Positions 1 to 55,068 of a DNA stretch of 55,068 nt are shown here, one piece after another (the first letter of the stretch is position 1; every line of letters starts with the position of its first letter). Under the pieces are notes generated by a model. The model did not search any database, was not told the DNA's origin, and saw only the letters and a program-made list of their open reading frames with translations. Position numbers and translations under genes: made by a program. The DNA is from Sediminibacterium sp. Gen4 (GTDB taxonomy: Bacteria; Bacteroidota; Bacteroidia; Chitinophagales; Chitinophagaceae): contig JACBFI010000023.1 of NCBI GenBank assembly GCA_013391385.1, forward strand, positions 1 to 55,068, given 5' to 3'.

Positions 1-223
1 CATCTGTCAACCCTCTATAAAGTAGTGGGGCAGCAAATAGTTGACGGTTGACAGACAGCAAGTAGAGGCCATAAGCTATTACCCATAAGCAATTCGCTAA
101 CTGTCAACTCTCAACTGTCATCTGTCAACCCTCTATAAAGTAGTGGGGCAGCAAATAGTTGACGGTTGACAGAAAGTAGAGGCCATAAGCTATTACCCAT
201 AAGCAATTCGCTAACTGCCAACT
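1..223. repeat. Tandem duplication of a 118-bp intergenic unit made of 7-mer words
   Basis: The block beginning CATCTGTCAACCCTC at 1 recurs at 119, so the period is 118 bp; the second copy carries a 4-base deletion near 173. Inside each copy are degenerate 7-mers such as TGTCAAC, TCTCAAC, AGCTATT and ACCCATA. The arm at 39-58 (containing GTTGACGGTTGACAG) is roughly the reverse complement of 101-130, so each copy could fold. The rest of 1-395 has no gene; 224-395 is AT-rich upstream sequence of the next gene. Confidence 0.85.
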
Positions 224-395
224 CACTACCGGACTAACACTTATTAGCTCTTTAACATATGATAGTATGGAAAGAAATCGATCAGGCATCTAAATATTAA
301 ATCAACCGATTTTATCAGAAAATGACCGCTTGATTTCAGCAAACAAATAAAATTATTGACTAAATTGCCCACCCCCGGGTATAAAAACAAATAGT

Positions 396-629
396 ATGGC
401 AACGGATTTCAGAGAAAGGCAACAGAAAAATTACCGAATCATGCGCATGATCTATGATCTTTCCATGGCGGTGATTATACTTGGTACGGCGGTGCTGTTA
501 TTGTTGGCAGAAAAATTGAAGATTGAACAGTTATTATTGGTTGATCCAATGTTCAGATACTTAATGGGTGGCGTGTTTTTATTGTATGGTGGATTTAGAT
601 TGTATAGAGGGATTAAGCATGATTATTAA
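396..629 (+). CDS. Small two-helix membrane protein, unknown function
   Basis: This 77-residue protein has a charged N-terminus (about 1-18) and two hydrophobic stretches at about residues 20-40 and 52-66, followed by a basic C-terminal tail, so it is probably an inner-membrane protein. I do not recognise a named family. Its stop overlaps the preferred start of the PstS-like gene, which implies translational coupling. In many Bacteroidota the PstS-like/TPR pair follows exbB, exbD and tonB genes; the preceding genes lie outside the window, so a link to that energy-transducing system is only an inference. Confidence 0.7.
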   Translation: MATDFRERQQKNYRIMRMIYDLSMAVIILGTAVLLLLAEKLKIEQLLLVDPMFRYLMGGVFLLYGGFRLYRGIKHDY

Positions 630-1554
630 CATGACCAGAAACATTTTTAATACAATTGGGTTATTGATTTTGGTTCTGTTCATAGGGTGTGCTGATCAGC
701 AGGAAGCATCTGTTGCTACGGATACACCCACGAAAGGTACCATACGGATCAGTGTAGATGAAAGCTTTAAGCCGGTCATTGAAGAGCAGTTGAGGGTACA
801 TAAATCCTCTTTTCCTGAAACGGAGATTATCGTTTCCTATAAACCGGAATCAGATTGTTTCAGGGATCTGCAAAATGATAGTACGCGAATGGTCATTGTA
901 GCGCGTGGATTAACAAAAACAGAGGCATCGTTCTTTGAGAATCAGTTGTCTTACTCACCACTGTATGGGGTGCTTGCTTATGATGCGGTTGCCGTAATCG
1001 TTAACAATCAATCTCCTGACAGTGTTTTTACCCTGAACAAGCTGAACAGCATCTTGAGTGGAAAGGATAAGATAACAGCAGTGATGGATGGTAATAAAGC
1101 TACTAGTACTGTTCGCTATTTGAAAGATTCCATACTAAAAGGGGCCGATTTTGGGTCGAATGTAGTAGCAGCGAATAATAGTCAGCATGTATTGGATATC
1201 GTATCCGGAAGAAAAGATGTAGTAGGTTTTATTGGGATCAGTTGGATAGCAGATAGTTATGATCCGGTTCAATTGGCTTATTTGAAAAAAATACGATTGG
1301 GGCTGGTAGAATGTGTTAAATGTGAGGAAAAAGATATATTCGCGAAGCCCTCACAGGCAACCATATCCTATGGACAATACCCTTTGGCACGGCCATTGTA
1401 CTATGTATTAAAAGAGAACGCAACGGGACTCGGAACAGGCTTCATGAATTTCATGAGTATGGAAAGAGGACAGTTGATATTCCGAAGAGCATTTCTGGTT
1501 CCTGCTAAAATGGGTTTTGGAAAACGTTCAGGGAGTATAAAAGACGCAGATTAA
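619..1554 (+). CDS. PstS-like substrate-binding lipoprotein
   Basis: The protein has about 311 residues and begins with a lipoprotein signal peptide ending in the lipobox LFIGC. A periplasmic phosphate-binding (PstS-like) fold follows, as seen in segments such as the early IRISVDESFKP strand and the internal DIVSGRKDVVGFIG region. The start at 619 is chosen because AGAGGG lies 7 bases upstream and because it overlaps the previous stop; ATG at 631 is the alternative. No pstC, pstA or pstB genes are adjacent, and the next gene encodes a TPR protein. A role linked to the TonB/ExbBD system rather than to a classical Pst ABC importer is an inference. Confidence 0.8.
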   Translation: MIINMTRNIFNTIGLLILVLFIGCADQQEASVATDTPTKGTIRISVDESFKPVIEEQLRVHKSSFPETEIIVSYKPESDCFRDLQNDSTRMVIVARGLTKTEASFFENQLSYSPLYGVLAYDAVAVIVNNQSPDSVFTLNKLNSILSGKDKITAVMDGNKATSTVRYLKDSILKGADFGSNVVAANNSQHVLDIVSGRKDVVGFIGISWIADSYDPVQLAYLKKIRLGLVECVKCEEKDIFAKPSQATISYGQYPLARPLYYVLKENATGLGTGFMNFMSMERGQLIFRRAFLVPAKMGFGKRSGSIKDAD

Positions 1555-1577
1555 CATACAACTATAAAAACCGACAA

Positions 1578-3320
1578 ATGAAGAAGACCGTTTCTTTGAT
1601 CGTGACAGCGTTGCTTGCTGTACAGTGTTTGATGGCGCAGGTGGCTGATGGAATCAAATTCCTCAACTACGAAAAATATAAAAGCGCCCGTGAAACCTTG
1701 AAAAAGGCGTATGATGCCAATCCAAAAGATCCTCAAACGATCTATTGGTACGGTCAGTCCTTAATTGCAGCTGAGGCAGGTGGATTGACAAAAGACATGC
1801 TCAATGCTGCGAAAGCCTTGTATCAGCAGGGCTTACAGGATGTAGGCAGTGATGCTTGGTTATTGGTGGGCATGGGTCACTTAGAGATCCTTGACGGAGG
1901 TGATATCAATTCAGCCAAACAAAAGTTTGAACAGGCCATTACTGCAACTACAGAAACACGTGGTAGAAATAAAGGAAAGGCTAATCCAGGCATTTTAAAT
2001 GCCATTGGTAGAGCTAATGCAGATGGTGGAAGTAAAGTGGGAGATCCTGCTTATGGTATTGAAAAATTAAAGCAGGCTGCTACACTCGATTTAACAAATC
2101 CTGATATCTATATCAATATGGGTATTAGTTACCTGAAATTGGGTGGTGAAAATGGTGGAGAAGCAGTTAAAGCTTACCAAGAAGCCATTACACGTGATCC
2201 TAAAAACGCAAAAGCTAAATTCCGTATCGGAAGAATTTACCAGAGTCAGAATAATAAAGATCTGTTTGAGCAATTCTACAATGATGCCATCAATACAGAT
2301 CCTACTTATCCTCCGGTATATTATACCTTGTACAACTACTATGCAGACAAAGATGTACCCAAAGCAAAAGAGTATCTGGATAAATATGTAGCCAATGCAG
2401 ATAAAGATCCTAAGACAGATCTATTCGTTGCTGACTACCTGTTCCGTGCCGGTAAGTATACCGAGAGCTTGGAAAAAGCTAGACAAATTGAAGCTGAAGT
2501 AGGTGGAATTGCAAATTTGCCTGAATTGAATGTAGTATATGCATATAACTATGATCGTACCAACGATTCAATAAAAGCTAAGGAATCCATTGAAAAATTC
2601 TTTGCAAGTGCTGATCCTTCAGCTATTACTACTTCTCAATGTGAATTAGCTACCAAGATTTATGCACGTTTCAAAGGAAGTGAAGCCCAGGCTGTAGCCT
2701 ATATAGAAAAAGCAATGGCGCTGGATACACTAAAAAACAGCAAGATTGCTTATATGGGCAAAGCTGCTGAAATCTATGGTAAGGCAGGTATGTATCGTGA
2801 GCAATTAGGCTGGTTGCAAAAACAGTTGGAATTGAAAGGTGGAGCCATGGGCGAATATGAGTATTATCAGTTTACCAGCACTGCTTTGAATGGAAAAGAT
2901 TATCCTTTGACTATTGAGTTGGCAAAAAAATATCTCGCGGCATTCCCGGATAAACCACAGCCTTATTCTTTCCTGAAAAGAGCGGCATTAGCATCGGATC
3001 CTGATACTACTACAGGTGCAGCTATTGAAGTATTGGATTATTTGGATTCTTTCTATATGAAGGATCAGGAAAAGAATAAAAAAGCGATCTTCCTGAATTT
3101 GTATTACAGACTACAGTATTACGTGAATAAATCAAAGGAATTGGAAAAAGGATTGGAAGTAGCAGATAAAATGCTGGCTTTATATCCAACTCCGGGCGAT
3201 GAAAATCAATATGCTACAAGTGCAAAAGGTGCAATTGTAGAAGGTATTAAAGCCCGAGAAAAACAAGGTTCAGGTAATAAATCCACTTCTGCAACCTCCT
3301 CTGGTGGGTCAGGAAGTTAA
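1578..3320 (+). CDS. Secreted tetratricopeptide-repeat protein
   Basis: The 580-residue protein has a signal peptide (KKTVSLIVTALLAVQCLMAQ) and then a long series of TPR-like helix pairs, clearest at about 175-260 (NPDIYINMGISYLKLG, then NAKAKFRIGRIYQSQNN). The C-terminal 25 residues are low-complexity Ser/Gly/Thr. It follows the PstS-like gene by 23 bases, so the two are probably cotranscribed. It is likely a periplasmic scaffold. No catalytic motif is visible and its partner is unknown. Confidence 0.82.
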   Translation: MKKTVSLIVTALLAVQCLMAQVADGIKFLNYEKYKSARETLKKAYDANPKDPQTIYWYGQSLIAAEAGGLTKDMLNAAKALYQQGLQDVGSDAWLLVGMGHLEILDGGDINSAKQKFEQAITATTETRGRNKGKANPGILNAIGRANADGGSKVGDPAYGIEKLKQAATLDLTNPDIYINMGISYLKLGGENGGEAVKAYQEAITRDPKNAKAKFRIGRIYQSQNNKDLFEQFYNDAINTDPTYPPVYYTLYNYYADKDVPKAKEYLDKYVANADKDPKTDLFVADYLFRAGKYTESLEKARQIEAEVGGIANLPELNVVYAYNYDRTNDSIKAKESIEKFFASADPSAITTSQCELATKIYARFKGSEAQAVAYIEKAMALDTLKNSKIAYMGKAAEIYGKAGMYREQLGWLQKQLELKGGAMGEYEYYQFTSTALNGKDYPLTIELAKKYLAAFPDKPQPYSFLKRAALASDPDTTTGAAIEVLDYLDSFYMKDQEKNKKAIFLNLYYRLQYYVNKSKELEKGLEVADKMLALYPTPGDENQYATSAKGAIVEGIKAREKQGSGNKSTSATSSGGSGS

Positions 3321-3338
3321 GTTTCTAAATAATTCGGT

Positions 3339-3372
3339 AAAACTCCTCCAATAACGGGGGAGTTTTTCTTTT
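3339..3372 (+). terminator. Rho-independent terminator after the TPR gene
   Basis: AAAACTCCTCC pairs with GGGGAGTTTT across a short AATAAC loop, followed by a T-rich tract. It separates the TPR gene from the nuo promoter. Confidence 0.85.
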
Positions 3373-3390
3373 TATATGCTTTCACAGGCT

Positions 3391-3398
3391 TATTTTTG
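3391..3398 (+). promoter_or_regulatory. -7 element of the nuo operon promoter
   Basis: TATTTTTG matches the Bacteroidota -7 consensus TAnnTTTG and lies 20 bases before the nuoA ATG, just after a terminator. No good -33 TTG is visible at the usual distance, so only the -7 half is supported. The leader would be short. Confidence 0.55.
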
Positions 3399-3418
3399 CC
3401 GGACATTAATGTTTTAAC

Positions 3419-3820
3419 ATGAACTGGCTTATCCAACTGTTAGATGCATCAGCAACCAGCAATGCTGCTGGTTATTTACCGATCGGTATTCAATTGATTT
3501 TTGCCGCGGGTTTTGTGGCTACCATGATAGCTGTATCACAGTGGGTGGGTCCAAAACGTAAAACAGCCGATAAACTGGAAACCTTTGCCAGCGGTATTGA
3601 AAGTCATGGAGATGCGCGTCAACCCATGGCGATCAAGTATTTTCTGGTCGCGATTCTGTTTGTGCTATTTGATGTGGAAGTGATTTTCTTCTATCCCTAT
3701 GCCGTTAATTTCAGAGAACTGGGATGGGATGGGTTTCTGGCTGTATTGATGTTTGTATCCTTCTTCCTGATTGGATTTATCTATATCGTGAAGAAAGGGG
3801 CCCTTAAATGGGAAGATTAA
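3419..3820 (+). CDS. nuoA: NADH-quinone oxidoreductase subunit A
   Basis: This 133-residue membrane subunit of complex I has three transmembrane segments (about 20-42, 74-96 and 102-124). The conserved family segment RQPMAIKYFLVAILFVLFDVE lies around residues 64-84 and includes the acidic residues typical of NuoA. It is the first gene of a complete 14-subunit nuo operon. NuoA sits at the junction of the peripheral and membrane arms beside NuoH and NuoJ. Confidence 0.96.
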   Translation: MNWLIQLLDASATSNAAGYLPIGIQLIFAAGFVATMIAVSQWVGPKRKTADKLETFASGIESHGDARQPMAIKYFLVAILFVLFDVEVIFFYPYAVNFRELGWDGFLAVLMFVSFFLIGFIYIVKKGALKWED

Positions 3821-3823
3821 ACC

Positions 3824-3849
3824 GGCTGTGGTAAGATTCACGGCTTTTT
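3824..3849 (+). terminator. Terminator-like hairpin between nuoA and nuoB
   Basis: GGCTGTG (3824-3830) pairs with CACGGCT (3839-3845) with two G-T wobbles, followed by TTTTT. Because the operon continues, this is more likely an attenuator or partial terminator than a true end. Confidence 0.45.
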
Positions 3850-3908
3850 GACAACAAGACAAAGCTTTGATGGTTATATAAGCAACCATTACAAATAACC
3901 GAAAGATT

Positions 3909-4499
3909 ATGGCACGTCCCGTTAGATTTAATATCAACCCCATACCCGCTAATACTGCCGATGCTATTTCGACTGTAGAAGCTCCGCAGGGATATTCAGG
4001 GGAAGGTTTTTTTACCACGAAATTGAGTGATGTTGTTGGATTGGCTCGCAAGAACTCTATCTGGCCGCTTCCTTTTGCCACTTCTTGTTGTGGCATCGAA
4101 TTCATGGCTACCATGGGTTCTCACTATGACCTGGCTCGTTTTGGCTCTGAACGTGTGGGTTTCTCTCCTCGTCAGTGTGATCTATTGATGGTGATGGGTA
4201 CCATCGCCAAAAAAATGGGTCCTGTTTTACGTCAGGTGTATCTACAGATGGCTGAACCCCGTTGGGTGATAGCCGTAGGAGCCTGCGCCTCCAGTGGTGG
4301 AATTTTTGATACTTACAGCGTTTTACAGGGAATAGATCAAGTGATTCCGGTGGATGTATATGTTCCGGGTTGCCCTCCTCGCCCAGAAGCTATTTTGGAT
4401 GGATTTATGAAGATTCAAGACTTGGTCGGACAAGAAAGCATTAGAAGAAGAAACAGCGAGCATTATAAAGCATTGCTGAACAGTTACGGAATTCAATAA
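3909..4499 (+). CDS. nuoB: NADH-quinone oxidoreductase subunit B
   Basis: The protein has 196 residues and carries the N2 [4Fe-4S] cluster that hands electrons to quinone. The four ligands are visible: the tandem cysteines C60-C61 (SCCGIEF), C126 (GACASSGG) and C155 (GCPPRP). The N-terminal 35 residues are an extension compared with the compact core of the family. It lies 88 bases after nuoA, beyond a terminator-like hairpin. Confidence 0.97.
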   Translation: MARPVRFNINPIPANTADAISTVEAPQGYSGEGFFTTKLSDVVGLARKNSIWPLPFATSCCGIEFMATMGSHYDLARFGSERVGFSPRQCDLLMVMGTIAKKMGPVLRQVYLQMAEPRWVIAVGACASSGGIFDTYSVLQGIDQVIPVDVYVPGCPPRPEAILDGFMKIQDLVGQESIRRRNSEHYKALLNSYGIQ

Positions 4500-4502
4500 T
4501 TA

Positions 4503-4537
4503 ACCATGGACCATGGACCATGGACCATGGACTATGT
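4503..4537. repeat. CCATGGA heptamer array between nuoB and nuoC
   Basis: Four copies of the 7-mer CCATGGA lie in tandem, starting five bases after the nuoB stop. Each copy contains the palindrome CCATGG. Because the period is 7, ATG triplets occur in all three frames (4506, 4513, 4520, 4527, 4534), of which 4513 and 4534 are in frame with nuoC. Confidence 0.9.
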
Positions 4538-4551
4538 ACAAAAACATAAAA

Positions 4552-5058
4552 ATGGCATTAACGAATTCATACATACAGGAAAAATTAAAAGAGAAGTTTG
4601 GTGATCAGGTGTACAATTTTGAGGAAACCTATGGGATGCTCAGTTTTGAAGCACCTAAAGATCACAACCTGAAAGTGATGCAGTTTTTATATGATGATGA
4701 AACACTTCAGTTTCGTTTCCTGACAGATTTATGTGCAGTGAATTATCCGGATGATGCGGGAAGAGAATTAGCAGTTGTATATCATTTGCACAATCTGGTT
4801 GAGAATGTACGCATTCGTTTTAAAGTATTTACGGCTGTAGAAACACCTGATGTATTCACGGCATCTCAGTTATTCTCAAGTGCTAACTGGATGGAACGTG
4901 AAACTTATGATTTCTATGGAGTAAATTTTGTAGGTCATCCCAATCTGAAACGCATTTTGAATGTAGATGAGATGGATTATTTCCCATTAAGGAAAGAGTA
5001 TCCATTAGAAGATCAAACAAGGATTGATAAGGATGATGAAATGTTTGGAAGAGGATGA
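4552..5058 (+). CDS. nuoC: NADH-quinone oxidoreductase subunit C
   Basis: This peripheral-arm subunit has about 168 residues and is a separate protein, not a NuoCD fusion. The family segment ERETYDFYGVNFVGHPNLKR and the C-terminal FPLRKEYPLE motif (about 128-148) are present. The start at 4552 (MALTNSY) is chosen because the in-frame upstream ATGs at 4513 and 4534 arise from the heptamer array and encode a non-conserved extension. Confidence 0.95.
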   Translation: MALTNSYIQEKLKEKFGDQVYNFEETYGMLSFEAPKDHNLKVMQFLYDDETLQFRFLTDLCAVNYPDDAGRELAVVYHLHNLVENVRIRFKVFTAVETPDVFTASQLFSSANWMERETYDFYGVNFVGHPNLKRILNVDEMDYFPLRKEYPLEDQTRIDKDDEMFGRG

Positions 5059-5060
5059 GA

Positions 5061-5130
5061 AAAAAAGTCAAAAGTGAAAAGTCAAAAGTCAAAAAATATT
5101 CCCTTTCACTTTTCACCTTTCACTTTTCAC
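5061..5130. repeat. Hairpin of GTCAAAA-type heptamers between nuoC and nuoD
   Basis: Left arm 5065-5096 consists of GTCAAAA and GTGAAAA repeats. After a loop around ATATTCC, the right arm 5102-5130 (CTTTCACTTTTCACC and continuing) is its approximate reverse complement. The element begins two bases after the nuoC stop. Confidence 0.88.
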
Positions 5131-5158
5131 AAATAATTGGCCGATCAATATAAGAAAC

Positions 5159-6391
5159 ATGTTAGCGCAACAACAACAGAATATCAAATTACCGGAAGGT
5201 TCCATTGAAAAGGAAACCACTACGTTAAACGTAGGACCTACACACCCTGCAACACACGGTGTATTCCAAAATATCATGGAATTGGATGGTGAAAGAGTGG
5301 TATCAACTGAACAAACCGTTGGATATATTCATCGTGCATTTGAAAAACTGGCAGAACGTAGACCACTCTATCAGGTTACGCCAATTACTGACCGTTTGAA
5401 TTATTGCAGCAGTCCGATCAATAATATGGGTTGGCACCTGACCTGTGAAAAATTATTGGGTGTTCAAACGCCCAAGCGTGTTGATTACTTGCGCGTGATC
5501 ATTATGGAGTTGGCACGTATTTCTGATCACCTGATCTGTAACTCTATTGTGGGTGTGGATACAGGAGCGTATACAGGGTTCTTGTATGTGATGCAATACC
5601 GTGAATTAATCTATGAAATATATGAAGAAGTATGTGGGTCCCGCCTTACTACTAATATTGGGCGTATTGGCGGTTTTGAAAGGAATTTCTCAAATACAGC
5701 ATTTACGAAACTCGAGAAATTCTTAAATGAATATCCGAAAGTGTTGAAAGAGTTTGAAAACCTTTTCACACGTAATCGCATTTTCATGGACCGTACACAA
5801 GGTACCGGTGGTATCAGTGCTGAAAGAGCATTGAACTATGGGTTTACCGGTCCAAATCTGCGCGCTGCAGGAGTTGATTATGATGTGCGTGTACATAACC
5901 CTTACAGCAGTTATGAAGATTTTAATTTCACAGTTCCTGTTGGTAAAACAGGCGATAACTATGATCGCTTCTTGGTGCGTAATGCGGAAATGTGGCAGAG
6001 CTTAAGCATCATTGAACAAGCCTATCAGAAAATTCAAGAGTTCAAAGGTGCAGATGCAGAAGTGTATCATGCTAATGTTCCTGAATATTATCTGCCAAAG
6101 AAGGAAGATGTGTATACCAAGATGGAAGCCTTGATTTGGCATTTCAAAATCATCATGGGTGAGGTAGACATGCCAAAAGGTGAAGTGTACCATGCAGTAG
6201 AAGGTGGTAATGGTGAGTTAGGCTTTTATCTGATCAGTGATGGAGGAAGAACACCATTCCGTCTGCATTTCAGAAGACCTTGTTTCATTTATTATCAGGC
6301 ATATCCTGAGCTGATCCAAGGTGGTATGTTGAGTGATGCGATTGTAACGATGAGTAGTTTGAATCTAATTGCAGGAGAATTAGATGCATAA
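5159..6391 (+). CDS. nuoD: NADH-quinone oxidoreductase subunit D
   Basis: This 410-residue subunit belongs to the 49-kDa family and forms the quinone-binding pocket with NuoB. Family landmarks are NVGPTHPATHG at about residue 25, containing the quinone-site histidine, RIGGFERNFS near 168, and the C-terminal FRPCFIYYQ-like segment with SDAIVTMSSLNLIAGELD. Length and order are normal. It is flanked on both sides by heptamer-type hairpins. Confidence 0.97.
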   Translation: MLAQQQQNIKLPEGSIEKETTTLNVGPTHPATHGVFQNIMELDGERVVSTEQTVGYIHRAFEKLAERRPLYQVTPITDRLNYCSSPINNMGWHLTCEKLLGVQTPKRVDYLRVIIMELARISDHLICNSIVGVDTGAYTGFLYVMQYRELIYEIYEEVCGSRLTTNIGRIGGFERNFSNTAFTKLEKFLNEYPKVLKEFENLFTRNRIFMDRTQGTGGISAERALNYGFTGPNLRAAGVDYDVRVHNPYSSYEDFNFTVPVGKTGDNYDRFLVRNAEMWQSLSIIEQAYQKIQEFKGADAEVYHANVPEYYLPKKEDVYTKMEALIWHFKIIMGEVDMPKGEVYHAVEGGNGELGFYLISDGGRTPFRLHFRRPCFIYYQAYPELIQGGMLSDAIVTMSSLNLIAGELDA

Positions 6392-6478
6392 TAATTTGAA
6401 AATTTGAAGATTTGAAAATGTACTAATTATTGGAAGGGTTCATTTTCAAATTTTCAAATTTTCAAATTTCCAAATTTG
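6392..6478. repeat. Hairpin of AATTTGAA-type repeats between nuoD and nuoE
   Basis: Left arm 6393-6420 is built of AATTTGAA/GATTTGAA octamers. Right arm 6443-6477 (CATTTTCAAATTTTCAAA and continuing) is the reverse complement. The element starts directly after the nuoD stop and reaches into the bases just before the nuoE start. Confidence 0.88.
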
Positions 6479-6484
6479 AATTGT

Positions 6485-6985
6485 ATGTTGAAATTTTCAG
6501 AAGAACAAATGACCGAATTCAAGCGCTTGGTAGCGCGTTATCCGGAAGGCAAGCAGAAAAGTGCATTGCTTCCGGTTTTGCATTTGGCACAAGATAGTTT
6601 TGGCGGATGGTTAAGTGCTGAAACAATGGATTATGTAGCAGAGCTGTTGCAGATCACTCCCATCGAAGTGTATGAGGTAGCAACTTTTTATAGCATGTAC
6701 AACCTCAAGCCCGTAGGTAAATACATGTTTGAAGTTTGTCAGACTGGTCCATGTATGTTGAGAGGTAGTGATGATATCATTGCTTATATCGGAGAAAAAC
6801 TGGGCATCAAACCCGGAGAAACAACAGCCGATGGAATGTTTACATTGAAAACAGTAGAATGCTTAGGTGCATGTGGATATGCTCCCATGATGCAACTCGG
6901 TAAACACTATCGTGAACACCTGACCAAAGAAAAAGTAGACGCTATCATTGACGAATGCAGAAAAACAGCAGCAAGCTTAAATTAA
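6485..6985 (+). CDS. nuoE: NADH-quinone oxidoreductase subunit E
   Basis: The 166-residue thioredoxin-fold subunit binds the N1a [2Fe-2S] cluster through C85 and C90 (CQTGPC) and C126 and C130 (CLGAC). The start is set at the ATG at 6485; an in-frame TTG at 6476 lies inside the preceding hairpin and is unlikely. It forms the NADH-dehydrogenase module with NuoF. Confidence 0.96.
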   Translation: MLKFSEEQMTEFKRLVARYPEGKQKSALLPVLHLAQDSFGGWLSAETMDYVAELLQITPIEVYEVATFYSMYNLKPVGKYMFEVCQTGPCMLRGSDDIIAYIGEKLGIKPGETTADGMFTLKTVECLGACGYAPMMQLGKHYREHLTKEKVDAIIDECRKTAASLN

Positions 6986-6989
6986 CAAG

Positions 6990-7445
6990 ATGAAAAATTT
7001 GATCTACATATTTCTTATGTCATTGTTCTTTGCTGCTTGTAGTGAAGTGTCTAATACAGAAGTGGTAGAGAAAACAACGGTTGCGGTAGATGATTCGGAA
7101 GTGACAAAAATTGTTGATGGTGCCACCGCTCAAAACTCATTAGATGTTGTAGGTACCTATAAAGGGGTGTTGCCTTGTGCAGATTGTGAAGGCATGGAAA
7201 CAATGATTGAATTGAAATCAGATTCAACCTATTCCAGAGTCATTACATACTTGGGTAAAAAGGAAAATAGTTTTACAGCATCGGGTAAGTGGAATTGGAT
7301 TAGCGGTTCTACCATTAGTTTAGGAAGTATCAAAGAAGGACCGAATCAATATTTTGTTGCCGAAGGGAAATTGATTCAGTTGGATATGAGTGGCAACAGA
7401 ATCACCGGCGAACTCGCTGCTAAATACGAATTAAAAAAACAGTAG
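6990..7445 (+). CDS. NlpE-like lipoprotein within the nuo operon
   Basis: The 151-residue protein has a lipoprotein signal peptide with lipobox FAAC (Cys17). A domain follows that matches the NlpE N-terminal family: GTYKGVLPCADCEGMETMI at about 55-73, with the CxxC pair C63/C66, then a small beta-barrel-like pattern. In E. coli NlpE is an outer-membrane sensor linked to copper and envelope stress. Here the gene starts 4 bases after nuoE and precedes nuoF, so it is probably transcribed with complex I. Its function in this setting is unknown. Confidence 0.85.
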   Translation: MKNLIYIFLMSLFFAACSEVSNTEVVEKTTVAVDDSEVTKIVDGATAQNSLDVVGTYKGVLPCADCEGMETMIELKSDSTYSRVITYLGKKENSFTASGKWNWISGSTISLGSIKEGPNQYFVAEGKLIQLDMSGNRITGELAAKYELKKQ

Positions 7446-7463
7446 TTGAATAGTATTTAAAAT

Positions 7464-7475
7464 TCCCGAAAGGGA
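7464..7475 (+). promoter_or_regulatory. Mini-hairpin TCCC-GAAA-GGGA before nuoF
   Basis: A 4-bp stem with a GNRA-type tetraloop ends 9 bases before the nuoF ATG. The 3' arm AGGGA overlaps the Shine-Dalgarno position. Equivalent hairpins precede nuoI, nuoL and nuoN. Confidence 0.6.
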
Positions 7476-7484
7476 TATGAGGAT

Positions 7485-8840
7485 ATGAGTAAAAAATTAT
7501 TACTGGAAAAGGCACATGTAGAAGGCATCCGCTACTTCGATGTATATCGGAGAGAAGGTGGGTATAGAAGTGTTGAAAAAGCACTCAAAGAGATGAGCCC
7601 AGAAGCCATTGTGGAAGAAGTGAAGAAAAGTGGCCTTCGTGGTCGTGGTGGCGCGGGTTTCCCTGCCGGAATGAAATGGAGCTTCATTGCAAAGCCTGAA
7701 GGCGTACCACGTCACTTGGTGTGTAATGCCGATGAGAGTGAACCCGGTACATTCAAAGACCGCTACTTGATGGAATTCATTCCTCACTTATTGATTGAAG
7801 GTTTGATCGTTTCCTCTTTTGCATTGGGAAGTAATGATACTTATATCTACATCCGCGGGGAATATGCATGGATCGTTGACATTTTGGAGCAAGCAATTAC
7901 AGAAGCCAAGAACAATGGCTTTCTTGGTAAAAATATTTTAGGAAGTGGTTTTGATTGTAACATCCATGTACAAAGAGGTGCAGGTGCCTATATCTGCGGA
8001 GAAGAAACTGCATTGATTGAATCATTGGAAGGTAAACGCGGTAACCCAAGAATCAAACCTCCGTTCCCTGCTGTGAAAGGAGTGTGGGACAGACCTACGG
8101 TAGTGAACAACGTGGAGACATTAGCTGCAGTGGTGCCGATCATCAATATGGGTGGTGATGAATATGCGAAGATTGGTGTAGGGAGATCAACAGGAACAAA
8201 ACTGATCAGTGCTTGCGGTAATATCAACAAACCCGGTGTTTACGAGATCGATATGACCATCTCTGTAGAAGAATTTATTTACAGTGATGAGTACTGTGGT
8301 GGTATTCCCAACGGAAAAAAATTGAAAGCATGTATTCCAGGTGGTTCTTCTGTGCCCATTCTTCCTGCTAATCTTTTGTTGAAAACAGCGAAGGGTGAAA
8401 CCCGTTACATGAATTACGAAAGTTTGGCTGACGGTGGTTTTGCCAGTGGCTCCATGATGGGTTCTGGTGGATTCATTGTATTGGATGAAGATCAATGTGT
8501 GGTTCGTCACACCTTATCATTGGCTCGTTTCTACAGACATGAAAGTTGCGGGCAATGTTCACCTTGTAGAGAAGGAACGGGATGGATGGAAAAGATTCTC
8601 AAGAACATCGAATACGGAAATGGAAAGATGAGTGATATCGATCTGCTTTGGGATATCCAACGCAAGATCGAGGGAAATACGATTTGTCCATTAGGTGATG
8701 CCGCAGCATGGCCTGTAGCAGCAGCAATTAGACATTTCAGAGATGAATTCGAATGGCATGTCTTGAATCCAGAAGAATCACAGAAGAGGAATTATGGGTT
8801 GGCGCATTATGCAGATCCGATACATGTGCCGGTTGCATAA
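7485..8840 (+). CDS. nuoF: NADH-quinone oxidoreductase subunit F (NADH-binding)
   Basis: The 451-residue subunit binds NADH, FMN and the N3 [4Fe-4S] cluster. Visible motifs are the glycine-rich GRGGAGFPAGMKWSF (about 52-66), GAGAYICGEETALIESLEG (about 166-184) and the cluster ligands ESCGQCSPCREGTGW (about 353-367), with the fourth Cys in NTICPLGDAAAW (about 398). Length is normal. It receives hydride from NADH and passes electrons to NuoG. Confidence 0.97.
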   Translation: MSKKLLLEKAHVEGIRYFDVYRREGGYRSVEKALKEMSPEAIVEEVKKSGLRGRGGAGFPAGMKWSFIAKPEGVPRHLVCNADESEPGTFKDRYLMEFIPHLLIEGLIVSSFALGSNDTYIYIRGEYAWIVDILEQAITEAKNNGFLGKNILGSGFDCNIHVQRGAGAYICGEETALIESLEGKRGNPRIKPPFPAVKGVWDRPTVVNNVETLAAVVPIINMGGDEYAKIGVGRSTGTKLISACGNINKPGVYEIDMTISVEEFIYSDEYCGGIPNGKKLKACIPGGSSVPILPANLLLKTAKGETRYMNYESLADGGFASGSMMGSGGFIVLDEDQCVVRHTLSLARFYRHESCGQCSPCREGTGWMEKILKNIEYGNGKMSDIDLLWDIQRKIEGNTICPLGDAAAWPVAAAIRHFRDEFEWHVLNPEESQKRNYGLAHYADPIHVPVA

Positions 8841-9318
8841 TTAAAAAGTAAAAAGTAAAAATTCAAAAAATGGATGTTGAATTTGATGCTTTTGAAGTTA
8901 ATGAGGGAGAGAAGCCTTACAATATCAGACATAGATGTTTTTTCTTTTCTAAAGAGATTCTATTCTTTGTCAAAGATTGTAAGTATGAAAAAGTATATAG
9001 TTCTTTATTTGATCAGTTAGTAAGAAGTGCTACCTCTATAGGCGTGAATGTAGTAGAAGGTAAAGCAGGGAGCTCTAAAAAAGATTGGAACAAGTATCTG
9101 GTAATAGCACTGAAATCGGCTAATGAAACAAAGTATTGGTTATGTTTAATAAGAGATACACAAGAAGTTTCTAAGGAGAAAGTAAACGAACTGATCAAAG
9201 AAGCAGATGAATTGTCAAAGATCATTGCTTCAATAATAATAAACGCTAAATAGTCATCGTCAGGTTTTTTTTGACTTTTTAATTTTGACTTTTGACTTTT
9301 TAATTTTGAATTAATATT
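8841..9318. repeat. Heptamer inverted repeat enclosing a four-helix-bundle gene
   Basis: The left arm 8841-8869 (units AAAAAGT, AAAAAGT, AAAAATT) fills the gap between the nuoF stop and the next ATG. The right arm 9264-9313 (units TTGACTT, TTTAATT repeated) fills the gap from the end of that gene to nuoG. The arms are imperfect reverse complements with about five mismatches over 25 bases. The layout matches the empty intergenic hairpins elsewhere in the window but carries a gene in the loop. Confidence 0.7.
8870..9253 (+). CDS. Four-helix bundle protein (S23/IVS family)
   Basis: The 127-residue protein matches the four-helix-bundle family first known as the protein encoded in 23S rRNA intervening sequences and related to the Avd protein of diversity-generating retroelements. 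The family core LFDQLVRSATSIGVNVVEG is at about 46-64 and ALKSANETKYWLCLI is at about 82-96. It sits between nuoF and nuoG, where no complex I subunit belongs, and both flanking gaps are heptamer repeat arms. The molecular function of most family members is not established. Insertion as a mobile unit is an inference. Confidence 0.9.
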   Translation: MDVEFDAFEVNEGEKPYNIRHRCFFFSKEILFFVKDCKYEKVYSSLFDQLVRSATSIGVNVVEGKAGSSKKDWNKYLVIALKSANETKYWLCLIRDTQEVSKEKVNELIKEADELSKIIASIIINAK

Positions 9319-10440
9319 ATGTCTGACCAACAACAATTGTTTAAAGTAACAATCGACAACATCACAATTGAAGTTCCAGCAGGAACAACAATTCTGAATG
9401 CTGCACGTAAGATCGGCGGTGATGTAGCACCCCCGGCTATGTGTTATTACAGTAAGCTGGAAGGAACTGGTGGTAAATGTCGTACCTGTTTGGTGGAAGT
9501 AAGCAAAGGTTCTGAAAAAGATCCACGGCCTATGCCTAAGCTGGTGGCGTCTTGTCGTACCACAGTGATGGATGGCATGGAAGTAAAAAATATCACCAGT
9601 GAAAAAGTGCTCGATGCTAGAGCAGGTGTTGTTGAATTCCTTTTGTTGAATCATCCTTTGGATTGTCCTATCTGTGACCAGGCAGGTGAATGTCATTTGC
9701 AAGATCTCAGCTACGAGCACGGTAAAGAAGGCACACGTTACGAATTCCAAAGAAGAACATTTAAGAAACACGATATCGGTCCATACATTCAATTACATAT
9801 GACGCGTTGCATTCTTTGCTACCGTTGTGTATTCACGGCTGATCAACTCACCAAAAAACGTGAGCATGGTGTATTGGATCGCGGAGATCATGCTGAAATC
9901 GCCACATTCATCGAGAAGAGTCTTGAAAATGATTTCATCGGTAATGTGATCGATGTTTGTCCGGTAGGTGCGCTTACTGACAAAACATTCCGTTTCAAAA
10001 ACAGGGTATGGTTCCTGAAGCCTATGGATGCGCATCGAGATTGTCCAACATGTAGCGGTCGTGTTACACTGTGGAACAGAGGCGATGAAGTATTTCGTGT
10101 TACAGCCAGAAAAGATGAGTGGGGTGAAGTAGAAGATACGCCTGATGGAAAGCCCGGATGGATTTGTAATACTTGTCGCTTCGAAAAGAAAAAAACAAGC
10201 GATTGGGTAATCGAAGGTCCTCGTTTGATTAATAGGCACTCAGTGATTTCACAAGGACATTATGCAGGTAAAGTAGGTACTCATATGCCAACTGAAACCT
10301 TTGAAGCAGTGAATGACGGACGCAAACCTAAACTGCTGATGGATATTCATTCAGTAAGCGAAGTGAATAAACCGGAAGTACAATTGAGTCTGATCGATGG
10401 ACCGGCTCATTCCAAAGTATTTAATCAGAATAACGACTAA
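9319..10440 (+). CDS. nuoG: NADH-quinone oxidoreductase subunit G, short form
   Basis: At 373 residues this is much shorter than the roughly 900-residue E. coli NuoG because the molybdopterin-oxidoreductase-like domain is missing. Cluster ligands are present: [2Fe-2S] C42, C54, C57, C79; N5 with H112, C116, C119, C125; and N4 with C164, C167, C170, C214. A further pair of CxxC motifs (C242/C245 and C283/C286) may be a remnant N7-like or structural metal site. Short NuoG is usual in Bacteroidota as far as I know, so this is not a truncation artefact. Confidence 0.94.
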   Translation: MSDQQQLFKVTIDNITIEVPAGTTILNAARKIGGDVAPPAMCYYSKLEGTGGKCRTCLVEVSKGSEKDPRPMPKLVASCRTTVMDGMEVKNITSEKVLDARAGVVEFLLLNHPLDCPICDQAGECHLQDLSYEHGKEGTRYEFQRRTFKKHDIGPYIQLHMTRCILCYRCVFTADQLTKKREHGVLDRGDHAEIATFIEKSLENDFIGNVIDVCPVGALTDKTFRFKNRVWFLKPMDAHRDCPTCSGRVTLWNRGDEVFRVTARKDEWGEVEDTPDGKPGWICNTCRFEKKKTSDWVIEGPRLINRHSVISQGHYAGKVGTHMPTETFEAVNDGRKPKLLMDIHSVSEVNKPEVQLSLIDGPAHSKVFNQNND

Positions 10441-10454
10441 TTGAATTCTATATC

Positions 10455-11507
10455 ATGACACTACTTGCTTTTGATTGGGCATTATTGATAGAAAAACTAG
10501 CACTGATCGCAGTTATTGTGTTTGGTAGTCTGGGCATTGCTTTGTACACCACTTTCGCTGAAAGAAAAGTAGCGGCTGTTTTGCAAGACAGACCCGGTCC
10601 AAACCGTGCAGGTCCTTTTGGATTGTTTCAACCATTTGCAGATGGATTGAAATTGATCATGAAAGAAGAAATCATACCCAACACTTCTAATAAAGTCTTA
10701 TTTGTTTTGGGGCCGGGTTTGGCGATGACTGCAGCTTTGATGACTTGTGCAGTTATTCCATGGAGTAGTCATGTTGAATTGTTTGACAGAAAGATCGAAT
10801 TGCAAATTGCAGATATCAATATCGGAATCCTCTATGTTTTTGGTGTAGTCAGTATGGGTGTGTATGGTATCATGATTGGAGGATGGGCATCCAATAATAA
10901 ATTCTCTTTGATGGCAGCTCTTCGTGGTGCTTCTCAAGCCATCAGTTATGAATTGGCCATGGGACTTTCACTGATCGCTGTATTAATGTTATCCGGCTCA
11001 TTGAGTTTGAAAAGTATTGTAGGAGAACAAATGGCAGATGGCAATCTTTGGAATATTGCTTACCAGCCTTTAGGTTTCTTTATCTTCTTTATCTGTGCAT
11101 TGGCAGAATGTAATCGTACACCTTTTGATCTTCCTGAAGCAGAAAATGAATTGAACTTCGGATATCACCAGGAATATTCATCTATGAAGTTGGGCTTTTA
11201 TCTGTTCGCTGAATATGTGAACATGATCATGAGCAGTGCGGTAATGGCTTGTTTGTATTTTGGAGGGTATGATATTCCATTCTTGGATGAGTCAACATTG
11301 GCACCCAATATTGCGGCATTATTAGGAGTGGGTGCATTACTAACGAAGATTGTAATCTTTATTTTCATATTCATGTGGATACGCTGGACAATCCCGCGTT
11401 TCCGTTATGATCAGCTGATGAACCTTGGTTGGAAAACCATGATTCCATTGGCACTAGCAAATATGCTGATTACTGGAGCAGTGATATTGTGGAAGGCGGG
11501 GGCATGA
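10455..11507 (+). CDS. nuoH: NADH-quinone oxidoreductase subunit H
   Basis: This 350-residue polytopic subunit has about eight transmembrane segments. Family signatures are ERKVAAVLQDRPGPNRAGPFG (about 36-56), LAECNRTPFDLPEAENELN (about 217-235) and the C-terminal RWTIPRFRYDQLMNLGWK. It connects the quinone site to the proton-pumping arm. A heptamer hairpin follows two bases after its stop. Confidence 0.97.
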   Translation: MTLLAFDWALLIEKLALIAVIVFGSLGIALYTTFAERKVAAVLQDRPGPNRAGPFGLFQPFADGLKLIMKEEIIPNTSNKVLFVLGPGLAMTAALMTCAVIPWSSHVELFDRKIELQIADINIGILYVFGVVSMGVYGIMIGGWASNNKFSLMAALRGASQAISYELAMGLSLIAVLMLSGSLSLKSIVGEQMADGNLWNIAYQPLGFFIFFICALAECNRTPFDLPEAENELNFGYHQEYSSMKLGFYLFAEYVNMIMSSAVMACLYFGGYDIPFLDESTLAPNIAALLGVGALLTKIVIFIFIFMWIRWTIPRFRYDQLMNLGWKTMIPLALANMLITGAVILWKAGA

Positions 11508-11574
11508 TAATAGTGAGTAGTCATTAGTGAGTAGAACAAAAAAAGCTCACTACTCACTACTGACTATTCACTGA
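11508..11574. repeat. Hairpin of GTGAGTA-type heptamers after nuoH
   Basis: Left arm 11510-11534 reads as heptamers TAGTGAG/TAGTCAT/TAGTGAG. After a loop of AACAAAAAAAG the right arm 11546-11572 (CTCACTA repeated, then CTGACTA) is the reverse complement. Confidence 0.9.
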
Positions 11575-11579
11575 TAAAC

Positions 11580-11610
11580 TTGGCATCAATAGGTTAGAAA
11601 AATATTTTTG
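11580..11610 (+). promoter_or_regulatory. Internal promoter before nuoI
   Basis: TTG at 11580-11582 and TATTTTTG at 11603-11610 are separated by 20 bases, an excellent match to the Bacteroidota consensus TTG-N(17-23)-TAnnTTTG. It would start a transcript covering nuoI to nuoN, independent of the upstream promoter. Confidence 0.65.
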
Positions 11611-11623
11611 CAAACATTAAACA

Positions 11624-11634
11624 TCCCTAAGGGA
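11624..11634 (+). promoter_or_regulatory. Mini-hairpin TCCC-TAA-GGGA before nuoI
   Basis: A 4-bp stem with a 3-base loop ends 8 bases before the nuoI ATG, in the Shine-Dalgarno position; same design as before nuoF, nuoL and nuoN. Confidence 0.55.
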
Positions 11635-11642
11635 TAGAACAT

Positions 11643-12173
11643 ATGCAGGCATTAACAAACAGGGGACAAGAAGTGAGTCGGAAGCCAATGAGCTTCATGG
11701 AGCGACTGTATATACCGGCAATTCTGAAGGGTATGGCCATTACATTCAGTCATATCTTCAAGAAAAAGCCCACCATTCGTTATCCAGAAGAAAAACGCCC
11801 TTTTAGTCCGGTGTTTAGAGGGTTGCATGTGTTGAATAGAGATGAAGAAGGACGTGAACGTTGTACTGCTTGTGGATTATGTGCAGTTGCTTGTCCGGCA
11901 GAAGCCATTACTATGGAAGCTGCAGAAAGATTGCCCAATGAAGAGAACTTGTACCGTGAAGAAAAGTACGCAGCTAAATATGAGATCAATATGTTGCGTT
12001 GTATCTTCTGTGGACTTTGTGAAGAAGCTTGTCCAAAAGACGCGATTTATTTGAGTGAAACATTTGCTCCGGCCAATTATACCAGGAAAGGATTTATTTA
12101 CGGAAAAGAAGAGTTGTTGATACCCAATCCTAAAACAGAGCCAGAAGCACATGCGAAAGCTAAAGGATTGTAA
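11643..12173 (+). CDS. nuoI: NADH-quinone oxidoreductase subunit I
   Basis: The 176-residue ferredoxin-like subunit holds clusters N6a and N6b. Ligands are C74, C77, C80, C84 (CTACGLCAVACP) and C120, C123, C126, C130 (CIFCGLCEEACP). The N-terminal amphipathic part (about 15-40) contacts NuoH in the family. It has its own candidate promoter and a start-proximal mini-hairpin. Confidence 0.97.
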   Translation: MQALTNRGQEVSRKPMSFMERLYIPAILKGMAITFSHIFKKKPTIRYPEEKRPFSPVFRGLHVLNRDEEGRERCTACGLCAVACPAEAITMEAAERLPNEENLYREEKYAAKYEINMLRCIFCGLCEEACPKDAIYLSETFAPANYTRKGFIYGKEELLIPNPKTEPEAHAKAKGL

Positions 12174-12232
12174 TAAAGAATAATCAGTTGTATTGTTATT
12201 ACAACTTATTATAAAACCTAATTAAAACACCA

Positions 12233-12736
12233 ATGAGTATAACACAGATCATGTTTTTCTTTTTGTCGGCACTGGCTGTTTTCTCAGCTATCATGGTACT
12301 GGTAAGCCGAAATCCGGTGCACAGTGTATTGTGGTTGATTGCGGTGTTTTTTGCCATTTCAGGTCATTATATTTTACTCAATGCACAATTCCTTGCTATC
12401 GTTAATCTGATCGTGTATGCAGGTGCCATCATGGTACTCTTCCTTTTTGTGATCATGTTAATGAACCTCAATAAAGAGTCTGAACCCAATAAACATATTT
12501 GGATGAAACTCGCAGGAGCGATTTCAGGCGGATGTTTTCTAATGGTAATGGTATCACTTGTGCGTCAGGCAGCAGATTTCCAAGGTAAAGAAGCTTTGGT
12601 AGGAACGGGAGATATCGGATTGATCAAGAATCTGGGTAAAGCCCTGTTCAGTAACTATGTAGTTCCATTCGAAATCAGCAGCGTGCTGTTTTTAAGTGCG
12701 ATGGTGGGGGCTGTGGTGATTGGGAAGAAGGAGTAG
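12233..12736 (+). CDS. nuoJ: NADH-quinone oxidoreductase subunit J
   Basis: This 167-residue membrane subunit has five predicted transmembrane segments and the family segment IVNLIVYAGAIMVLFLFVIML at about 55-75, including the pi-bulge region involved in coupling. Length is normal for the phylum. Confidence 0.95.
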   Translation: MSITQIMFFFLSALAVFSAIMVLVSRNPVHSVLWLIAVFFAISGHYILLNAQFLAIVNLIVYAGAIMVLFLFVIMLMNLNKESEPNKHIWMKLAGAISGGCFLMVMVSLVRQAADFQGKEALVGTGDIGLIKNLGKALFSNYVVPFEISSVLFLSAMVGAVVIGKKE

Positions 12737-12816
12737 TAGAGCTAATAGGTCATAGCCAATAGGTTATGGCAAATCAAATAATATCAATGGCTATAAGCCA
12801 TGAACAATAAGCTATA
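12737..12816. repeat. Heptamer inverted repeat between nuoJ and nuoK
   Basis: Left arm heptamers GCTAATA/GGTCATA/GCCAATA/GGTTATG run directly after the nuoJ stop. The right arm from 12787 (GGCTATA/AGCCATG/AACAATA/AGCTATA) is an imperfect reverse complement ending just before nuoK. The words resemble those of the repeat at 61-100. Confidence 0.75.
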
Positions 12817-12818
12817 AT

Positions 12819-13154
12819 ATGCCAATACAATACTATATCTATCTAAGTCTCGCACTCTTCAGCATTGGAATTATTGGGGTGCTGACACGCAGGAATGCGA
12901 TCATTGTTTTTATGTGCATTGAATTGATGTTGAATGCGGTGAATTTATTGTTGGTGGCTTTTTCTAAAATGCACCATGGTACTGCATTGGCTACAGACGC
13001 GGCAACAACAGCAGGTATTGACGGACAACTATTTGTATTTTTTATCATGGTAGTGGCAGCAGCAGAGGTAAGTGTGGGATTGGCCATTATCGTAATGATG
13101 TATCGTAACATACATTCAGTAGATATTAATTTCCTTAATCGTTTGAAGAATTAA
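12819..13154 (+). CDS. nuoK: NADH-quinone oxidoreductase subunit K
   Basis: The 111-residue subunit has three transmembrane segments. The membrane glutamate of the proton path is in [14 protein letters not shown] (about 31-44), and a second is in the [12 protein letters not shown] segment (about 81-92). Size and position in the operon are standard for NuoK. Confidence 0.96.
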
Positions 13155-13189
13155 TATTTATTGGTAAGACAGAACTGATTCATGATCAT

Positions 13190-13205
13190 ACTTCAATATT
13201 GAAGT
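13190..13205. other. Palindrome ACTTCAATATTGAAGT upstream of nuoL
   Basis: This is a perfect 16-base palindrome 8 bases before the TCCC mini-hairpin of nuoL. It could be an RNA stem or a protein site; I see no basis for choosing. Confidence 0.4.
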
Positions 13206-13212
13206 GTAAAAG

Positions 13213-13224
13213 TCCCGCAAGGGA
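13213..13224 (+). promoter_or_regulatory. Mini-hairpin TCCC-GCAA-GGGA before nuoL
   Basis: A 4-bp stem with a GNRA-type loop ends 8 bases before the nuoL ATG. The 3' arm AGGGAG is a good Shine-Dalgarno match that would be sequestered when the hairpin forms. Confidence 0.6.
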
Positions 13225-13232
13225 GCAAGGCT

Positions 13233-15155
13233 ATGAGTAAACTTGTTTATTTGGTACCACTTTTTCCTTTGATCGGTTTCCTGATCAATGGACTGGGAAG
13301 AAAGTCATTGTCTAAATCAATGATCAGTATCATTGGTTGTGGCGTGATGCTCGCTTCATTTGTTGTGAGCCTCTTGGTGTTTTTTGATGTAAAGGCGAAT
13401 GGTGCAACAACTGTTGAACTGTTTTCTTTTATCCGGGCAGCTGATTTTCAGATTCCATTTGCCTTTCAGGTAGATCAGTTGTCTTCTTTGTTCCTGTTGA
13501 TCATTACAGGCATTGGATTTTTAATTCACTTGTATTCCGCTGCTTACATGCATGAAGAAGAGGAGCAGCATTTCGGGAGGTATTTTGCGTATCTGAATTT
13601 GTTTGTATTCTCCATGTTGCTATTGGTATTGGGAGCCAATTATGTGATCATGTTCATAGGTTGGGAAGGTGTGGGTCTTTGTTCTTATTTGTTGATTGGA
13701 TATTGGTTTAAAAATGATCAATACAATTATGCAGCTAAGAAGGCTTTTGTGATGAATCGTATTGGTGATCTAGGCTTCTTGTTGGCTGTATTCTGGTTAT
13801 TATTCAAGTTAGGTACTGTTACTTATGGAGATGTATTCTCTCGCGTATCAGAGCTTTCTTCTTTTGATATTACTGCTATCACCATCTTATTATTTGTGGG
13901 TGCCATGGGTAAGAGTGCACAGATACCTTTATACACATGGCTTCCTGATGCCATGGCGGGTCCTACACCCGTATCTGCATTGATCCATGCTGCTACGATG
14001 GTTACAGCAGGTATCTACATGATTGCGCGTAGTAACATTCTTTATACAATGTCACATGTTTCTCAGACATTGGTTGCTATTACCGGTTTGGCTACTGCAA
14101 TTTTTGCGGCAACCATTGCATTGAAGCAAAATGATATCAAAAAAGTATTGGCGTATTCAACAGTCAGTCAATTGGGTTATATGTTTTTGGGCTTAGGTGT
14201 AGGTGCATACACCGGTGCAGTATTTCATGTGATGACACACGCTTTTTTCAAAGCCTTATTATTCTTAGGCGCCGGTTCTGTAATCCATGCCATGCATCAT
14301 GAACAAGATATCAGAAAGATGGGTGGATTGAAAAAACATATGCCCATCACACATATCACATTCCTATTAGCTTGTTTAGCAATTGCAGGAATTCCTCCTT
14401 TTTCAGGATTTTTCTCAAAAGATGAAATTTTAATGGCTGCCTACAGCGCCAATCCTATTTACTACTATGTTGGATTAGGTGGTGCATTGATGACCGCATT
14501 CTACATGTTCCGTTTATACAGTCTTACTTTCCTAGGATCATTCAGAGGTACACACGAACAAGCACATCATTTGCATGAAAGTCCGTCTCCGATGACCATT
14601 CCTTTGATTGTACTGGCTGTATTGTCTGTATTTGGAGGTTTTGTAGGAATTCCGGAAGTGTTTGCATCTGATGCACATAGCCTCGAACATTTTCTTGCTC
14701 CGATATTCGCTGAGTCAAACAAATTAGCGCATGCACATCATTTGACCCATTCGCAGGAATATATCATGATGGGAGTGTCAACGGCACTGATCATTGGAGT
14801 GATAGTATTTGCAGTGACTAAGTTCAAAAAAGCAGCTGATGTAAACGATGAGCATACAGGTATAGCTAAAGTGCTGGAAAATAAGTGGTATGTAGATGAG
14901 TTATATGATACCGTTATCGTAAAACCATTGCACTTATTATCCGTGTTCTTTAAGAATATTCTTGAAAAGAATATCATTGATGGAGTAGTGAATGGTGTTG
15001 GTAAACTGGTAGGTTACGGATCCAGACAACTCCGATTATTGCAAAGTGGACAAGTAGGTAACTATATTTTGGTAATGGTAATGGTGATGGTGATTTTTGT
15101 TTTAATCTGGTTCAATGACCTTACCATCATGAATTTTTTGAAAAAACTGTTTTAA
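13233..15155 (+). CDS. nuoL: NADH-quinone oxidoreductase subunit L
   Basis: This is the largest antiporter-like, proton-pumping subunit, 640 residues with many transmembrane helices. Family motifs include the FIGWEGVGLCSYLLIGYWF segment (about 140-158), PDAMAGPTPVSALIHAATMVTAG (about 238-260) and KALLFLGAGSVIHAMHHEQD (about 342-361). The C-terminal half contains the long lateral helix and a final transmembrane segment. Confidence 0.97.
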   Translation: MSKLVYLVPLFPLIGFLINGLGRKSLSKSMISIIGCGVMLASFVVSLLVFFDVKANGATTVELFSFIRAADFQIPFAFQVDQLSSLFLLIITGIGFLIHLYSAAYMHEEEEQHFGRYFAYLNLFVFSMLLLVLGANYVIMFIGWEGVGLCSYLLIGYWFKNDQYNYAAKKAFVMNRIGDLGFLLAVFWLLFKLGTVTYGDVFSRVSELSSFDITAITILLFVGAMGKSAQIPLYTWLPDAMAGPTPVSALIHAATMVTAGIYMIARSNILYTMSHVSQTLVAITGLATAIFAATIALKQNDIKKVLAYSTVSQLGYMFLGLGVGAYTGAVFHVMTHAFFKALLFLGAGSVIHAMHHEQDIRKMGGLKKHMPITHITFLLACLAIAGIPPFSGFFSKDEILMAAYSANPIYYYVGLGGALMTAFYMFRLYSLTFLGSFRGTHEQAHHLHESPSPMTIPLIVLAVLSVFGGFVGIPEVFASDAHSLEHFLAPIFAESNKLAHAHHLTHSQEYIMMGVSTALIIGVIVFAVTKFKKAADVNDEHTGIAKVLENKWYVDELYDTVIVKPLHLLSVFFKNILEKNIIDGVVNGVGKLVGYGSRQLRLLQSGQVGNYILVMVMVMVIFVLIWFNDLTIMNFLKKLF

Positions 15156-15180
15156 CCGCTAATAGCGATAAAGAAAATAT

Positions 15181-16614
15181 ATGATCCCAGTTCTATTGAT
15201 ATTACTACCCTTACTCACCGGCACGATCTCTTTCTTTATTAAAGAAGAAAATGCTGCAAAAGGTTGGGGATTATTGTCTGCAGTACTAACATTGATCGTA
15301 GCAGTGGCAGGTATTTATTTTTATCCTGCAGCCCAGCTCTCATTTGATAGTGCATGGTTGCCTTCTTTGGGTAGCAGGTTTACGATGTCAATGGATGGAA
15401 TGTCTAAAATGTTGGTCTTATTAACAGCTATTTCCTTTCCATTGATTTTTTTAGCTACCTATAAAAATCAATACAGAAATGCAGGCTCATTTTATGCATT
15501 GATGTTACTGACACAAGCCGGATTAATGGGTGTATTTGTTGCTAATGATGCATTATTATTTTACTTTTTCTGGGAACTGGCATTAATACCTGTATATTTT
15601 TTGTGCTCGTTATGGGGTGGCGAAAAAAGAATTGCTGTTACTTTTAAATTTTTCATCTACACATTTATTGGATCACTGATGATGTTGGCTGGAATATTAT
15701 ATATGTATTTCCAGACAGCCGATCATTCATTTGCCTGGCAGTCTTTTTATAGCGTACAACTAGCACCTGAAAAACAGTCATTGGTATTCTGGCTCTTTTT
15801 CATTGCATTCGCTATTAAAATGCCCATATTCCCGTTCCATACCTGGCAGCCGGATGCGTATGAACAATCGCCTACTGCTACGACTATGGTCTTGAGTGGA
15901 ATCATGGTAAAAATGGGAATATTTGCGGTGATCAAATGGTTGTTGCCATTCTTCCCTTCAGCATCCGAGCAATTTGCACAATGGATCATTTTGCTTTCAG
16001 TGATCGGCATGTTATACGCTTCTTTAATTGCTATCAGACAAGATGATATCAAACGTTTGATCGCTTATTCTTCCATTGCACATATCGGGTTAATGAGTGC
16101 GACACTTTTTACAGGTAGCAGAGTAGGACTGGAAGGTGTAATGATACAAATGTTCAATCATGGTATCAATGTAATCGGACTCTGGATTGTAGCTGATGCG
16201 ATTGAACAACAGTTGGGTACAAGAAAGTTCAGTGAATTAGGTGGACTAGCACAAAAAGCTCCATCACTCGCTATATTGTTAGTAGTAATGGCGTTTGCCA
16301 ATATTGCATTGCCATTAACCAATGCATTTATTGGTGAGTTTTTGATGTTCAATGGACTATTCCATTACAATATCTGGATCACTGCAGTGGCGGGTATCAG
16401 TATTATTCTGGCAGCAGTGTATACTTTGAATATGGTTCAGAAAGTGTTTTATGGAAATACAACAGCTGTTACTTCCAATGCAACGGATATTTCTGGTAAT
16501 ATCAGAATTACTCTGGTGATACTGGTAATACTAGTGATTGCCTTGGGTGTATATCCACAGCCCATGATTGATCTTACAAAAGATACGGTAGGAGCAACCA
16601 TGGCAGGGAAATAA
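15181..16614 (+). CDS. nuoM: NADH-quinone oxidoreductase subunit M
   Basis: This 477-residue antiporter-like subunit has family motifs FFWELALIPVYFLCSLWGG (about 124-142), FPFHTWQPDAYEQSPTATTM (about 219-238) and DDIKRLIAYSSIAHIG (about 288-303). It follows nuoL by 25 bases and is similar in fold to NuoL and NuoN. Confidence 0.97.
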   Translation: MIPVLLILLPLLTGTISFFIKEENAAKGWGLLSAVLTLIVAVAGIYFYPAAQLSFDSAWLPSLGSRFTMSMDGMSKMLVLLTAISFPLIFLATYKNQYRNAGSFYALMLLTQAGLMGVFVANDALLFYFFWELALIPVYFLCSLWGGEKRIAVTFKFFIYTFIGSLMMLAGILYMYFQTADHSFAWQSFYSVQLAPEKQSLVFWLFFIAFAIKMPIFPFHTWQPDAYEQSPTATTMVLSGIMVKMGIFAVIKWLLPFFPSASEQFAQWIILLSVIGMLYASLIAIRQDDIKRLIAYSSIAHIGLMSATLFTGSRVGLEGVMIQMFNHGINVIGLWIVADAIEQQLGTRKFSELGGLAQKAPSLAILLVVMAFANIALPLTNAFIGEFLMFNGLFHYNIWITAVAGISIILAAVYTLNMVQKVFYGNTTAVTSNATDISGNIRITLVILVILVIALGVYPQPMIDLTKDTVGATMAGK

Positions 16615-16657
16615 TAGATCGTTGATATTTTATAATTATTTGATTAATCACAATAAC

Positions 16658-16681
16658 GTAAAGATGTGAAAACATCTTTAC
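16658..16681 (+). other. Perfect 10-bp stem-loop with GAAA loop upstream of nuoN
   Basis: GTAAAGATGT pairs exactly with ACATCTTTAC across a GAAA tetraloop. There is no T-run, so it is not a normal terminator. It precedes the TCCCC hairpin of nuoN, as the palindrome at 13190 precedes that of nuoL. Confidence 0.6.
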
Positions 16682-16688
16682 CCAAAAT

Positions 16689-16700
16689 TCCCCTAGGGGA
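16689..16700 (+). promoter_or_regulatory. Mini-hairpin TCCCC-TA-GGGGA before nuoN
   Basis: A perfect palindrome TCCCCTAGGGGA ends 9 bases before the nuoN ATG, the fourth start-proximal hairpin of this type in the operon. Confidence 0.55.
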
Positions 16701-16709
16701 TTTGGAACT

Positions 16710-18095
16710 ATGAACGCAATAATATTATCAGCATTACTGGGAGTTGTCATGATGTTTAGTGGCATTCTGACAAAAAACAAATCTGTATTGAAATACATAG
16801 CAGCAGTTGGATTATTGTTGCTGATCGCATTCAATGTAATGGACACCTATGCAATCTTCAAATTTGATATCGATTCACGTGGATTATTGAGTTTTGGAAA
16901 GTTTGGTCTGTACTTTAATACACTCGCTTTTGCAGCCACTTTTATTTATGTGCTACTCAGTGGGTCTGATATTGAAAAAGCAGGTATCAATGTTGCAGAA
17001 TATTTTGCACTGATCTTCTTTGTGCTATGTGGATTAAGCATCCTATCAGGGTTTAATGGTATGTTGATGCTATTCTTAGGTATCGAAATACTATCCATTC
17101 CCCTGTATATCCTCACGGGTTCCGATAAGCGAAACCTGAAGAGTAATGAAGCAGCACTAAAGTATTTTCTGATGGGGTCTTTCACTACCGGAATTATGCT
17201 GATGGGTATCGCTTTCTTTTACGGCGCAACCGGTTCTTTTACTTTGAATGCATTACCTGTTATTCCTACTACCGGAATGATCAATCCATCTTTTCTACAT
17301 GTAGGTGGACTATTGCTTTTATTTGTTGCGATGTCTTTCAAAGTTTCAGCAGCACCCTTTCATTTTTGGACACCTGACGTGTATGATGGGGCACCAAGTG
17401 TTTTCACTTCTTTTATGGCTACCATTGTGAAAGCTGCCGGTTTTATAGCTTTTATCCGATTGTTTCAAACCCAGGCTGTTGCATTAGGACCTACTTGGAA
17501 AATTATACTGTCTATTGTTATCATACTTACTTTATTGATCGGAAATATCACTGCAGTATTTCAGCAGAGTGTAAAGCGAATGTTGGCTTATTCTAGTATT
17601 GCTCAGGCAGGTTTTATGCTGTTTGCATTATTCAGTAGTAATGACCTTGCAATGGAAGGTATTCTTTTGTACAGTGTTGCATATAGTTTAGCTACCATCG
17701 GCATTTTTGCTGTACTCATTAAAATGAATGATTACACGTTTGATGGTTTTAATGGGCTTGCTAAAAGTAATCCTGTATTAGCGTTTACAACAACCATTTT
17801 TCTTTTGTCGCTTGCAGGGATACCATTAACAGCGGGCTTTTTTGCTAAATATTATATGCTGGCTTCTGTAATTAAAGAAGGAGGTTCACTTTGGTTGGTG
17901 ATAGTGGCTCTTTTCTTTGCAGCAGTAAGTGTGTATTATTATTTCAGGGTTATTCAGGCCATGTATTTCAAAGATGGGGATGCAGGTACAGCACCTATAT
18001 CTGGGGTATTCAAACTGTCGTTGGTATTATTGGCAGCACTGGTAATCGTATTGGGTATTTTCCCTTCGATCATTCTAAATGGCTTTTATTTCTAA
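16710..18095 (+). CDS. nuoN: NADH-quinone oxidoreductase subunit N
   Basis: This 461-residue antiporter-like subunit ends the complex I operon. Visible signatures include GIEILSIPLYIL (about 123-134), KVSAAPFHFWTPDVYDGAPS (about 211-230) and VKRMLAYSSIAQAGFML (about 288-304). The gene order A to N is complete. Confidence 0.97.
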   Translation: MNAIILSALLGVVMMFSGILTKNKSVLKYIAAVGLLLLIAFNVMDTYAIFKFDIDSRGLLSFGKFGLYFNTLAFAATFIYVLLSGSDIEKAGINVAEYFALIFFVLCGLSILSGFNGMLMLFLGIEILSIPLYILTGSDKRNLKSNEAALKYFLMGSFTTGIMLMGIAFFYGATGSFTLNALPVIPTTGMINPSFLHVGGLLLLFVAMSFKVSAAPFHFWTPDVYDGAPSVFTSFMATIVKAAGFIAFIRLFQTQAVALGPTWKIILSIVIILTLLIGNITAVFQQSVKRMLAYSSIAQAGFMLFALFSSNDLAMEGILLYSVAYSLATIGIFAVLIKMNDYTFDGFNGLAKSNPVLAFTTTIFLLSLAGIPLTAGFFAKYYMLASVIKEGGSLWLVIVALFFAAVSVYYYFRVIQAMYFKDGDAGTAPISGVFKLSLVLLAALVIVLGIFPSIILNGFYF

Positions 18096-18171
18096 CCGTT
18101 CTTCACTTTTTTTACAGGTAGAACCCTGCATAGTCATTTCTCAGCTATCTTTATAGGAATATAGTTCCTGT

Positions 18172-19455
18172 ATGAAGGGCATGACCATTTTTGATTCCTT
18201 ATCGTTAGCATGGCGAACTGTTCGCAGTAATAAGTTACGTACTGGTATTACTGTGGCCATTATTGCTTTTGGTATCATGGCACTCATTGGTATCATTACG
18301 GCTATTGAAGCCATGAATCAGAGTCTGAAGGAAAGCTTTTCTTCTATGGGTGCCAATGCTTTTAATATCCGTTTTAAAGATTCAAGAGTAAGATTTGGCG
18401 GTAATAACTCGGATGTTAAAAAAACAACCCGGGGACGGAAAGAGAAAAAATCAAACCTCGATAAACCTATTCAAAGAGAGGAAGCAGAATACTTCAAACA
18501 GAATTTTAATTTTCCAGCCGCGAAAGTAAGTATTTATAGAAGAGGTCCGGGTGGACAAGAAGTCAATTACAAGGATAAAAAGACCAATCCGCAAATTGTG
18601 GTGTGGGGAGGGGATGAACATTATTTACAGGTTACCGGTTATGTGATCGAAATGGGTCGCAATCTCAATGATCTGGATCAGCAAAGCGGAAGAAATGTTT
18701 GTTTGATTGGCAGTAATGTTGCGAAAACATTGTTTGGAGACAGACCTGATAAATCTATTGATAAGATCGTACGAATTGGAGGATTGCCATATAGGGTTAT
18801 TGGATTATTAAAGAGCAAAGGATCCAGTGCGATGTTACGGCAGGATGATGTAGTGGTAACCACTTACAACAACGTTCGCAATTTTCAGAATGCTAGTAGG
18901 TCCTATTTAGTAGGAGTGATGGTGAGTAATGTCAATGAATTAGATCCTGCGAGTGGGGTAGCTACTTCTGTGTTTAGATCCGTAAGAAGATTAAAACCTT
19001 TGGATGACGATAATTTTGTAATCGAAAAGAGTGACAAGTTTGCTGAAATGTTCATCAGTTTTTTAAGTAGTATCACTGGCTCTGCAGGTGCTATTGGATT
19101 GATTACTCTGATCGGTGCAGCCATAGGTTTAATGAATATCATGTTGGTGGCCGTGAATGAGCGAACAAAAGAAGTGGGGCTTATCAAAGCCATCGGAGGT
19201 AAAAGTAAAAATGTGCGTCAGCAGTTCTTATTTGAAAGTATGATCATCAGTTTATTAGGGGCAATTTTTGGTATTATTTTAGGTGTATTGGTAGGGAATG
19301 TATTTGGCTTGATACTGAAAACAGGTTTTGTAGTACCATGGGCATGGGTGATCGTTGGGGTGGTGATTTGTTCCATCGTTGGACTCATCGCCGGCATATA
19401 TCCAGCCATGAAAGCAGCCCGACTCAATCCAATCGTAGCACTGCGTTACGAGTAA
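18172..19455 (+). CDS. MacB/FtsX-type ABC transporter permease
   Basis: The 427-residue protein has one N-terminal transmembrane helix (about 24-45), a periplasmic MacB-like domain (about 46-295) and three C-terminal helices of the FtsX fold (about 300-420), ending with the typical GIYPAMKAARLNPIVALRYE motif. No ATPase gene is adjacent, so its ABC partner must be encoded elsewhere. It lies 76 bases after nuoN and converges with the next gene, the stops being 3 bases apart. Confidence 0.9.
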   Translation: MKGMTIFDSLSLAWRTVRSNKLRTGITVAIIAFGIMALIGIITAIEAMNQSLKESFSSMGANAFNIRFKDSRVRFGGNNSDVKKTTRGRKEKKSNLDKPIQREEAEYFKQNFNFPAAKVSIYRRGPGGQEVNYKDKKTNPQIVVWGGDEHYLQVTGYVIEMGRNLNDLDQQSGRNVCLIGSNVAKTLFGDRPDKSIDKIVRIGGLPYRVIGLLKSKGSSAMLRQDDVVVTTYNNVRNFQNASRSYLVGVMVSNVNELDPASGVATSVFRSVRRLKPLDDDNFVIEKSDKFAEMFISFLSSITGSAGAIGLITLIGAAIGLMNIMLVAVNERTKEVGLIKAIGGKSKNVRQQFLFESMIISLLGAIFGIILGVLVGNVFGLILKTGFVVPWAWVIVGVVICSIVGLIAGIYPAMKAARLNPIVALRYE

Positions 19456-19458
19456 TAC

Positions 19459-20181
19459 TTAATTTTTATTGTAATTTTTTGAGAAGATCTTCAACTGCTC
19501 ATTGATATAGTAGCGGATATCTTCTTCCGATGTATGCTTTCTTAGCCAATCATAAGATGGTCGATGCTGTTGCATGAACAGACGAAGCTTCTCATCTTTA
19601 AAACGGGTCAATGAAATAACCAATGCAGTATTGAAACGATAATTGATATAAGCCTCTTTTTCATTGGTCTCATAAAACTGTAATGCTTTTCTCTTATTAC
19701 GTTCATGTCGTGAAAATCGGTCAAGGTTTAGCGCAATACCTGCGCCTGAATTTGCTTGTGAGACAGTTGGAATGGTATAATTCACGATATCCTGTAAAAA
19801 ATCTTTTCTTCGCTCAATACTATCTTGTTGATACTGACTTAAGCCTCTACTAGTAACGGTTACGTTTCCTAAATCTCGTACCAATGGTGAAAGAACGGGG
19901 AATAATGTGTCTTGTAATAAATAGCTGTTTGCATATTGCAGGGTATCAAAAAAATAACCCACTGCTGCAAAAGAGAGAATATGATTTTCTGCGGCTTGAA
20001 TGGAAAATTTACCATCATTACCGGTCATGGTAGTGGTATTGGTAGTAATATTTCTGACACTGGCTAAAACAATCGGTGCATTGGTAACACTATCTTTCAA
20101 ATAGCCATAAATTATTTTTTTCTTCTGACCGAAACCTTGAAAGAAAACGAATGTCAAAATGAGAATGAGAGTATACCGCAT
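19459..20181 (-). CDS. Secreted protein with carboxypeptidase-regulatory-like domain
   Basis: The 240-residue protein has a signal peptide (about 1-18), then a CarboxypepD_reg-like beta sandwich (about 24-95: YGYLKDSVTNAPIVLASVRN, then TGNDGKFSIQA and LSFAAVGYFFDTL). The remaining part is charged and probably helical, and I do not recognise it. Many envelope proteins of the phylum share this plan. It is preceded on its strand by the terminator of the subtilase gene. Confidence 0.75.
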   Translation of the reverse strand: MRYTLILILTFVFFQGFGQKKKIIYGYLKDSVTNAPIVLASVRNITTNTTTMTGNDGKFSIQAAENHILSFAAVGYFFDTLQYANSYLLQDTLFPVLSPLVRDLGNVTVTSRGLSQYQQDSIERRKDFLQDIVNYTIPTVSQANSGAGIALNLDRFSRHERNKRKALQFYETNEKEAYINYRFNTALVISLTRFKDEKLRLFMQQHRPSYDWLRKHTSEEDIRYYINEQLKIFSKNYNKN

Positions 20182-20222
20182 CTTTTTTTGTAAATGTACA
20201 GCTAATAGAAATAATGATATTC

Positions 20223-20269
20223 CTGAATACTAAAAATGCCGGCATTAAGCCGGCATTTTTAGTATTCAG
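20223..20269 (-). terminator. Perfect 21-bp-stem terminator after the subtilase gene
   Basis: The two 21-base arms (20223-20243 and 20249-20269) are exact reverse complements around a 5-base loop. The GC core GCCGGC is followed by TTTTT on the minus strand. The stem is longer than a terminator needs. Confidence 0.85.
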
Positions 20270-20278
20270 AAGGTTGAC

Positions 20279-23200
20279 CTATTTAATAATAATCACTTTT
20301 TGTAAATAAGTCTTCTTGTTGTGGAAGATCTTCAAAATGTATTGACCATCATTGATATTACCCACATTCATTTGTTTAGAGAAAACACCATTGAAACCCG
20401 GATAAGATTGGTTGAATATTCTTTGTCCGCTTGAATTGAGTAACTCTATGGATACATCACCCTTTTCTTTCACTTCAAAACTCAGGTTGAACAATCCTTT
20501 ATTCGGATTTGGAGATACACTGAGTTTGATTTCTCTGGCCACCACTTCCGGAGGAAGAGAAGTAACCGTAAACTGTATCGGGGCAGATGTTTTTTGGCAA
20601 CCCAAAGCATCAATAGTCACCACCTTATAATTTCCGGAAGCAATAGGTTTATAGCTTGGGTCGGTGGCACCACTAATACCTTCTTCATCTTTAAACCATT
20701 GTCTGGAAACACCCGGAGCGCTGATGACTAATGAATCACCTTGTCTGGTCACAACCGGAGTAGGAGCATCTGCAACAACAATTTCCTGTCTGATACTTGG
20801 ACATGAATTTCCTGTTCTAATCTTCATATCATAGAAGAAATAATAGAAAGGATTTGGATCGCCGGTACCACTTACATTGACACTATTACCAGTAAAAGAT
20901 GCTACACCCGGAATGGCGATTGGATATGTTGAACCTACGATTCCATTGTTTCGAAAAATGGTAGCACCATTAGAACATAATGCCAATAAAATATAATCAC
21001 CAGGCTCTTCAACCCTAAGATTTAAGAAGAAAACAGCTCCAGTATCATTTGCAGGATTACCGGTTACAGCACCAGGTGCCGGATTAGGATTGGTAGCCAA
21101 TACATCTAAAAAGACACTATTCACTCTGGTATATGAATATGTATTGTTTGTGGAATTAAAAGAGCCAAATCTTCCTAAAATCACTTCAATTCTACCGCTA
21201 TTTCCGATATACAATTTTGCGCTTTCTATGGTAAGTGGAACGCTGGCATTGAATCTCATAAAGTTGCCGCTAAAATCATTGTAACCGCCATTAGGGGAGA
21301 ACATCTTAGTGGTAGGTCCAATTGAAGTTTTTAACTCACTTGATACATAGAAAGTTTTATTGGTAGGAATAGTACTGGTTGATGCAGTACTGCCCGTTGC
21401 AAATGGTGCAGTAGCGGTAGTACTATTAAACCAGAAATAATTTGTGTTTGCTGCGGCTGAAGGTATTCTTAACAGCGCATTGTTATTACAAATCGTTCCT
21501 ATTGGATTGGGATCATTTCCTTTTCTGCCAATTGTCAAACTGGTAGTGAGTGTATTATTAGCAGTATTCTGGTCACCCGCAATATTGGCTGTTGCCAGAA
21601 TGGTATAAGTTGTATTTTCTGTTGTAGCAAAAGGTGTTTGTAAAGTGAAACTAGCATTACTCAATGGTAATACAGTACCCGGATAAGTAGCGTTGATGGT
21701 AGTAACGGTTGTAGTTCCATTTTTAACTTCTACCGAGATAGGAATATTACTTTTTGAAATGCTACCATTATTGCGAATATTCACAGTAAGGTATTGATTG
21801 TTATCAGCACAATCAGCAACCGTTGGAGTAATGATCTCACTAATAGTAAAGTCCGTAGAAGGATTCACCACCACTAATCTAAAATCATCAGTTTCGCCTC
21901 TTACATAAGTCCCACAAGATGTTACATCATTGGCAGTGCTGGTTTCCACCAAAACAACCCTGGTTCTGTATGAGCTACCAACGGTAAGTGTGCTGGGTGT
22001 TGTGAAACTGCCTGCGAATACTTCATTGTTTTTCAAAACAGGACTGGTGGCAACGAGCTCATTGGCATCTGCAAAATCACCATCGTTATTATAGTCAATA
22101 AATAGCTTTACTATTTTATCAGCATTGGTAGCATCTGAGCTATTCACTCTTATTCTAAATGGAACCGCTTGTGAAGGTTCTATATTCGCAGCAATAGCGG
22201 TATTATTTACATAAGTAGTTCCTCCGGCAGGATTGGCATAACGAATGGTTTGCAAACTCACACTGTCAATACGACCACCTGTATTGCCCGTAGGACCTGA
22301 GCTACAATGAGCCGTTCCGCCAACGCCGCTTATCAGTAAGGAATAAGCTTGTTGTCCACGTACCAAAGAACCTGCAGCACCTTTATGTGTAACTGTTATG
22401 GTATAACTATCTCCCGAAACGGTACTGTCTATATCAATTCGTTCCACATTATCGGTATTGTTATCACCTTTAACTGCTGCATTGGAAGGGCTGGCAGGAT
22501 TTAATGTCCATGGTCTGAAAGTTCTGCTGCCACTGGTAATTCTGATATCTAAATCATTGATTAATTTCTTAGCTGGATTATTCAATACATCTACTAACTC
22601 TACATTTCCTTTAACATCTGTCCAGCAGATAGTAGCTCTCAAAGGTTCTTTACCGGTAGCAATTACAGTGGTTGTAAAACTAGATGTTGTTGCATTGAAT
22701 AGATTTTCAAACATCAGATGTTCACTGGTAGATCCGTTATTCGATGCAACAGAAGCGGAAATAACTGCAGCTGCTTTTTGAACATTCAATAAACCCCATC
22801 CATTTTGATAATCTGGCCCGGGACTGTTACCTGCTTCATCAGCTGTGTGAATAGCCAAACCTTTGATGGTAGCCGATCTTAAAAAAGCACCACTTTTTAA
22901 TTTTGAATAATGTTCTTGTAATAAAAATAATGAGCCGGCAGCATTGGGAGAAGACATCGACGTTCCACTCAATGTTGAATAACTGTTATTGCCTGATGCA
23001 AAAGTAGATAATACGTTTACCCCATCTGCAACAACATCAGGTTTAATACGACCATCATCGGTAGGTCCCCAACTGCTAAAGGTACTCATCACTACATCTT
23101 CAGGTCGATTATATCCACCCGGAATACCTCTCACTGCACCTACTGTTAAAATATTTTTTGCATTACCATCCCATGTAATGGTTCCGTAACTATCATTGCT

Positions 23201-24082
23201 GCTAATAGAAGCAGGTCTGTTACCTGCAGCAGTCATCTGATTTTGAGCATTGAATCTGAAATAAGGTTCACCTACGGCAGGTCCGGTTTCTCCACGATTA
23301 TTACCCGATGATTTTACAATGAGATAAAATGGCGCATTGTATGCAATAGAGTCTAATTCCTGCGCATCAGTGCTGTAGTAACCAAATTTATAATCTTCAT
23401 CTTCATTGGGTCTGCCATAAAACTCCCAACGATTTTGTGCAGAGTTGAAATTCCATCCGGAGATAATGGAATAAGAGTGATTTGAAATCAATAAACCGGC
23501 AGCCTCCAAAGCAATTTCAGAATTATCATTATTAAAATCATAGGCAATCATTCCCTGAACGCCATAAGCCATACCTTTTGCACTAGGATTAAGACCTGTA
23601 GCTACCATCGTACCTGCAACGTGTGTGGCATGATTATCAATCGATGTAGGATTGTCTTTTTGTGTGATCCTTCCTGTAAGTTCAACATGTGAACTTAAAA
23701 TTGTACCACCATCCCAGATACCTATTTTGTTTTTCATATTCGCAGAACTTCCGGTGAGGTTTAATCCGGTTGCACCGCCTGGCCATAGCTGGTTGGTTCT
23801 GGTAGTAGCTGCCGCAATACTGTTAAGCGTGATATAATATTTTGGAAAATTAAATGCATCAACACCCACCAATACACCTCTTGCGCCATTTCGTCCATTA
23901 ATGGTCAATGGCCAGTTTCTTTGTTTGGCTAATGACAAAGCTTTTGTGTATTCACTTCGCTCTCTTAATCGAATACCCTGGGTAGTAATATCTAATGCCT
24001 GAACATTGGTCGACAATTGCGCATGGGCAACCGATACCATGGCAGTAGCAGTGATAAAAATGGGTAAAAATCTTCTCAGCAT
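20279..24082 (-). CDS. S8 subtilisin-like peptidase with T9SS sorting domain
   Basis: The 1267-residue secreted protein has a signal peptide (1-22). The S8 peptidase domain runs from about 95 to 450 with catalytic D124 (GIWDGG), H154 (HATHVAGT) and S375 (GTSMSSP), and N261 for the oxyanion hole. A jelly-roll-like domain follows (about 460-590), then GEVED-like and CARDB-like beta domains and an Ig-like segment. The last 80 residues are a type A T9SS sorting domain (SVSPNPNKGLFNLSFEV and a final KVIIIK). It is likely exported through the T9SS and anchored on the cell surface or released, where it degrades protein. Confidence 0.93.
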   Translation of the reverse strand: MLRRFLPIFITATAMVSVAHAQLSTNVQALDITTQGIRLRERSEYTKALSLAKQRNWPLTINGRNGARGVLVGVDAFNFPKYYITLNSIAAATTRTNQLWPGGATGLNLTGSSANMKNKIGIWDGGTILSSHVELTGRITQKDNPTSIDNHATHVAGTMVATGLNPSAKGMAYGVQGMIAYDFNNDNSEIALEAAGLLISNHSYSIISGWNFNSAQNRWEFYGRPNEDEDYKFGYYSTDAQELDSIAYNAPFYLIVKSSGNNRGETGPAVGEPYFRFNAQNQMTAAGNRPASISSNDSYGTITWDGNAKNILTVGAVRGIPGGYNRPEDVVMSTFSSWGPTDDGRIKPDVVADGVNVLSTFASGNNSYSTLSGTSMSSPNAAGSLFLLQEHYSKLKSGAFLRSATIKGLAIHTADEAGNSPGPDYQNGWGLLNVQKAAAVISASVASNNGSTSEHLMFENLFNATTSSFTTTVIATGKEPLRATICWTDVKGNVELVDVLNNPAKKLINDLDIRITSGSRTFRPWTLNPASPSNAAVKGDNNTDNVERIDIDSTVSGDSYTITVTHKGAAGSLVRGQQAYSLLISGVGGTAHCSSGPTGNTGGRIDSVSLQTIRYANPAGGTTYVNNTAIAANIEPSQAVPFRIRVNSSDATNADKIVKLFIDYNNDGDFADANELVATSPVLKNNEVFAGSFTTPSTLTVGSSYRTRVVLVETSTANDVTSCGTYVRGETDDFRLVVVNPSTDFTISEIITPTVADCADNNQYLTVNIRNNGSISKSNIPISVEVKNGTTTVTTINATYPGTVLPLSNASFTLQTPFATTENTTYTILATANIAGDQNTANNTLTTSLTIGRKGNDPNPIGTICNNNALLRIPSAAANTNYFWFNSTTATAPFATGSTASTSTIPTNKTFYVSSELKTSIGPTTKMFSPNGGYNDFSGNFMRFNASVPLTIESAKLYIGNSGRIEVILGRFGSFNSTNNTYSYTRVNSVFLDVLATNPNPAPGAVTGNPANDTGAVFFLNLRVEEPGDYILLALCSNGATIFRNNGIVGSTYPIAIPGVASFTGNSVNVSGTGDPNPFYYFFYDMKIRTGNSCPSIRQEIVVADAPTPVVTRQGDSLVISAPGVSRQWFKDEEGISGATDPSYKPIASGNYKVVTIDALGCQKTSAPIQFTVTSLPPEVVAREIKLSVSPNPNKGLFNLSFEVKEKGDVSIELLNSSGQRIFNQSYPGFNGVFSKQMNVGNINDGQYILKIFHNKKTYLQKVIIIK

Positions 24083-24171
24083 AACATCGTTTAATTTAAC
24101 TTCATAATTATTCAGGGTTTGCCCCCGGGTATTATTACTAAATTAGATACTTTCACCATTCAAAGTGAAGC

Positions 24172-24636
24172 ATGAGGCATAAACTTTTTGTAGTCATATG
24201 GGCTTTTTTAACAATTTTTGGCTGTAAACCATCCAACAAAGCCCAAACCGGTCAGATTACCCAAGGTATATCCGGTTTTATTACCGAATTAAAAGGCAAC
24301 CAAATGCCTATGAAGGGTGCTCCTGAGAACAAACCTAGACCCGTATCTGTGACTTTGTTGGTCTATGAACCCACTAATTTATCACAAGTTCAAAGAGTTG
24401 AAACTTCCGCCTTATATACGGCAATTAACACTCGAAAGGTTGCTTCTGTTCTGTCAGACAGCACGGGTGCATATAGTGTTGCTTTGCCACCCGGAACTTA
24501 TTCCCTTTTTGTGCAACAAGGGAAGTTCTTTTTTGCCAATTCCTTCGACAGCCAGAATAATATTCAACTGGTAACGGTAGAAGCAAATAAAGTGACTCCT
24601 TTCAACATCACGATCAATTCAGGAGCTACATATTGA
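24172..24636 (+). CDS. Lipoprotein with carboxypeptidase-regulatory-like fold
   Basis: The 154-residue protein has a lipoprotein signal peptide ending in FGC (Cys18). The body looks like a single beta-sandwich domain: GISGFITELKGNQMP at about 33-47 and SDSTGAYSVALPPGTYSLFV at about 94-113, the usual pattern of a carboxypeptidase-regulatory-like domain. No enzyme domain is attached. It precedes mfd and may be transcribed independently. The exact role is unknown. Confidence 0.75.
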   Translation: MRHKLFVVIWAFLTIFGCKPSNKAQTGQITQGISGFITELKGNQMPMKGAPENKPRPVSVTLLVYEPTNLSQVQRVETSALYTAINTRKVASVLSDSTGAYSVALPPGTYSLFVQQGKFFFANSFDSQNNIQLVTVEANKVTPFNITINSGATY

Positions 24637-24646
24637 TTTCTAAGGT

Positions 24647-24654
24647 TATCTTTG
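24647..24654 (+). promoter_or_regulatory. -7 element upstream of mfd
   Basis: TATCTTTG matches TAnnTTTG and lies 33 bases before the ATG at 24688. No convincing -33 TTG is present. Confidence 0.45.
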
Positions 24655-24687
24655 CCCCCCACATTACAGACGTTTGCAGGTAATGGG

Positions 24688-27600
24688 ATGGAAGCTGTTA
24701 TGAATTTGAATGTATTGCTGGAGCAGTATCAAAATAACCCCCGCCTTTTTCAGTTGGCGGACAAGCTTTCTTTTGCCCAATCTCAACGAATTTTTCTCAA
24801 AAATCTTCAAGGAAGTAGCGCTGAATTTGTTGTAACTGCGGTCTTTAATCATACGGCTACTTCAACATTGAATCATGTGGTAGTATTGAACGATGCAGAA
24901 GAAGCGGCCTATTTTCACAATACATTAGAGAACCTTACCCAGGCATTGGATCTTTTTTACTTCCCATCTTCTTTCAAGAACAGAAAAAATTTCCGGATAC
25001 TGAACAGTTCACATGTGATGCTTCGTACGGAGGCACTCACCAAATTGGCTGCTGGTGGGAATAAAAAAATATTGGTTACCTATCCCGAAGCCATTTTTGA
25101 AAAAGTGGTACTTCCCAAAACACTCAGCAGTAATATCATCACCATTAAAACCAACGATTCTATTAATCCGGAAAGCTTAATGGAATTGTTTGTCATGTAT
25201 GGTTTTGAAAGAACGGATTTTGTCTATGAACCCGGACAATTTGCCGTACGTGGTGGTATTCTCGATATTTATTCTTTTGGAAATGAGAAACCGTATCGTA
25301 TTGAATTATTTGGTAATGAAGTGGATAGTATCCGCATATTCGATCCGGAGACGCAGTTGAGTGAAAGAAAATTATTGCAGGTTAACATCATTCCGAATGT
25401 AGAAACACAATTTAGTACGGATGAAAAAGTATCGCTCTTTGATTTTTTAAGTGAGAATACCATTGTGTGGCTGAAAGATTGGGATGTGATTGCTGAAAAG
25501 GTGCAACAACAATATGATGAAATGGAGGGTTTCATGCAATTGCTGAAAGAAGGCTATCAAATGAAATCCAATGAAGAGGAAGAAGATATCCGTGTACTGA
25601 AAGAAGTATCAGCTGCAGATTTTGTTCCACTCACAGTAATCAGTGAGCAGTTGGAGAAAAGACATATCGTTGAATTCGGATACAAACCACAACTGTCCAA
25701 TACTGAAATCGAATTTACTACCCGACCCCAACCAGCATTTAACAGACAGTTTGATCTTTTGATCAAAGATCTTACCGCTCATGAAGCAGCGAAGTATAGT
25801 ATTTACATTTTTGCAGAGCAGGTAAAACAGCTGGAAAGACTCAACAGTATTTTTGCAGATCTGAAAACAGAGATTCAGTTTGTTCCGGTACCCAGTAGTA
25901 TTCATGAAGGTTTTATTGATGAGGATCTCAAGATCGTTTGTTATACCGATCACCAAATTTTTCAACGCTACCACAAATACAAAGTCAAACAGGCTTATAA
26001 TAAAAACAAAGCACTTACGCTAAAAACCCTACGTGATCTTCAACCCGGAGATTATGTAACACATATTGATCATGGTGTAGGAACTTATAGTGGGCTTCAA
26101 AAGTTAGAAGTAAACGGAAAGTTGCAGGAAGCTGTTAGGATCATTTATAAGGACAGTGATATTTTATATGTCAATATCAATTCACTGCATAAGATTTCCA
26201 AGTACACCGGTAAAGAAGGAACGGTTCCTAAGATCAATAAATTGGGAAGCGATGTGTGGGTACGATTGAAAGAAAAGACCAAAACCAAGGTCAAAGAGAT
26301 CGCTTTTGATCTGATCAAGCTGTATGCACAAAGAAAAGCACAAGAAGGGTTTGCACATACACCTGATAACTATCTGCAAACCGAATTGGAAGCCTCTTTT
26401 ATTTACGAAGACACTCCTGATCAGAGTAAAGCCACTGCTGATGTAAAGAAAGATATGGAGAGTCTATCGCCCATGGATAGGTTGGTATGTGGTGATGTAG
26501 GTTTTGGTAAAACAGAAATTGCAGTAAGAGCTGCTTTCAAATCTGTTGTAGATGGCAAACAAGCTGCAGTACTAGTACCTACTACTATTCTTGCTTTCCA
26601 ACATTACAAAACATTCAAAGACCGGTTGAAAGATTTTCCGGTAACAGTAGATTATATCAATCGATTCAAATCGGCAAAAGAGAAAAAGGAAACACTAAAA
26701 AAAGTAGAAGAAGGAAAAGTAGATATTATAGTAGGTACTCATGGACTTTTGGGCAAAGAGGTTAAATTCAAAGACTTGGGTATCATGATCATTGATGAAG
26801 AACAGAAATTTGGTGTAGCACATAAGGAAAAACTAAAGACACTAAAGACAAATGTGGATTGTCTAACGCTCACTGCAACACCCATCCCCAGAACCTTACA
26901 ATTTAGTTTGATGGGGGCTCGTGATTTGAGCATTATCAATACACCGCCACCCAATCGTCAACCCATACAAACAGAAGTGCATGTTTTCAATGATGATTTT
27001 ATTCGGGAGGCGATTTATTATGAAACAGAAAGAGGCGGACAAGTTTTCTTTATTCATAATAGGGTAGTAGGTTTATCGGAAATGAGTGCCATGTTACAAG
27101 GGCTTTGTCCGGATTTAAGTATAGGGTATGCGCATGGACAATTGGAAGGACATGAGTTGGAGGAGCGGATCATGGACTTTATTGATAAGAAGTACGATGT
27201 ATTGGTTTGCACCAATATTGTAGAAAGTGGTGTCGACATTCCCAATGTGAATACGATCATTGTGAACAATGCACATCAATTTGGACTCAGTGATTTGCAT
27301 CAATTAAGAGGAAGGGTAGGTAGAAGTAATAAAAAAGCCTTTTGTTATTTGTTGGCACCACCTATGAGCACTTTACCTGCCGATTCAAGAAAGCGATTGC
27401 AAACACTGGAACAGTTTAGTGATTTGGGAAGTGGTTTTCAAATTGCTATGCGCGATTTGGATATTCGTGGGGCTGGAAATTTATTAGGAGGTGAACAGAG
27501 TGGATTCATGGCAGAGATTGGCTTTGAGATGTATCAAAAGATTCTGGAAGAAGCGATTCGTGAATTAAAGCGTACTTCATTTAAAGATCTGTTCAAAGAA

Positions 27601-28095
27601 GAGATTAGTAAGCAGGATGATTATGTGAGTGATTGTACGATTGATACCGATCTGGAAATATTGATACCGGACAGTTATGTGGAAAGCATTGCTGAACGAT
27701 TGTCTTTATACTCTCGATTGGATAATTGTGAAAAAGAGGAGGAACTCCAAGACTTCCATAAAGAAATGATCGATCGATTTGGTCCAATGCCATCGCAGGT
27801 AGAAGATCTGTTTACAACCGTAAGATGTCGCTGGAGCGCGGTAGATATTGGATTCGAAAAAATGACTTTAAAACAAGATACACTTCGATGCTATTTTATT
27901 AATCGTCCAGACTCTCCCTATTTTGAGTCAGATCTTTTCAAGCGGGTATTGGCTTATTTACAGACAGGAACCAATAAAGCCCGGTTAAAACAAGCAGGTA
28001 AAAATTTCTTATTGGTAGTTGATGATGTTAGGGATATGGAATCTATGTTAAGATTCCTCAATGCCATGCATCGGGAAGTTGTAAAGATGAAATAA
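24688..28095 (+). CDS. mfd: Transcription-repair coupling factor
   Basis: This protein of about 1135 residues removes stalled RNA polymerase and recruits UvrA. The order is UvrB-homology module, RNA-polymerase interaction domain (around DYVTHIDHGVGTYSGL), and a RecG-like translocase with Walker A GDVGFGKTEIAVRAAF, DEEQ (IIDEEQKFGV) and TATPIPRTLQFSLMGARDLS, then the TRCF C-terminal domain. ATG at 24688 is used; 24700 (MNLNVLL) is an equally plausible start. Confidence 0.96.
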   Translation: MEAVMNLNVLLEQYQNNPRLFQLADKLSFAQSQRIFLKNLQGSSAEFVVTAVFNHTATSTLNHVVVLNDAEEAAYFHNTLENLTQALDLFYFPSSFKNRKNFRILNSSHVMLRTEALTKLAAGGNKKILVTYPEAIFEKVVLPKTLSSNIITIKTNDSINPESLMELFVMYGFERTDFVYEPGQFAVRGGILDIYSFGNEKPYRIELFGNEVDSIRIFDPETQLSERKLLQVNIIPNVETQFSTDEKVSLFDFLSENTIVWLKDWDVIAEKVQQQYDEMEGFMQLLKEGYQMKSNEEEEDIRVLKEVSAADFVPLTVISEQLEKRHIVEFGYKPQLSNTEIEFTTRPQPAFNRQFDLLIKDLTAHEAAKYSIYIFAEQVKQLERLNSIFADLKTEIQFVPVPSSIHEGFIDEDLKIVCYTDHQIFQRYHKYKVKQAYNKNKALTLKTLRDLQPGDYVTHIDHGVGTYSGLQKLEVNGKLQEAVRIIYKDSDILYVNINSLHKISKYTGKEGTVPKINKLGSDVWVRLKEKTKTKVKEIAFDLIKLYAQRKAQEGFAHTPDNYLQTELEASFIYEDTPDQSKATADVKKDMESLSPMDRLVCGDVGFGKTEIAVRAAFKSVVDGKQAAVLVPTTILAFQHYKTFKDRLKDFPVTVDYINRFKSAKEKKETLKKVEEGKVDIIVGTHGLLGKEVKFKDLGIMIIDEEQKFGVAHKEKLKTLKTNVDCLTLTATPIPRTLQFSLMGARDLSIINTPPPNRQPIQTEVHVFNDDFIREAIYYETERGGQVFFIHNRVVGLSEMSAMLQGLCPDLSIGYAHGQLEGHELEERIMDFIDKKYDVLVCTNIVESGVDIPNVNTIIVNNAHQFGLSDLHQLRGRVGRSNKKAFCYLLAPPMSTLPADSRKRLQTLEQFSDLGSGFQIAMRDLDIRGAGNLLGGEQSGFMAEIGFEMYQKILEEAIRELKRTSFKDLFKEEISKQDDYVSDCTIDTDLEILIPDSYVESIAERLSLYSRLDNCEKEEELQDFHKEMIDRFGPMPSQVEDLFTTVRCRWSAVDIGFEKMTLKQDTLRCYFINRPDSPYFESDLFKRVLAYLQTGTNKARLKQAGKNFLLVVDDVRDMESMLRFLNAMHREVVKMK

Positions 28096-28099
28096 TTAA

Positions 28100-28123
28100 A
28101 AAAAGGGGCATTTGCCCCTTTTT
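28100..28123. terminator. Bidirectional terminator between mfd and the DUF4394 gene
   Basis: AAAAAGGGGC pairs with GCCCCTTTTT around ATTT, with an A-tract before and a T-tract after, so it can end both convergent transcripts. Confidence 0.88.
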
Positions 28124-28146
28124 CTGTCACAAACTATTATCAATTA

Positions 28147-29691
28147 TCACATGCCCAATCCTAAAGCGAAAGCTCTGAGTTTAATCGTCATATTTCCAGC
28201 AACAGTTAAATTGCCTGTTGTAAGATTTGCTGTATAAACGGTAGTGCCAGTACCAGATGATGCTGTAGCATACGCCACACCTGATCTGCCCCCGATATCA
28301 AAACCACTGATCGCATCAATCGTTACCCCAAGATTTCCTGTTTCAACAAGTGTTCCATTGTTGGGAGGGTCTTGTTTGAAAAGTTTAGTACTATTCATCA
28401 CATATAAAATCGTTGTAGTAGTACCCGCAAAATTATTCGTGTAAGCGGCAGCTGTTACGGATGGGTTTCCCGGGTTGATGATGCCGTCTGTTGCAGCGAT
28501 AGTTCCATCATTTGGATTCAAGCGCAGGTTTAATCCGGCATTACTAATCAATCTGATACGATCAACTGTAGGGTTAAAATCAAAACCCCAAGAAGTTGAT
28601 TGTGTACCTACTGTAAATCCTGTACCCACAGCAGCAGCAGCTCCTGATGAAGTATTGATTTTATACAGTTTACCCATACCATTCATATCTGTGGTAAATG
28701 CATACAGCTCACCTGTAGCCGGACGAAAATCTAGTCCATGAATCGTTTCACCTGCGGTAAGACCACTAATATTTTTTGTAATTGTCATTTGGGGTTTGCT
28801 CGGATCAAAAATGTGGAGAACATTTGATTCATCTATTCCATAAGCTACAGGAGGTGTAGGGATGGCGATATCGATTATATTATCAGCCATTTCATTGATA
28901 TAAGTAGATTTACCTGATGTTAAATTGATACTATGAAGTCTTGTTTTACCTAATTGTGTAAATGTTGCTAACGAAACCGCATTGTCTGGAGATATATCAA
29001 AACCACCTTTACCTGTAAAATCAATGCCTAGATTACCCACTTCTACTAACGTTCCATCATTAGGAGGTATTTGTTTGTATAATTTTTTTTGTGAAATATC
29101 AATATCAAACAAATCAGTAGCAGTAACGCCAGACCTGCTATTGGTATAGGCAATTGACGTGATCGATGGATTCATGCCTCCATTAATATTTCCATCTGTA
29201 GCAACGCTAGCACCCGTTTCTGGATGTAAGCGCAAATTTTGTCCGGCAATTGTTACCAGCCTGATTCTATCTACTGTAGGATTAAAATCAATATTGGCAA
29301 CTTGTGCATTCAGAACTGGTGTAAACCCTGTTCCCACTACGCGTAGACTGCCATCAGTTAAATTAATTGTATACAAACGACTGTTATTGCTAAGTGCATA
29401 CAACTGCGCAGTAGCAGGGCGAAAATCAATGCTAAGTAATTTTTCACCCGTGCTCAAACCTGTCAATGCTAATGATGCTTCTATTGTGCCCGGTGCTTTT
29501 GCATTGTATCTGTTTAGCTTGCCATCTTCAGTAAGTCCAAAAAAAACGAGTTCGGGTCCTGTGGTAGGTATCAGACCAGCATCTGGACCGTTATTGTCTG
29601 CATTTTTTTTACATGCCGTAAGGAATACAGCTGCAGAAAAAAGTATAAAACAAAGTCTCGAGACTTTGTAGTTTAGGTTTCTCTTTTTCAT
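28147..29691 (-). CDS. DUF4394 lipoprotein with two repeated domains
   Basis: The 514-residue protein has a lipoprotein signal ending in LTAC (about Cys27). It consists of two homologous halves of about 230 residues. Each contains the signatures LxxIDFRPATxxLYA, DFNPTVDRIRL, NLRLxPxxG and LFKQxPPNxGTLVExGNLG. These match DUF4394, a beta-propeller-like family of unknown function. It is probably a cell-envelope protein. Internal duplication is visible directly in the sequence. Confidence 0.87.
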   Translation of the reverse strand: MKKRNLNYKVSRLCFILFSAAVFLTACKKNADNNGPDAGLIPTTGPELVFFGLTEDGKLNRYNAKAPGTIEASLALTGLSTGEKLLSIDFRPATAQLYALSNNSRLYTINLTDGSLRVVGTGFTPVLNAQVANIDFNPTVDRIRLVTIAGQNLRLHPETGASVATDGNINGGMNPSITSIAYTNSRSGVTATDLFDIDISQKKLYKQIPPNDGTLVEVGNLGIDFTGKGGFDISPDNAVSLATFTQLGKTRLHSINLTSGKSTYINEMADNIIDIAIPTPPVAYGIDESNVLHIFDPSKPQMTITKNISGLTAGETIHGLDFRPATGELYAFTTDMNGMGKLYKINTSSGAAAAVGTGFTVGTQSTSWGFDFNPTVDRIRLISNAGLNLRLNPNDGTIAATDGIINPGNPSVTAAAYTNNFAGTTTTILYVMNSTKLFKQDPPNNGTLVETGNLGVTIDAISGFDIGGRSGVAYATASSGTGTTVYTANLTTGNLTVAGNMTIKLRAFALGLGM

Positions 29692-29754
29692 GGTAAATGA
29701 TTCGGTGAAACCTATAAACGAAATTTAATTTTTTATGGATTGGTATGGGTAGAA

Positions 29755-29785
29755 AATAAAAAAGCCGGCATTGCCGGCTTTTAAG
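29755..29785 (-). terminator. Terminator after the 68-residue protein gene
   Basis: AAAAGCCGGC and GCCGGCTTTT form a stem around a 3-base loop, with an A-tract on the plus strand that reads as T on the minus strand. Confidence 0.8.
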
Positions 29786-29800
29786 GTAATAGGGTACAGA

Positions 29801-30007
29801 TTAAAATCCTTTTTTTGCAACGCCATCAGCAATGGCTGCCAATGCTTTAGCTTCACTGAGAATCGCTGCCATTTTATTTCCTTTTCCATCATGACCAGCA
29901 GCCATATAACCGCCACGAGCTGTTTTGGTGATTACGGCATCTTGCATGGGAACATTTTTTTCCTTGGTCTTCAGGCAATATGCTTTGATCATTTTTGAAG
30001 TGTCCAT
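29801..30007 (-). CDS. Small conserved-looking protein, possibly DUF5679-like
   Basis: The 68-residue soluble protein has the core IKAYCLKTKEKNVPMQDAVI. This resembles the start of DUF5679 (an AYCxKCxxK pattern), but only the first cysteine is present and the second zinc-ribbon half is replaced by an Ala/Lys-rich helix. It has its own terminator, which supports it as a gene. Family assignment is tentative and no function is proposed. Confidence 0.65.
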   Translation of the reverse strand: MDTSKMIKAYCLKTKEKNVPMQDAVITKTARGGYMAAGHDGKGNKMAAILSEAKALAAIADGVAKKGF

Positions 30008-30123
30008 TTTCTTAGAATTTAATGTGGTTAGTAAATAAACAACGGGTTATGTTACCACAACTTACTGTTTTTTACTGAAAATCAAAAGGGAAGGGGAAAA
30101 TAGTAATCCACAGGGGGTAATGT

Positions 30124-30196
30124 TAAATTTAAAATGCAAAAGTCAAAATGCAAAAGAACTCCTCTTTTTTGACTTTTGCATTTTGACTTTTACATT
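30124..30196. repeat. Hairpin of ATGCAAA/AGTCAAA heptamers after gyrB
   Basis: Left arm 30128-30156 has units ATGCAAA, AGTCAAA, ATGCAAA. The right arm 30166-30195 is the reverse complement after a CCTC-containing loop. It ends 5 bases from the gyrB stop. The stretch 30008-30123 holds nothing else I can identify. Confidence 0.9.
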
Positions 30197-30200
30197 TCGT

Positions 30201-32201
<2,001 letters not shown>

Positions 32202-32224
32202 TTAAGTGAATTTTCACAGGTCGA

Positions 32225-32232
32225 CAAAGCTA
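32225..32232 (-). promoter_or_regulatory. -7 element for gyrB
   Basis: On the minus strand TAGCTTTG matches TAnnTTTG, 45 bases before the gyrB start. The divergent interval 32181-32390 also holds TAATTTTG (32376-32383) on the plus strand, placed for the AraC-type gene. No clear -33 was found for either. Confidence 0.4.
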
Positions 32233-32390
32233 ATGAAAATAGGGGGTTTTTGGTGATAAATACGCCTGCTGTTTTCCACATTTTCAGGCCCTTTTTTGGA
32301 CGGGGAATGGGCAGTTTTTGACAGTGTTGTGACAACCTTAAGAAAGCCGTTTCCGTTAATTTGATGTTTATACATTAATTTTGTATCCTG

Positions 32391-33314
32391 ATGATCGAAG
32401 TAATGGATATATTGAGAGTGGCGCACAAGAGTGGAGTGGAACCTTCATTGGATGTTTTGTATCATAAAGAACAACATATTCCCGGCTCTATTCATTACAA
32501 TATCAGGCGTTTATACGCCCAGCATCCCTGGGTAGCTGAGGATACCGGTATGATGGTATATCATTACAACGCCCGTAAACCTGAAGAAAATTACCTGGAA
32601 CTACGTTATTGTACCACCGGAAACCGCTATTGTGCAGAAAAAAGCTGTGCCCAATGTGTGGAGCTGCCTACCAATAATTGTAGCGGTAAACACCAGACAG
32701 TAGATGTATTTACTTTTCACTTCACCTCTACTTTTTTGCATCAGTTTGTGCATAACGTTAAGTTGAGTAATCGGAAAGATGAAGTACTGGCATTTCGTCA
32801 TCCACATGCCTTCACCAAAGTATTTCCCCTTTGTAACAGAAAAAGAAATGCACTTGATTCTTTGTTGAATCATAGTTATACCGGAGCACTCGAGAATATT
32901 TTTGTGAATGCCAAAGTACATGAACTGTTATTGTATAGTTTGGATTGTTTGGTGGATGAAAAAGAAGAAGGTTTTACCTGTAAGTTCCTGGCAGATGAAA
33001 GTGGTCGCGACAGGATTTATCAAGCCCGTGAAATTTTATTGCAGCATATCGGTGATCCCATTACCATCAAAGAACTTAGTCGCAAAGTGGCCATGAACGA
33101 GTGCTACCTGAAAAAAGGGTTCAAAGAAATTTTTGGTACCACCATTTTCGATTTCTATCAGCAACAAAGAATGGAACACGCAAAATATCTTTTGTATGAA
33201 AAAGGGTTAAGCGTTACTGATGTTTCTGCACTGTTGGGCTATTCTTCTATCTCGCACTTCTCAGCAGCTTTCAAAAAGCATACAGGTTTGAAACCCTGCG
33301 ATCTGTTGCGTTAA
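32391..33314 (+). CDS. AraC-family transcriptional regulator with cysteine cluster
   Basis: The 307-residue protein ends in a double helix-turn-helix AraC domain (about 208-307: ITIKELSRKVAMNECYLKKG, then VTDVSALLGYSSISHFSAAF and the final KKHTGL). The N-terminal sensor domain has five cysteines at 74, 81, 86, 89 and 97 (spacing C-x6-C-x4-C-x2-C-x7-C), suggesting a metal or redox site. No target operon is evident: the neighbours are divergent gyrB and an amidohydrolase gene downstream. ATG at 32403 is an alternative start. Confidence 0.9.
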   Translation: MIEVMDILRVAHKSGVEPSLDVLYHKEQHIPGSIHYNIRRLYAQHPWVAEDTGMMVYHYNARKPEENYLELRYCTTGNRYCAEKSCAQCVELPTNNCSGKHQTVDVFTFHFTSTFLHQFVHNVKLSNRKDEVLAFRHPHAFTKVFPLCNRKRNALDSLLNHSYTGALENIFVNAKVHELLLYSLDCLVDEKEEGFTCKFLADESGRDRIYQAREILLQHIGDPITIKELSRKVAMNECYLKKGFKEIFGTTIFDFYQQQRMEHAKYLLYEKGLSVTDVSALLGYSSISHFSAAFKKHTGLKPCDLLR

Positions 33315-33423
33315 TTCTCTTCGCTGTTCACCTTTTCAGAAACAGGAATGATCGGGTTTTGGCAATAGGCGTAGTTTTACATGTTCATATTTGCTATCTT
33401 CATTCTGAACGAAATCCTAAAGC

Positions 33424-35055
33424 ATGCTTATGAGGTACCTCTACATTTTATTGCTGTTCTGCGTGACAGCCTGTTCTAACAACAAAGCAGATCTGATCAT
33501 TCACAACGCCGTGATCTACACCGTTGATTCTTCTTTCACGACAGCAGAAGCCATGGCTATTAAAGATGGCATCATTCTCGAAGTGGGCAGCAATGATGAT
33601 ATCCTTAAAAAATATACCAGTGATGAAAAAGTAGATGCCGGTGGACAAGCAGTATATCCCGGGCTCATTGATGCACATGCTCACTTTGTTGGGTATGGTC
33701 GTTCTTTGTTTCAGGTAGATCTGTTTGGTACCAATACCTGGGAAGAAACCGTAGCGCGTGTCAAAGCATTTGCAGATGAACATCCTGATCTGTATTGGAT
33801 ACAAGGAAGAGGATGGGATCAAAATCGCTGGCCGGGTAAAAATTTTCCGACCAATGAAGAATTGAATAAGTTATTTCCTGATAAACCGGTCGTGTTAACT
33901 CGCGTAGATGGACATGCTTCCATCGCTAATCAGAAAGCATTGGATCTCGCAGGAATCAAAGCCGGACAAACAGTAGTGGGTGGTTCTATTGAAGTGAAAA
34001 ATGGTGTATTGACAGGTGTTTTGATTGATAATGCAGACAATAAAGTGTATGCCCAAATTCCCGCACCCACCAAAGAAACCTATGTTCAATGGTTACAAGC
34101 TGCGGAGAAAAACTGTTTTGCTCAGGGCTTGACAACCATTACAGATTGTGGTTTGCATTATACGGATGTAGAAGCAATCGACACCTTACAAAAAGAAGGT
34201 AAACTCAATATGCGTTTGTATGTAATGTTGAGTGACGATGCATCGAACTATGACAAGTTTTTACCAAAGGGTCCCTACAAAACAGATAAGCTGTTTGTAA
34301 AAGGCATCAAAGTATATGCAGATGGAGCATTGGGAAGTCGGGGTGCTTGTTTGTTGAAACATTACAGTGATCGCCCTGATTGGACAGGGTTCTTACTCAG
34401 AAATAAAAATCATTATGATTCATTGGCGGGTGTATTATCTAAAACAGATTTTCAAATGTGTACCCATGCCATTGGCGATAGTGCCAATCGCGAGATTCTG
34501 AATATCTATAACAAATATCTTGGTGATAAAAATGATAAACGCTGGCGTATTGAACATGCGCAAGTGATTCACCCTGATGATTTCAAATTATTTGCAGCAG
34601 TCAGTGTAGTTCCTTCTGTACAACCTACACATGGTACTAGTGATATGTATTGGGCAGAAGATCGTTTGGGTCCGGAACGCGTAAAAGGTGCATACGCTTT
34701 CAAACAATTGTTAGAACAAAATGGGTGGATTCCATTGGGGACTGATTTTCCGGTGGAAGATATTTCTCCATTCAAAACATTTCTTGCTGCGGTGGTAAGA
34801 AAAGACGCCAAAGGATTTCCTGAAAACGGATTCCAAATGGAGAATGCATTGACCCGCGAAGAAACCATTCGCGGTATGACCATCTGGGCGGCAAAAGCCA
34901 GCTTTATGGAAAAGGAAATTGGTAGTCTGGAGAAAGGAAAGAAAGCCGATTTTGTTTTCCTTGATAATGATTTGATGAAAGTAGCACCGGAGAAAATATT
35001 GGATGTTAAGGTGACGGCTACTTATTCAGGAGGTAAAAAAGTGTATAGCAAATAA
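33424..35055 (+). CDS. Amidohydrolase-family lipoprotein (YtcJ-like)
   Basis: The 543-residue protein has a lipoprotein signal peptide (lipobox VTAC). The amidohydrolase fold follows with metal ligands in GLIDAHAHFVGYG (about 80), a central DGALGSRGA segment (about 295) and MCTHAIGDSANR (about 342) with downstream RIEHAQVIH. These match the YtcJ/DUF-amidohydro_3 group, which hydrolyses amide or related bonds in small molecules. The substrate cannot be told from sequence. It is a single gene ending at a strong hairpin. Confidence 0.9.
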   Translation: MLMRYLYILLLFCVTACSNNKADLIIHNAVIYTVDSSFTTAEAMAIKDGIILEVGSNDDILKKYTSDEKVDAGGQAVYPGLIDAHAHFVGYGRSLFQVDLFGTNTWEETVARVKAFADEHPDLYWIQGRGWDQNRWPGKNFPTNEELNKLFPDKPVVLTRVDGHASIANQKALDLAGIKAGQTVVGGSIEVKNGVLTGVLIDNADNKVYAQIPAPTKETYVQWLQAAEKNCFAQGLTTITDCGLHYTDVEAIDTLQKEGKLNMRLYVMLSDDASNYDKFLPKGPYKTDKLFVKGIKVYADGALGSRGACLLKHYSDRPDWTGFLLRNKNHYDSLAGVLSKTDFQMCTHAIGDSANREILNIYNKYLGDKNDKRWRIEHAQVIHPDDFKLFAAVSVVPSVQPTHGTSDMYWAEDRLGPERVKGAYAFKQLLEQNGWIPLGTDFPVEDISPFKTFLAAVVRKDAKGFPENGFQMENALTREETIRGMTIWAAKASFMEKEIGSLEKGKKADFVFLDNDLMKVAPEKILDVKVTATYSGGKKVYSK

Positions 35056-35059
35056 AAAA

Positions 35060-35105
35060 TTAAGCCACAGATTCGTCAGCCTAGGCTGATGCATCTGTGG
35101 CTTAA
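35060..35105. terminator. Bidirectional terminator hairpin containing GCCTAGGC
   Basis: TTAAGCCACAGAT pairs perfectly with ATCTGTGGCTTAA, and the interior TCAGCC/GGCTGA continues the stem up to the CCTAGG centre. It separates the convergent amidohydrolase and fumC genes. The core TCAGCCTAGGC recurs in the D-loop of a tRNA-Ser at 48290-48300. Confidence 0.8.
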
Positions 35106-35122
35106 ATATTTTTAAGAACGAC

Positions 35123-36523
35123 CTATTTAATCTCCCCCACCATATCCCCCGGAACCACCCACTGATCAAATTCTTCCGGTGTGAGATAACCCAGCTTCAC
35201 CGCCATTTCTTTCAACGTTGTTCCTTCCTTGTGCGCTTTCTGTGCAATTTCTGCTGCTTTGTAATAACCGATCTTGGTGTTCAAAGCAGTAACCAACATC
35301 AGACTGTTGTCCACATGCTTTTTGATATTGGCTTCCAATGGTTCAATACCTACTGCGCATTTATCATTGAAGCTTACACAACCATCACCGATCAGTCTTG
35401 CACTGTGTAAGAAATTATAGATCATTACCGGCTTGAACACATTCAATTCAAAATGTCCGGTAGCACCTCCAATATTGATGGCAACATCATTTCCCATTAC
35501 TTGTGCAGCGATCATGGTCAATGCTTCACACTGTGTGGGGTTTACTTTGCCCGGCATAATAGAAGATCCCGGTTCATTATCAGGAATAAAGATTTCACCA
35601 ATACCGCTTCTCGGTCCTGAACTCAACATGCGAATATCATTGGCAATTTTCATCAGACTTACTGCAACTGTTTTTAATGCACCATGTGCTTCCACAATGG
35701 CATCATGAGCTGCCAGCGCTTCAAATTTATTTTCGGCAGTTACAAAAGGTAATCCTGTCAATTGTGCAATATGTTTAGCAACATTTACATCATATCCTTT
35801 GGGTGTATTGATGCCTGTACCAACTGCTGTACCACCCAATGCCAGTTCACTCAGGTGAGCTAAAGTATTGTTGATGGCTTTCAATCCATGATCCAACTGG
35901 CTTACATAACCACTGATTTCTTGTCCGAGTGTCAATGGAGTGGCGTCCATAAAATGGGTACGACCAATTTTCACGACATGCATGAAAGCCTTGCTTTTTG
36001 CTGCCAGTGTATCTCTCAGTTTTTTGATACCGGGAATGGTTACCTCCAATAAAATTTTATAAGCCGCAATATGCATCGCTGTTGGGAAAGTATCATTCGA
36101 TGATTGTGACTTGTTGACATCATCATTCGGATGCAGAAATTTCTCTTTATCTGTCAGACTACCACCTTTGATCACATGACCACGGTATGCCACTACTTCA
36201 TTCACATTCATATTACTCTGCGTACCCGAACCGGTTTGCCAAACCACCAATGGAAATTGATCATCCAATTTTCCTTCCAGGATTTCATCACATACTTGTC
36301 CGATCAAAGCCGCTTTTTCTTCCGGCAACACACCCGCATCTCTATTGGTGAGTGCAGCTGCTTTTTTCAGATAAGCAAATGCCTGAATGATTTCTTTGGG
36401 CATTTTATTGATATCCTGTGCAATACGGAAATTGTCGATACTGCGTTGTGTTTGTGCTCCCCAATAAACATGTGCGGGTACATTTACCTCGCCCATGGTG
36501 TCTTTTTCAATACGGAATTCCAT
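35123..36523 (-). CDS. fumC: Class II fumarate hydratase
   Basis: The 466-residue enzyme interconverts fumarate and L-malate in the TCA cycle. It has the superfamily signature [16 protein letters not shown] (about 318-333), [15 protein letters not shown] near 97-111 and the TSSN-like [12 protein letters not shown] segment (about 139-150). Length is typical for FumC. A -7 element TACCTTTG on the minus strand lies at 36565-36572. Confidence 0.96.
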
Positions 36524-36564
36524 CGTTATGATTTTTTGTTAATCAGGTAGGTTCAAATTTGCTG

Positions 36565-36572
36565 CAAAGGTA
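36565..36572 (-). promoter_or_regulatory. -7 element for fumC
   Basis: The minus-strand sequence TACCTTTG matches TAnnTTTG, 41 bases upstream of the fumC ATG. The rest of the divergent gap 36524-36757 shows no clear feature apart from a pyrimidine-rich leader before the M16 gene. Confidence 0.45.
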
Positions 36573-36757
36573 GGGAAGATGAGCAGGGATTGCACACGGA
36601 ATAGCAGGAACTTTATGGGTTTTGAATAAATATTTGGGGCATAATCAGGGCAATGGTTTCAACGGTTTTCCATTCATCATTCACAAATCGGGGATTAACA
36701 TTTTAACAGACCTTTTCACCCCCCTTTTTTTTATCTTCCAATTTCTAAAACTGCATT

Positions 36758-39691
36758 ATGAAAGGAGTAAAACTATGGTTATTGCTGCTGTTGGTGGGAT
36801 TTGCTGCAACAGCACAGAAAAAGTATGAATGGAAACAAACCACTTCCAATGGCTATACTTATCGTTATGTGACCAATGACCCCATGGCTGCCAGGTATTA
36901 TACCTTATCCAATGGTCTCACGGTCGTATTGTCACCTAATAAAAAAGAGCCGCGTATTTCAGTACGTATACCGGTAAGAGCGGGTAGTAATACAGATCCG
37001 AGAGAACATACCGGATTGGCTCACTATCTGGAGCATATGCTCTTTAAGGGAACCGATAAATTCGGAACCCTTGATTGGGTCAAAGAAAAACCATTGCTGG
37101 ATAAGATCGATCAGCTCTATGAGCAATACAATTCAACAAAGGATACAGAAAAAAGAAAAGAGATCTACAAAGAGATCGATAAGATTTCCGGTGAAGCTGC
37201 CAAGTTTGCAATTGCCAATGAGTATGATAAAATGATGGCTGCGATGGGCGCGCAAGGTACCAATGCACATACATGGGTGGAAGAAACGGTATATGAAGAA
37301 GATATACCTGCCAATGCATTGGATAAGTTTTTGGATGTACAAGCAGAACGTTTCCGCAATCCTATTCTCCGCATCTTTCATACTGAACTAGAAGCAGTAT
37401 ACGAAGAGAAAAACAGAACCTTGGATGAAGACGGCTGGAAATTACAGGAAGCTTCTCATTATTATTTATTTCCCACACACAACTACGGGCAACAAACCAC
37501 CATTGGTACCATTGAGCATTTAAAAAATCCTTCGTTGAATGCGATCAGGGATTACTATAAAAAGTATTATGTGCCTAATAATATGGCCATTGTTTTAGCA
37601 GGTGATTTTGATCCGGATAAGGTGATCGCGATGATCGATACCAAGTTCAAGTACATGAAAGCCAATGCTGTGCCTGAATATAAGCCGGCTCCAGAGAAAC
37701 CTATTACACAAGCAATTGTAAAAGACATTTATGGTCCAAGTGCCGAAAGTCTTCAATTTAGTTTCAGAACAAGTGCTGCAGATTCTAAGGAAGCTTTGTT
37801 AGCAGTGCTGGCATCTTCCGTTTTGTCCAATGGTAAAGCAGGTTTATTGGATCTGAACTTGAATAAACAACAAAAAGTACTTCGTTCAGGTGCGGGTGTT
37901 CGTCAATACAAAGATTATGGTGTATTCAATATTTCAGCAGCTCCTAAACAAGGACAAACGCTGGAAGAAGTGAAAGACCTGATCATGGAGCAGTTGGACA
38001 TTCTTAAAAAAGGAAATTTTGATGAAAGCCTGATCAAAGCCATCGTTGCCAATTTTAAGTTGGCTCAATTACAAGGATTGGAAAATAATGCTAACCGCGT
38101 AGAAGAGATCACAGATGGATTCATTAAACACAAAGGAACCAAGTGGAACAATGATGTTGCTGTATTGGATGATATGAGCAAAATCACCAAGCAGGAATTG
38201 GTTGCATTTGCAAACAATTTCTTCAAAGACAATTATGTGTTGCTGTATAAAAGAAAAGGAGAGAGTGGTAATGTGGTTAAAGTGGAAAAACCACCGATTA
38301 CTGCTGTAGAAACCAATGCTGATAAACAATCTCCATTCCTGAAAGCCATCAATGATAAACCATTGGGTACTGTTCAACCTGTATGGTTAGATTACAATAA
38401 GGACATGCAGAAAGGTAAATTGGGTAATGCAGATGTTCTCTATGTTCAGAATAAGGAGAACAGCCTTTTCCGGATGTATTATTATTACGATATGGGTACA
38501 TGGAATAATAAACTGCTGCCCCTTGCATTGCAATATTTGCAGTTCATTGGTACGGATAAATATTCTGCAGAAGATATCAGCAAGGAGTTTTACAATTTGG
38601 CATGTAGTTTTAATGCCAATGCCGGTAATGATGCCACTAGTATTTCTCTGAATGGTTTGGAAGAGAATTTTGATAAAGCTGTTGCATTGTTGGAGCATTT
38701 GGTGCGTAACTGTAAAGCAGATGATGTGGCACTGGCAAGTCTGATTAATCGTTTGGAAAGAACCAGAGCCAATAATAAACTCAATAAGAATGTGATCATG
38801 AATGCATTGCGGAATTATGGTGCTTATGGAGAAAAAAATCCCTTTAATTATACTTTATCAGATGCTGAACTGAAAAGTGTAAAGGCTGCTGATTTGATCA
38901 GCATTTTGCACAATCTCTTTAACTATTCACATCGCATCCTCTATTACGGATCTAAGCCATTGAATGAATTCTCAGCAGGTTTGGCAAAGGTGCATACACT
39001 GCCAACTAGTTGGACTCCAACACCGGCACCTTTTGTTTTTCAAAGAGCAAAACTTGCAAAGAACCTGGTATTGTTTGCTGATTATGAAATGAAACAAGCG
39101 GAGATCACTTGGATTGGTAACCTTGATAAATATGATGCGTCAAAAGAAGCAGTGGTGAATGTGTTCAATAACTATTTCGGCGGTGGTGGAATGGGAGCGA
39201 TCGTATTCCAAACCATTCGCGAATCAAAAGCATTGGCTTATTCAACATTTGCAGTTTTGCAAACTCCGAATAAGAAAGAAGATGAGTTTTCTTTTGCAGC
39301 TTATGTAGGAAGTCAAGCAGACAAGTTTCATGATGCCATAGCCGGTATGAATGAACTGTTGAATAATTTACCTGAAGCTACGCAGACTTTTGAAAATGCA
39401 AAAAAGAGTCTCTTGAAAGATTATGAGACCGAGCGTATCACAAAAGATGGAATTCTATTTTCTTATCTGAATAATGAAAAGAAAGGGGTGAATGTTGATT
39501 TGAGAAAACAGATTTACAACAAAGCAACTACAATCAGTTTTGCAGACCTCAAACAGTTACACCAGTCGAGCATTGCCAATAAAGCATATGCTTATTGTGT
39601 GGTAGCTTCTGAGAAATCTGTTAAGCAAGAAGATCTGGAGAAATATGGAGAGGTGAAAAAACTTTCACTGACTCAATTGTTCGGGTACTAA
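36758..39691 (+). CDS. M16-family zinc metallopeptidase, two-domain
   Basis: The 977-residue exported protein has a signal peptide (about 1-20). The N-terminal half is an active M16 domain with the inverted zinc motif HYLEH (H89, E92, H93) and a downstream glutamate in ELEAVYEEKNR. An insertion of about 80 residues rich in K/E/D lies between them (about 104-165). The C-terminal half is a second, inactive M16-like domain containing FGGGGMGAIVFQTIRE. It probably degrades peptides in the periplasm. It is a single gene with its own terminator. Confidence 0.94.
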   Translation: MKGVKLWLLLLLVGFAATAQKKYEWKQTTSNGYTYRYVTNDPMAARYYTLSNGLTVVLSPNKKEPRISVRIPVRAGSNTDPREHTGLAHYLEHMLFKGTDKFGTLDWVKEKPLLDKIDQLYEQYNSTKDTEKRKEIYKEIDKISGEAAKFAIANEYDKMMAAMGAQGTNAHTWVEETVYEEDIPANALDKFLDVQAERFRNPILRIFHTELEAVYEEKNRTLDEDGWKLQEASHYYLFPTHNYGQQTTIGTIEHLKNPSLNAIRDYYKKYYVPNNMAIVLAGDFDPDKVIAMIDTKFKYMKANAVPEYKPAPEKPITQAIVKDIYGPSAESLQFSFRTSAADSKEALLAVLASSVLSNGKAGLLDLNLNKQQKVLRSGAGVRQYKDYGVFNISAAPKQGQTLEEVKDLIMEQLDILKKGNFDESLIKAIVANFKLAQLQGLENNANRVEEITDGFIKHKGTKWNNDVAVLDDMSKITKQELVAFANNFFKDNYVLLYKRKGESGNVVKVEKPPITAVETNADKQSPFLKAINDKPLGTVQPVWLDYNKDMQKGKLGNADVLYVQNKENSLFRMYYYYDMGTWNNKLLPLALQYLQFIGTDKYSAEDISKEFYNLACSFNANAGNDATSISLNGLEENFDKAVALLEHLVRNCKADDVALASLINRLERTRANNKLNKNVIMNALRNYGAYGEKNPFNYTLSDAELKSVKAADLISILHNLFNYSHRILYYGSKPLNEFSAGLAKVHTLPTSWTPTPAPFVFQRAKLAKNLVLFADYEMKQAEITWIGNLDKYDASKEAVVNVFNNYFGGGGMGAIVFQTIRESKALAYSTFAVLQTPNKKEDEFSFAAYVGSQADKFHDAIAGMNELLNNLPEATQTFENAKKSLLKDYETERITKDGILFSYLNNEKKGVNVDLRKQIYNKATTISFADLKQLHQSSIANKAYAYCVVASEKSVKQEDLEKYGEVKKLSLTQLFGY

Positions 39692-39714
39692 TTTACTAAG
39701 TACTAAGAATACTA

Positions 39715-39742
39715 GGCTGCATCATTTGGTGCAGCCTTTTTA
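39715..39742 (+). terminator. Terminator after the M16 peptidase gene
   Basis: GGCTGCA and TGCAGCC pair around an 8-base loop and are followed by T6. The same design (GGCTGTA/TACAGCC) ends the TonB receptor gene at 52107. Confidence 0.88.
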
Positions 39743-39848
39743 ATTGTAGGAAACCATCACTTAGCGTATTACTATTTCAGTAAAGCTTTTCGATTCGCTT
39801 TGATAAAAGTTTGAGATAGTGTACTTTCAAAAGTCAAACGATCTCACT

Positions 39849-40931
39849 ATGAAGCTAATTTTCCCAGTAATAGCATTTTTTTGTTTTTGCAGTAGTTACG
39901 CACAGCAAACAGAAAATATAATTATTATCACCACTGATGGATTACGTTGGCAAGAGCTTTTTAAAGGAATGGATCCTGAACTGGCTTCTGATAAAAGATT
40001 CAATCAAGATGATAGTACACTGATTTATAAAACATACTGGGCTGAAGATATGGCAGAAAGAAGACGTAAGCTGATGCCTTTTTTTTGGAAAACGATGGTT
40101 CGGCAAGGACAAATTCATGGTAATAGGAATTTGGGTAGTAAAGTGAATGTATCTAATTCTTATTGGTTTTCTTATCCGGGGTATAATGAAATATTTTCAG
40201 GCTATGCTGATACAAGAATTGATGCCAATGATTATCCACCTAATCCCAATACAACCGTATTAGAATTTTTAAATCAACAGCCTGCATTTAAAGGGCGAGT
40301 TGCTGCTTTTGGAGCATGGGAAGCTTTCAATAGAATTTTAAATGAACAACGAAGTGGCATTCCTGTGGTAGCGGCCTATGATACTACCGGGGGTACAAGA
40401 CCTACTGCTGAAGAAAAGCTGATCAACAAAATGTTATTGAGTAGTCATCGTATGTGGGCAGAAGAATGTTTCGATGTATTCACCCACCATGCTGCTATGC
40501 AATATTTGAAGAAAGAAAAACCACGTGTACTCTATATTGCCTACGGAGAAACAGATGAATGGGCACATGGCTGGAAATATCGTTCTTATTTACAAGCAGC
40601 CACGCAAGTAGACAAATGGATAGAAGAAATATGGAACTATGTTCAGTCTACTCCTCAATACCGAAACAAAACCACCTTGCTCATTACTACAGATCATGGC
40701 AGGGGAGATAAGAACAAACGTGAATGGACCAGTCATGGCTCGGATATTGAGGGAGCGGATGAAATTTGGTTTGCAGTAATGGGGCCAAATACGCCGGCTT
40801 TGGGTGAAATGAAACAGTCTTCTCAGTTGTATCAAAAACAATTTGCACAAACCATTGCAAAGTTACTAGGACTGACGTTCACCGCTAATCAACCCATTGC
40901 AGATGAGATTAGAGAAGTAATTAAAAGATAG
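39849..40931 (+). CDS. Exported alkaline-phosphatase-superfamily protein
   Basis: The protein has about 360 residues with a signal peptide (KLIFPVIAFFCFCSSYAQ). It has the metal-site layout of the alkaline phosphatase/phosphopentomutase superfamily: ITTDGLRWQELF near the N-terminus, SYPGYNEIFSGYAD at the nucleophile region, GETDEWAHG, then ITTDHGRG and TSHGSDIEG. The usual Ser/Thr nucleophile is not obvious, and the substrate is unknown. The start at 39849 is chosen because it gives a proper signal peptide; the upstream ATG adds a non-hydrophobic extension. Confidence 0.82.
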   Translation: MKLIFPVIAFFCFCSSYAQQTENIIIITTDGLRWQELFKGMDPELASDKRFNQDDSTLIYKTYWAEDMAERRRKLMPFFWKTMVRQGQIHGNRNLGSKVNVSNSYWFSYPGYNEIFSGYADTRIDANDYPPNPNTTVLEFLNQQPAFKGRVAAFGAWEAFNRILNEQRSGIPVVAAYDTTGGTRPTAEEKLINKMLLSSHRMWAEECFDVFTHHAAMQYLKKEKPRVLYIAYGETDEWAHGWKYRSYLQAATQVDKWIEEIWNYVQSTPQYRNKTTLLITTDHGRGDKNKREWTSHGSDIEGADEIWFAVMGPNTPALGEMKQSSQLYQKQFAQTIAKLLGLTFTANQPIADEIREVIKR

Positions 40932-41019
40932 TAAACGCAGTGCTATCTCTTATTCTCTGCGGTTTTACTTATAAATGTTACCACAGCCGCATAAGAGAAG
41001 CAGCGTTTACGTATTGAAA

Positions 41020-41796
41020 TTATATTCCTTTGAAAATGGCTTTTCTTTTTTCGAGGAATGCGGTGGTTCCTTCTTTCATATCCTCTGTGGCAAAACAATC
41101 GCCAAAAGCATTGACTTCTACTTCAAATCCATTTTTACTTTCATCAAAAACAGCATTGGCAGCTTCAATACATTTAGCTACTGCAACAGGGGCTTTGCTA
41201 TTAATGATTTGAAGGATGGCAACAGCTTTCGTAATTAATTCTTCTTGTGGCACCACATAATTCACCAATCCATATTGTAAAGCTGTTGCTGCGTCTATCA
41301 TCCCGGCGCTCATGAGTAATTCCATGGCTCTTCCTTTTCCAATCAGTTGAACCAATCTTTGTGTGCCGCCATAACCCGGAATCAATCCAAGATTTACTTC
41401 GGGCTGGCCAAACTTGGCGTTGTCTGATGCAATTCTAAAGTGACAACTCATCGCCAATTCGCAACCACCACCCAATGCAAATCCATTGACACAAGCAACA
41501 ACAGGCTTTGGACAATTTTCAATTTTGAAGAAAATGTCTTGTCCTCTTTTCGCCAATGCTTTTCCTTCTGCAACAGAAGCGCCACTGAACTCGCTGATAT
41601 CGGCACCTGCTACAAAAGCTTTTGGACCGGAACCGGTGATGATCACAGACTGAATATCCTTATTTTGATATACTTCATCCATCACATCATTCAAATCAGA
41701 CATTACTTGCTGATTGAGGGCATTTAATTTATCAGGGCGATTAATGGTAATCGTAAAAATACCATTTGAAAGATCGGTCACTAAAGTTTGATACAT
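41020..41796 (-). CDS. Enoyl-CoA hydratase/isomerase family protein
   Basis: This crotonase-fold enzyme has about 258 residues. The oxyanion-hole segment AFVAGADISEFSGA is at about 57-70. The two catalytic glutamates of true hydratases are present in LGGGCELAMS (about 107-116) and FGQPEVNLGLIPGYGGTQRL (about 127-146). It probably hydrates 2-enoyl-CoA in fatty-acid or 3-hydroxybutyryl-CoA metabolism. The start is moved to the ATG at 41796, where the conserved sequence begins. A minus-strand -7 TATTTTTG lies at 41813-41820. Confidence 0.9.
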   Translation of the reverse strand: MYQTLVTDLSNGIFTITINRPDKLNALNQQVMSDLNDVMDEVYQNKDIQSVIITGSGPKAFVAGADISEFSGASVAEGKALAKRGQDIFFKIENCPKPVVACVNGFALGGGCELAMSCHFRIASDNAKFGQPEVNLGLIPGYGGTQRLVQLIGKGRAMELLMSAGMIDAATALQYGLVNYVVPQEELITKAVAILQIINSKAPVAVAKCIEAANAVFDESKNGFEVEVNAFGDCFATEDMKEGTTAFLEKRKAIFKGI

Positions 41797-41853
41797 GGCA
41801 ATCGTATTTGTACAAAAATAGGGGAGCAACACGGTTCTTTTGTATTTTGTAGT

Positions 41854-42456
41854 ATGAATCTGATAGAGGTCATCATATACACAGGTATTTTCGTTTTTGC
41901 ATTGACAGGTGCATTAAAGGCAAGAACACATCAGATGGACATTTTTGGTGCTGCGGTAGTGGCTTTCGTTACAGCTTACGGTGGTGGTACCATTCGAGAT
42001 TTATTGATTGGCGTGAGGCCTGTGAATTGGGTCAACGACTATCTCGCTTTAGGATTGGCGGTATCAGCTGTCTTGATCGTTTCATTATTGAATACCAATT
42101 TCACCCGTTTTCGCAGGGCGATTTTCTTTACAGATGCGATTGGTTTGGGAATGTTTACCGTAGGTGGTATTGAAAGAAGTTTGGTTTATGGAATCAATGA
42201 AGGCTATTCTGTTATTATGGGTGTCATGTCTGCCACTTTTGGGGGATTACTTGCAGATATGATTTGCGGAGAAGTGCCCAATCTTTTAAAGCGAGGAGAA
42301 TTGTATGCAACAGCCTGTGCTTTGGGTGGCATTATCTATCTTGGGTTAAAGCACTTTGGTATTGAATACAACCTCGGGCTCTTTATCTGTGTAGCAATTA
42401 TTGTGGGCATACGAATTCTCTCTAAAAGAAAAAGATTAAGACTTCCGGAGATATAA
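41854..42456 (+). CDS. TRIC-type (UPF0126/YadS-like) membrane channel protein
   Basis: The 200-residue protein has about seven transmembrane segments arranged as two repeats of three plus one. The family motifs are TGALKARTHQMDIFG (about 18-32) with AYGGGTIRDLLIG (about 41-53) in the first repeat, and MSATFGGLLADMICGEVP (about 128-145) in the second. Relatives are trimeric intracellular cation channels. It is divergent from the enoyl-CoA hydratase gene. ATG at 41854 is chosen because the upstream extension lies over the other gene's start. Confidence 0.88.
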   Translation: MNLIEVIIYTGIFVFALTGALKARTHQMDIFGAAVVAFVTAYGGGTIRDLLIGVRPVNWVNDYLALGLAVSAVLIVSLLNTNFTRFRRAIFFTDAIGLGMFTVGGIERSLVYGINEGYSVIMGVMSATFGGLLADMICGEVPNLLKRGELYATACALGGIIYLGLKHFGIEYNLGLFICVAIIVGIRILSKRKRLRLPEI

Positions 42457-42472
42457 ACTTCGATGTCTTTAT

Positions 42473-42672
42473 AAGAATGATGGGACGCAGATTTTTATGA
42501 TGGGTTATGATAAAATGTTACTTGTAGTCCATACTGTGACAATATTGAAAAATAGAACACGGATTTTCTCCGCCGGAGTCCTTTGGACATGATCATCATG
42601 ATAGTCATGATTTTTGTTACAACCAATCTGCGTTAATCATGATGATCATGAAAATCTGCGTCCCATCATCCG
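42473..42672. repeat. Large 200-bp inverted-repeat element with nested palindromes
   Basis: The outer arms GATGGGACGCAGATTTT (42477 onward) and AAAATCTGCGTCCCATC (42651-42667) are exact reverse complements. Inside lie ATGATCATCATGATAGTCATG-type words, the palindrome CTCCGCCGGAG at about 42568 and another ATCATGATGATCATGA block. It fills the gap between convergent genes, with no ORF inside. Confidence 0.85.
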
Positions 42673-42681
42673 TTTAAAAAA

Positions 42682-43098
42682 TTAAAAGTTTCTATTCGTC
42701 GCTGTCCATTCAGCTATATAGCCTGCAATATCACTCGTAGGTGTGCCTGGAGGAAACAGTTTGCCAACACCCATCTCATTGAGGGTTTTCATATCGTCTT
42801 CGGGAATGATGCCACCGCCGGTGAGTAATACATCATTCATGCCTTTTTCTTTGAGCAGTTGAATCACTTTTGGAAATACAGTCATGTGTGCTCCGCTAAG
42901 AATACTGATACCGATGGCATCCACATCTTCTTGTAAGGCTGCATTCACGACCATTTCAGGAGTTTGTCGAAGACCGGTATAGATGACTTCCATTCCTGCA
43001 TCACGTAATGCAGTTGCAATGACTTTGGCACCACGGTCATGTCCGTCGAGTCCAACTTTCGCAACTAACACACGAATGGGGCGTTTGAGCTTACTCAT
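42682..43098 (-). CDS. Cobalamin-binding domain protein (mutase small subunit)
   Basis: The 138-residue protein is a stand-alone B12-binding domain of the methylmalonyl-CoA mutase type. The DxHxxG motif is present as D18-G-H20-D-R-G23, with [12 protein letters not shown] and GGGIIPEDD completing the cobalamin site. It would need a separate catalytic subunit, which is not in this window. Expected reaction: carbon-skeleton rearrangement of an acyl-CoA such as methylmalonyl-CoA to succinyl-CoA. A minus-strand -7 TACTTTTG is at 43116-43123. Confidence 0.9.
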
Positions 43099-43141
43099 GC
43101 AATCGATTTATGGCACAAAAGTAAGCAATGGAATGCAAATC

Positions 43142-44683
43142 TCATTTTCGGCTAAACCTTGCTTTTAAAGCGGCTACTCCGCGTTCGGTAATGGGTTGTA
43201 AAGAGTCGTTCCCATTCTCAAATAAGAAGATTTTAGTTTTTGTTTCCCGGAATAAAGGGTAGTCGATGGAATCACGAAGCGATACTTTTTCAAATTGTTG
43301 AAATACAATATCATCTGCATCAGGCATGCGTTTTCCTACCAGTATCAAATGTTTGAAATCATATTGCTCAGGCATCCAAAACAAAAAAGAAGCATCATCA
43401 CTATACACAATCGGTAAACCGGTTTGTTTTGCATAATAATTCAATGCACCGGCAGTATAATAACCGCGGCAATAAATCATTGTTTTTCTTTGTTCAGACT
43501 CGGGTAAACTTTTATAAACTGAAGCTGTTTTTTCTGCCAATTCTTTCCAGCCGATCATATCCGCAAAGTCTTGCGGTAATGGATGGTATTGTAGGTCCTC
43601 CCATTTGAAAGATCCTGTTGTATGGATATTTTTTGAGCGGTACCAATCTGCTAATTTTTGTGGAGCATAAACAGGTAACAATAAAGGCATGATAAGTATA
43701 CCCAAAGTAGCCGGTATGAATACCATCGCATACCTGAGCCATCTGAGCTTGGCCATGGTTAATCTTTCAAGCCAATACGCACCGAATGCAAATAGAATGG
43801 GATAAACACCTGCTGCATAATAACTTTTCCCATTCATATAAGTTAGTAAAGCAATGACTGCAAAATAACTGAAACCGATCATCCGGTATTTTCTTCCTTC
43901 CGCTGACAATAAAACATAGAGTAAGCCACTGATCCAAATAAAAACACAAGGAAGAAACATCATGATCTGATCTACTAAGAAATCTTTGGGGTCAATGAAT
44001 TGAAGTTGTGTTTCTTTCAGTTCTTGCATGTGTGTGAATAAAGGGAACCCATGTTGGTATTGCCAGATGAGGTTGGGAAGCATGATAAGTAATGCAATGG
44101 CAGCAGAGAAATACAAATGTTTATTCAGAAAAACAGATCTATTCTTGGTGAGTAATATTCCCACCAGTAAACTGGCAGTATAAAAGGCAACAGAATATTT
44201 ACTAAGCATACCCAATCCAATACTGATGCCGAAAATATAGAGCCATCTGTTTTTTTGTGTGTCTACAAAGTTGATGAGTGCATACGCGTTGAGTGTCCAG
44301 AAGAATACATCCAAAAAGTTGGGATGGAAAAAGTAGAACATGCGGATATAGCCTGTAAATAAAAATGGAAATGAGGCTAGTAAAATGGCGAAAGATCTGC
44401 CTCCCAAACGAAGAATGATCTTGCCCATCATTAATAATATCAGTGACCCAAATAGTGCCGGCCAAAATTTCACCCAGAACTCAGTAGCCCCCATGGTATT
44501 GCTGATGTATGCCATGAATGATAGCATGGGAGGTACTTCCAAAAATCCCCAAGCGAGGTGATGACCTTCTGCGAGATAGAGGTATTCATCGCGATGTAAT
44601 TGGTAGGAGGGGTGTACCAGTAAGAAAGGGAGTACAAAACGTATAATCGCTAAGAGATATAATAGTCTGGTAGCGTTCTTCAT
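43142..44683 (-). CDS. GT39-type membrane glycosyltransferase
   Basis: The protein has about 513 residues and many transmembrane helices. The N-terminal pattern LHRDEYLYLAEGHHLAWGFLEVPPM (about 31-55) contains the acidic catalytic-site residues seen in ArnT/PMT-like enzymes that use lipid-linked sugars. The C-terminal 130 residues are a soluble periplasmic-type domain. Its acceptor is unknown. The start at 44683 (MKNATRL) is preferred over the longer reading frame. Confidence 0.85.
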   Translation of the reverse strand: MKNATRLLYLLAIIRFVLPFLLVHPSYQLHRDEYLYLAEGHHLAWGFLEVPPMLSFMAYISNTMGATEFWVKFWPALFGSLILLMMGKIILRLGGRSFAILLASFPFLFTGYIRMFYFFHPNFLDVFFWTLNAYALINFVDTQKNRWLYIFGISIGLGMLSKYSVAFYTASLLVGILLTKNRSVFLNKHLYFSAAIALLIMLPNLIWQYQHGFPLFTHMQELKETQLQFIDPKDFLVDQIMMFLPCVFIWISGLLYVLLSAEGRKYRMIGFSYFAVIALLTYMNGKSYYAAGVYPILFAFGAYWLERLTMAKLRWLRYAMVFIPATLGILIMPLLLPVYAPQKLADWYRSKNIHTTGSFKWEDLQYHPLPQDFADMIGWKELAEKTASVYKSLPESEQRKTMIYCRGYYTAGALNYYAKQTGLPIVYSDDASFLFWMPEQYDFKHLILVGKRMPDADDIVFQQFEKVSLRDSIDYPLFRETKTKIFLFENGNDSLQPITERGVAALKARFSRK

Positions 44684-44720
44684 GTGGGTTGTTTGAGGTA
44701 AGATACGGATGAAAAAAGAA

Positions 44721-44785
44721 ATTGCCACAGAAAGCACAGAATAGCACAGAATCATTCAGTGTATTTCAGTGCCTTCTGTGGCAAT
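44721..44785. repeat. Hairpin of CACAGAA words after gltX
   Basis: Left arm ATTGCCACAGAAAGCACAG (from 44721) and right arm ending CCTTCTGTGGCAAT (44785) are nearly exact reverse complements over 32 bases with a minimal loop. It ends 8 bases from the gltX stop. Confidence 0.9.
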
Positions 44786-44793
44786 AAATTACT

Positions 44794-46323
44794 TTAACTC
44801 AACAACCCTAAAGTATGTTTGATACGAGCAACAGTTTCTATTTTACCTATCAACGCAGCAATATCAAATACACCCGGACCAAACTTACCTCCCACTAACA
44901 TAATGCGAAATGGAAGCATGAGTTCACCCGGCTTTAATTGATTTGCAGCTGCCAGTTCTTTGAATTCTTTTTCAAGATCACTGGCTTCCCAAAGTGTACT
45001 CAGTTCATAAGCGCGTATCAACTCAGTGAAGAAGAGATTTTTTTTCTCATCCCATTTGGGTTTGATGGCATCAATATCTATTTGAGTTGGAGACTGAAAG
45101 AAAAAGCGGCTTTGTGCCGTGAAGTCAGACAGCAATGTGCAACGCTCTTTCACCAGATCAATGACATGATGCAGTATGTTTGAATCTGTAACGTCAATAT
45201 TATTAGCGGCTAAAATTTGTTGTACAAATGGCGCAAGCTTTGTGGCATCAGATTGTTTGATCCATTCATGATTGTACCATTTGGCTTTCTCATAGTCAAA
45301 CTTAGCACCGCCTTTGTGAACGCGATCCATGGAGAACTTTTCGATCAATTCTGTAATCGTAAATATTTCCTGATCCGTACCATCATTCCATCCCAACATG
45401 GCCAATAAGTTCACAAATGCTTCAGGAAGAAAACCTCTCTCTCTGAATCCAATAGTCGTTTCATTGGTTTTCGGATCTGTCCAGTCCATGGCGAATACAG
45501 GAAATCCTAATCTATCGCCATCTCTTTTACTGAGTTTGCCATTGCCATCCGGTTTTAAGATCAAGGGAAGATGTGCCCATTCCGGCATTTCATTTTCCCA
45601 TCCTAAGTATTTCCACAACAGGATATGCACTGGAGCGGAAGGCAACCATTCTTCTCCGCGAAATGCATGTGATATCTTCATCAAATAATCATCCACTACT
45701 ACAGCAAGATGATAGGTAGGCATGCCATCAGCTTTGAGTAATACTTTATCATCTACCTGATCAGTTTGGAAAGATACTTCTCCACGAATCATGTCAGTGA
45801 AGCTAACTGTTTCACCAGCGGGCATTTTAATGCGTATCACAAACGGCATACCCTCACTGATCAAACGTGTTACTTCTTCTTCTCCCAAAGTCAGTGAATT
45901 GCGCATTTTTTCGCGGATGAATTGATTGTATTGAGGAGAAGGATTTTCAGCCGTTTTAAAATCATTGCGCATGGCTTCTAATTCCTCCGGCGTATCAAAA
46001 GCATAATAGGCATAACCGGCTTGTACCAGTTGCTCGGCATATTGCATGTACATGGCTTTGCGCTCACTTTGTCTGTAAGGCGCATGCGGACCACCATGTT
46101 TCGGACTTTCATCCGGAATCAATCCACACCATTCCAGGGTTTGGAAAATATATTCTTCAGCACCCGGTACAAAACGGGTTTGGTCGGTATCCTCGATTCT
46201 CAGGATAAAATCACCACCATGCTTCTTCGCAAACAAATAATTGAATAACACCGTTCTCACCCCCCCTAAATGCAGCCCCCCGGTAGGAGAAGGGGCAAAA
46301 CGTACGCGTACTTTCTTGTTCAT
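44794..46323 (-). CDS. gltX: Glutamate--tRNA ligase
   Basis: The 509-residue class I synthetase charges tRNA-Glu. The HIGH-like motif is in RFAPSPTGGLHLGGVRT at about 6-22, and the KMSKS-like motif is GKLSKRDGDRLG at about 265-276. The C-terminal anticodon-binding domain is all helical. The start at 46323 gives the conserved MNKKVRVRFAPSPT; the longer frame runs into the divergent hairpin. Its -7 box lies only four bases before the ATG. Confidence 0.96.
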   Translation of the reverse strand: MNKKVRVRFAPSPTGGLHLGGVRTVLFNYLFAKKHGGDFILRIEDTDQTRFVPGAEEYIFQTLEWCGLIPDESPKHGGPHAPYRQSERKAMYMQYAEQLVQAGYAYYAFDTPEELEAMRNDFKTAENPSPQYNQFIREKMRNSLTLGEEEVTRLISEGMPFVIRIKMPAGETVSFTDMIRGEVSFQTDQVDDKVLLKADGMPTYHLAVVVDDYLMKISHAFRGEEWLPSAPVHILLWKYLGWENEMPEWAHLPLILKPDGNGKLSKRDGDRLGFPVFAMDWTDPKTNETTIGFRERGFLPEAFVNLLAMLGWNDGTDQEIFTITELIEKFSMDRVHKGGAKFDYEKAKWYNHEWIKQSDATKLAPFVQQILAANNIDVTDSNILHHVIDLVKERCTLLSDFTAQSRFFFQSPTQIDIDAIKPKWDEKKNLFFTELIRAYELSTLWEASDLEKEFKELAAANQLKPGELMLPFRIMLVGGKFGPGVFDIAALIGKIETVARIKHTLGLLS

Positions 46324-46327
46324 GGTG

Positions 46328-46335
46328 CAAAGATA
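46328..46335 (-). promoter_or_regulatory. -7 element for gltX, four bases from the ATG
   Basis: TATCTTTG on the minus strand is separated from the gltX ATG by four bases, so the mRNA would be leaderless or nearly so. The divergent deacetylase gene has the identical arrangement. Confidence 0.5.
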
Positions 46336-46337
46336 AG

Positions 46338-46423
46338 AGCTACACGCTACAAGCCGAAAGCTACAAGCCACAAGGATAATTTCTATGCTTGTGGCTTGTA
46401 GCTTTCGGCTTGTAGCCTGCACC
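46338..46423. repeat. Hairpin of AGCTACA/AGCCACA heptamers between divergent promoters
   Basis: Left arm 46338-46374 reads as heptamers AGCTACA, CGCTACA, AGCCGAA, AGCTACA, AGCCACA. Right arm 46388-46423 is its reverse complement, perfect over 29 bases. It occupies the whole space between two divergent -7 elements. Confidence 0.92.
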
Positions 46424-46426
46424 ACT

Positions 46427-46434
46427 TATCTTTG
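46427..46434 (+). promoter_or_regulatory. -7 element for the deacetylase gene, four bases from the ATG
   Basis: TATCTTTG followed by GATC and the ATG at 46439. It mirrors the gltX side, and no -33 TTG fits because the hairpin arm lies there. Confidence 0.5.
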
Positions 46435-46438
46435 GATC

Positions 46439-47053
46439 ATGTATCTTACAAAAACTCCCTTCTGGCTGCGTAGTTTGTATCCTTCATTGGTATGGAGAAT
46501 GCCGGTGCAGGGGGAGAAGAAGATATATCTCACATTCGATGATGGTCCGCATCCACAGGCAACTCCATTTGTATTGGATCAGTTGGCTGCTTACGGAGCA
46601 AAAGCAACTTTCTTTTGTATTGGAAAGAATGTGGCTGCCGAACCTGACATCTATCAGCGTATCCTTGCTGAAGGACATACAGTTGGTAATCACACACAAC
46701 ATCATTTGAACGGATGGAAAACGGATGATACTACTTATTTGCATGATATTGCAACTGCGGAACAATACATTTCTTCAAACTTGTTCAGACCACCTTATGG
46801 ACGAATCAAACGTTCTCAAATCAAAGCCTTACATCAGCAGCAAAAAAAGATCATTATGTGGGATGTGTTGAGTGCTGATTTTGATACGCGTCTCACAGGC
46901 GAAGCTTGTTTAGCATACGTGCTCTATCATACCCAACCCGGTTCCATTGTTTTATTCCATGATAGTGCCAAAGCCTGGGATCGGATGTCGGTGGCATTGC
47001 CCAAGGTGCTGGAGTATTTTTCGGAGAAGGGGTTTCGGTTTGAGGGAATTTAG
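46439..47053 (+). CDS. Polysaccharide deacetylase family protein (CE4/NodB)
   Basis: The 204-residue protein is a NodB-domain enzyme. Motif 1 TFDDGP (32-37) supplies the base and metal aspartate, motif 2 NHTQHH supplies metal histidines, motif 3 is RPPYGR, and LFHDS near the C-terminus supplies the catalytic histidine. It removes N-acetyl groups from a glycan such as peptidoglycan or a surface polysaccharide. No clear signal peptide is seen, though residues 8-22 are hydrophobic. The start is fixed by the -7 box four bases upstream. Confidence 0.9.
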   Translation: MYLTKTPFWLRSLYPSLVWRMPVQGEKKIYLTFDDGPHPQATPFVLDQLAAYGAKATFFCIGKNVAAEPDIYQRILAEGHTVGNHTQHHLNGWKTDDTTYLHDIATAEQYISSNLFRPPYGRIKRSQIKALHQQQKKIIMWDVLSADFDTRLTGEACLAYVLYHTQPGSIVLFHDSAKAWDRMSVALPKVLEYFSEKGFRFEGI

Positions 47054-47132
47054 GATGTCAGATTTCAGATTTGAATTTTGAATTTTGATGTCTGATGTCT
47101 GATGTCTGATGTCTGATGTCTGATGTCTGATG
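47054..47132. repeat. Array of six perfect TCTGATG heptamers
   Basis: Six exact tandem copies of TCTGATG occupy 47091-47132. They are preceded by GTCAGATTTCAGATTTGAA, partly complementary to the array. The element begins at the stop codon of the deacetylase gene. Confidence 0.93.
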
Positions 47133-47162
47133 TATTTATAAAGGTACATAACTACTTTCTTT

Positions 47163-47196
47163 CCGTTAACTATCAACTTACAACTGTCAACTATAC
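47163..47196. repeat. Short single-arm TCAACTT/TCAACTA heptamer array
   Basis: Units TTAACTA, TCAACTT, ACAACTG, TCAACTA occur in tandem, using the same words as the repeat at 101-130. No reverse-complement arm is close by. The interval 47197-47430 holds a short terminator-like hairpin and otherwise nothing I can support. Confidence 0.75.
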
Positions 47197-47211
47197 TCTC
47201 TCTGCTATTCA

Positions 47212-47248
47212 AAAAAAATAGCCGAAGTAGAAACTTCGGCTCTGCTTT
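47212..47248. terminator. Terminator-like hairpin upstream of tatD
   Basis: AGCCGAAG pairs with CTTCGGCT around TAGAAA. An A8 tract precedes it and a short T-tract follows, so it may end transcription from the deacetylase gene. Confidence 0.6.
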
Positions 47249-47433
47249 TAATCCGTACCCTATGAAAACAATCTTTTCCCGATTTAATCGGGATAATCAT
47301 TTAAATCGCCTGTTGATTTTTTACTCACGGGATACGACACTAATAACGCAGGGCATTATCCTTTTATTTTATACGGATAGAAAAAAAATTAAATACTGGA
47401 CTAAATCGTTATTTATTATGAATTTTGCGGATG

Positions 47434-48198
47434 ATGTTGATTGATACCCACTGTCATTTATATTCAACCGAATTCGGAGATGAAATATCCGATATTATCG
47501 AACGAGCTCAAAAAGTCGGCATCAAGAAATTTTACCTGCCAGCTATAGATAGTGAAGTGATACGAGCTATGCTGGATCTCGAAGCAGCTTATCCCAACGT
47601 ATGTTTTGCTATGATGGGACTACATCCTTGCTCAGTGAAAGAAAATGTTGATGAAGAACTCGCTATTGTACAGGATTGGCTCGACAAAAGAGATTTTGTA
47701 GCTGTTGGTGAGATAGGGCTTGATTTTTATTGGGATAAAACCTTCGCTGCAGCGCAGAAAAAAGCATTCGATCTACAAATGAGTTGGGCATTGGCCAGGA
47801 ATAAACCCATCGTTATTCATACCCGTAATGCCATGCAGGAAACCATTGACATGGTAAAACCCTATGCAAAAAAGGGGTTAAGAGGCATTTTTCATTGTTT
47901 CAGTGGAAGTCATGAATCGGCGATACAAATCACGCAAATGGGGTTTTTATTGGGAATCGGGGGAGTTTTGACCTATAAGAACGCAGGTTTACCCACCGCT
48001 TTGGAGGGAATTGGGTTGGAACACCTTGTATTGGAAACCGATGCTCCTTATTTAAGCCCTGTTCCCTATCGAGGCAAAAGAAATGAAAGCAGTTATCTCC
48101 TGGAAATAGCCGTCAAATTGGCGGAAGTAAAAAAAGTCTCTTTAGAAGAAGTTGCATCCATTACAACTTCGAATGCTCAAAAAATATTCGGAAACTGA
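47434..48198 (+). CDS. TatD-family metal-dependent hydrolase/DNase
   Basis: This TIM-barrel enzyme has about 254 residues. The metal ligands of the TatD family are visible: DTHCHLYS at the N-terminus, GEIGLDFYW (about 90-98), IVIHTRNA (about 124), FHCFSG (about 148) and ETDAPYLSP (about 202-210). Relatives act as 3'-5' nucleases on damaged DNA or on peptides. The start at 47434 places the conserved LIDTHCH at the N-terminus; 47431 is possible. Confidence 0.93.
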   Translation: MLIDTHCHLYSTEFGDEISDIIERAQKVGIKKFYLPAIDSEVIRAMLDLEAAYPNVCFAMMGLHPCSVKENVDEELAIVQDWLDKRDFVAVGEIGLDFYWDKTFAAAQKKAFDLQMSWALARNKPIVIHTRNAMQETIDMVKPYAKKGLRGIFHCFSGSHESAIQITQMGFLLGIGGVLTYKNAGLPTALEGIGLEHLVLETDAPYLSPVPYRGKRNESSYLLEIAVKLAEVKKVSLEEVASITTSNAQKIFGN

Positions 48199-48210
48199 GT
48201 GGTTTAGCGC

Positions 48211-48218
48211 TATTTTTG
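48211..48218 (+). promoter_or_regulatory. -7 element for the tRNA-Ser pair
   Basis: TATTTTTG matches TAnnTTTG and lies 61 bases before the first tRNA gene. A hairpin TGCTAT/ATAGCA follows at about 48242-48260. Confidence 0.45.
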
Positions 48219-48279
48219 CAGTCCTTAAAAAATAGGTTTTCTGCTATTAAGTGGATAGCATAGAAATCTTAGAATTTAT

Positions 48280-48372
48280 GGAGAGGTGTTCAGCCTAGGC
48301 GGATTGAAGGAGCACGCCTGGAAAGTGTGTATACGGGAAACCGTATCAAGGGTTCGAATCTCTTCCTCTCTG
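48280..48372 (+). tRNA. tRNA-Ser(GGA), variant with enlarged D-loop
   Basis: The sequence matches the next tRNA-Ser over the anticodon arm (loop CTGGAAA, anticodon GGA), the long variable arm and the T-arm. The acceptor pairs GGAGAGG with CCTCTCT through one G-T. The D-loop is 6 bases longer because it contains the palindrome GCCTAGGC. The T-stem keeps pairing (AAGGG/CTCTT). It may be a functional variant or a decaying copy. CCA is not encoded. Confidence 0.75.
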
Positions 48373-48401
48373 CAAATAGTTCTTTATCTAATTCATTACA
48401 C

Positions 48402-48488
48402 AGAGAGGTGTCCGAGTGGTTGAAGGAGCACGCCTGGAAAGTGTGTATACGGGAAACCGTATCGAGGGTTCGAATCCCTTCCTCTCTG
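48402..48488 (+). tRNA. tRNA-Ser(GGA)
   Basis: This 87-base class II tRNA has acceptor stem AGAGAGG/CCTCTCT with discriminator G, a normal D-arm (TCCGAGTGGTTGAAGGA), anticodon loop CTGGAAA giving GGA (reads UCC and UCU), a long variable arm with stem TACGG/CCGTA and T-loop TTCGAAT. CCA is not fully encoded. Confidence 0.96.
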
Positions 48489-48497
48489 CAAATTTGA

Positions 48498-48526
48498 ATC
48501 CTGCTCAGCGGGATTTTGTATTTTTA
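48498..48526 (+). terminator. Terminator after the tRNA-Ser pair
   Basis: ATCCTGC pairs with GCGGGAT (one G-T) around TCA and is followed by TTTTGTATTTTT. It directly precedes the mntA start. Confidence 0.75.
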
Positions 48527-48533
48527 TATCACA

Positions 48534-48827
48534 ATGTACAGTACCCACCAGATATTAAATATCTTAAAAGAGCGAAAAGCAGAGCTGAAAAAGAAGTATC
48601 CTATTTCAGAACTGGGTCTTTTTGGCTCTTTTGCACGTGGCGATCAGAATGAAAAAAGTGATATTGATATATTGGTAGATTTTAATGATCGAATTGATGC
48701 GTTTGCCTATATCCGTTTAGCGCATGAATTAGAAGCGGCTTTCAATAGAAAAATCGATCTCGTATCTCGAAAAGGTATTAAGCCTCATTATCTTCCCTTT
48801 GTTGAGAAAAGTCTAATACATGTCTGA
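48534..48827 (+). CDS. mntA: MntA-type nucleotidyltransferase antitoxin
   Basis: The protein has about 97 residues and is a minimal nucleotidyltransferase. The motif GSX10DXD is present as G31-S32, D43 and D45 (GSFARGDQNEKSDIDILVDF), with a third acidic residue at D75. In type VII toxin-antitoxin systems MntA AMPylates its HEPN partner HepT and neutralises it. It overlaps the HepT gene by 8 bases. The start at 48534 is preferred; the upstream ATG at 48516 lies within the tRNA terminator. Confidence 0.9.
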   Translation: MYSTHQILNILKERKAELKKKYPISELGLFGSFARGDQNEKSDIDILVDFNDRIDAFAYIRLAHELEAAFNRKIDLVSRKGIKPHYLPFVEKSLIHV

Positions 48828-49167
48828 ACGCTCCACAAAACTTTTATTAGAGGATATTTCTGTAGCAATACAAACAATATTCCAGTTTACTGAAGGGTAC
48901 TCTTTTGAAAATTTTGAGTCTGATCTTAAAACAAGGCAAGCCGTAGAAAGAAATTTTGAGATCATTGGAGAAGCAGTAGCTCGTTTACCACAAGAATTCA
49001 AGGATTTAAACCCGAACATAGAATGGCGTGTCATAAAAGATTTTAGAAATTTTATCATTCATGACTATTTTGGAGTCAATCATCAAATTCTTTGGGATAC
49101 AATACAACTTCGCTTGCCTGAATTAAACCTAGATATTAAGAAAGTTATCGATAGTAATCATTTCTAA
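48820..49167 (+). CDS. hepT: HepT-type HEPN ribonuclease toxin
   Basis: The 115-residue HEPN protein has the active-site motif RX4HXY as R76-NFII-H81-D-Y83. In characterised HepT proteins the motif cleaves RNA (tRNA in some cases) and the tyrosine is the site that MntA modifies. The overlapping order mntA-hepT and the sizes are typical. The pair sits just downstream of tRNA-Ser genes, a common landing site for horizontally acquired modules. Confidence 0.91.
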   Translation: MSERSTKLLLEDISVAIQTIFQFTEGYSFENFESDLKTRQAVERNFEIIGEAVARLPQEFKDLNPNIEWRVIKDFRNFIIHDYFGVNHQILWDTIQLRLPELNLDIKKVIDSNHF

Positions 49168-49209
49168 TGATTGAATCGGTAGGTCTCAGAACTTTAAAAT
49201 CACCTTAGG

Positions 49210-49264
49210 TAATATTCCCTTAACATTGGCATAACATAGCGGTAACATTGCGGTAATACTTTTG
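49210..49264 (+). promoter_or_regulatory. PHO-box-like 11-bp direct repeats plus -7 box of the TonB receptor gene
   Basis: TAACAT occurs at 49221, 49232 and 49243, exactly 11 bases apart, with weaker units TAATAT at 49210 and TAATAC at 49254. The -7 TACTTTTG (49257-49264) starts 14 bases after the start of the third TAACAT, and the GTG start follows by 16 bases. There is no -33 TTG; the repeats take its place, as in activator-dependent PhoB-type promoters. Confidence 0.7.
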
Positions 49265-49280
49265 CGGCAAAATAAACGCT

Positions 49281-52079
49281 GTGAAATCTACTTTCTTAAC
49301 CCTTTTATCTTTCCTGCTCGTATCTGTGTTATCTGCTCAAACAGGAACACTTTCCGGAAAAGTAACTTCTGCTTCTAATAATGAAGCACTTACCGGGGTA
49401 ACCATTTACAACGCTGCTAAAAAAATCAATGTTACTACCGATGTGGAAGGTCGCTTTAGCATCAGACTGGCTCCCGGTTCTTATGAATTGACTTTTTCTC
49501 TGACAGGATATAAAACCAAAACCATCAATGAGATCGCTGTTACAAACGGACAGTTGAATGAATTGAATATTGTTTTGGTAGAACAGAAAAAAGAACTGGA
49601 TGAAGTAGTGGTAACAGCTACACCCGCTCGTCGCGAATCTGCGAATGCTGTATTAAGTATGCAGAAAAATAATACCAGTGTATCAGATGGTATCTCTTCT
49701 GAATCCATCAAAAAATCTCCGGATCGTAACGTTGGGGAAGTATTGAAGCGTGTAACAGGTACCAGTGTTCAGGATGATAAATATGTAATCGTTCGTGGAT
49801 TGAATGATCGTTATAATATTGCTACCATCAATGGTGCGGTAATGCCTAGTACTGAACCCGATAGAAGAACCTTTTCTTTTGACGTGGTTCCTTCCGATAT
49901 GATCGACAACGTTCTGATCAATAAAACAGCTACTCCTGATATGCCTGGTGAGTTTTCAGGTGGTATTGTTCAGGTAACAACTAAAGATATTCCTTATAGA
50001 AATGCTTTCGGATTGGCATTCTCTACTTCCTATAACACCATTTCTACCGGTAAAGATTTTAATATCGGTCATAGAGGTAGTCTGGATTATCTGGGTTTCG
50101 ATGATGGTACAAGATCCTTCCCTTCCCGTTTCCCTTCTACCAACAGATGGAGATCATTGCCTTTAGATCAAAAAATTGAAGTTTCCAGAAGAATGTATAA
50201 TACTTATGGTGATGATATTTCAAAAGCATTGCCGGGTTTAAACGGACAAATCAACTTCGCGAAAAAATTCAATGGTAAAAAGGGTGGAACCTATGGTATA
50301 TTAGGAGCTGTAACATACAGAAACTCACAAACCATTCAGATCACTGGCAGACAACAATATGGTGATGCTACCAGCACTACCAATCTCCTTTTTGATTACG
50401 CAGATACTTCTTATTCATTCAATACCAGCTTAGGTGCTTTATTGAATGTTGGTTATAAGAAAGGAAAGAATAAGATCGTTTTGAAAAATCTGTTCAACAG
50501 GGTATTTGAAAACAACAATACCATCAGAGAAGGTGCCAACTATAATGATCTGCAATACATCAATAAAAACAGAATCGCTATTGCCATGGTGAAAACCATT
50601 TTCAGTACGCAACTGGAAGGGGAACATGCAGTTGGCAAAAAGAATGATAAGTTTAAATGGAACCTGAACTATGCTTTCACACAGAAAGATCAGCCTGATT
50701 ACCGTTCACAACCTTATCAGAAAAGTTTGTCTCAGCAAGATGATAAATCCATCCCTTATGGTATCGCCCTGAGAAATACCTATCGTTTCTGGAGTGAGTT
50801 GTTAGAAAATACCATTGGTGGTAAAGCCGACTACAGTAAACAACTGAACTGGGGTAATACTACTTCTACTTTAAAAGCAGGTTTCCTGGCTCAATACAAA
50901 CTCCGTGAATTTGATGCCCGCGCTTTCCGTTATGAAGCAGCCAGCAACAATAATTTTAATTCAGCATTGTTAACACTGCCTGCCGGACAAGTATTCAACG
51001 ACGGTAATATGTATGCGGAAGGTTTTTATCTCAATGATATCACAAACAATACCGACCGTTACGATGCAAATTCATTGCTTACAGGTTCTTATTTGATGTT
51101 GGATAATAAATTCAATGAAAAGTGGCGATTGATTTGGGGTGTTCGTGTAGAAACTTTCAACTATGAAGTAGAGACAGGTAACGTTTCCGGTACCAATACC
51201 ATTATCAAGAGAAACTACCTGGATATCCTTCCTTCAGCTAATTTGATCTATAGTTTCAATAACAAATCAAACCTACGTTTCTCTGCCTCTAGAACAGTAT
51301 CGAGACCTGATTTCCGTGAAGTAGCAAACTTCTCTTATTTCGATTTCGTGAGAGCGGCAATCATTCGTGGTAATGGTGCATTGGAAAGAAGTCAGAATAC
51401 CAATATCGATCTTCGTTTTGAAACCTATCCTCAAAGTGGTGAGATCATTTCTGCTTCTGTATTCTTCAAGCATTTCAGCAAGCCTATTGAACAGCGTATG
51501 TCCGGTGAATCATCATTAGAATACCAGGTGATCACATACTTCAATCCTAATAATGCCTATGCTTATGGTATTGAATTGGATCTACGTAAAAAGCTTTCTT
51601 TCTTAGGTGATGGAGAATTCTGGAACAACACCACTTTCAGTGCCAATACCTCATTAATCAAGTCTACAGTAGATCTGGATAATACATCCAATCCTTATGA
51701 CACCAAGAGACCTATGCAGGGACAATCACCTTACCTAGTGAACCTGAGTCTAACATATGCTGATCCAGAAGCGAATTGGAGTAGTACGGTTCTTTTCAAC
51801 AGAATCGGTCAGCGTATTGAAACCGTGGGTGCATTTGGTATTCCTGATGTATATGAGAATGGAAGAAGTATTTTGGATTTTCAGCTGTCTAAGAAAGTGA
51901 TGAAAAAGAAAGGTGAGATCAAAATCAATATGGCCAACCTTTTGAATACCAGACAGATCTTCTACAATAACGTAGAATCTAAAAAAGAGAATAGAGCGTA
52001 TAATAGCCGTGAAGACAGAATTCAGTGGAGCAACTTATTCGGAGCCAGCTTTGGTATCGGGTTCTCTTATAATTTCTAA
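49281..52079 (+). CDS. TonB-dependent outer-membrane receptor
   Basis: The 932-residue protein has a signal peptide (about 1-19) and an N-terminal carboxypeptidase-like domain (about 22-105, GTLSGKVTSASNNEALTGVT onward). The plug domain follows (ITKATPDMPGEFSGGIVQVTT-like segment at about 215-235), then a 22-strand barrel ending in FGIGFSYNF with a terminal Phe. It starts with GTG. No SusD-like gene is adjacent, so it is not a classical SusCD pair. Its promoter is shared in design with the gene at 52372, suggesting joint regulation, possibly by phosphate. Confidence 0.93.
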   Translation: MKSTFLTLLSFLLVSVLSAQTGTLSGKVTSASNNEALTGVTIYNAAKKINVTTDVEGRFSIRLAPGSYELTFSLTGYKTKTINEIAVTNGQLNELNIVLVEQKKELDEVVVTATPARRESANAVLSMQKNNTSVSDGISSESIKKSPDRNVGEVLKRVTGTSVQDDKYVIVRGLNDRYNIATINGAVMPSTEPDRRTFSFDVVPSDMIDNVLINKTATPDMPGEFSGGIVQVTTKDIPYRNAFGLAFSTSYNTISTGKDFNIGHRGSLDYLGFDDGTRSFPSRFPSTNRWRSLPLDQKIEVSRRMYNTYGDDISKALPGLNGQINFAKKFNGKKGGTYGILGAVTYRNSQTIQITGRQQYGDATSTTNLLFDYADTSYSFNTSLGALLNVGYKKGKNKIVLKNLFNRVFENNNTIREGANYNDLQYINKNRIAIAMVKTIFSTQLEGEHAVGKKNDKFKWNLNYAFTQKDQPDYRSQPYQKSLSQQDDKSIPYGIALRNTYRFWSELLENTIGGKADYSKQLNWGNTTSTLKAGFLAQYKLREFDARAFRYEAASNNNFNSALLTLPAGQVFNDGNMYAEGFYLNDITNNTDRYDANSLLTGSYLMLDNKFNEKWRLIWGVRVETFNYEVETGNVSGTNTIIKRNYLDILPSANLIYSFNNKSNLRFSASRTVSRPDFREVANFSYFDFVRAAIIRGNGALERSQNTNIDLRFETYPQSGEIISASVFFKHFSKPIEQRMSGESSLEYQVITYFNPNNAYAYGIELDLRKKLSFLGDGEFWNNTTFSANTSLIKSTVDLDNTSNPYDTKRPMQGQSPYLVNLSLTYADPEANWSSTVLFNRIGQRIETVGAFGIPDVYENGRSILDFQLSKKVMKKKGEIKINMANLLNTRQIFYNNVESKKENRAYNSREDRIQWSNLFGASFGIGFSYNF

Positions 52080-52106
52080 TTCGGCTTGAACATTCAATAG
52101 ATGTGA

Positions 52107-52137
52107 GGCTGTATCAAGTTTGGTACAGCCTTTTTTT
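52107..52137 (+). terminator. Terminator after the TonB receptor gene
   Basis: GGCTGTA (52107-52113) and TACAGCC (52124-52130) form a stem followed by T7. Confidence 0.88.
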
Positions 52138-52178
52138 AGTCCATAGTTAATAAGTCATCAATGTACTATAAAAGAGTA

Positions 52179-52272
52179 GGTGATCGGGTGATCAGGTAAT
52201 CGGGTGATCGGGTTTGTAGACCCTTAATACTTTAAAACCCTGATTACCCGATTACCTGATCACCCGATAACC
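52179..52272. repeat. Hairpin of GGGTGATC octamers
   Basis: Left arm 52179-52215 repeats GGGTGATC, AGGTAATC, GGGTGATC. Right arm 52234-52272 (AACCCTGATTACCCGATTAC and continuing) is the reverse complement. It contains many GATC sites and ends 26 bases before the operator repeats of the next gene. Confidence 0.92.
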
Positions 52273-52297
52273 ACCCTTTTTACGCTCCCGTATCACG

Positions 52298-52352
52298 TAA
52301 CAATTAGTTAACCCTGGCGTAACATACCCATTACATTAAAGCGATTCTTTTG
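52298..52352 (+). promoter_or_regulatory. PHO-box-like 11-bp direct repeats plus -7 box of the surface lipoprotein gene
   Basis: Units TAACAA (52298), TAACCC (52309), TAACAT (52320) and TTACAT (52331) are exactly 11 bases apart. The -7-like TTCTTTTG starts at 52345, 14 bases after the start of the last unit, the same spacing as at the TonB receptor promoter. Confidence 0.68.
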
Positions 52353-52371
52353 CAGCATAAAAACATTGAAA

Positions 52372-53730
52372 ATGATACGTTCACTTATGATTTCCCGTCT
52401 TGCTTTAGTGGCGCTGGCTGTTGCTGCTATCACGTCTTGTAAAAAAGATGATACAGATGAGCCCATTACTCCTCCACCTACAAATCCTAATGAGACTATT
52501 TTATCCGGTACATTAACTGCTAACAAAACTTTGACAGCAGATAAAACCTGGACTCTGAAAGGTTATGTGTACGTTCCGAATGGAGTTACATTGACCATTG
52601 AAGCAGGTACTATTATTAGAAGTGATAATACAGAAAAAGGTGCCCTTTGTATTGAGCGTGGTGGAAAAATTCAGGCAAATGGTACCGTTGATAAACCCAT
52701 TGTTATGACTTCCGGTCAGGCAGTAGGTCAGCGTAATCCGGGTGACTGGGGTGGATTGATCATTTTGGGTAATGCTCCTACCAACCGTACTTCTACTCCT
52801 GTAATTGAAGGTGGTTTGGATCGTGTATATGGTGGTACAAATGCTGCTGATAATTCAGGTACATTGAGATATGTTCGTATTGAATATGCAGGTATCGCTG
52901 CTTTCCCGGGTTCTGAAATCAATGGTTTGACTTTGGGTGGTGTAGGAAGTGGTACTACCATTGAGCATGTTCAGATCGTGTATGGTAATGATGATGCGTT
53001 TGAATTCTTTGGTGGAACTGTAAACGCTAAATATTTAGTGGCTTATGCAACTGCTGATGATGATTATGATTTTGATTTCGGTTATGTAGGTAAAATACAG
53101 TTTGCTGTTGCATTACGTGATCCGGCTTTCGTAGATAATGGTGATGCAGGTAATGGTATCGAAGCAGATAATGATGGTTCTGGTACAACTGCTACTCCTT
53201 ATACTCGTCCGGTATTGAGTAACTTTACTTTTGTGGGTCCTAACAATGCTTCAGGAACACAGGCTAACCACAACTTCGGTAACAGATGGAGAAGAGCAGT
53301 ACGTTTCGTTTTGCGTAACTCTATCCTGATGGGCTGGCAGAAAGGTGGATTCTCTATTGAGTCTGATGGTACTGCGAATGACTACAGCGGAACAAGTGGT
53401 ACTTCTGAATTCAAAAACAACTTGGTTCATGCGGTAGCTGATCCATACAGAGTATCAGGCTTAACATCAGCAACATTGACTGCTGCTGCAATGAGAACTA
53501 AAGCTGAATCAGAAGGATGTAAAACGTACACGAATGCTGCTGATATCAAATTGACTGCTCCATTCACTATTACCAATCCTAATCTGTTACCTGCTGCCGG
53601 TTCTGATGCATTAACAGGTGCTAACTTTACAGGTCTGGATGCATTCTTCAGTGCAACCACTTATGTAGGTGCATTTGGTACTACGAACTGGATGGCAAGC
53701 TGGACAAGATTCCCTGCGAAAGGACAATAA
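52372..53730 (+). CDS. Outer-membrane/surface lipoprotein, beta-helix-like
   Basis: The protein has about 452 residues and a lipoprotein signal ending in ITSC. After a Pro/Thr linker, the body has features of a right-handed beta-helix: TLTADKTWTLKGYVYVPNGV, TIEAGTIIRSDN, DWGGLIILGNAP, and repeated G/N/D-rich turns (DDAFEFFGGTVN, ATADDDYDFDFG). The acidic D/N-rich part may bind calcium. I have seen similar proteins next to TonB receptors in this phylum, but the ligand is not known to me. The start at 52372 is chosen over an in-frame TTG. Confidence 0.85.
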   Translation: MIRSLMISRLALVALAVAAITSCKKDDTDEPITPPPTNPNETILSGTLTANKTLTADKTWTLKGYVYVPNGVTLTIEAGTIIRSDNTEKGALCIERGGKIQANGTVDKPIVMTSGQAVGQRNPGDWGGLIILGNAPTNRTSTPVIEGGLDRVYGGTNAADNSGTLRYVRIEYAGIAAFPGSEINGLTLGGVGSGTTIEHVQIVYGNDDAFEFFGGTVNAKYLVAYATADDDYDFDFGYVGKIQFAVALRDPAFVDNGDAGNGIEADNDGSGTTATPYTRPVLSNFTFVGPNNASGTQANHNFGNRWRRAVRFVLRNSILMGWQKGGFSIESDGTANDYSGTSGTSEFKNNLVHAVADPYRVSGLTSATLTAAAMRTKAESEGCKTYTNAADIKLTAPFTITNPNLLPAAGSDALTGANFTGLDAFFSATTYVGAFGTTNWMASWTRFPAKGQ

Positions 53731-53747
53731 TATTTGATTCTATATGG

Positions 53748-53780
53748 AAAAACCGCTCTTTTATGCAGAGCGGTTTTTTT
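53748..53780 (+). terminator. Terminator after the surface lipoprotein gene
   Basis: AAAAACCGCTCT pairs with AGAGCGGTTTTT around a 7-base loop and ends in a T-tract. Confidence 0.9.
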
Positions 53781-53806
53781 ATTTCTTTGTAATTAAAATA
53801 ATAGAG

Positions 53807-54265
53807 ATGCGTTACTTGTTTCCATTAGTCATAGCTGTTTGCTTTTTATATGCTTGTCAATCTGATAAACAAACAGATGACGCCAATACCGGTTCAGATT
53901 CATTGGTGGCTGAATTACATCCCTTGCCTGAGATCAAAAAAGTAGATAGTATTGATATGCATTTCTTTCCCGATATCAATGATCAGAAAGTGTATACAAG
54001 ATTTGGTGTGAATGATACTGCATTCATTCACAGCATTACATTCAGAGAAATGAAAAATGCATTTGCAGTAAATCCCCCCTGTGAGTATGATACCAAATTC
54101 TTTTGTTTTGCTGATGGACAAATCGTGAAGACGCTGTATATAGCTGCACAAAAAGACAGCTGCCACTATATTGGATATATCAAAAGTGGTGGTGTTGCAG
54201 TGAAGATCAGTATGTCTGATTCAACGGCTTCTTTGATCAATACATGGAGGAAAAACAGTCAATAA
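53807..54265 (+). CDS. Small lipoprotein, unknown function
   Basis: The protein has about 152 residues with a lipoprotein signal (lipobox LYAC, Cys18). The remainder is a single soluble domain with conserved-looking cysteines (PPCEYDTKFFCFADG, then DSCHYIGYIKSG). I do not recognise the family. The start at 53807 gives a proper signal peptide; the longer frame runs into the previous terminator. It converges with the DUF983 gene, the stops being 4 bases apart. Confidence 0.75.
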   Translation: MRYLFPLVIAVCFLYACQSDKQTDDANTGSDSLVAELHPLPEIKKVDSIDMHFFPDINDQKVYTRFGVNDTAFIHSITFREMKNAFAVNPPCEYDTKFFCFADGQIVKTLYIAAQKDSCHYIGYIKSGGVAVKISMSDSTASLINTWRKNSQ

Positions 54266-54269
54266 GCAC

Positions 54270-54731
54270 TTACCAGTTATTCATTTGCTCAGGAACAATT
54301 CTTTCCGGTTCTTCAATGGGATGTTCTTTCCAATTTGGATCATATTTTACAAACCAGCTTAACCAAAGTGATCTGGATAATCGCATGATCAAGGGTTGCA
54401 TGATGAATAACAATACAAAGGCTGTACCCATCCAATAGAAAATGCGGTTATCATCAATGGAGAATGTCATACCGATCAATACTTTCCATGCGATAAAAGT
54501 AGATACCAGAAAAGCTACGGATAAAGCATAACTCACGTATCCGGTGCCATAATAAAATCCCACCTCGATCTCCGTTGGCTGATTGCAAACAGGACATCTT
54601 TCATGCATGTCTACATTGGTCTTGAATTTATAGGCTTCCTGGCTTTTGAATATTCTGCCTTGTCTGCACCTTGGACAACGATTGGTGAGTACACTATAGA
54701 GATACCAAGGTTTTTTAGTTGAATTAGGCAT
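54270..54731 (-). CDS. DUF983 membrane protein
   Basis: The 153-residue protein begins with a zinc-ribbon-like region: CPRCRQGRIF at about 19-28 and CPVCNQPTEIEVGFYYGTGY at about 46-65. Two transmembrane helices follow (about 65-90 and 98-120). This is the DUF983 layout; its function is not known. The neighbouring lipoprotein gene is convergent. Confidence 0.88.
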   Translation of the reverse strand: MPNSTKKPWYLYSVLTNRCPRCRQGRIFKSQEAYKFKTNVDMHERCPVCNQPTEIEVGFYYGTGYVSYALSVAFLVSTFIAWKVLIGMTFSIDDNRIFYWMGTAFVLLFIMQPLIMRLSRSLWLSWFVKYDPNWKEHPIEEPERIVPEQMNNW

Positions 54732-54734
54732 GAT

Positions 54735-55068
54735 AGGGGAATTAAAGATGTAAAGATAACGCTTTAAAGTTCCATAAGATTTCTTAGCTATAGCGTGACT
54801 TTTATCATTTGTAGTTGAATTTTTACCACAGAAGCCACAGAGTTTGGCGCAGAGTTACACGGAGTAAAATGGGAATACTATTAACACCCTATATTTCTCC
54901 GTGTAACTCTGTATTAAACTCCGTTTACTCTGTGGTTAAATATAATCAAAGCGTTACACGGGATAAATGAAGGAAGGGGTATTCAAGGTGTAAAGATAAC
55001 GCTTTAAAGTTCTATAAGATTTCTTAGTGGTAGCGTGACTTTTATCATGTTGTAGTTGAATTTTTACC
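54735..55068. repeat. Direct repeat of about 240-bp period with an internal hairpin, cut by the window end
   Basis: About 79 bases from 54750 (GTAAAGATAACGCTTTAAAG onward) recur at 54990 with few changes, a period of 240. Between the copies lies a hairpin of CACAGA/GAGTTACACGG words, left arm 54824-54864 and right arm 54897-54937. The second copy reaches the window end at the point where a second hairpin arm would begin. No gene was found from 54732 to 55068. Confidence 0.9.

Follow-up and report, generated by a model that had tools for sequence, protein, structure and literature searches.

Heptamer hairpins of the Sediminibacterium nuo operon appear related to elements carrying a small four-helix-bundle gene

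The window, a stretch of 55,068 nucleotides from Sediminibacterium sp. Gen4, carries a nuo operon. An initial annotation reported arrays of 7- or 8-mers in six gaps of this operon (B-C, C-D, D-E, F-G, H-I and J-K), and 7/8-mer arrays were found in all six. These and the other arrays of the window are as follows (features without an assigned strand are marked unstranded).

39..135, unstranded, GTTGACA/AACTGTC arrays with the word of element L002 of the same genome, lying in a 118-bp tandem duplication
4503-4536, unstranded, nuoB-C array (ACCATGG)n, word self-complementary and of the word family of the gene-bearing element L276 (sister genome)
5063..5130, unstranded, nuoC-D hairpin, word GTCAAAA/GTGAAAA, arms 5063-5094 and 5104-5130
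6393..6468, unstranded, nuoD-E hairpin, 8-mer AATTTGAA, arms 6393-6423 and 6438-6468, 94% complementary, word of the gene-bearing elements L286/L271
8842..8869, + strand, 5' arm of the nuoF-G element, AAAAAGT/AAAATTC words, complementarity score 23 against the 3' arm
8870..9253, + strand, four-helix-bundle gene in the loop, 23S_rRNA_IVP family (PF05635/TIGR02436), 80.1 bits against a cut-off of 33.8
9269..9312, + strand, 3' arm of the nuoF-G element, TTTTGACTTTTTAA words
11512..11572, unstranded, nuoH-I hairpin, word GTGAGTA/GTCATTA, arms 11512-11534 and 11550-11572, 91% complementary, word of the gene-bearing element L275
12740..12815, unstranded, nuoJ-K hairpin, degenerate and with weak pairing, words GCTAATA/GGTTATG, arrays 12740-12767 and 12793-12815
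30119..30196, unstranded, gene-less hairpin, words ATGCAAAA/GTCAAAA, with GTGAGTA/GTCAGTA at the same site in the sister genome
46332..46430, unstranded, gene-less hairpin, word GCTACAA, RNA fold z-score -13.0
47048..47195, unstranded, two arrays with words TGATGTC (as in L004 of the same genome) and AACTATC (resembling L002 but under the match threshold, 11.5)
52170..52280, unstranded, gene-less 8-mer hairpin, word GGTGATCG, cognate to 0 of 34 compared gene-bearing elements

The two arrays of the nuoF-G gap are the arms of a single element with a gene in its loop. The initial annotation had noticed this gene but missed that it belongs to the hairpin system. The terminal inverted repeats form a stem around an S23-family (PF05635) open reading frame, as in the intervening sequences (IVS) of rRNA genes; this one lies between nuoF and nuoG, outside any 23S rRNA gene, and has mostly been inherited vertically in its gap. 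The predicted model of the protein matches 2rld and 2gsc and, more weakly, Avd, the accessory protein of diversity-generating retroelements (DGRs; PMC10053308). The likeness to Avd is one of fold (TM 0.69/0.80 to 4dwl, with a further match to the DGR ribonucleoprotein 8ub7), at Foldseek E values of 0.09 and 0.16 and 10% identity. Unlike a DGR, the element resides in a genome without an RVT_1 match.

RNA folding of the other gaps gave z-scores of -4.0 (B-C), -2.8 (C-D), -6.4 (D-E), -8.0 (H-I) and -3.7 (J-K). Three of four control gaps lay between -1.0 and +0.1, and the fourth, I-J, which bears a plain inverted repeat, reached -3.3. At the gathering threshold, Rfam matched only a tRNA in the whole window and no known RNA family at the hairpins. 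Nine further elements had been placed outside the operon. Six (at 1, 30124, 46338, 47054, 47163 and 52179) are 7/8-mer arrays, those at 47054 and 47163 having no good complementary partner; the remaining three (42473, 44721 and 54824) are inverted repeats without such arrays. The claim that none lies inside an open reading frame did not strictly hold: nuoC, as listed, begins at 4513, within the nuoB-C array, and the sites at 30124, 44721 and 46338 share sequence with listed frames. Such frames or start positions could, however, be spurious.

The 7-base periodicity exceeds that of shuffled sequence, with 86 arrays of period 7 (69 intergenic) against 2 after shuffling in 438,209 bases of the genome. 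Period 8 gave 13 arrays against 3 and period 14 gave 14 against 0; each remaining period between 4 and 15 gave 0-8. A complementary partner within 700 nt (score at least 11) was present for 74 of 108 intergenic 7/8-mer arrays, a count without a shuffled comparison. With the window and sister genomes pooled, so that orthologous hairpins count twice, 39 of 49 stop-facing hairpin sides lay within 12 nt of the stop codon. The dinucleotide AG recurred in phase across Bacteroidota words (0.70 against 0.28 shuffled, 40 arms). AG in every unit was rejected as a universal rule, since on inspection several cyanobacterial words lack it. Aligned arms held 4.3 units on average. This hints at a ring protein that reads about one unit per subunit, in the manner of TRAP; we make no such claim, since the counted arms had at least three units to begin with.

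We examined how generally four-helix genes lie in hairpin loops. In the window genome, all five TIGR02436/four-helix genes lie between arms of one word. Among relatives, the arm score was above the 99% control value at 69 of 72 loci (79 less 7 without 300-base flanks), and 25 of 29 genes examined out of 31 in three near genomes exceeded the same value, a threshold borrowed from the relatives' set. Across diverse Bacteroidota, 32 of 60 loci (64 less 4 truncated) were above the control value, compared to 1 of 240 controls, leaving 28 below. Ten of 12 plasmid copies (from 22 matches) lay between arms and two fell below the control value (maximum 14.0 in 48 controls). Eight of these ten were cyanobacterial, and 8 of the 9 cyanobacterial genes examined were flanked by heptamer arms. 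The arm score does not demand a 7-base period, and visual inspection finds no heptamer arrays in a few high scorers (L108, L118). The gene was co-directional with its upstream neighbour in 51 of 54 cases compared to 41 of 56 control pairs.

S23/IVP proteins were present in 223 of 296 sampled Bacteroidota genomes, where a per-genome count of 15 stands for at least 15 because at most 15 candidates were scored. Genomes without the gene had 6 arrays in 360 kb compared to 39 in 388 kb with it (p = 0.013); the comparison is small, its gene-free set comprises ten genomes because two of 20 stretches, those of G066, did not exist, and A-rich arrays of doubtful type occur in both sets. One genome (G317) has four four-helix genes yet 0 arrays in 40 kb. 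Of the genus members without a match, among the four shown, L177 and L181 had no arrays, L165 had one and L169 had one that was unpaired.

Word similarity tracked protein similarity (Mantel rho 0.28 at 46 loci, reached by 0 of 500 permutations). The test drew on 100 loci with an arm score over 12, of which the 46 lie outside the nuo clade, and such a correlation can arise through co-inheritance without recognition. One word was also shared by L283 and L291/L294, which stand at different loci and encode 81%-identical proteins. Away from four-helix genes, 76 of 99 arrays of the window genome matched the arms of 34 gene-bearing elements from this and three near genomes, a set in which L288, L263 and L261 were kept although flanks based on open reading frames gave them wrong arms in place of those identified when the near genomes were examined. 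The other 23 matched no element of the genus, and 8 of the 99 matched 28 distant gene-bearing elements. By eye, no common loops were seen among hairpins of one word. The reading we favour is that the hairpins are probably a family of small, putatively mobile, word-specific elements together with their gene-less derivatives.

Sites were then compared between sister genomes, with mapping at a lowered array threshold, so that some of the 38 mapped sites are short arrays which, on inspection, do not look like elements. The word was kept at 27 and differed at 10, two of the latter being doubtful (window position 28129, where inspection of the window genome shows no array, and L163 1898, which is short). 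Both arms had changed together at 9 of 9 checked sites with a different word. Six of the nine are among the ten; the others are C35:81465, scored as conserved (15.5) though arm comparison and inspection by eye show a different inner hairpin, nuoH-I, ambiguous in the mapping, and nuoJ-K, unmapped there. The proposed comparison of orthologous nuo gaps found a hairpin present in the sister genome at H-I and J-K, with different words (GTGAATT/GTCAATG and GTCCATG, respectively). Differences involving the same word recurred at unrelated sites, namely GTGAATT-type at five, GTTGACA-type at two and GTCCATG-type at three or four, and the recurring words belong to gene-bearing elements of relatives. At one orthologous site, a gene-bearing GTCCATG element in one genome faces a gene-less AATTTGAA hairpin in the other, both just after the same stop codon. 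Clean empty sites with target-site duplications would mark a transposon or MITE; among the mapped sites (38 and 41) none scored as empty. Position 28129 may be a gain in the sister genome, but the flanks have diverged too far to be read.

These observations bear on the suggestion that repeated intramolecular copying made the arms. By itself, such copying cannot account for the same few words distinguishing the sisters at one unrelated site after another, words that belong to relatives' gene-bearing elements. In a passive alternative, slippage would extend the 7-mers, quasi-palindrome template switching would copy arm to arm, and the genes would merely insert there. The tandem units agree with this, as do the arms, which are more alike within a locus than across loci that share a word (20.3 vs 18.5, p = 0.0016), and the lack of an RVT_1 match in the window genome. 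Passive dynamics of this kind nevertheless leave unexplained why a 7-base period occurs across many phyla, why words recur, both at numerous loci and among relatives that possess the cognate gene, why arrays are scarce in gene-free genomes and why AG is in phase, and we regard them as an improbable account. Reverse transcriptase as a partner was rejected on the same RVT_1 result; the wider sample gave RVT_1 matches in 3 of 11 gene-rich and 4 of 10 gene-free genomes, and in 7 of 22 overall.

Selection for the RNA stem, the second cause that had been suggested, found no support in a wobble test. Gene-bearing elements (132 of 139 scored) had 40 G-U and 61 A-C pairs, and gene-less hairpins in the transcription sense had 52 G-U and 44 A-C (p = 0.48). 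The same result weighs on post-transcriptional regulons, in which each four-helix protein would bind its own word in mRNAs and set their stability or translation, the flanking sites serving autoregulation. Words that follow proteins, hairpins that adjoin stop codons and a gene co-directional with its upstream neighbour all favour regulons, and MacGregor suggested translational regulation by TAACTGA repeats (PMC4679880). They are set against a single operon, nuo, that bears five different words, arrays in all gene contexts (++ 29, -- 30, -+ 26, +- 23), same-site words that differ between sister genomes and a transcript strand without wobble bias, and we consider regulons unlikely. The host may nevertheless use the hairpins, for example as mRNA 3' ends, since they lie close to stop codons; a kept site with a changing word is compatible with such use.

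A resemblance to REPIN/RAYT, in which a gene family for a Y1 transposase goes with dispersed gene-less palindromes of cognate sequence, raises a further alternative. The system described here shares that organisation; unlike RAYT, its four-helix protein has no recognised catalytic domain. On this view, a TnpA_REP (Y1/RAYT) transposase would move REP-like repeats, and the four-helix gene would be a passenger; dispersed intergenic hairpins fit, as do Y1_Tnp matches in 10 of 11 gene-rich compared to 4 of 10 gene-free genomes. Against this stands G088, with nine four-helix genes and, in 40 kb, 9 arrays (2 partnered) but no Y1_Tnp match, which led us to reject Y1 transposase as a necessary partner; the window genome (G000) has one match only, and the words go with the four-helix protein. 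We judge this explanation very unlikely.

Several described systems resemble the elements that we favour as the explanation. The 23S rRNA IVS of Coxiella burnetii is described as an S23p frame in the loop of a terminal-inverted-repeat stem, with GACAGAT heptamers just upstream of the start (PMC4990558). The window gene is likewise of the 23S_rRNA_IVP family and inside a stem of inverted arms; in contrast to the IVS, the present elements are numerous, lie between protein genes, use many words and are mostly gene-less. IVSs of rRNA are characteristically cut out by RNase III, the RNA ends being left unligated. Cyanobacterial STRRs are presented as 7-bp tandem repeats, hairpin-capable, between genes and of unknown function (PMC2670836). 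The present arrays are also multi-copy intergenic 7-bp repeats, and the link to STRRs that the initial annotation drew is borne out by the cyanobacterial genes between heptamer arms; the passages of that account that concern us mention no such link to a protein gene. TAACTGA repeats are reported as intergenic heptamer arrays, patchy in Beggiatoaceae, Cyanobacteria and Bacteroidetes, the latter two phyla being represented here as well; they differ in being mostly direct and just upstream of start codons in the genome described (PMC4679880). The main text of that paper uses none of the expressions "helix bundle", "S23" or "intervening sequence". The heptamers GGGAATC of Xanthomonas, with 70 and 75 convergent pairs in two genomes, and GGGGA(T/C)T of Nostoc are reported often within 50 bp of stop codons, a shared position, and are interpreted there in terms of G-quadruplexes, a difference (PMC4692102). 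In the open-licence PMC literature, we found no paper tying S23/four-helix genes to heptamer arrays outside rRNA.

A complete element carries a four-helix-bundle (S23/IVP, Avd-like) gene in the loop between inverted arms, each built from a tandem 7- or 8-base word. This architecture was seen in several phyla, and most genomic copies are arms without the gene. A relative of the protein with a solved structure forms a ring of five. The protein itself may owe its expression to read-through from the gene upstream and may recognise its own array as DNA or RNA. It would promote the copying of its own kind of hairpin into existing arrays, by homing or by template-switch conversion. More tentatively, the elements could form a transposase-free mobile class spanning about eight phyla (by record titles). 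Each ring protein would recognise one heptamer, its own, and would bring about the exchange of hairpin cassettes at unchanging positions next to stop codons, with the words of a whole genome's arrays turning over while the sites stay. rRNA IVSs, STRRs and other heptamer arrays would then be members, and S23/IVP genes at cas loci hitchhikers.

The gene-less hairpins of this genome appear to be relatives of a widespread element whose loop encodes a small four-helix protein, with a separate word for every protein family. Bacterial heptamer repeats are described as without known function (PMC2670836), and S23/IVP proteins are called functionally uncharacterized (PMC11270868). Should the repeats and the genes belong to a single element whose proteins are word-specific, each could be put to the test. 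S23/IVP genes are also reported in 18 cas loci (PMC3936711). On two cyanobacterial plasmids, a four-helix gene lies between cas2 and cas1, inside heptamer arms, as expected of an inserted element, and the reading of such genes at cas loci would then shift toward inserted elements. The sites compared here offer a natural case in which structure persists at a site while sequence differs between close relatives, and several old puzzles on bacterial repeats would, if the proposal is true, become linked.

The initial annotation had described tandem words of 7 or 8 bases, many with the reverse complement next to them, in six nuo operon gaps and at nine other sites, and had proposed local copying or selection for the RNA stem as the cause. 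The sequence of the six gaps confirmed this description, with corrections of detail. The proposed check for an excess of 7-base periodicity was performed on 438,209 bases of the Gen4 genome (the window plus 383 kb) and revealed 86 period-7 arrays compared to 2 in shuffled sequence. Sixty-nine of the 86 fell within the non-coding 12.4% (simple ORF mask). Intergenic 7/8-mer arrays were found in every gene context, and 74 of 108 had a complementary partner within 700 nt (raw count, no shuffled baseline). The following features of the window are referred to here:

1-224: 118-bp unit in tandem (1.9 copies, 95% match) with GTTGACA arrays inside; the duplication may be an assembly or slippage product at the contig end
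6990-7445: NlpE-domain gene between nuoE and nuoF, present in some relatives and absent from others (tblastn)
8870-9253, plus strand: four-helix gene (S23/23S_rRNA_IVP family) in the nuoF-G gap, between two inverted arrays of one word (arms)
44721-44785 and 54821-54940: CACAGAA/CACAGAG/CACGGAG-type inverted repeats with units of ~10 bases; a hairpin repeat family distinct from the 7/8-mer arrays

The ORF between nuoF and nuoG encodes a 23S_rRNA_IVP protein. Its AlphaFold model is a predicted four-helix bundle matching the S23-family structures 2rld and 2gsc (five chains listed for each); its match to the diversity-generating retroelement protein Avd is weaker. A relative forms a five-fold ring, according to passages of PMC4990558. 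This ring, together with a relationship to Avd and S23, suggests that four-helix proteins bind nucleic acid. The Gen4 genome has five TIGR02436 genes, and complementary arrays flank all five, each gene with a different word. Arm scores (complementarity of the flanking arms) were 18 to 31.5 at these genes, while 240 controls reached 14.5 at most.

Collection by sequence yielded 79 relatives, 72 of them with enough flank for scoring. When 671 displaced controls were used as reference, 69 of the 72 scored above the 99% value; the majority represent one and the same nuoF-G element, stably placed across Chitinophagaceae and Sphingobacteriaceae. Related words occurred in relatives from WOR-3, Patescibacteria, Smithella and Nitrospirae records; some phylum labels are taken from metagenome-bin titles. 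Among diverse loci, 32 of 60 exceeded 14.1, the value taken from controls, compared to 1 of 240 controls; the score ignores period, and L108 and L118 score high yet have no heptamer arrays by eye. In the arms of diverse Bacteroidota loci, autocorrelation peaked at 7 and 14. Ten of the 12 plasmid copies examined had arms (8/9 cyanobacterial, Treponema, Chlorohelix), scoring 19 to 38 against a mean of 9.5 and a maximum of 14 in 48 controls; the Bernardetia and Pseudanabaena copies had no arms above control level. In one Nostoc plasmid copy, one arm consists of four AATTCGT units and the opposite arm of four ACGAATT units.

On Anabaena and Nostoc plasmids (L228, L229) a heptamer-armed four-helix gene lies, on the opposite strand, between cas2 and cas1; in Planktothrix (L239) one lies between drmD and a restriction gene. 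A CAAGTCG-armed four-helix gene on Nostoc sp. ATCC 53789 plasmid pNsp_b (L231) adjoins genes for XisH and XisI, which MacGregor found to be distributed similarly to TAACTGA repeats (PMC4679880).

Protein identity correlated with word similarity (rho 0.28; 0/500 permutations as high; 46 loci outside the nuo clade), for which co-inheritance can be a source. Four close relatives carry 5 (Gen4), 10 (sister genome G358), 13 (G359) and 8 (G360) four-helix genes. The arms score above 14.1 at 25 of the 29 genes examined in the latter three, and at least 11.5 at every one of them. Three elements with different words (L290, L287, L275) lie within 3.7 kb of G359 contig C1 (920802-924443). The word families GTCCATG (L276), GTGAGTA (L275), AATTTGAA (L286, L271) and GCTTATGG (L269) lack a gene in the window and have the gene-bearing members given in brackets in these three genomes; GTGAATT, a word of exchanged sites, has the gene-bearing counterpart L287. 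When 99 Gen4 arrays distant from four-helix genes were compared with the 34 elements of all four genomes, 76 matched at least one; when they were compared with 28 distant Bacteroidota elements, 8 did. The five Gen4 elements match 6, 3, 13, 8 and 2 own arrays each, whereas 24 of 31 foreign elements match none and the top one (18 arrays) is from the same genus (own vs foreign p = 9e-5). L283 and L291/L294, at different loci in the sister genomes, share one word and have 81% identical proteins.

Word turnover was examined in one pair of draft genomes, Gen4 and G358 (93-96% identity in the matches seen), where a few single site calls are doubtful. Of 38 array sites mapped from Gen4, 27 had the same word, 10 a different word and one, nuoH-I, was ambiguous, although by eye its word differs in G358; the 41 sites mapped in reverse gave 29, 9 and 3. 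None of the 38 or the 41 was scored empty. At nine exchanged sites, arm complementarity within a genome was 8.5-27.5 (Gen4) and 11.5-32 (sister), the lowest value being that of the window's nuoJ-K hairpin, while arm similarity between genomes was low (3-10.5). At one site, a gene-bearing GTCCATG element in G358 and a gene-less AATTTGAA hairpin in Gen4 begin directly after one shared stop codon. At C35:81466 the outer unit is common to both genomes and the inner hairpin differs, a pattern that hints that the array itself may be the target of exchange. In the nuoF-G gap, L176 (G033) has an 8-mer ACGCAAAG hairpin in place of the four-helix element, and the genus member L174 (G031) a different stretch of ~700 bp with an apparent ORF at its start.

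The proposal that the RNA stem is under selection found no backing. Selected RNA pairing should make G-U mismatches more frequent than A-C on the transcript strand; the counts were 40 vs 61 and 52 vs 44, giving no support for slow compensatory evolution of the stems. This null result is still compatible with an RNA role because hairpins turn over as wholes. Position was scored on 53 hairpins of both genomes, with orthologues counted twice. Stop-facing sides lay within 12 nt of the stop codon or overlapped it in 39 of 49 cases (20.0 expected for uniform placement in the same gaps), and start-facing sides were that close to the start in 11 of 57 (Fisher 4e-10). The upstream neighbour of the four-helix gene was co-directional in 51 of 54 diverse loci; the corresponding counts were 41 of 56 for other pairs (p = 0.0037) and 389 of 583 for genome pairs (p = 4e-6).

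In ten genomes lacking TIGR02436 matches, 360 kb contained 6 arrays, of which 1 was partnered; in eleven genomes with 4 to at least 15 four-helix genes, 388 kb contained 39, of which 15 were partnered (density p = 0.013, from a small gene-free set). By eye, each set includes several arrays that are rich in A or in G+C and of another type. Four of ten genus members without a four-helix match were viewed and gave a mixed picture: no arrays in the nuo gaps of L177 and L181, one array in nuoC-D of L165, and an unpaired TTTTGAC array in nuoF-G of L169. Among 22 genomes searched, Y1_Tnp was commoner in those rich in four-helix genes (10/11) than in the gene-free ones (4/10). Contig C1 of G161 has nineteen RVT_1 matches, many equal in score, which are a multi-copy reverse transcriptase.

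The rRNA intervening sequence, together with the heptamers next to S23p (PMC4990558), is already known, and so are arrays of heptamers from several phyla (PMC2670836, PMC4679880, PMC4692102). A link between four-helix genes and heptamer arrays outside rRNA was not found in searches of the open-licence PMC literature. Hairpins may move into existing arrays by homing or a template switch. REPINs stand to RAYTs as gene-less derivatives to their gene family; the likeness lies in a gene-bearing family with derivatives, and the difference in an element family that here has no transposase. Judged from comparative evidence, the simplest account would be that the arrays are a family of elements, with word-specific proteins and gene-less derivatives, that operates without a transposase.
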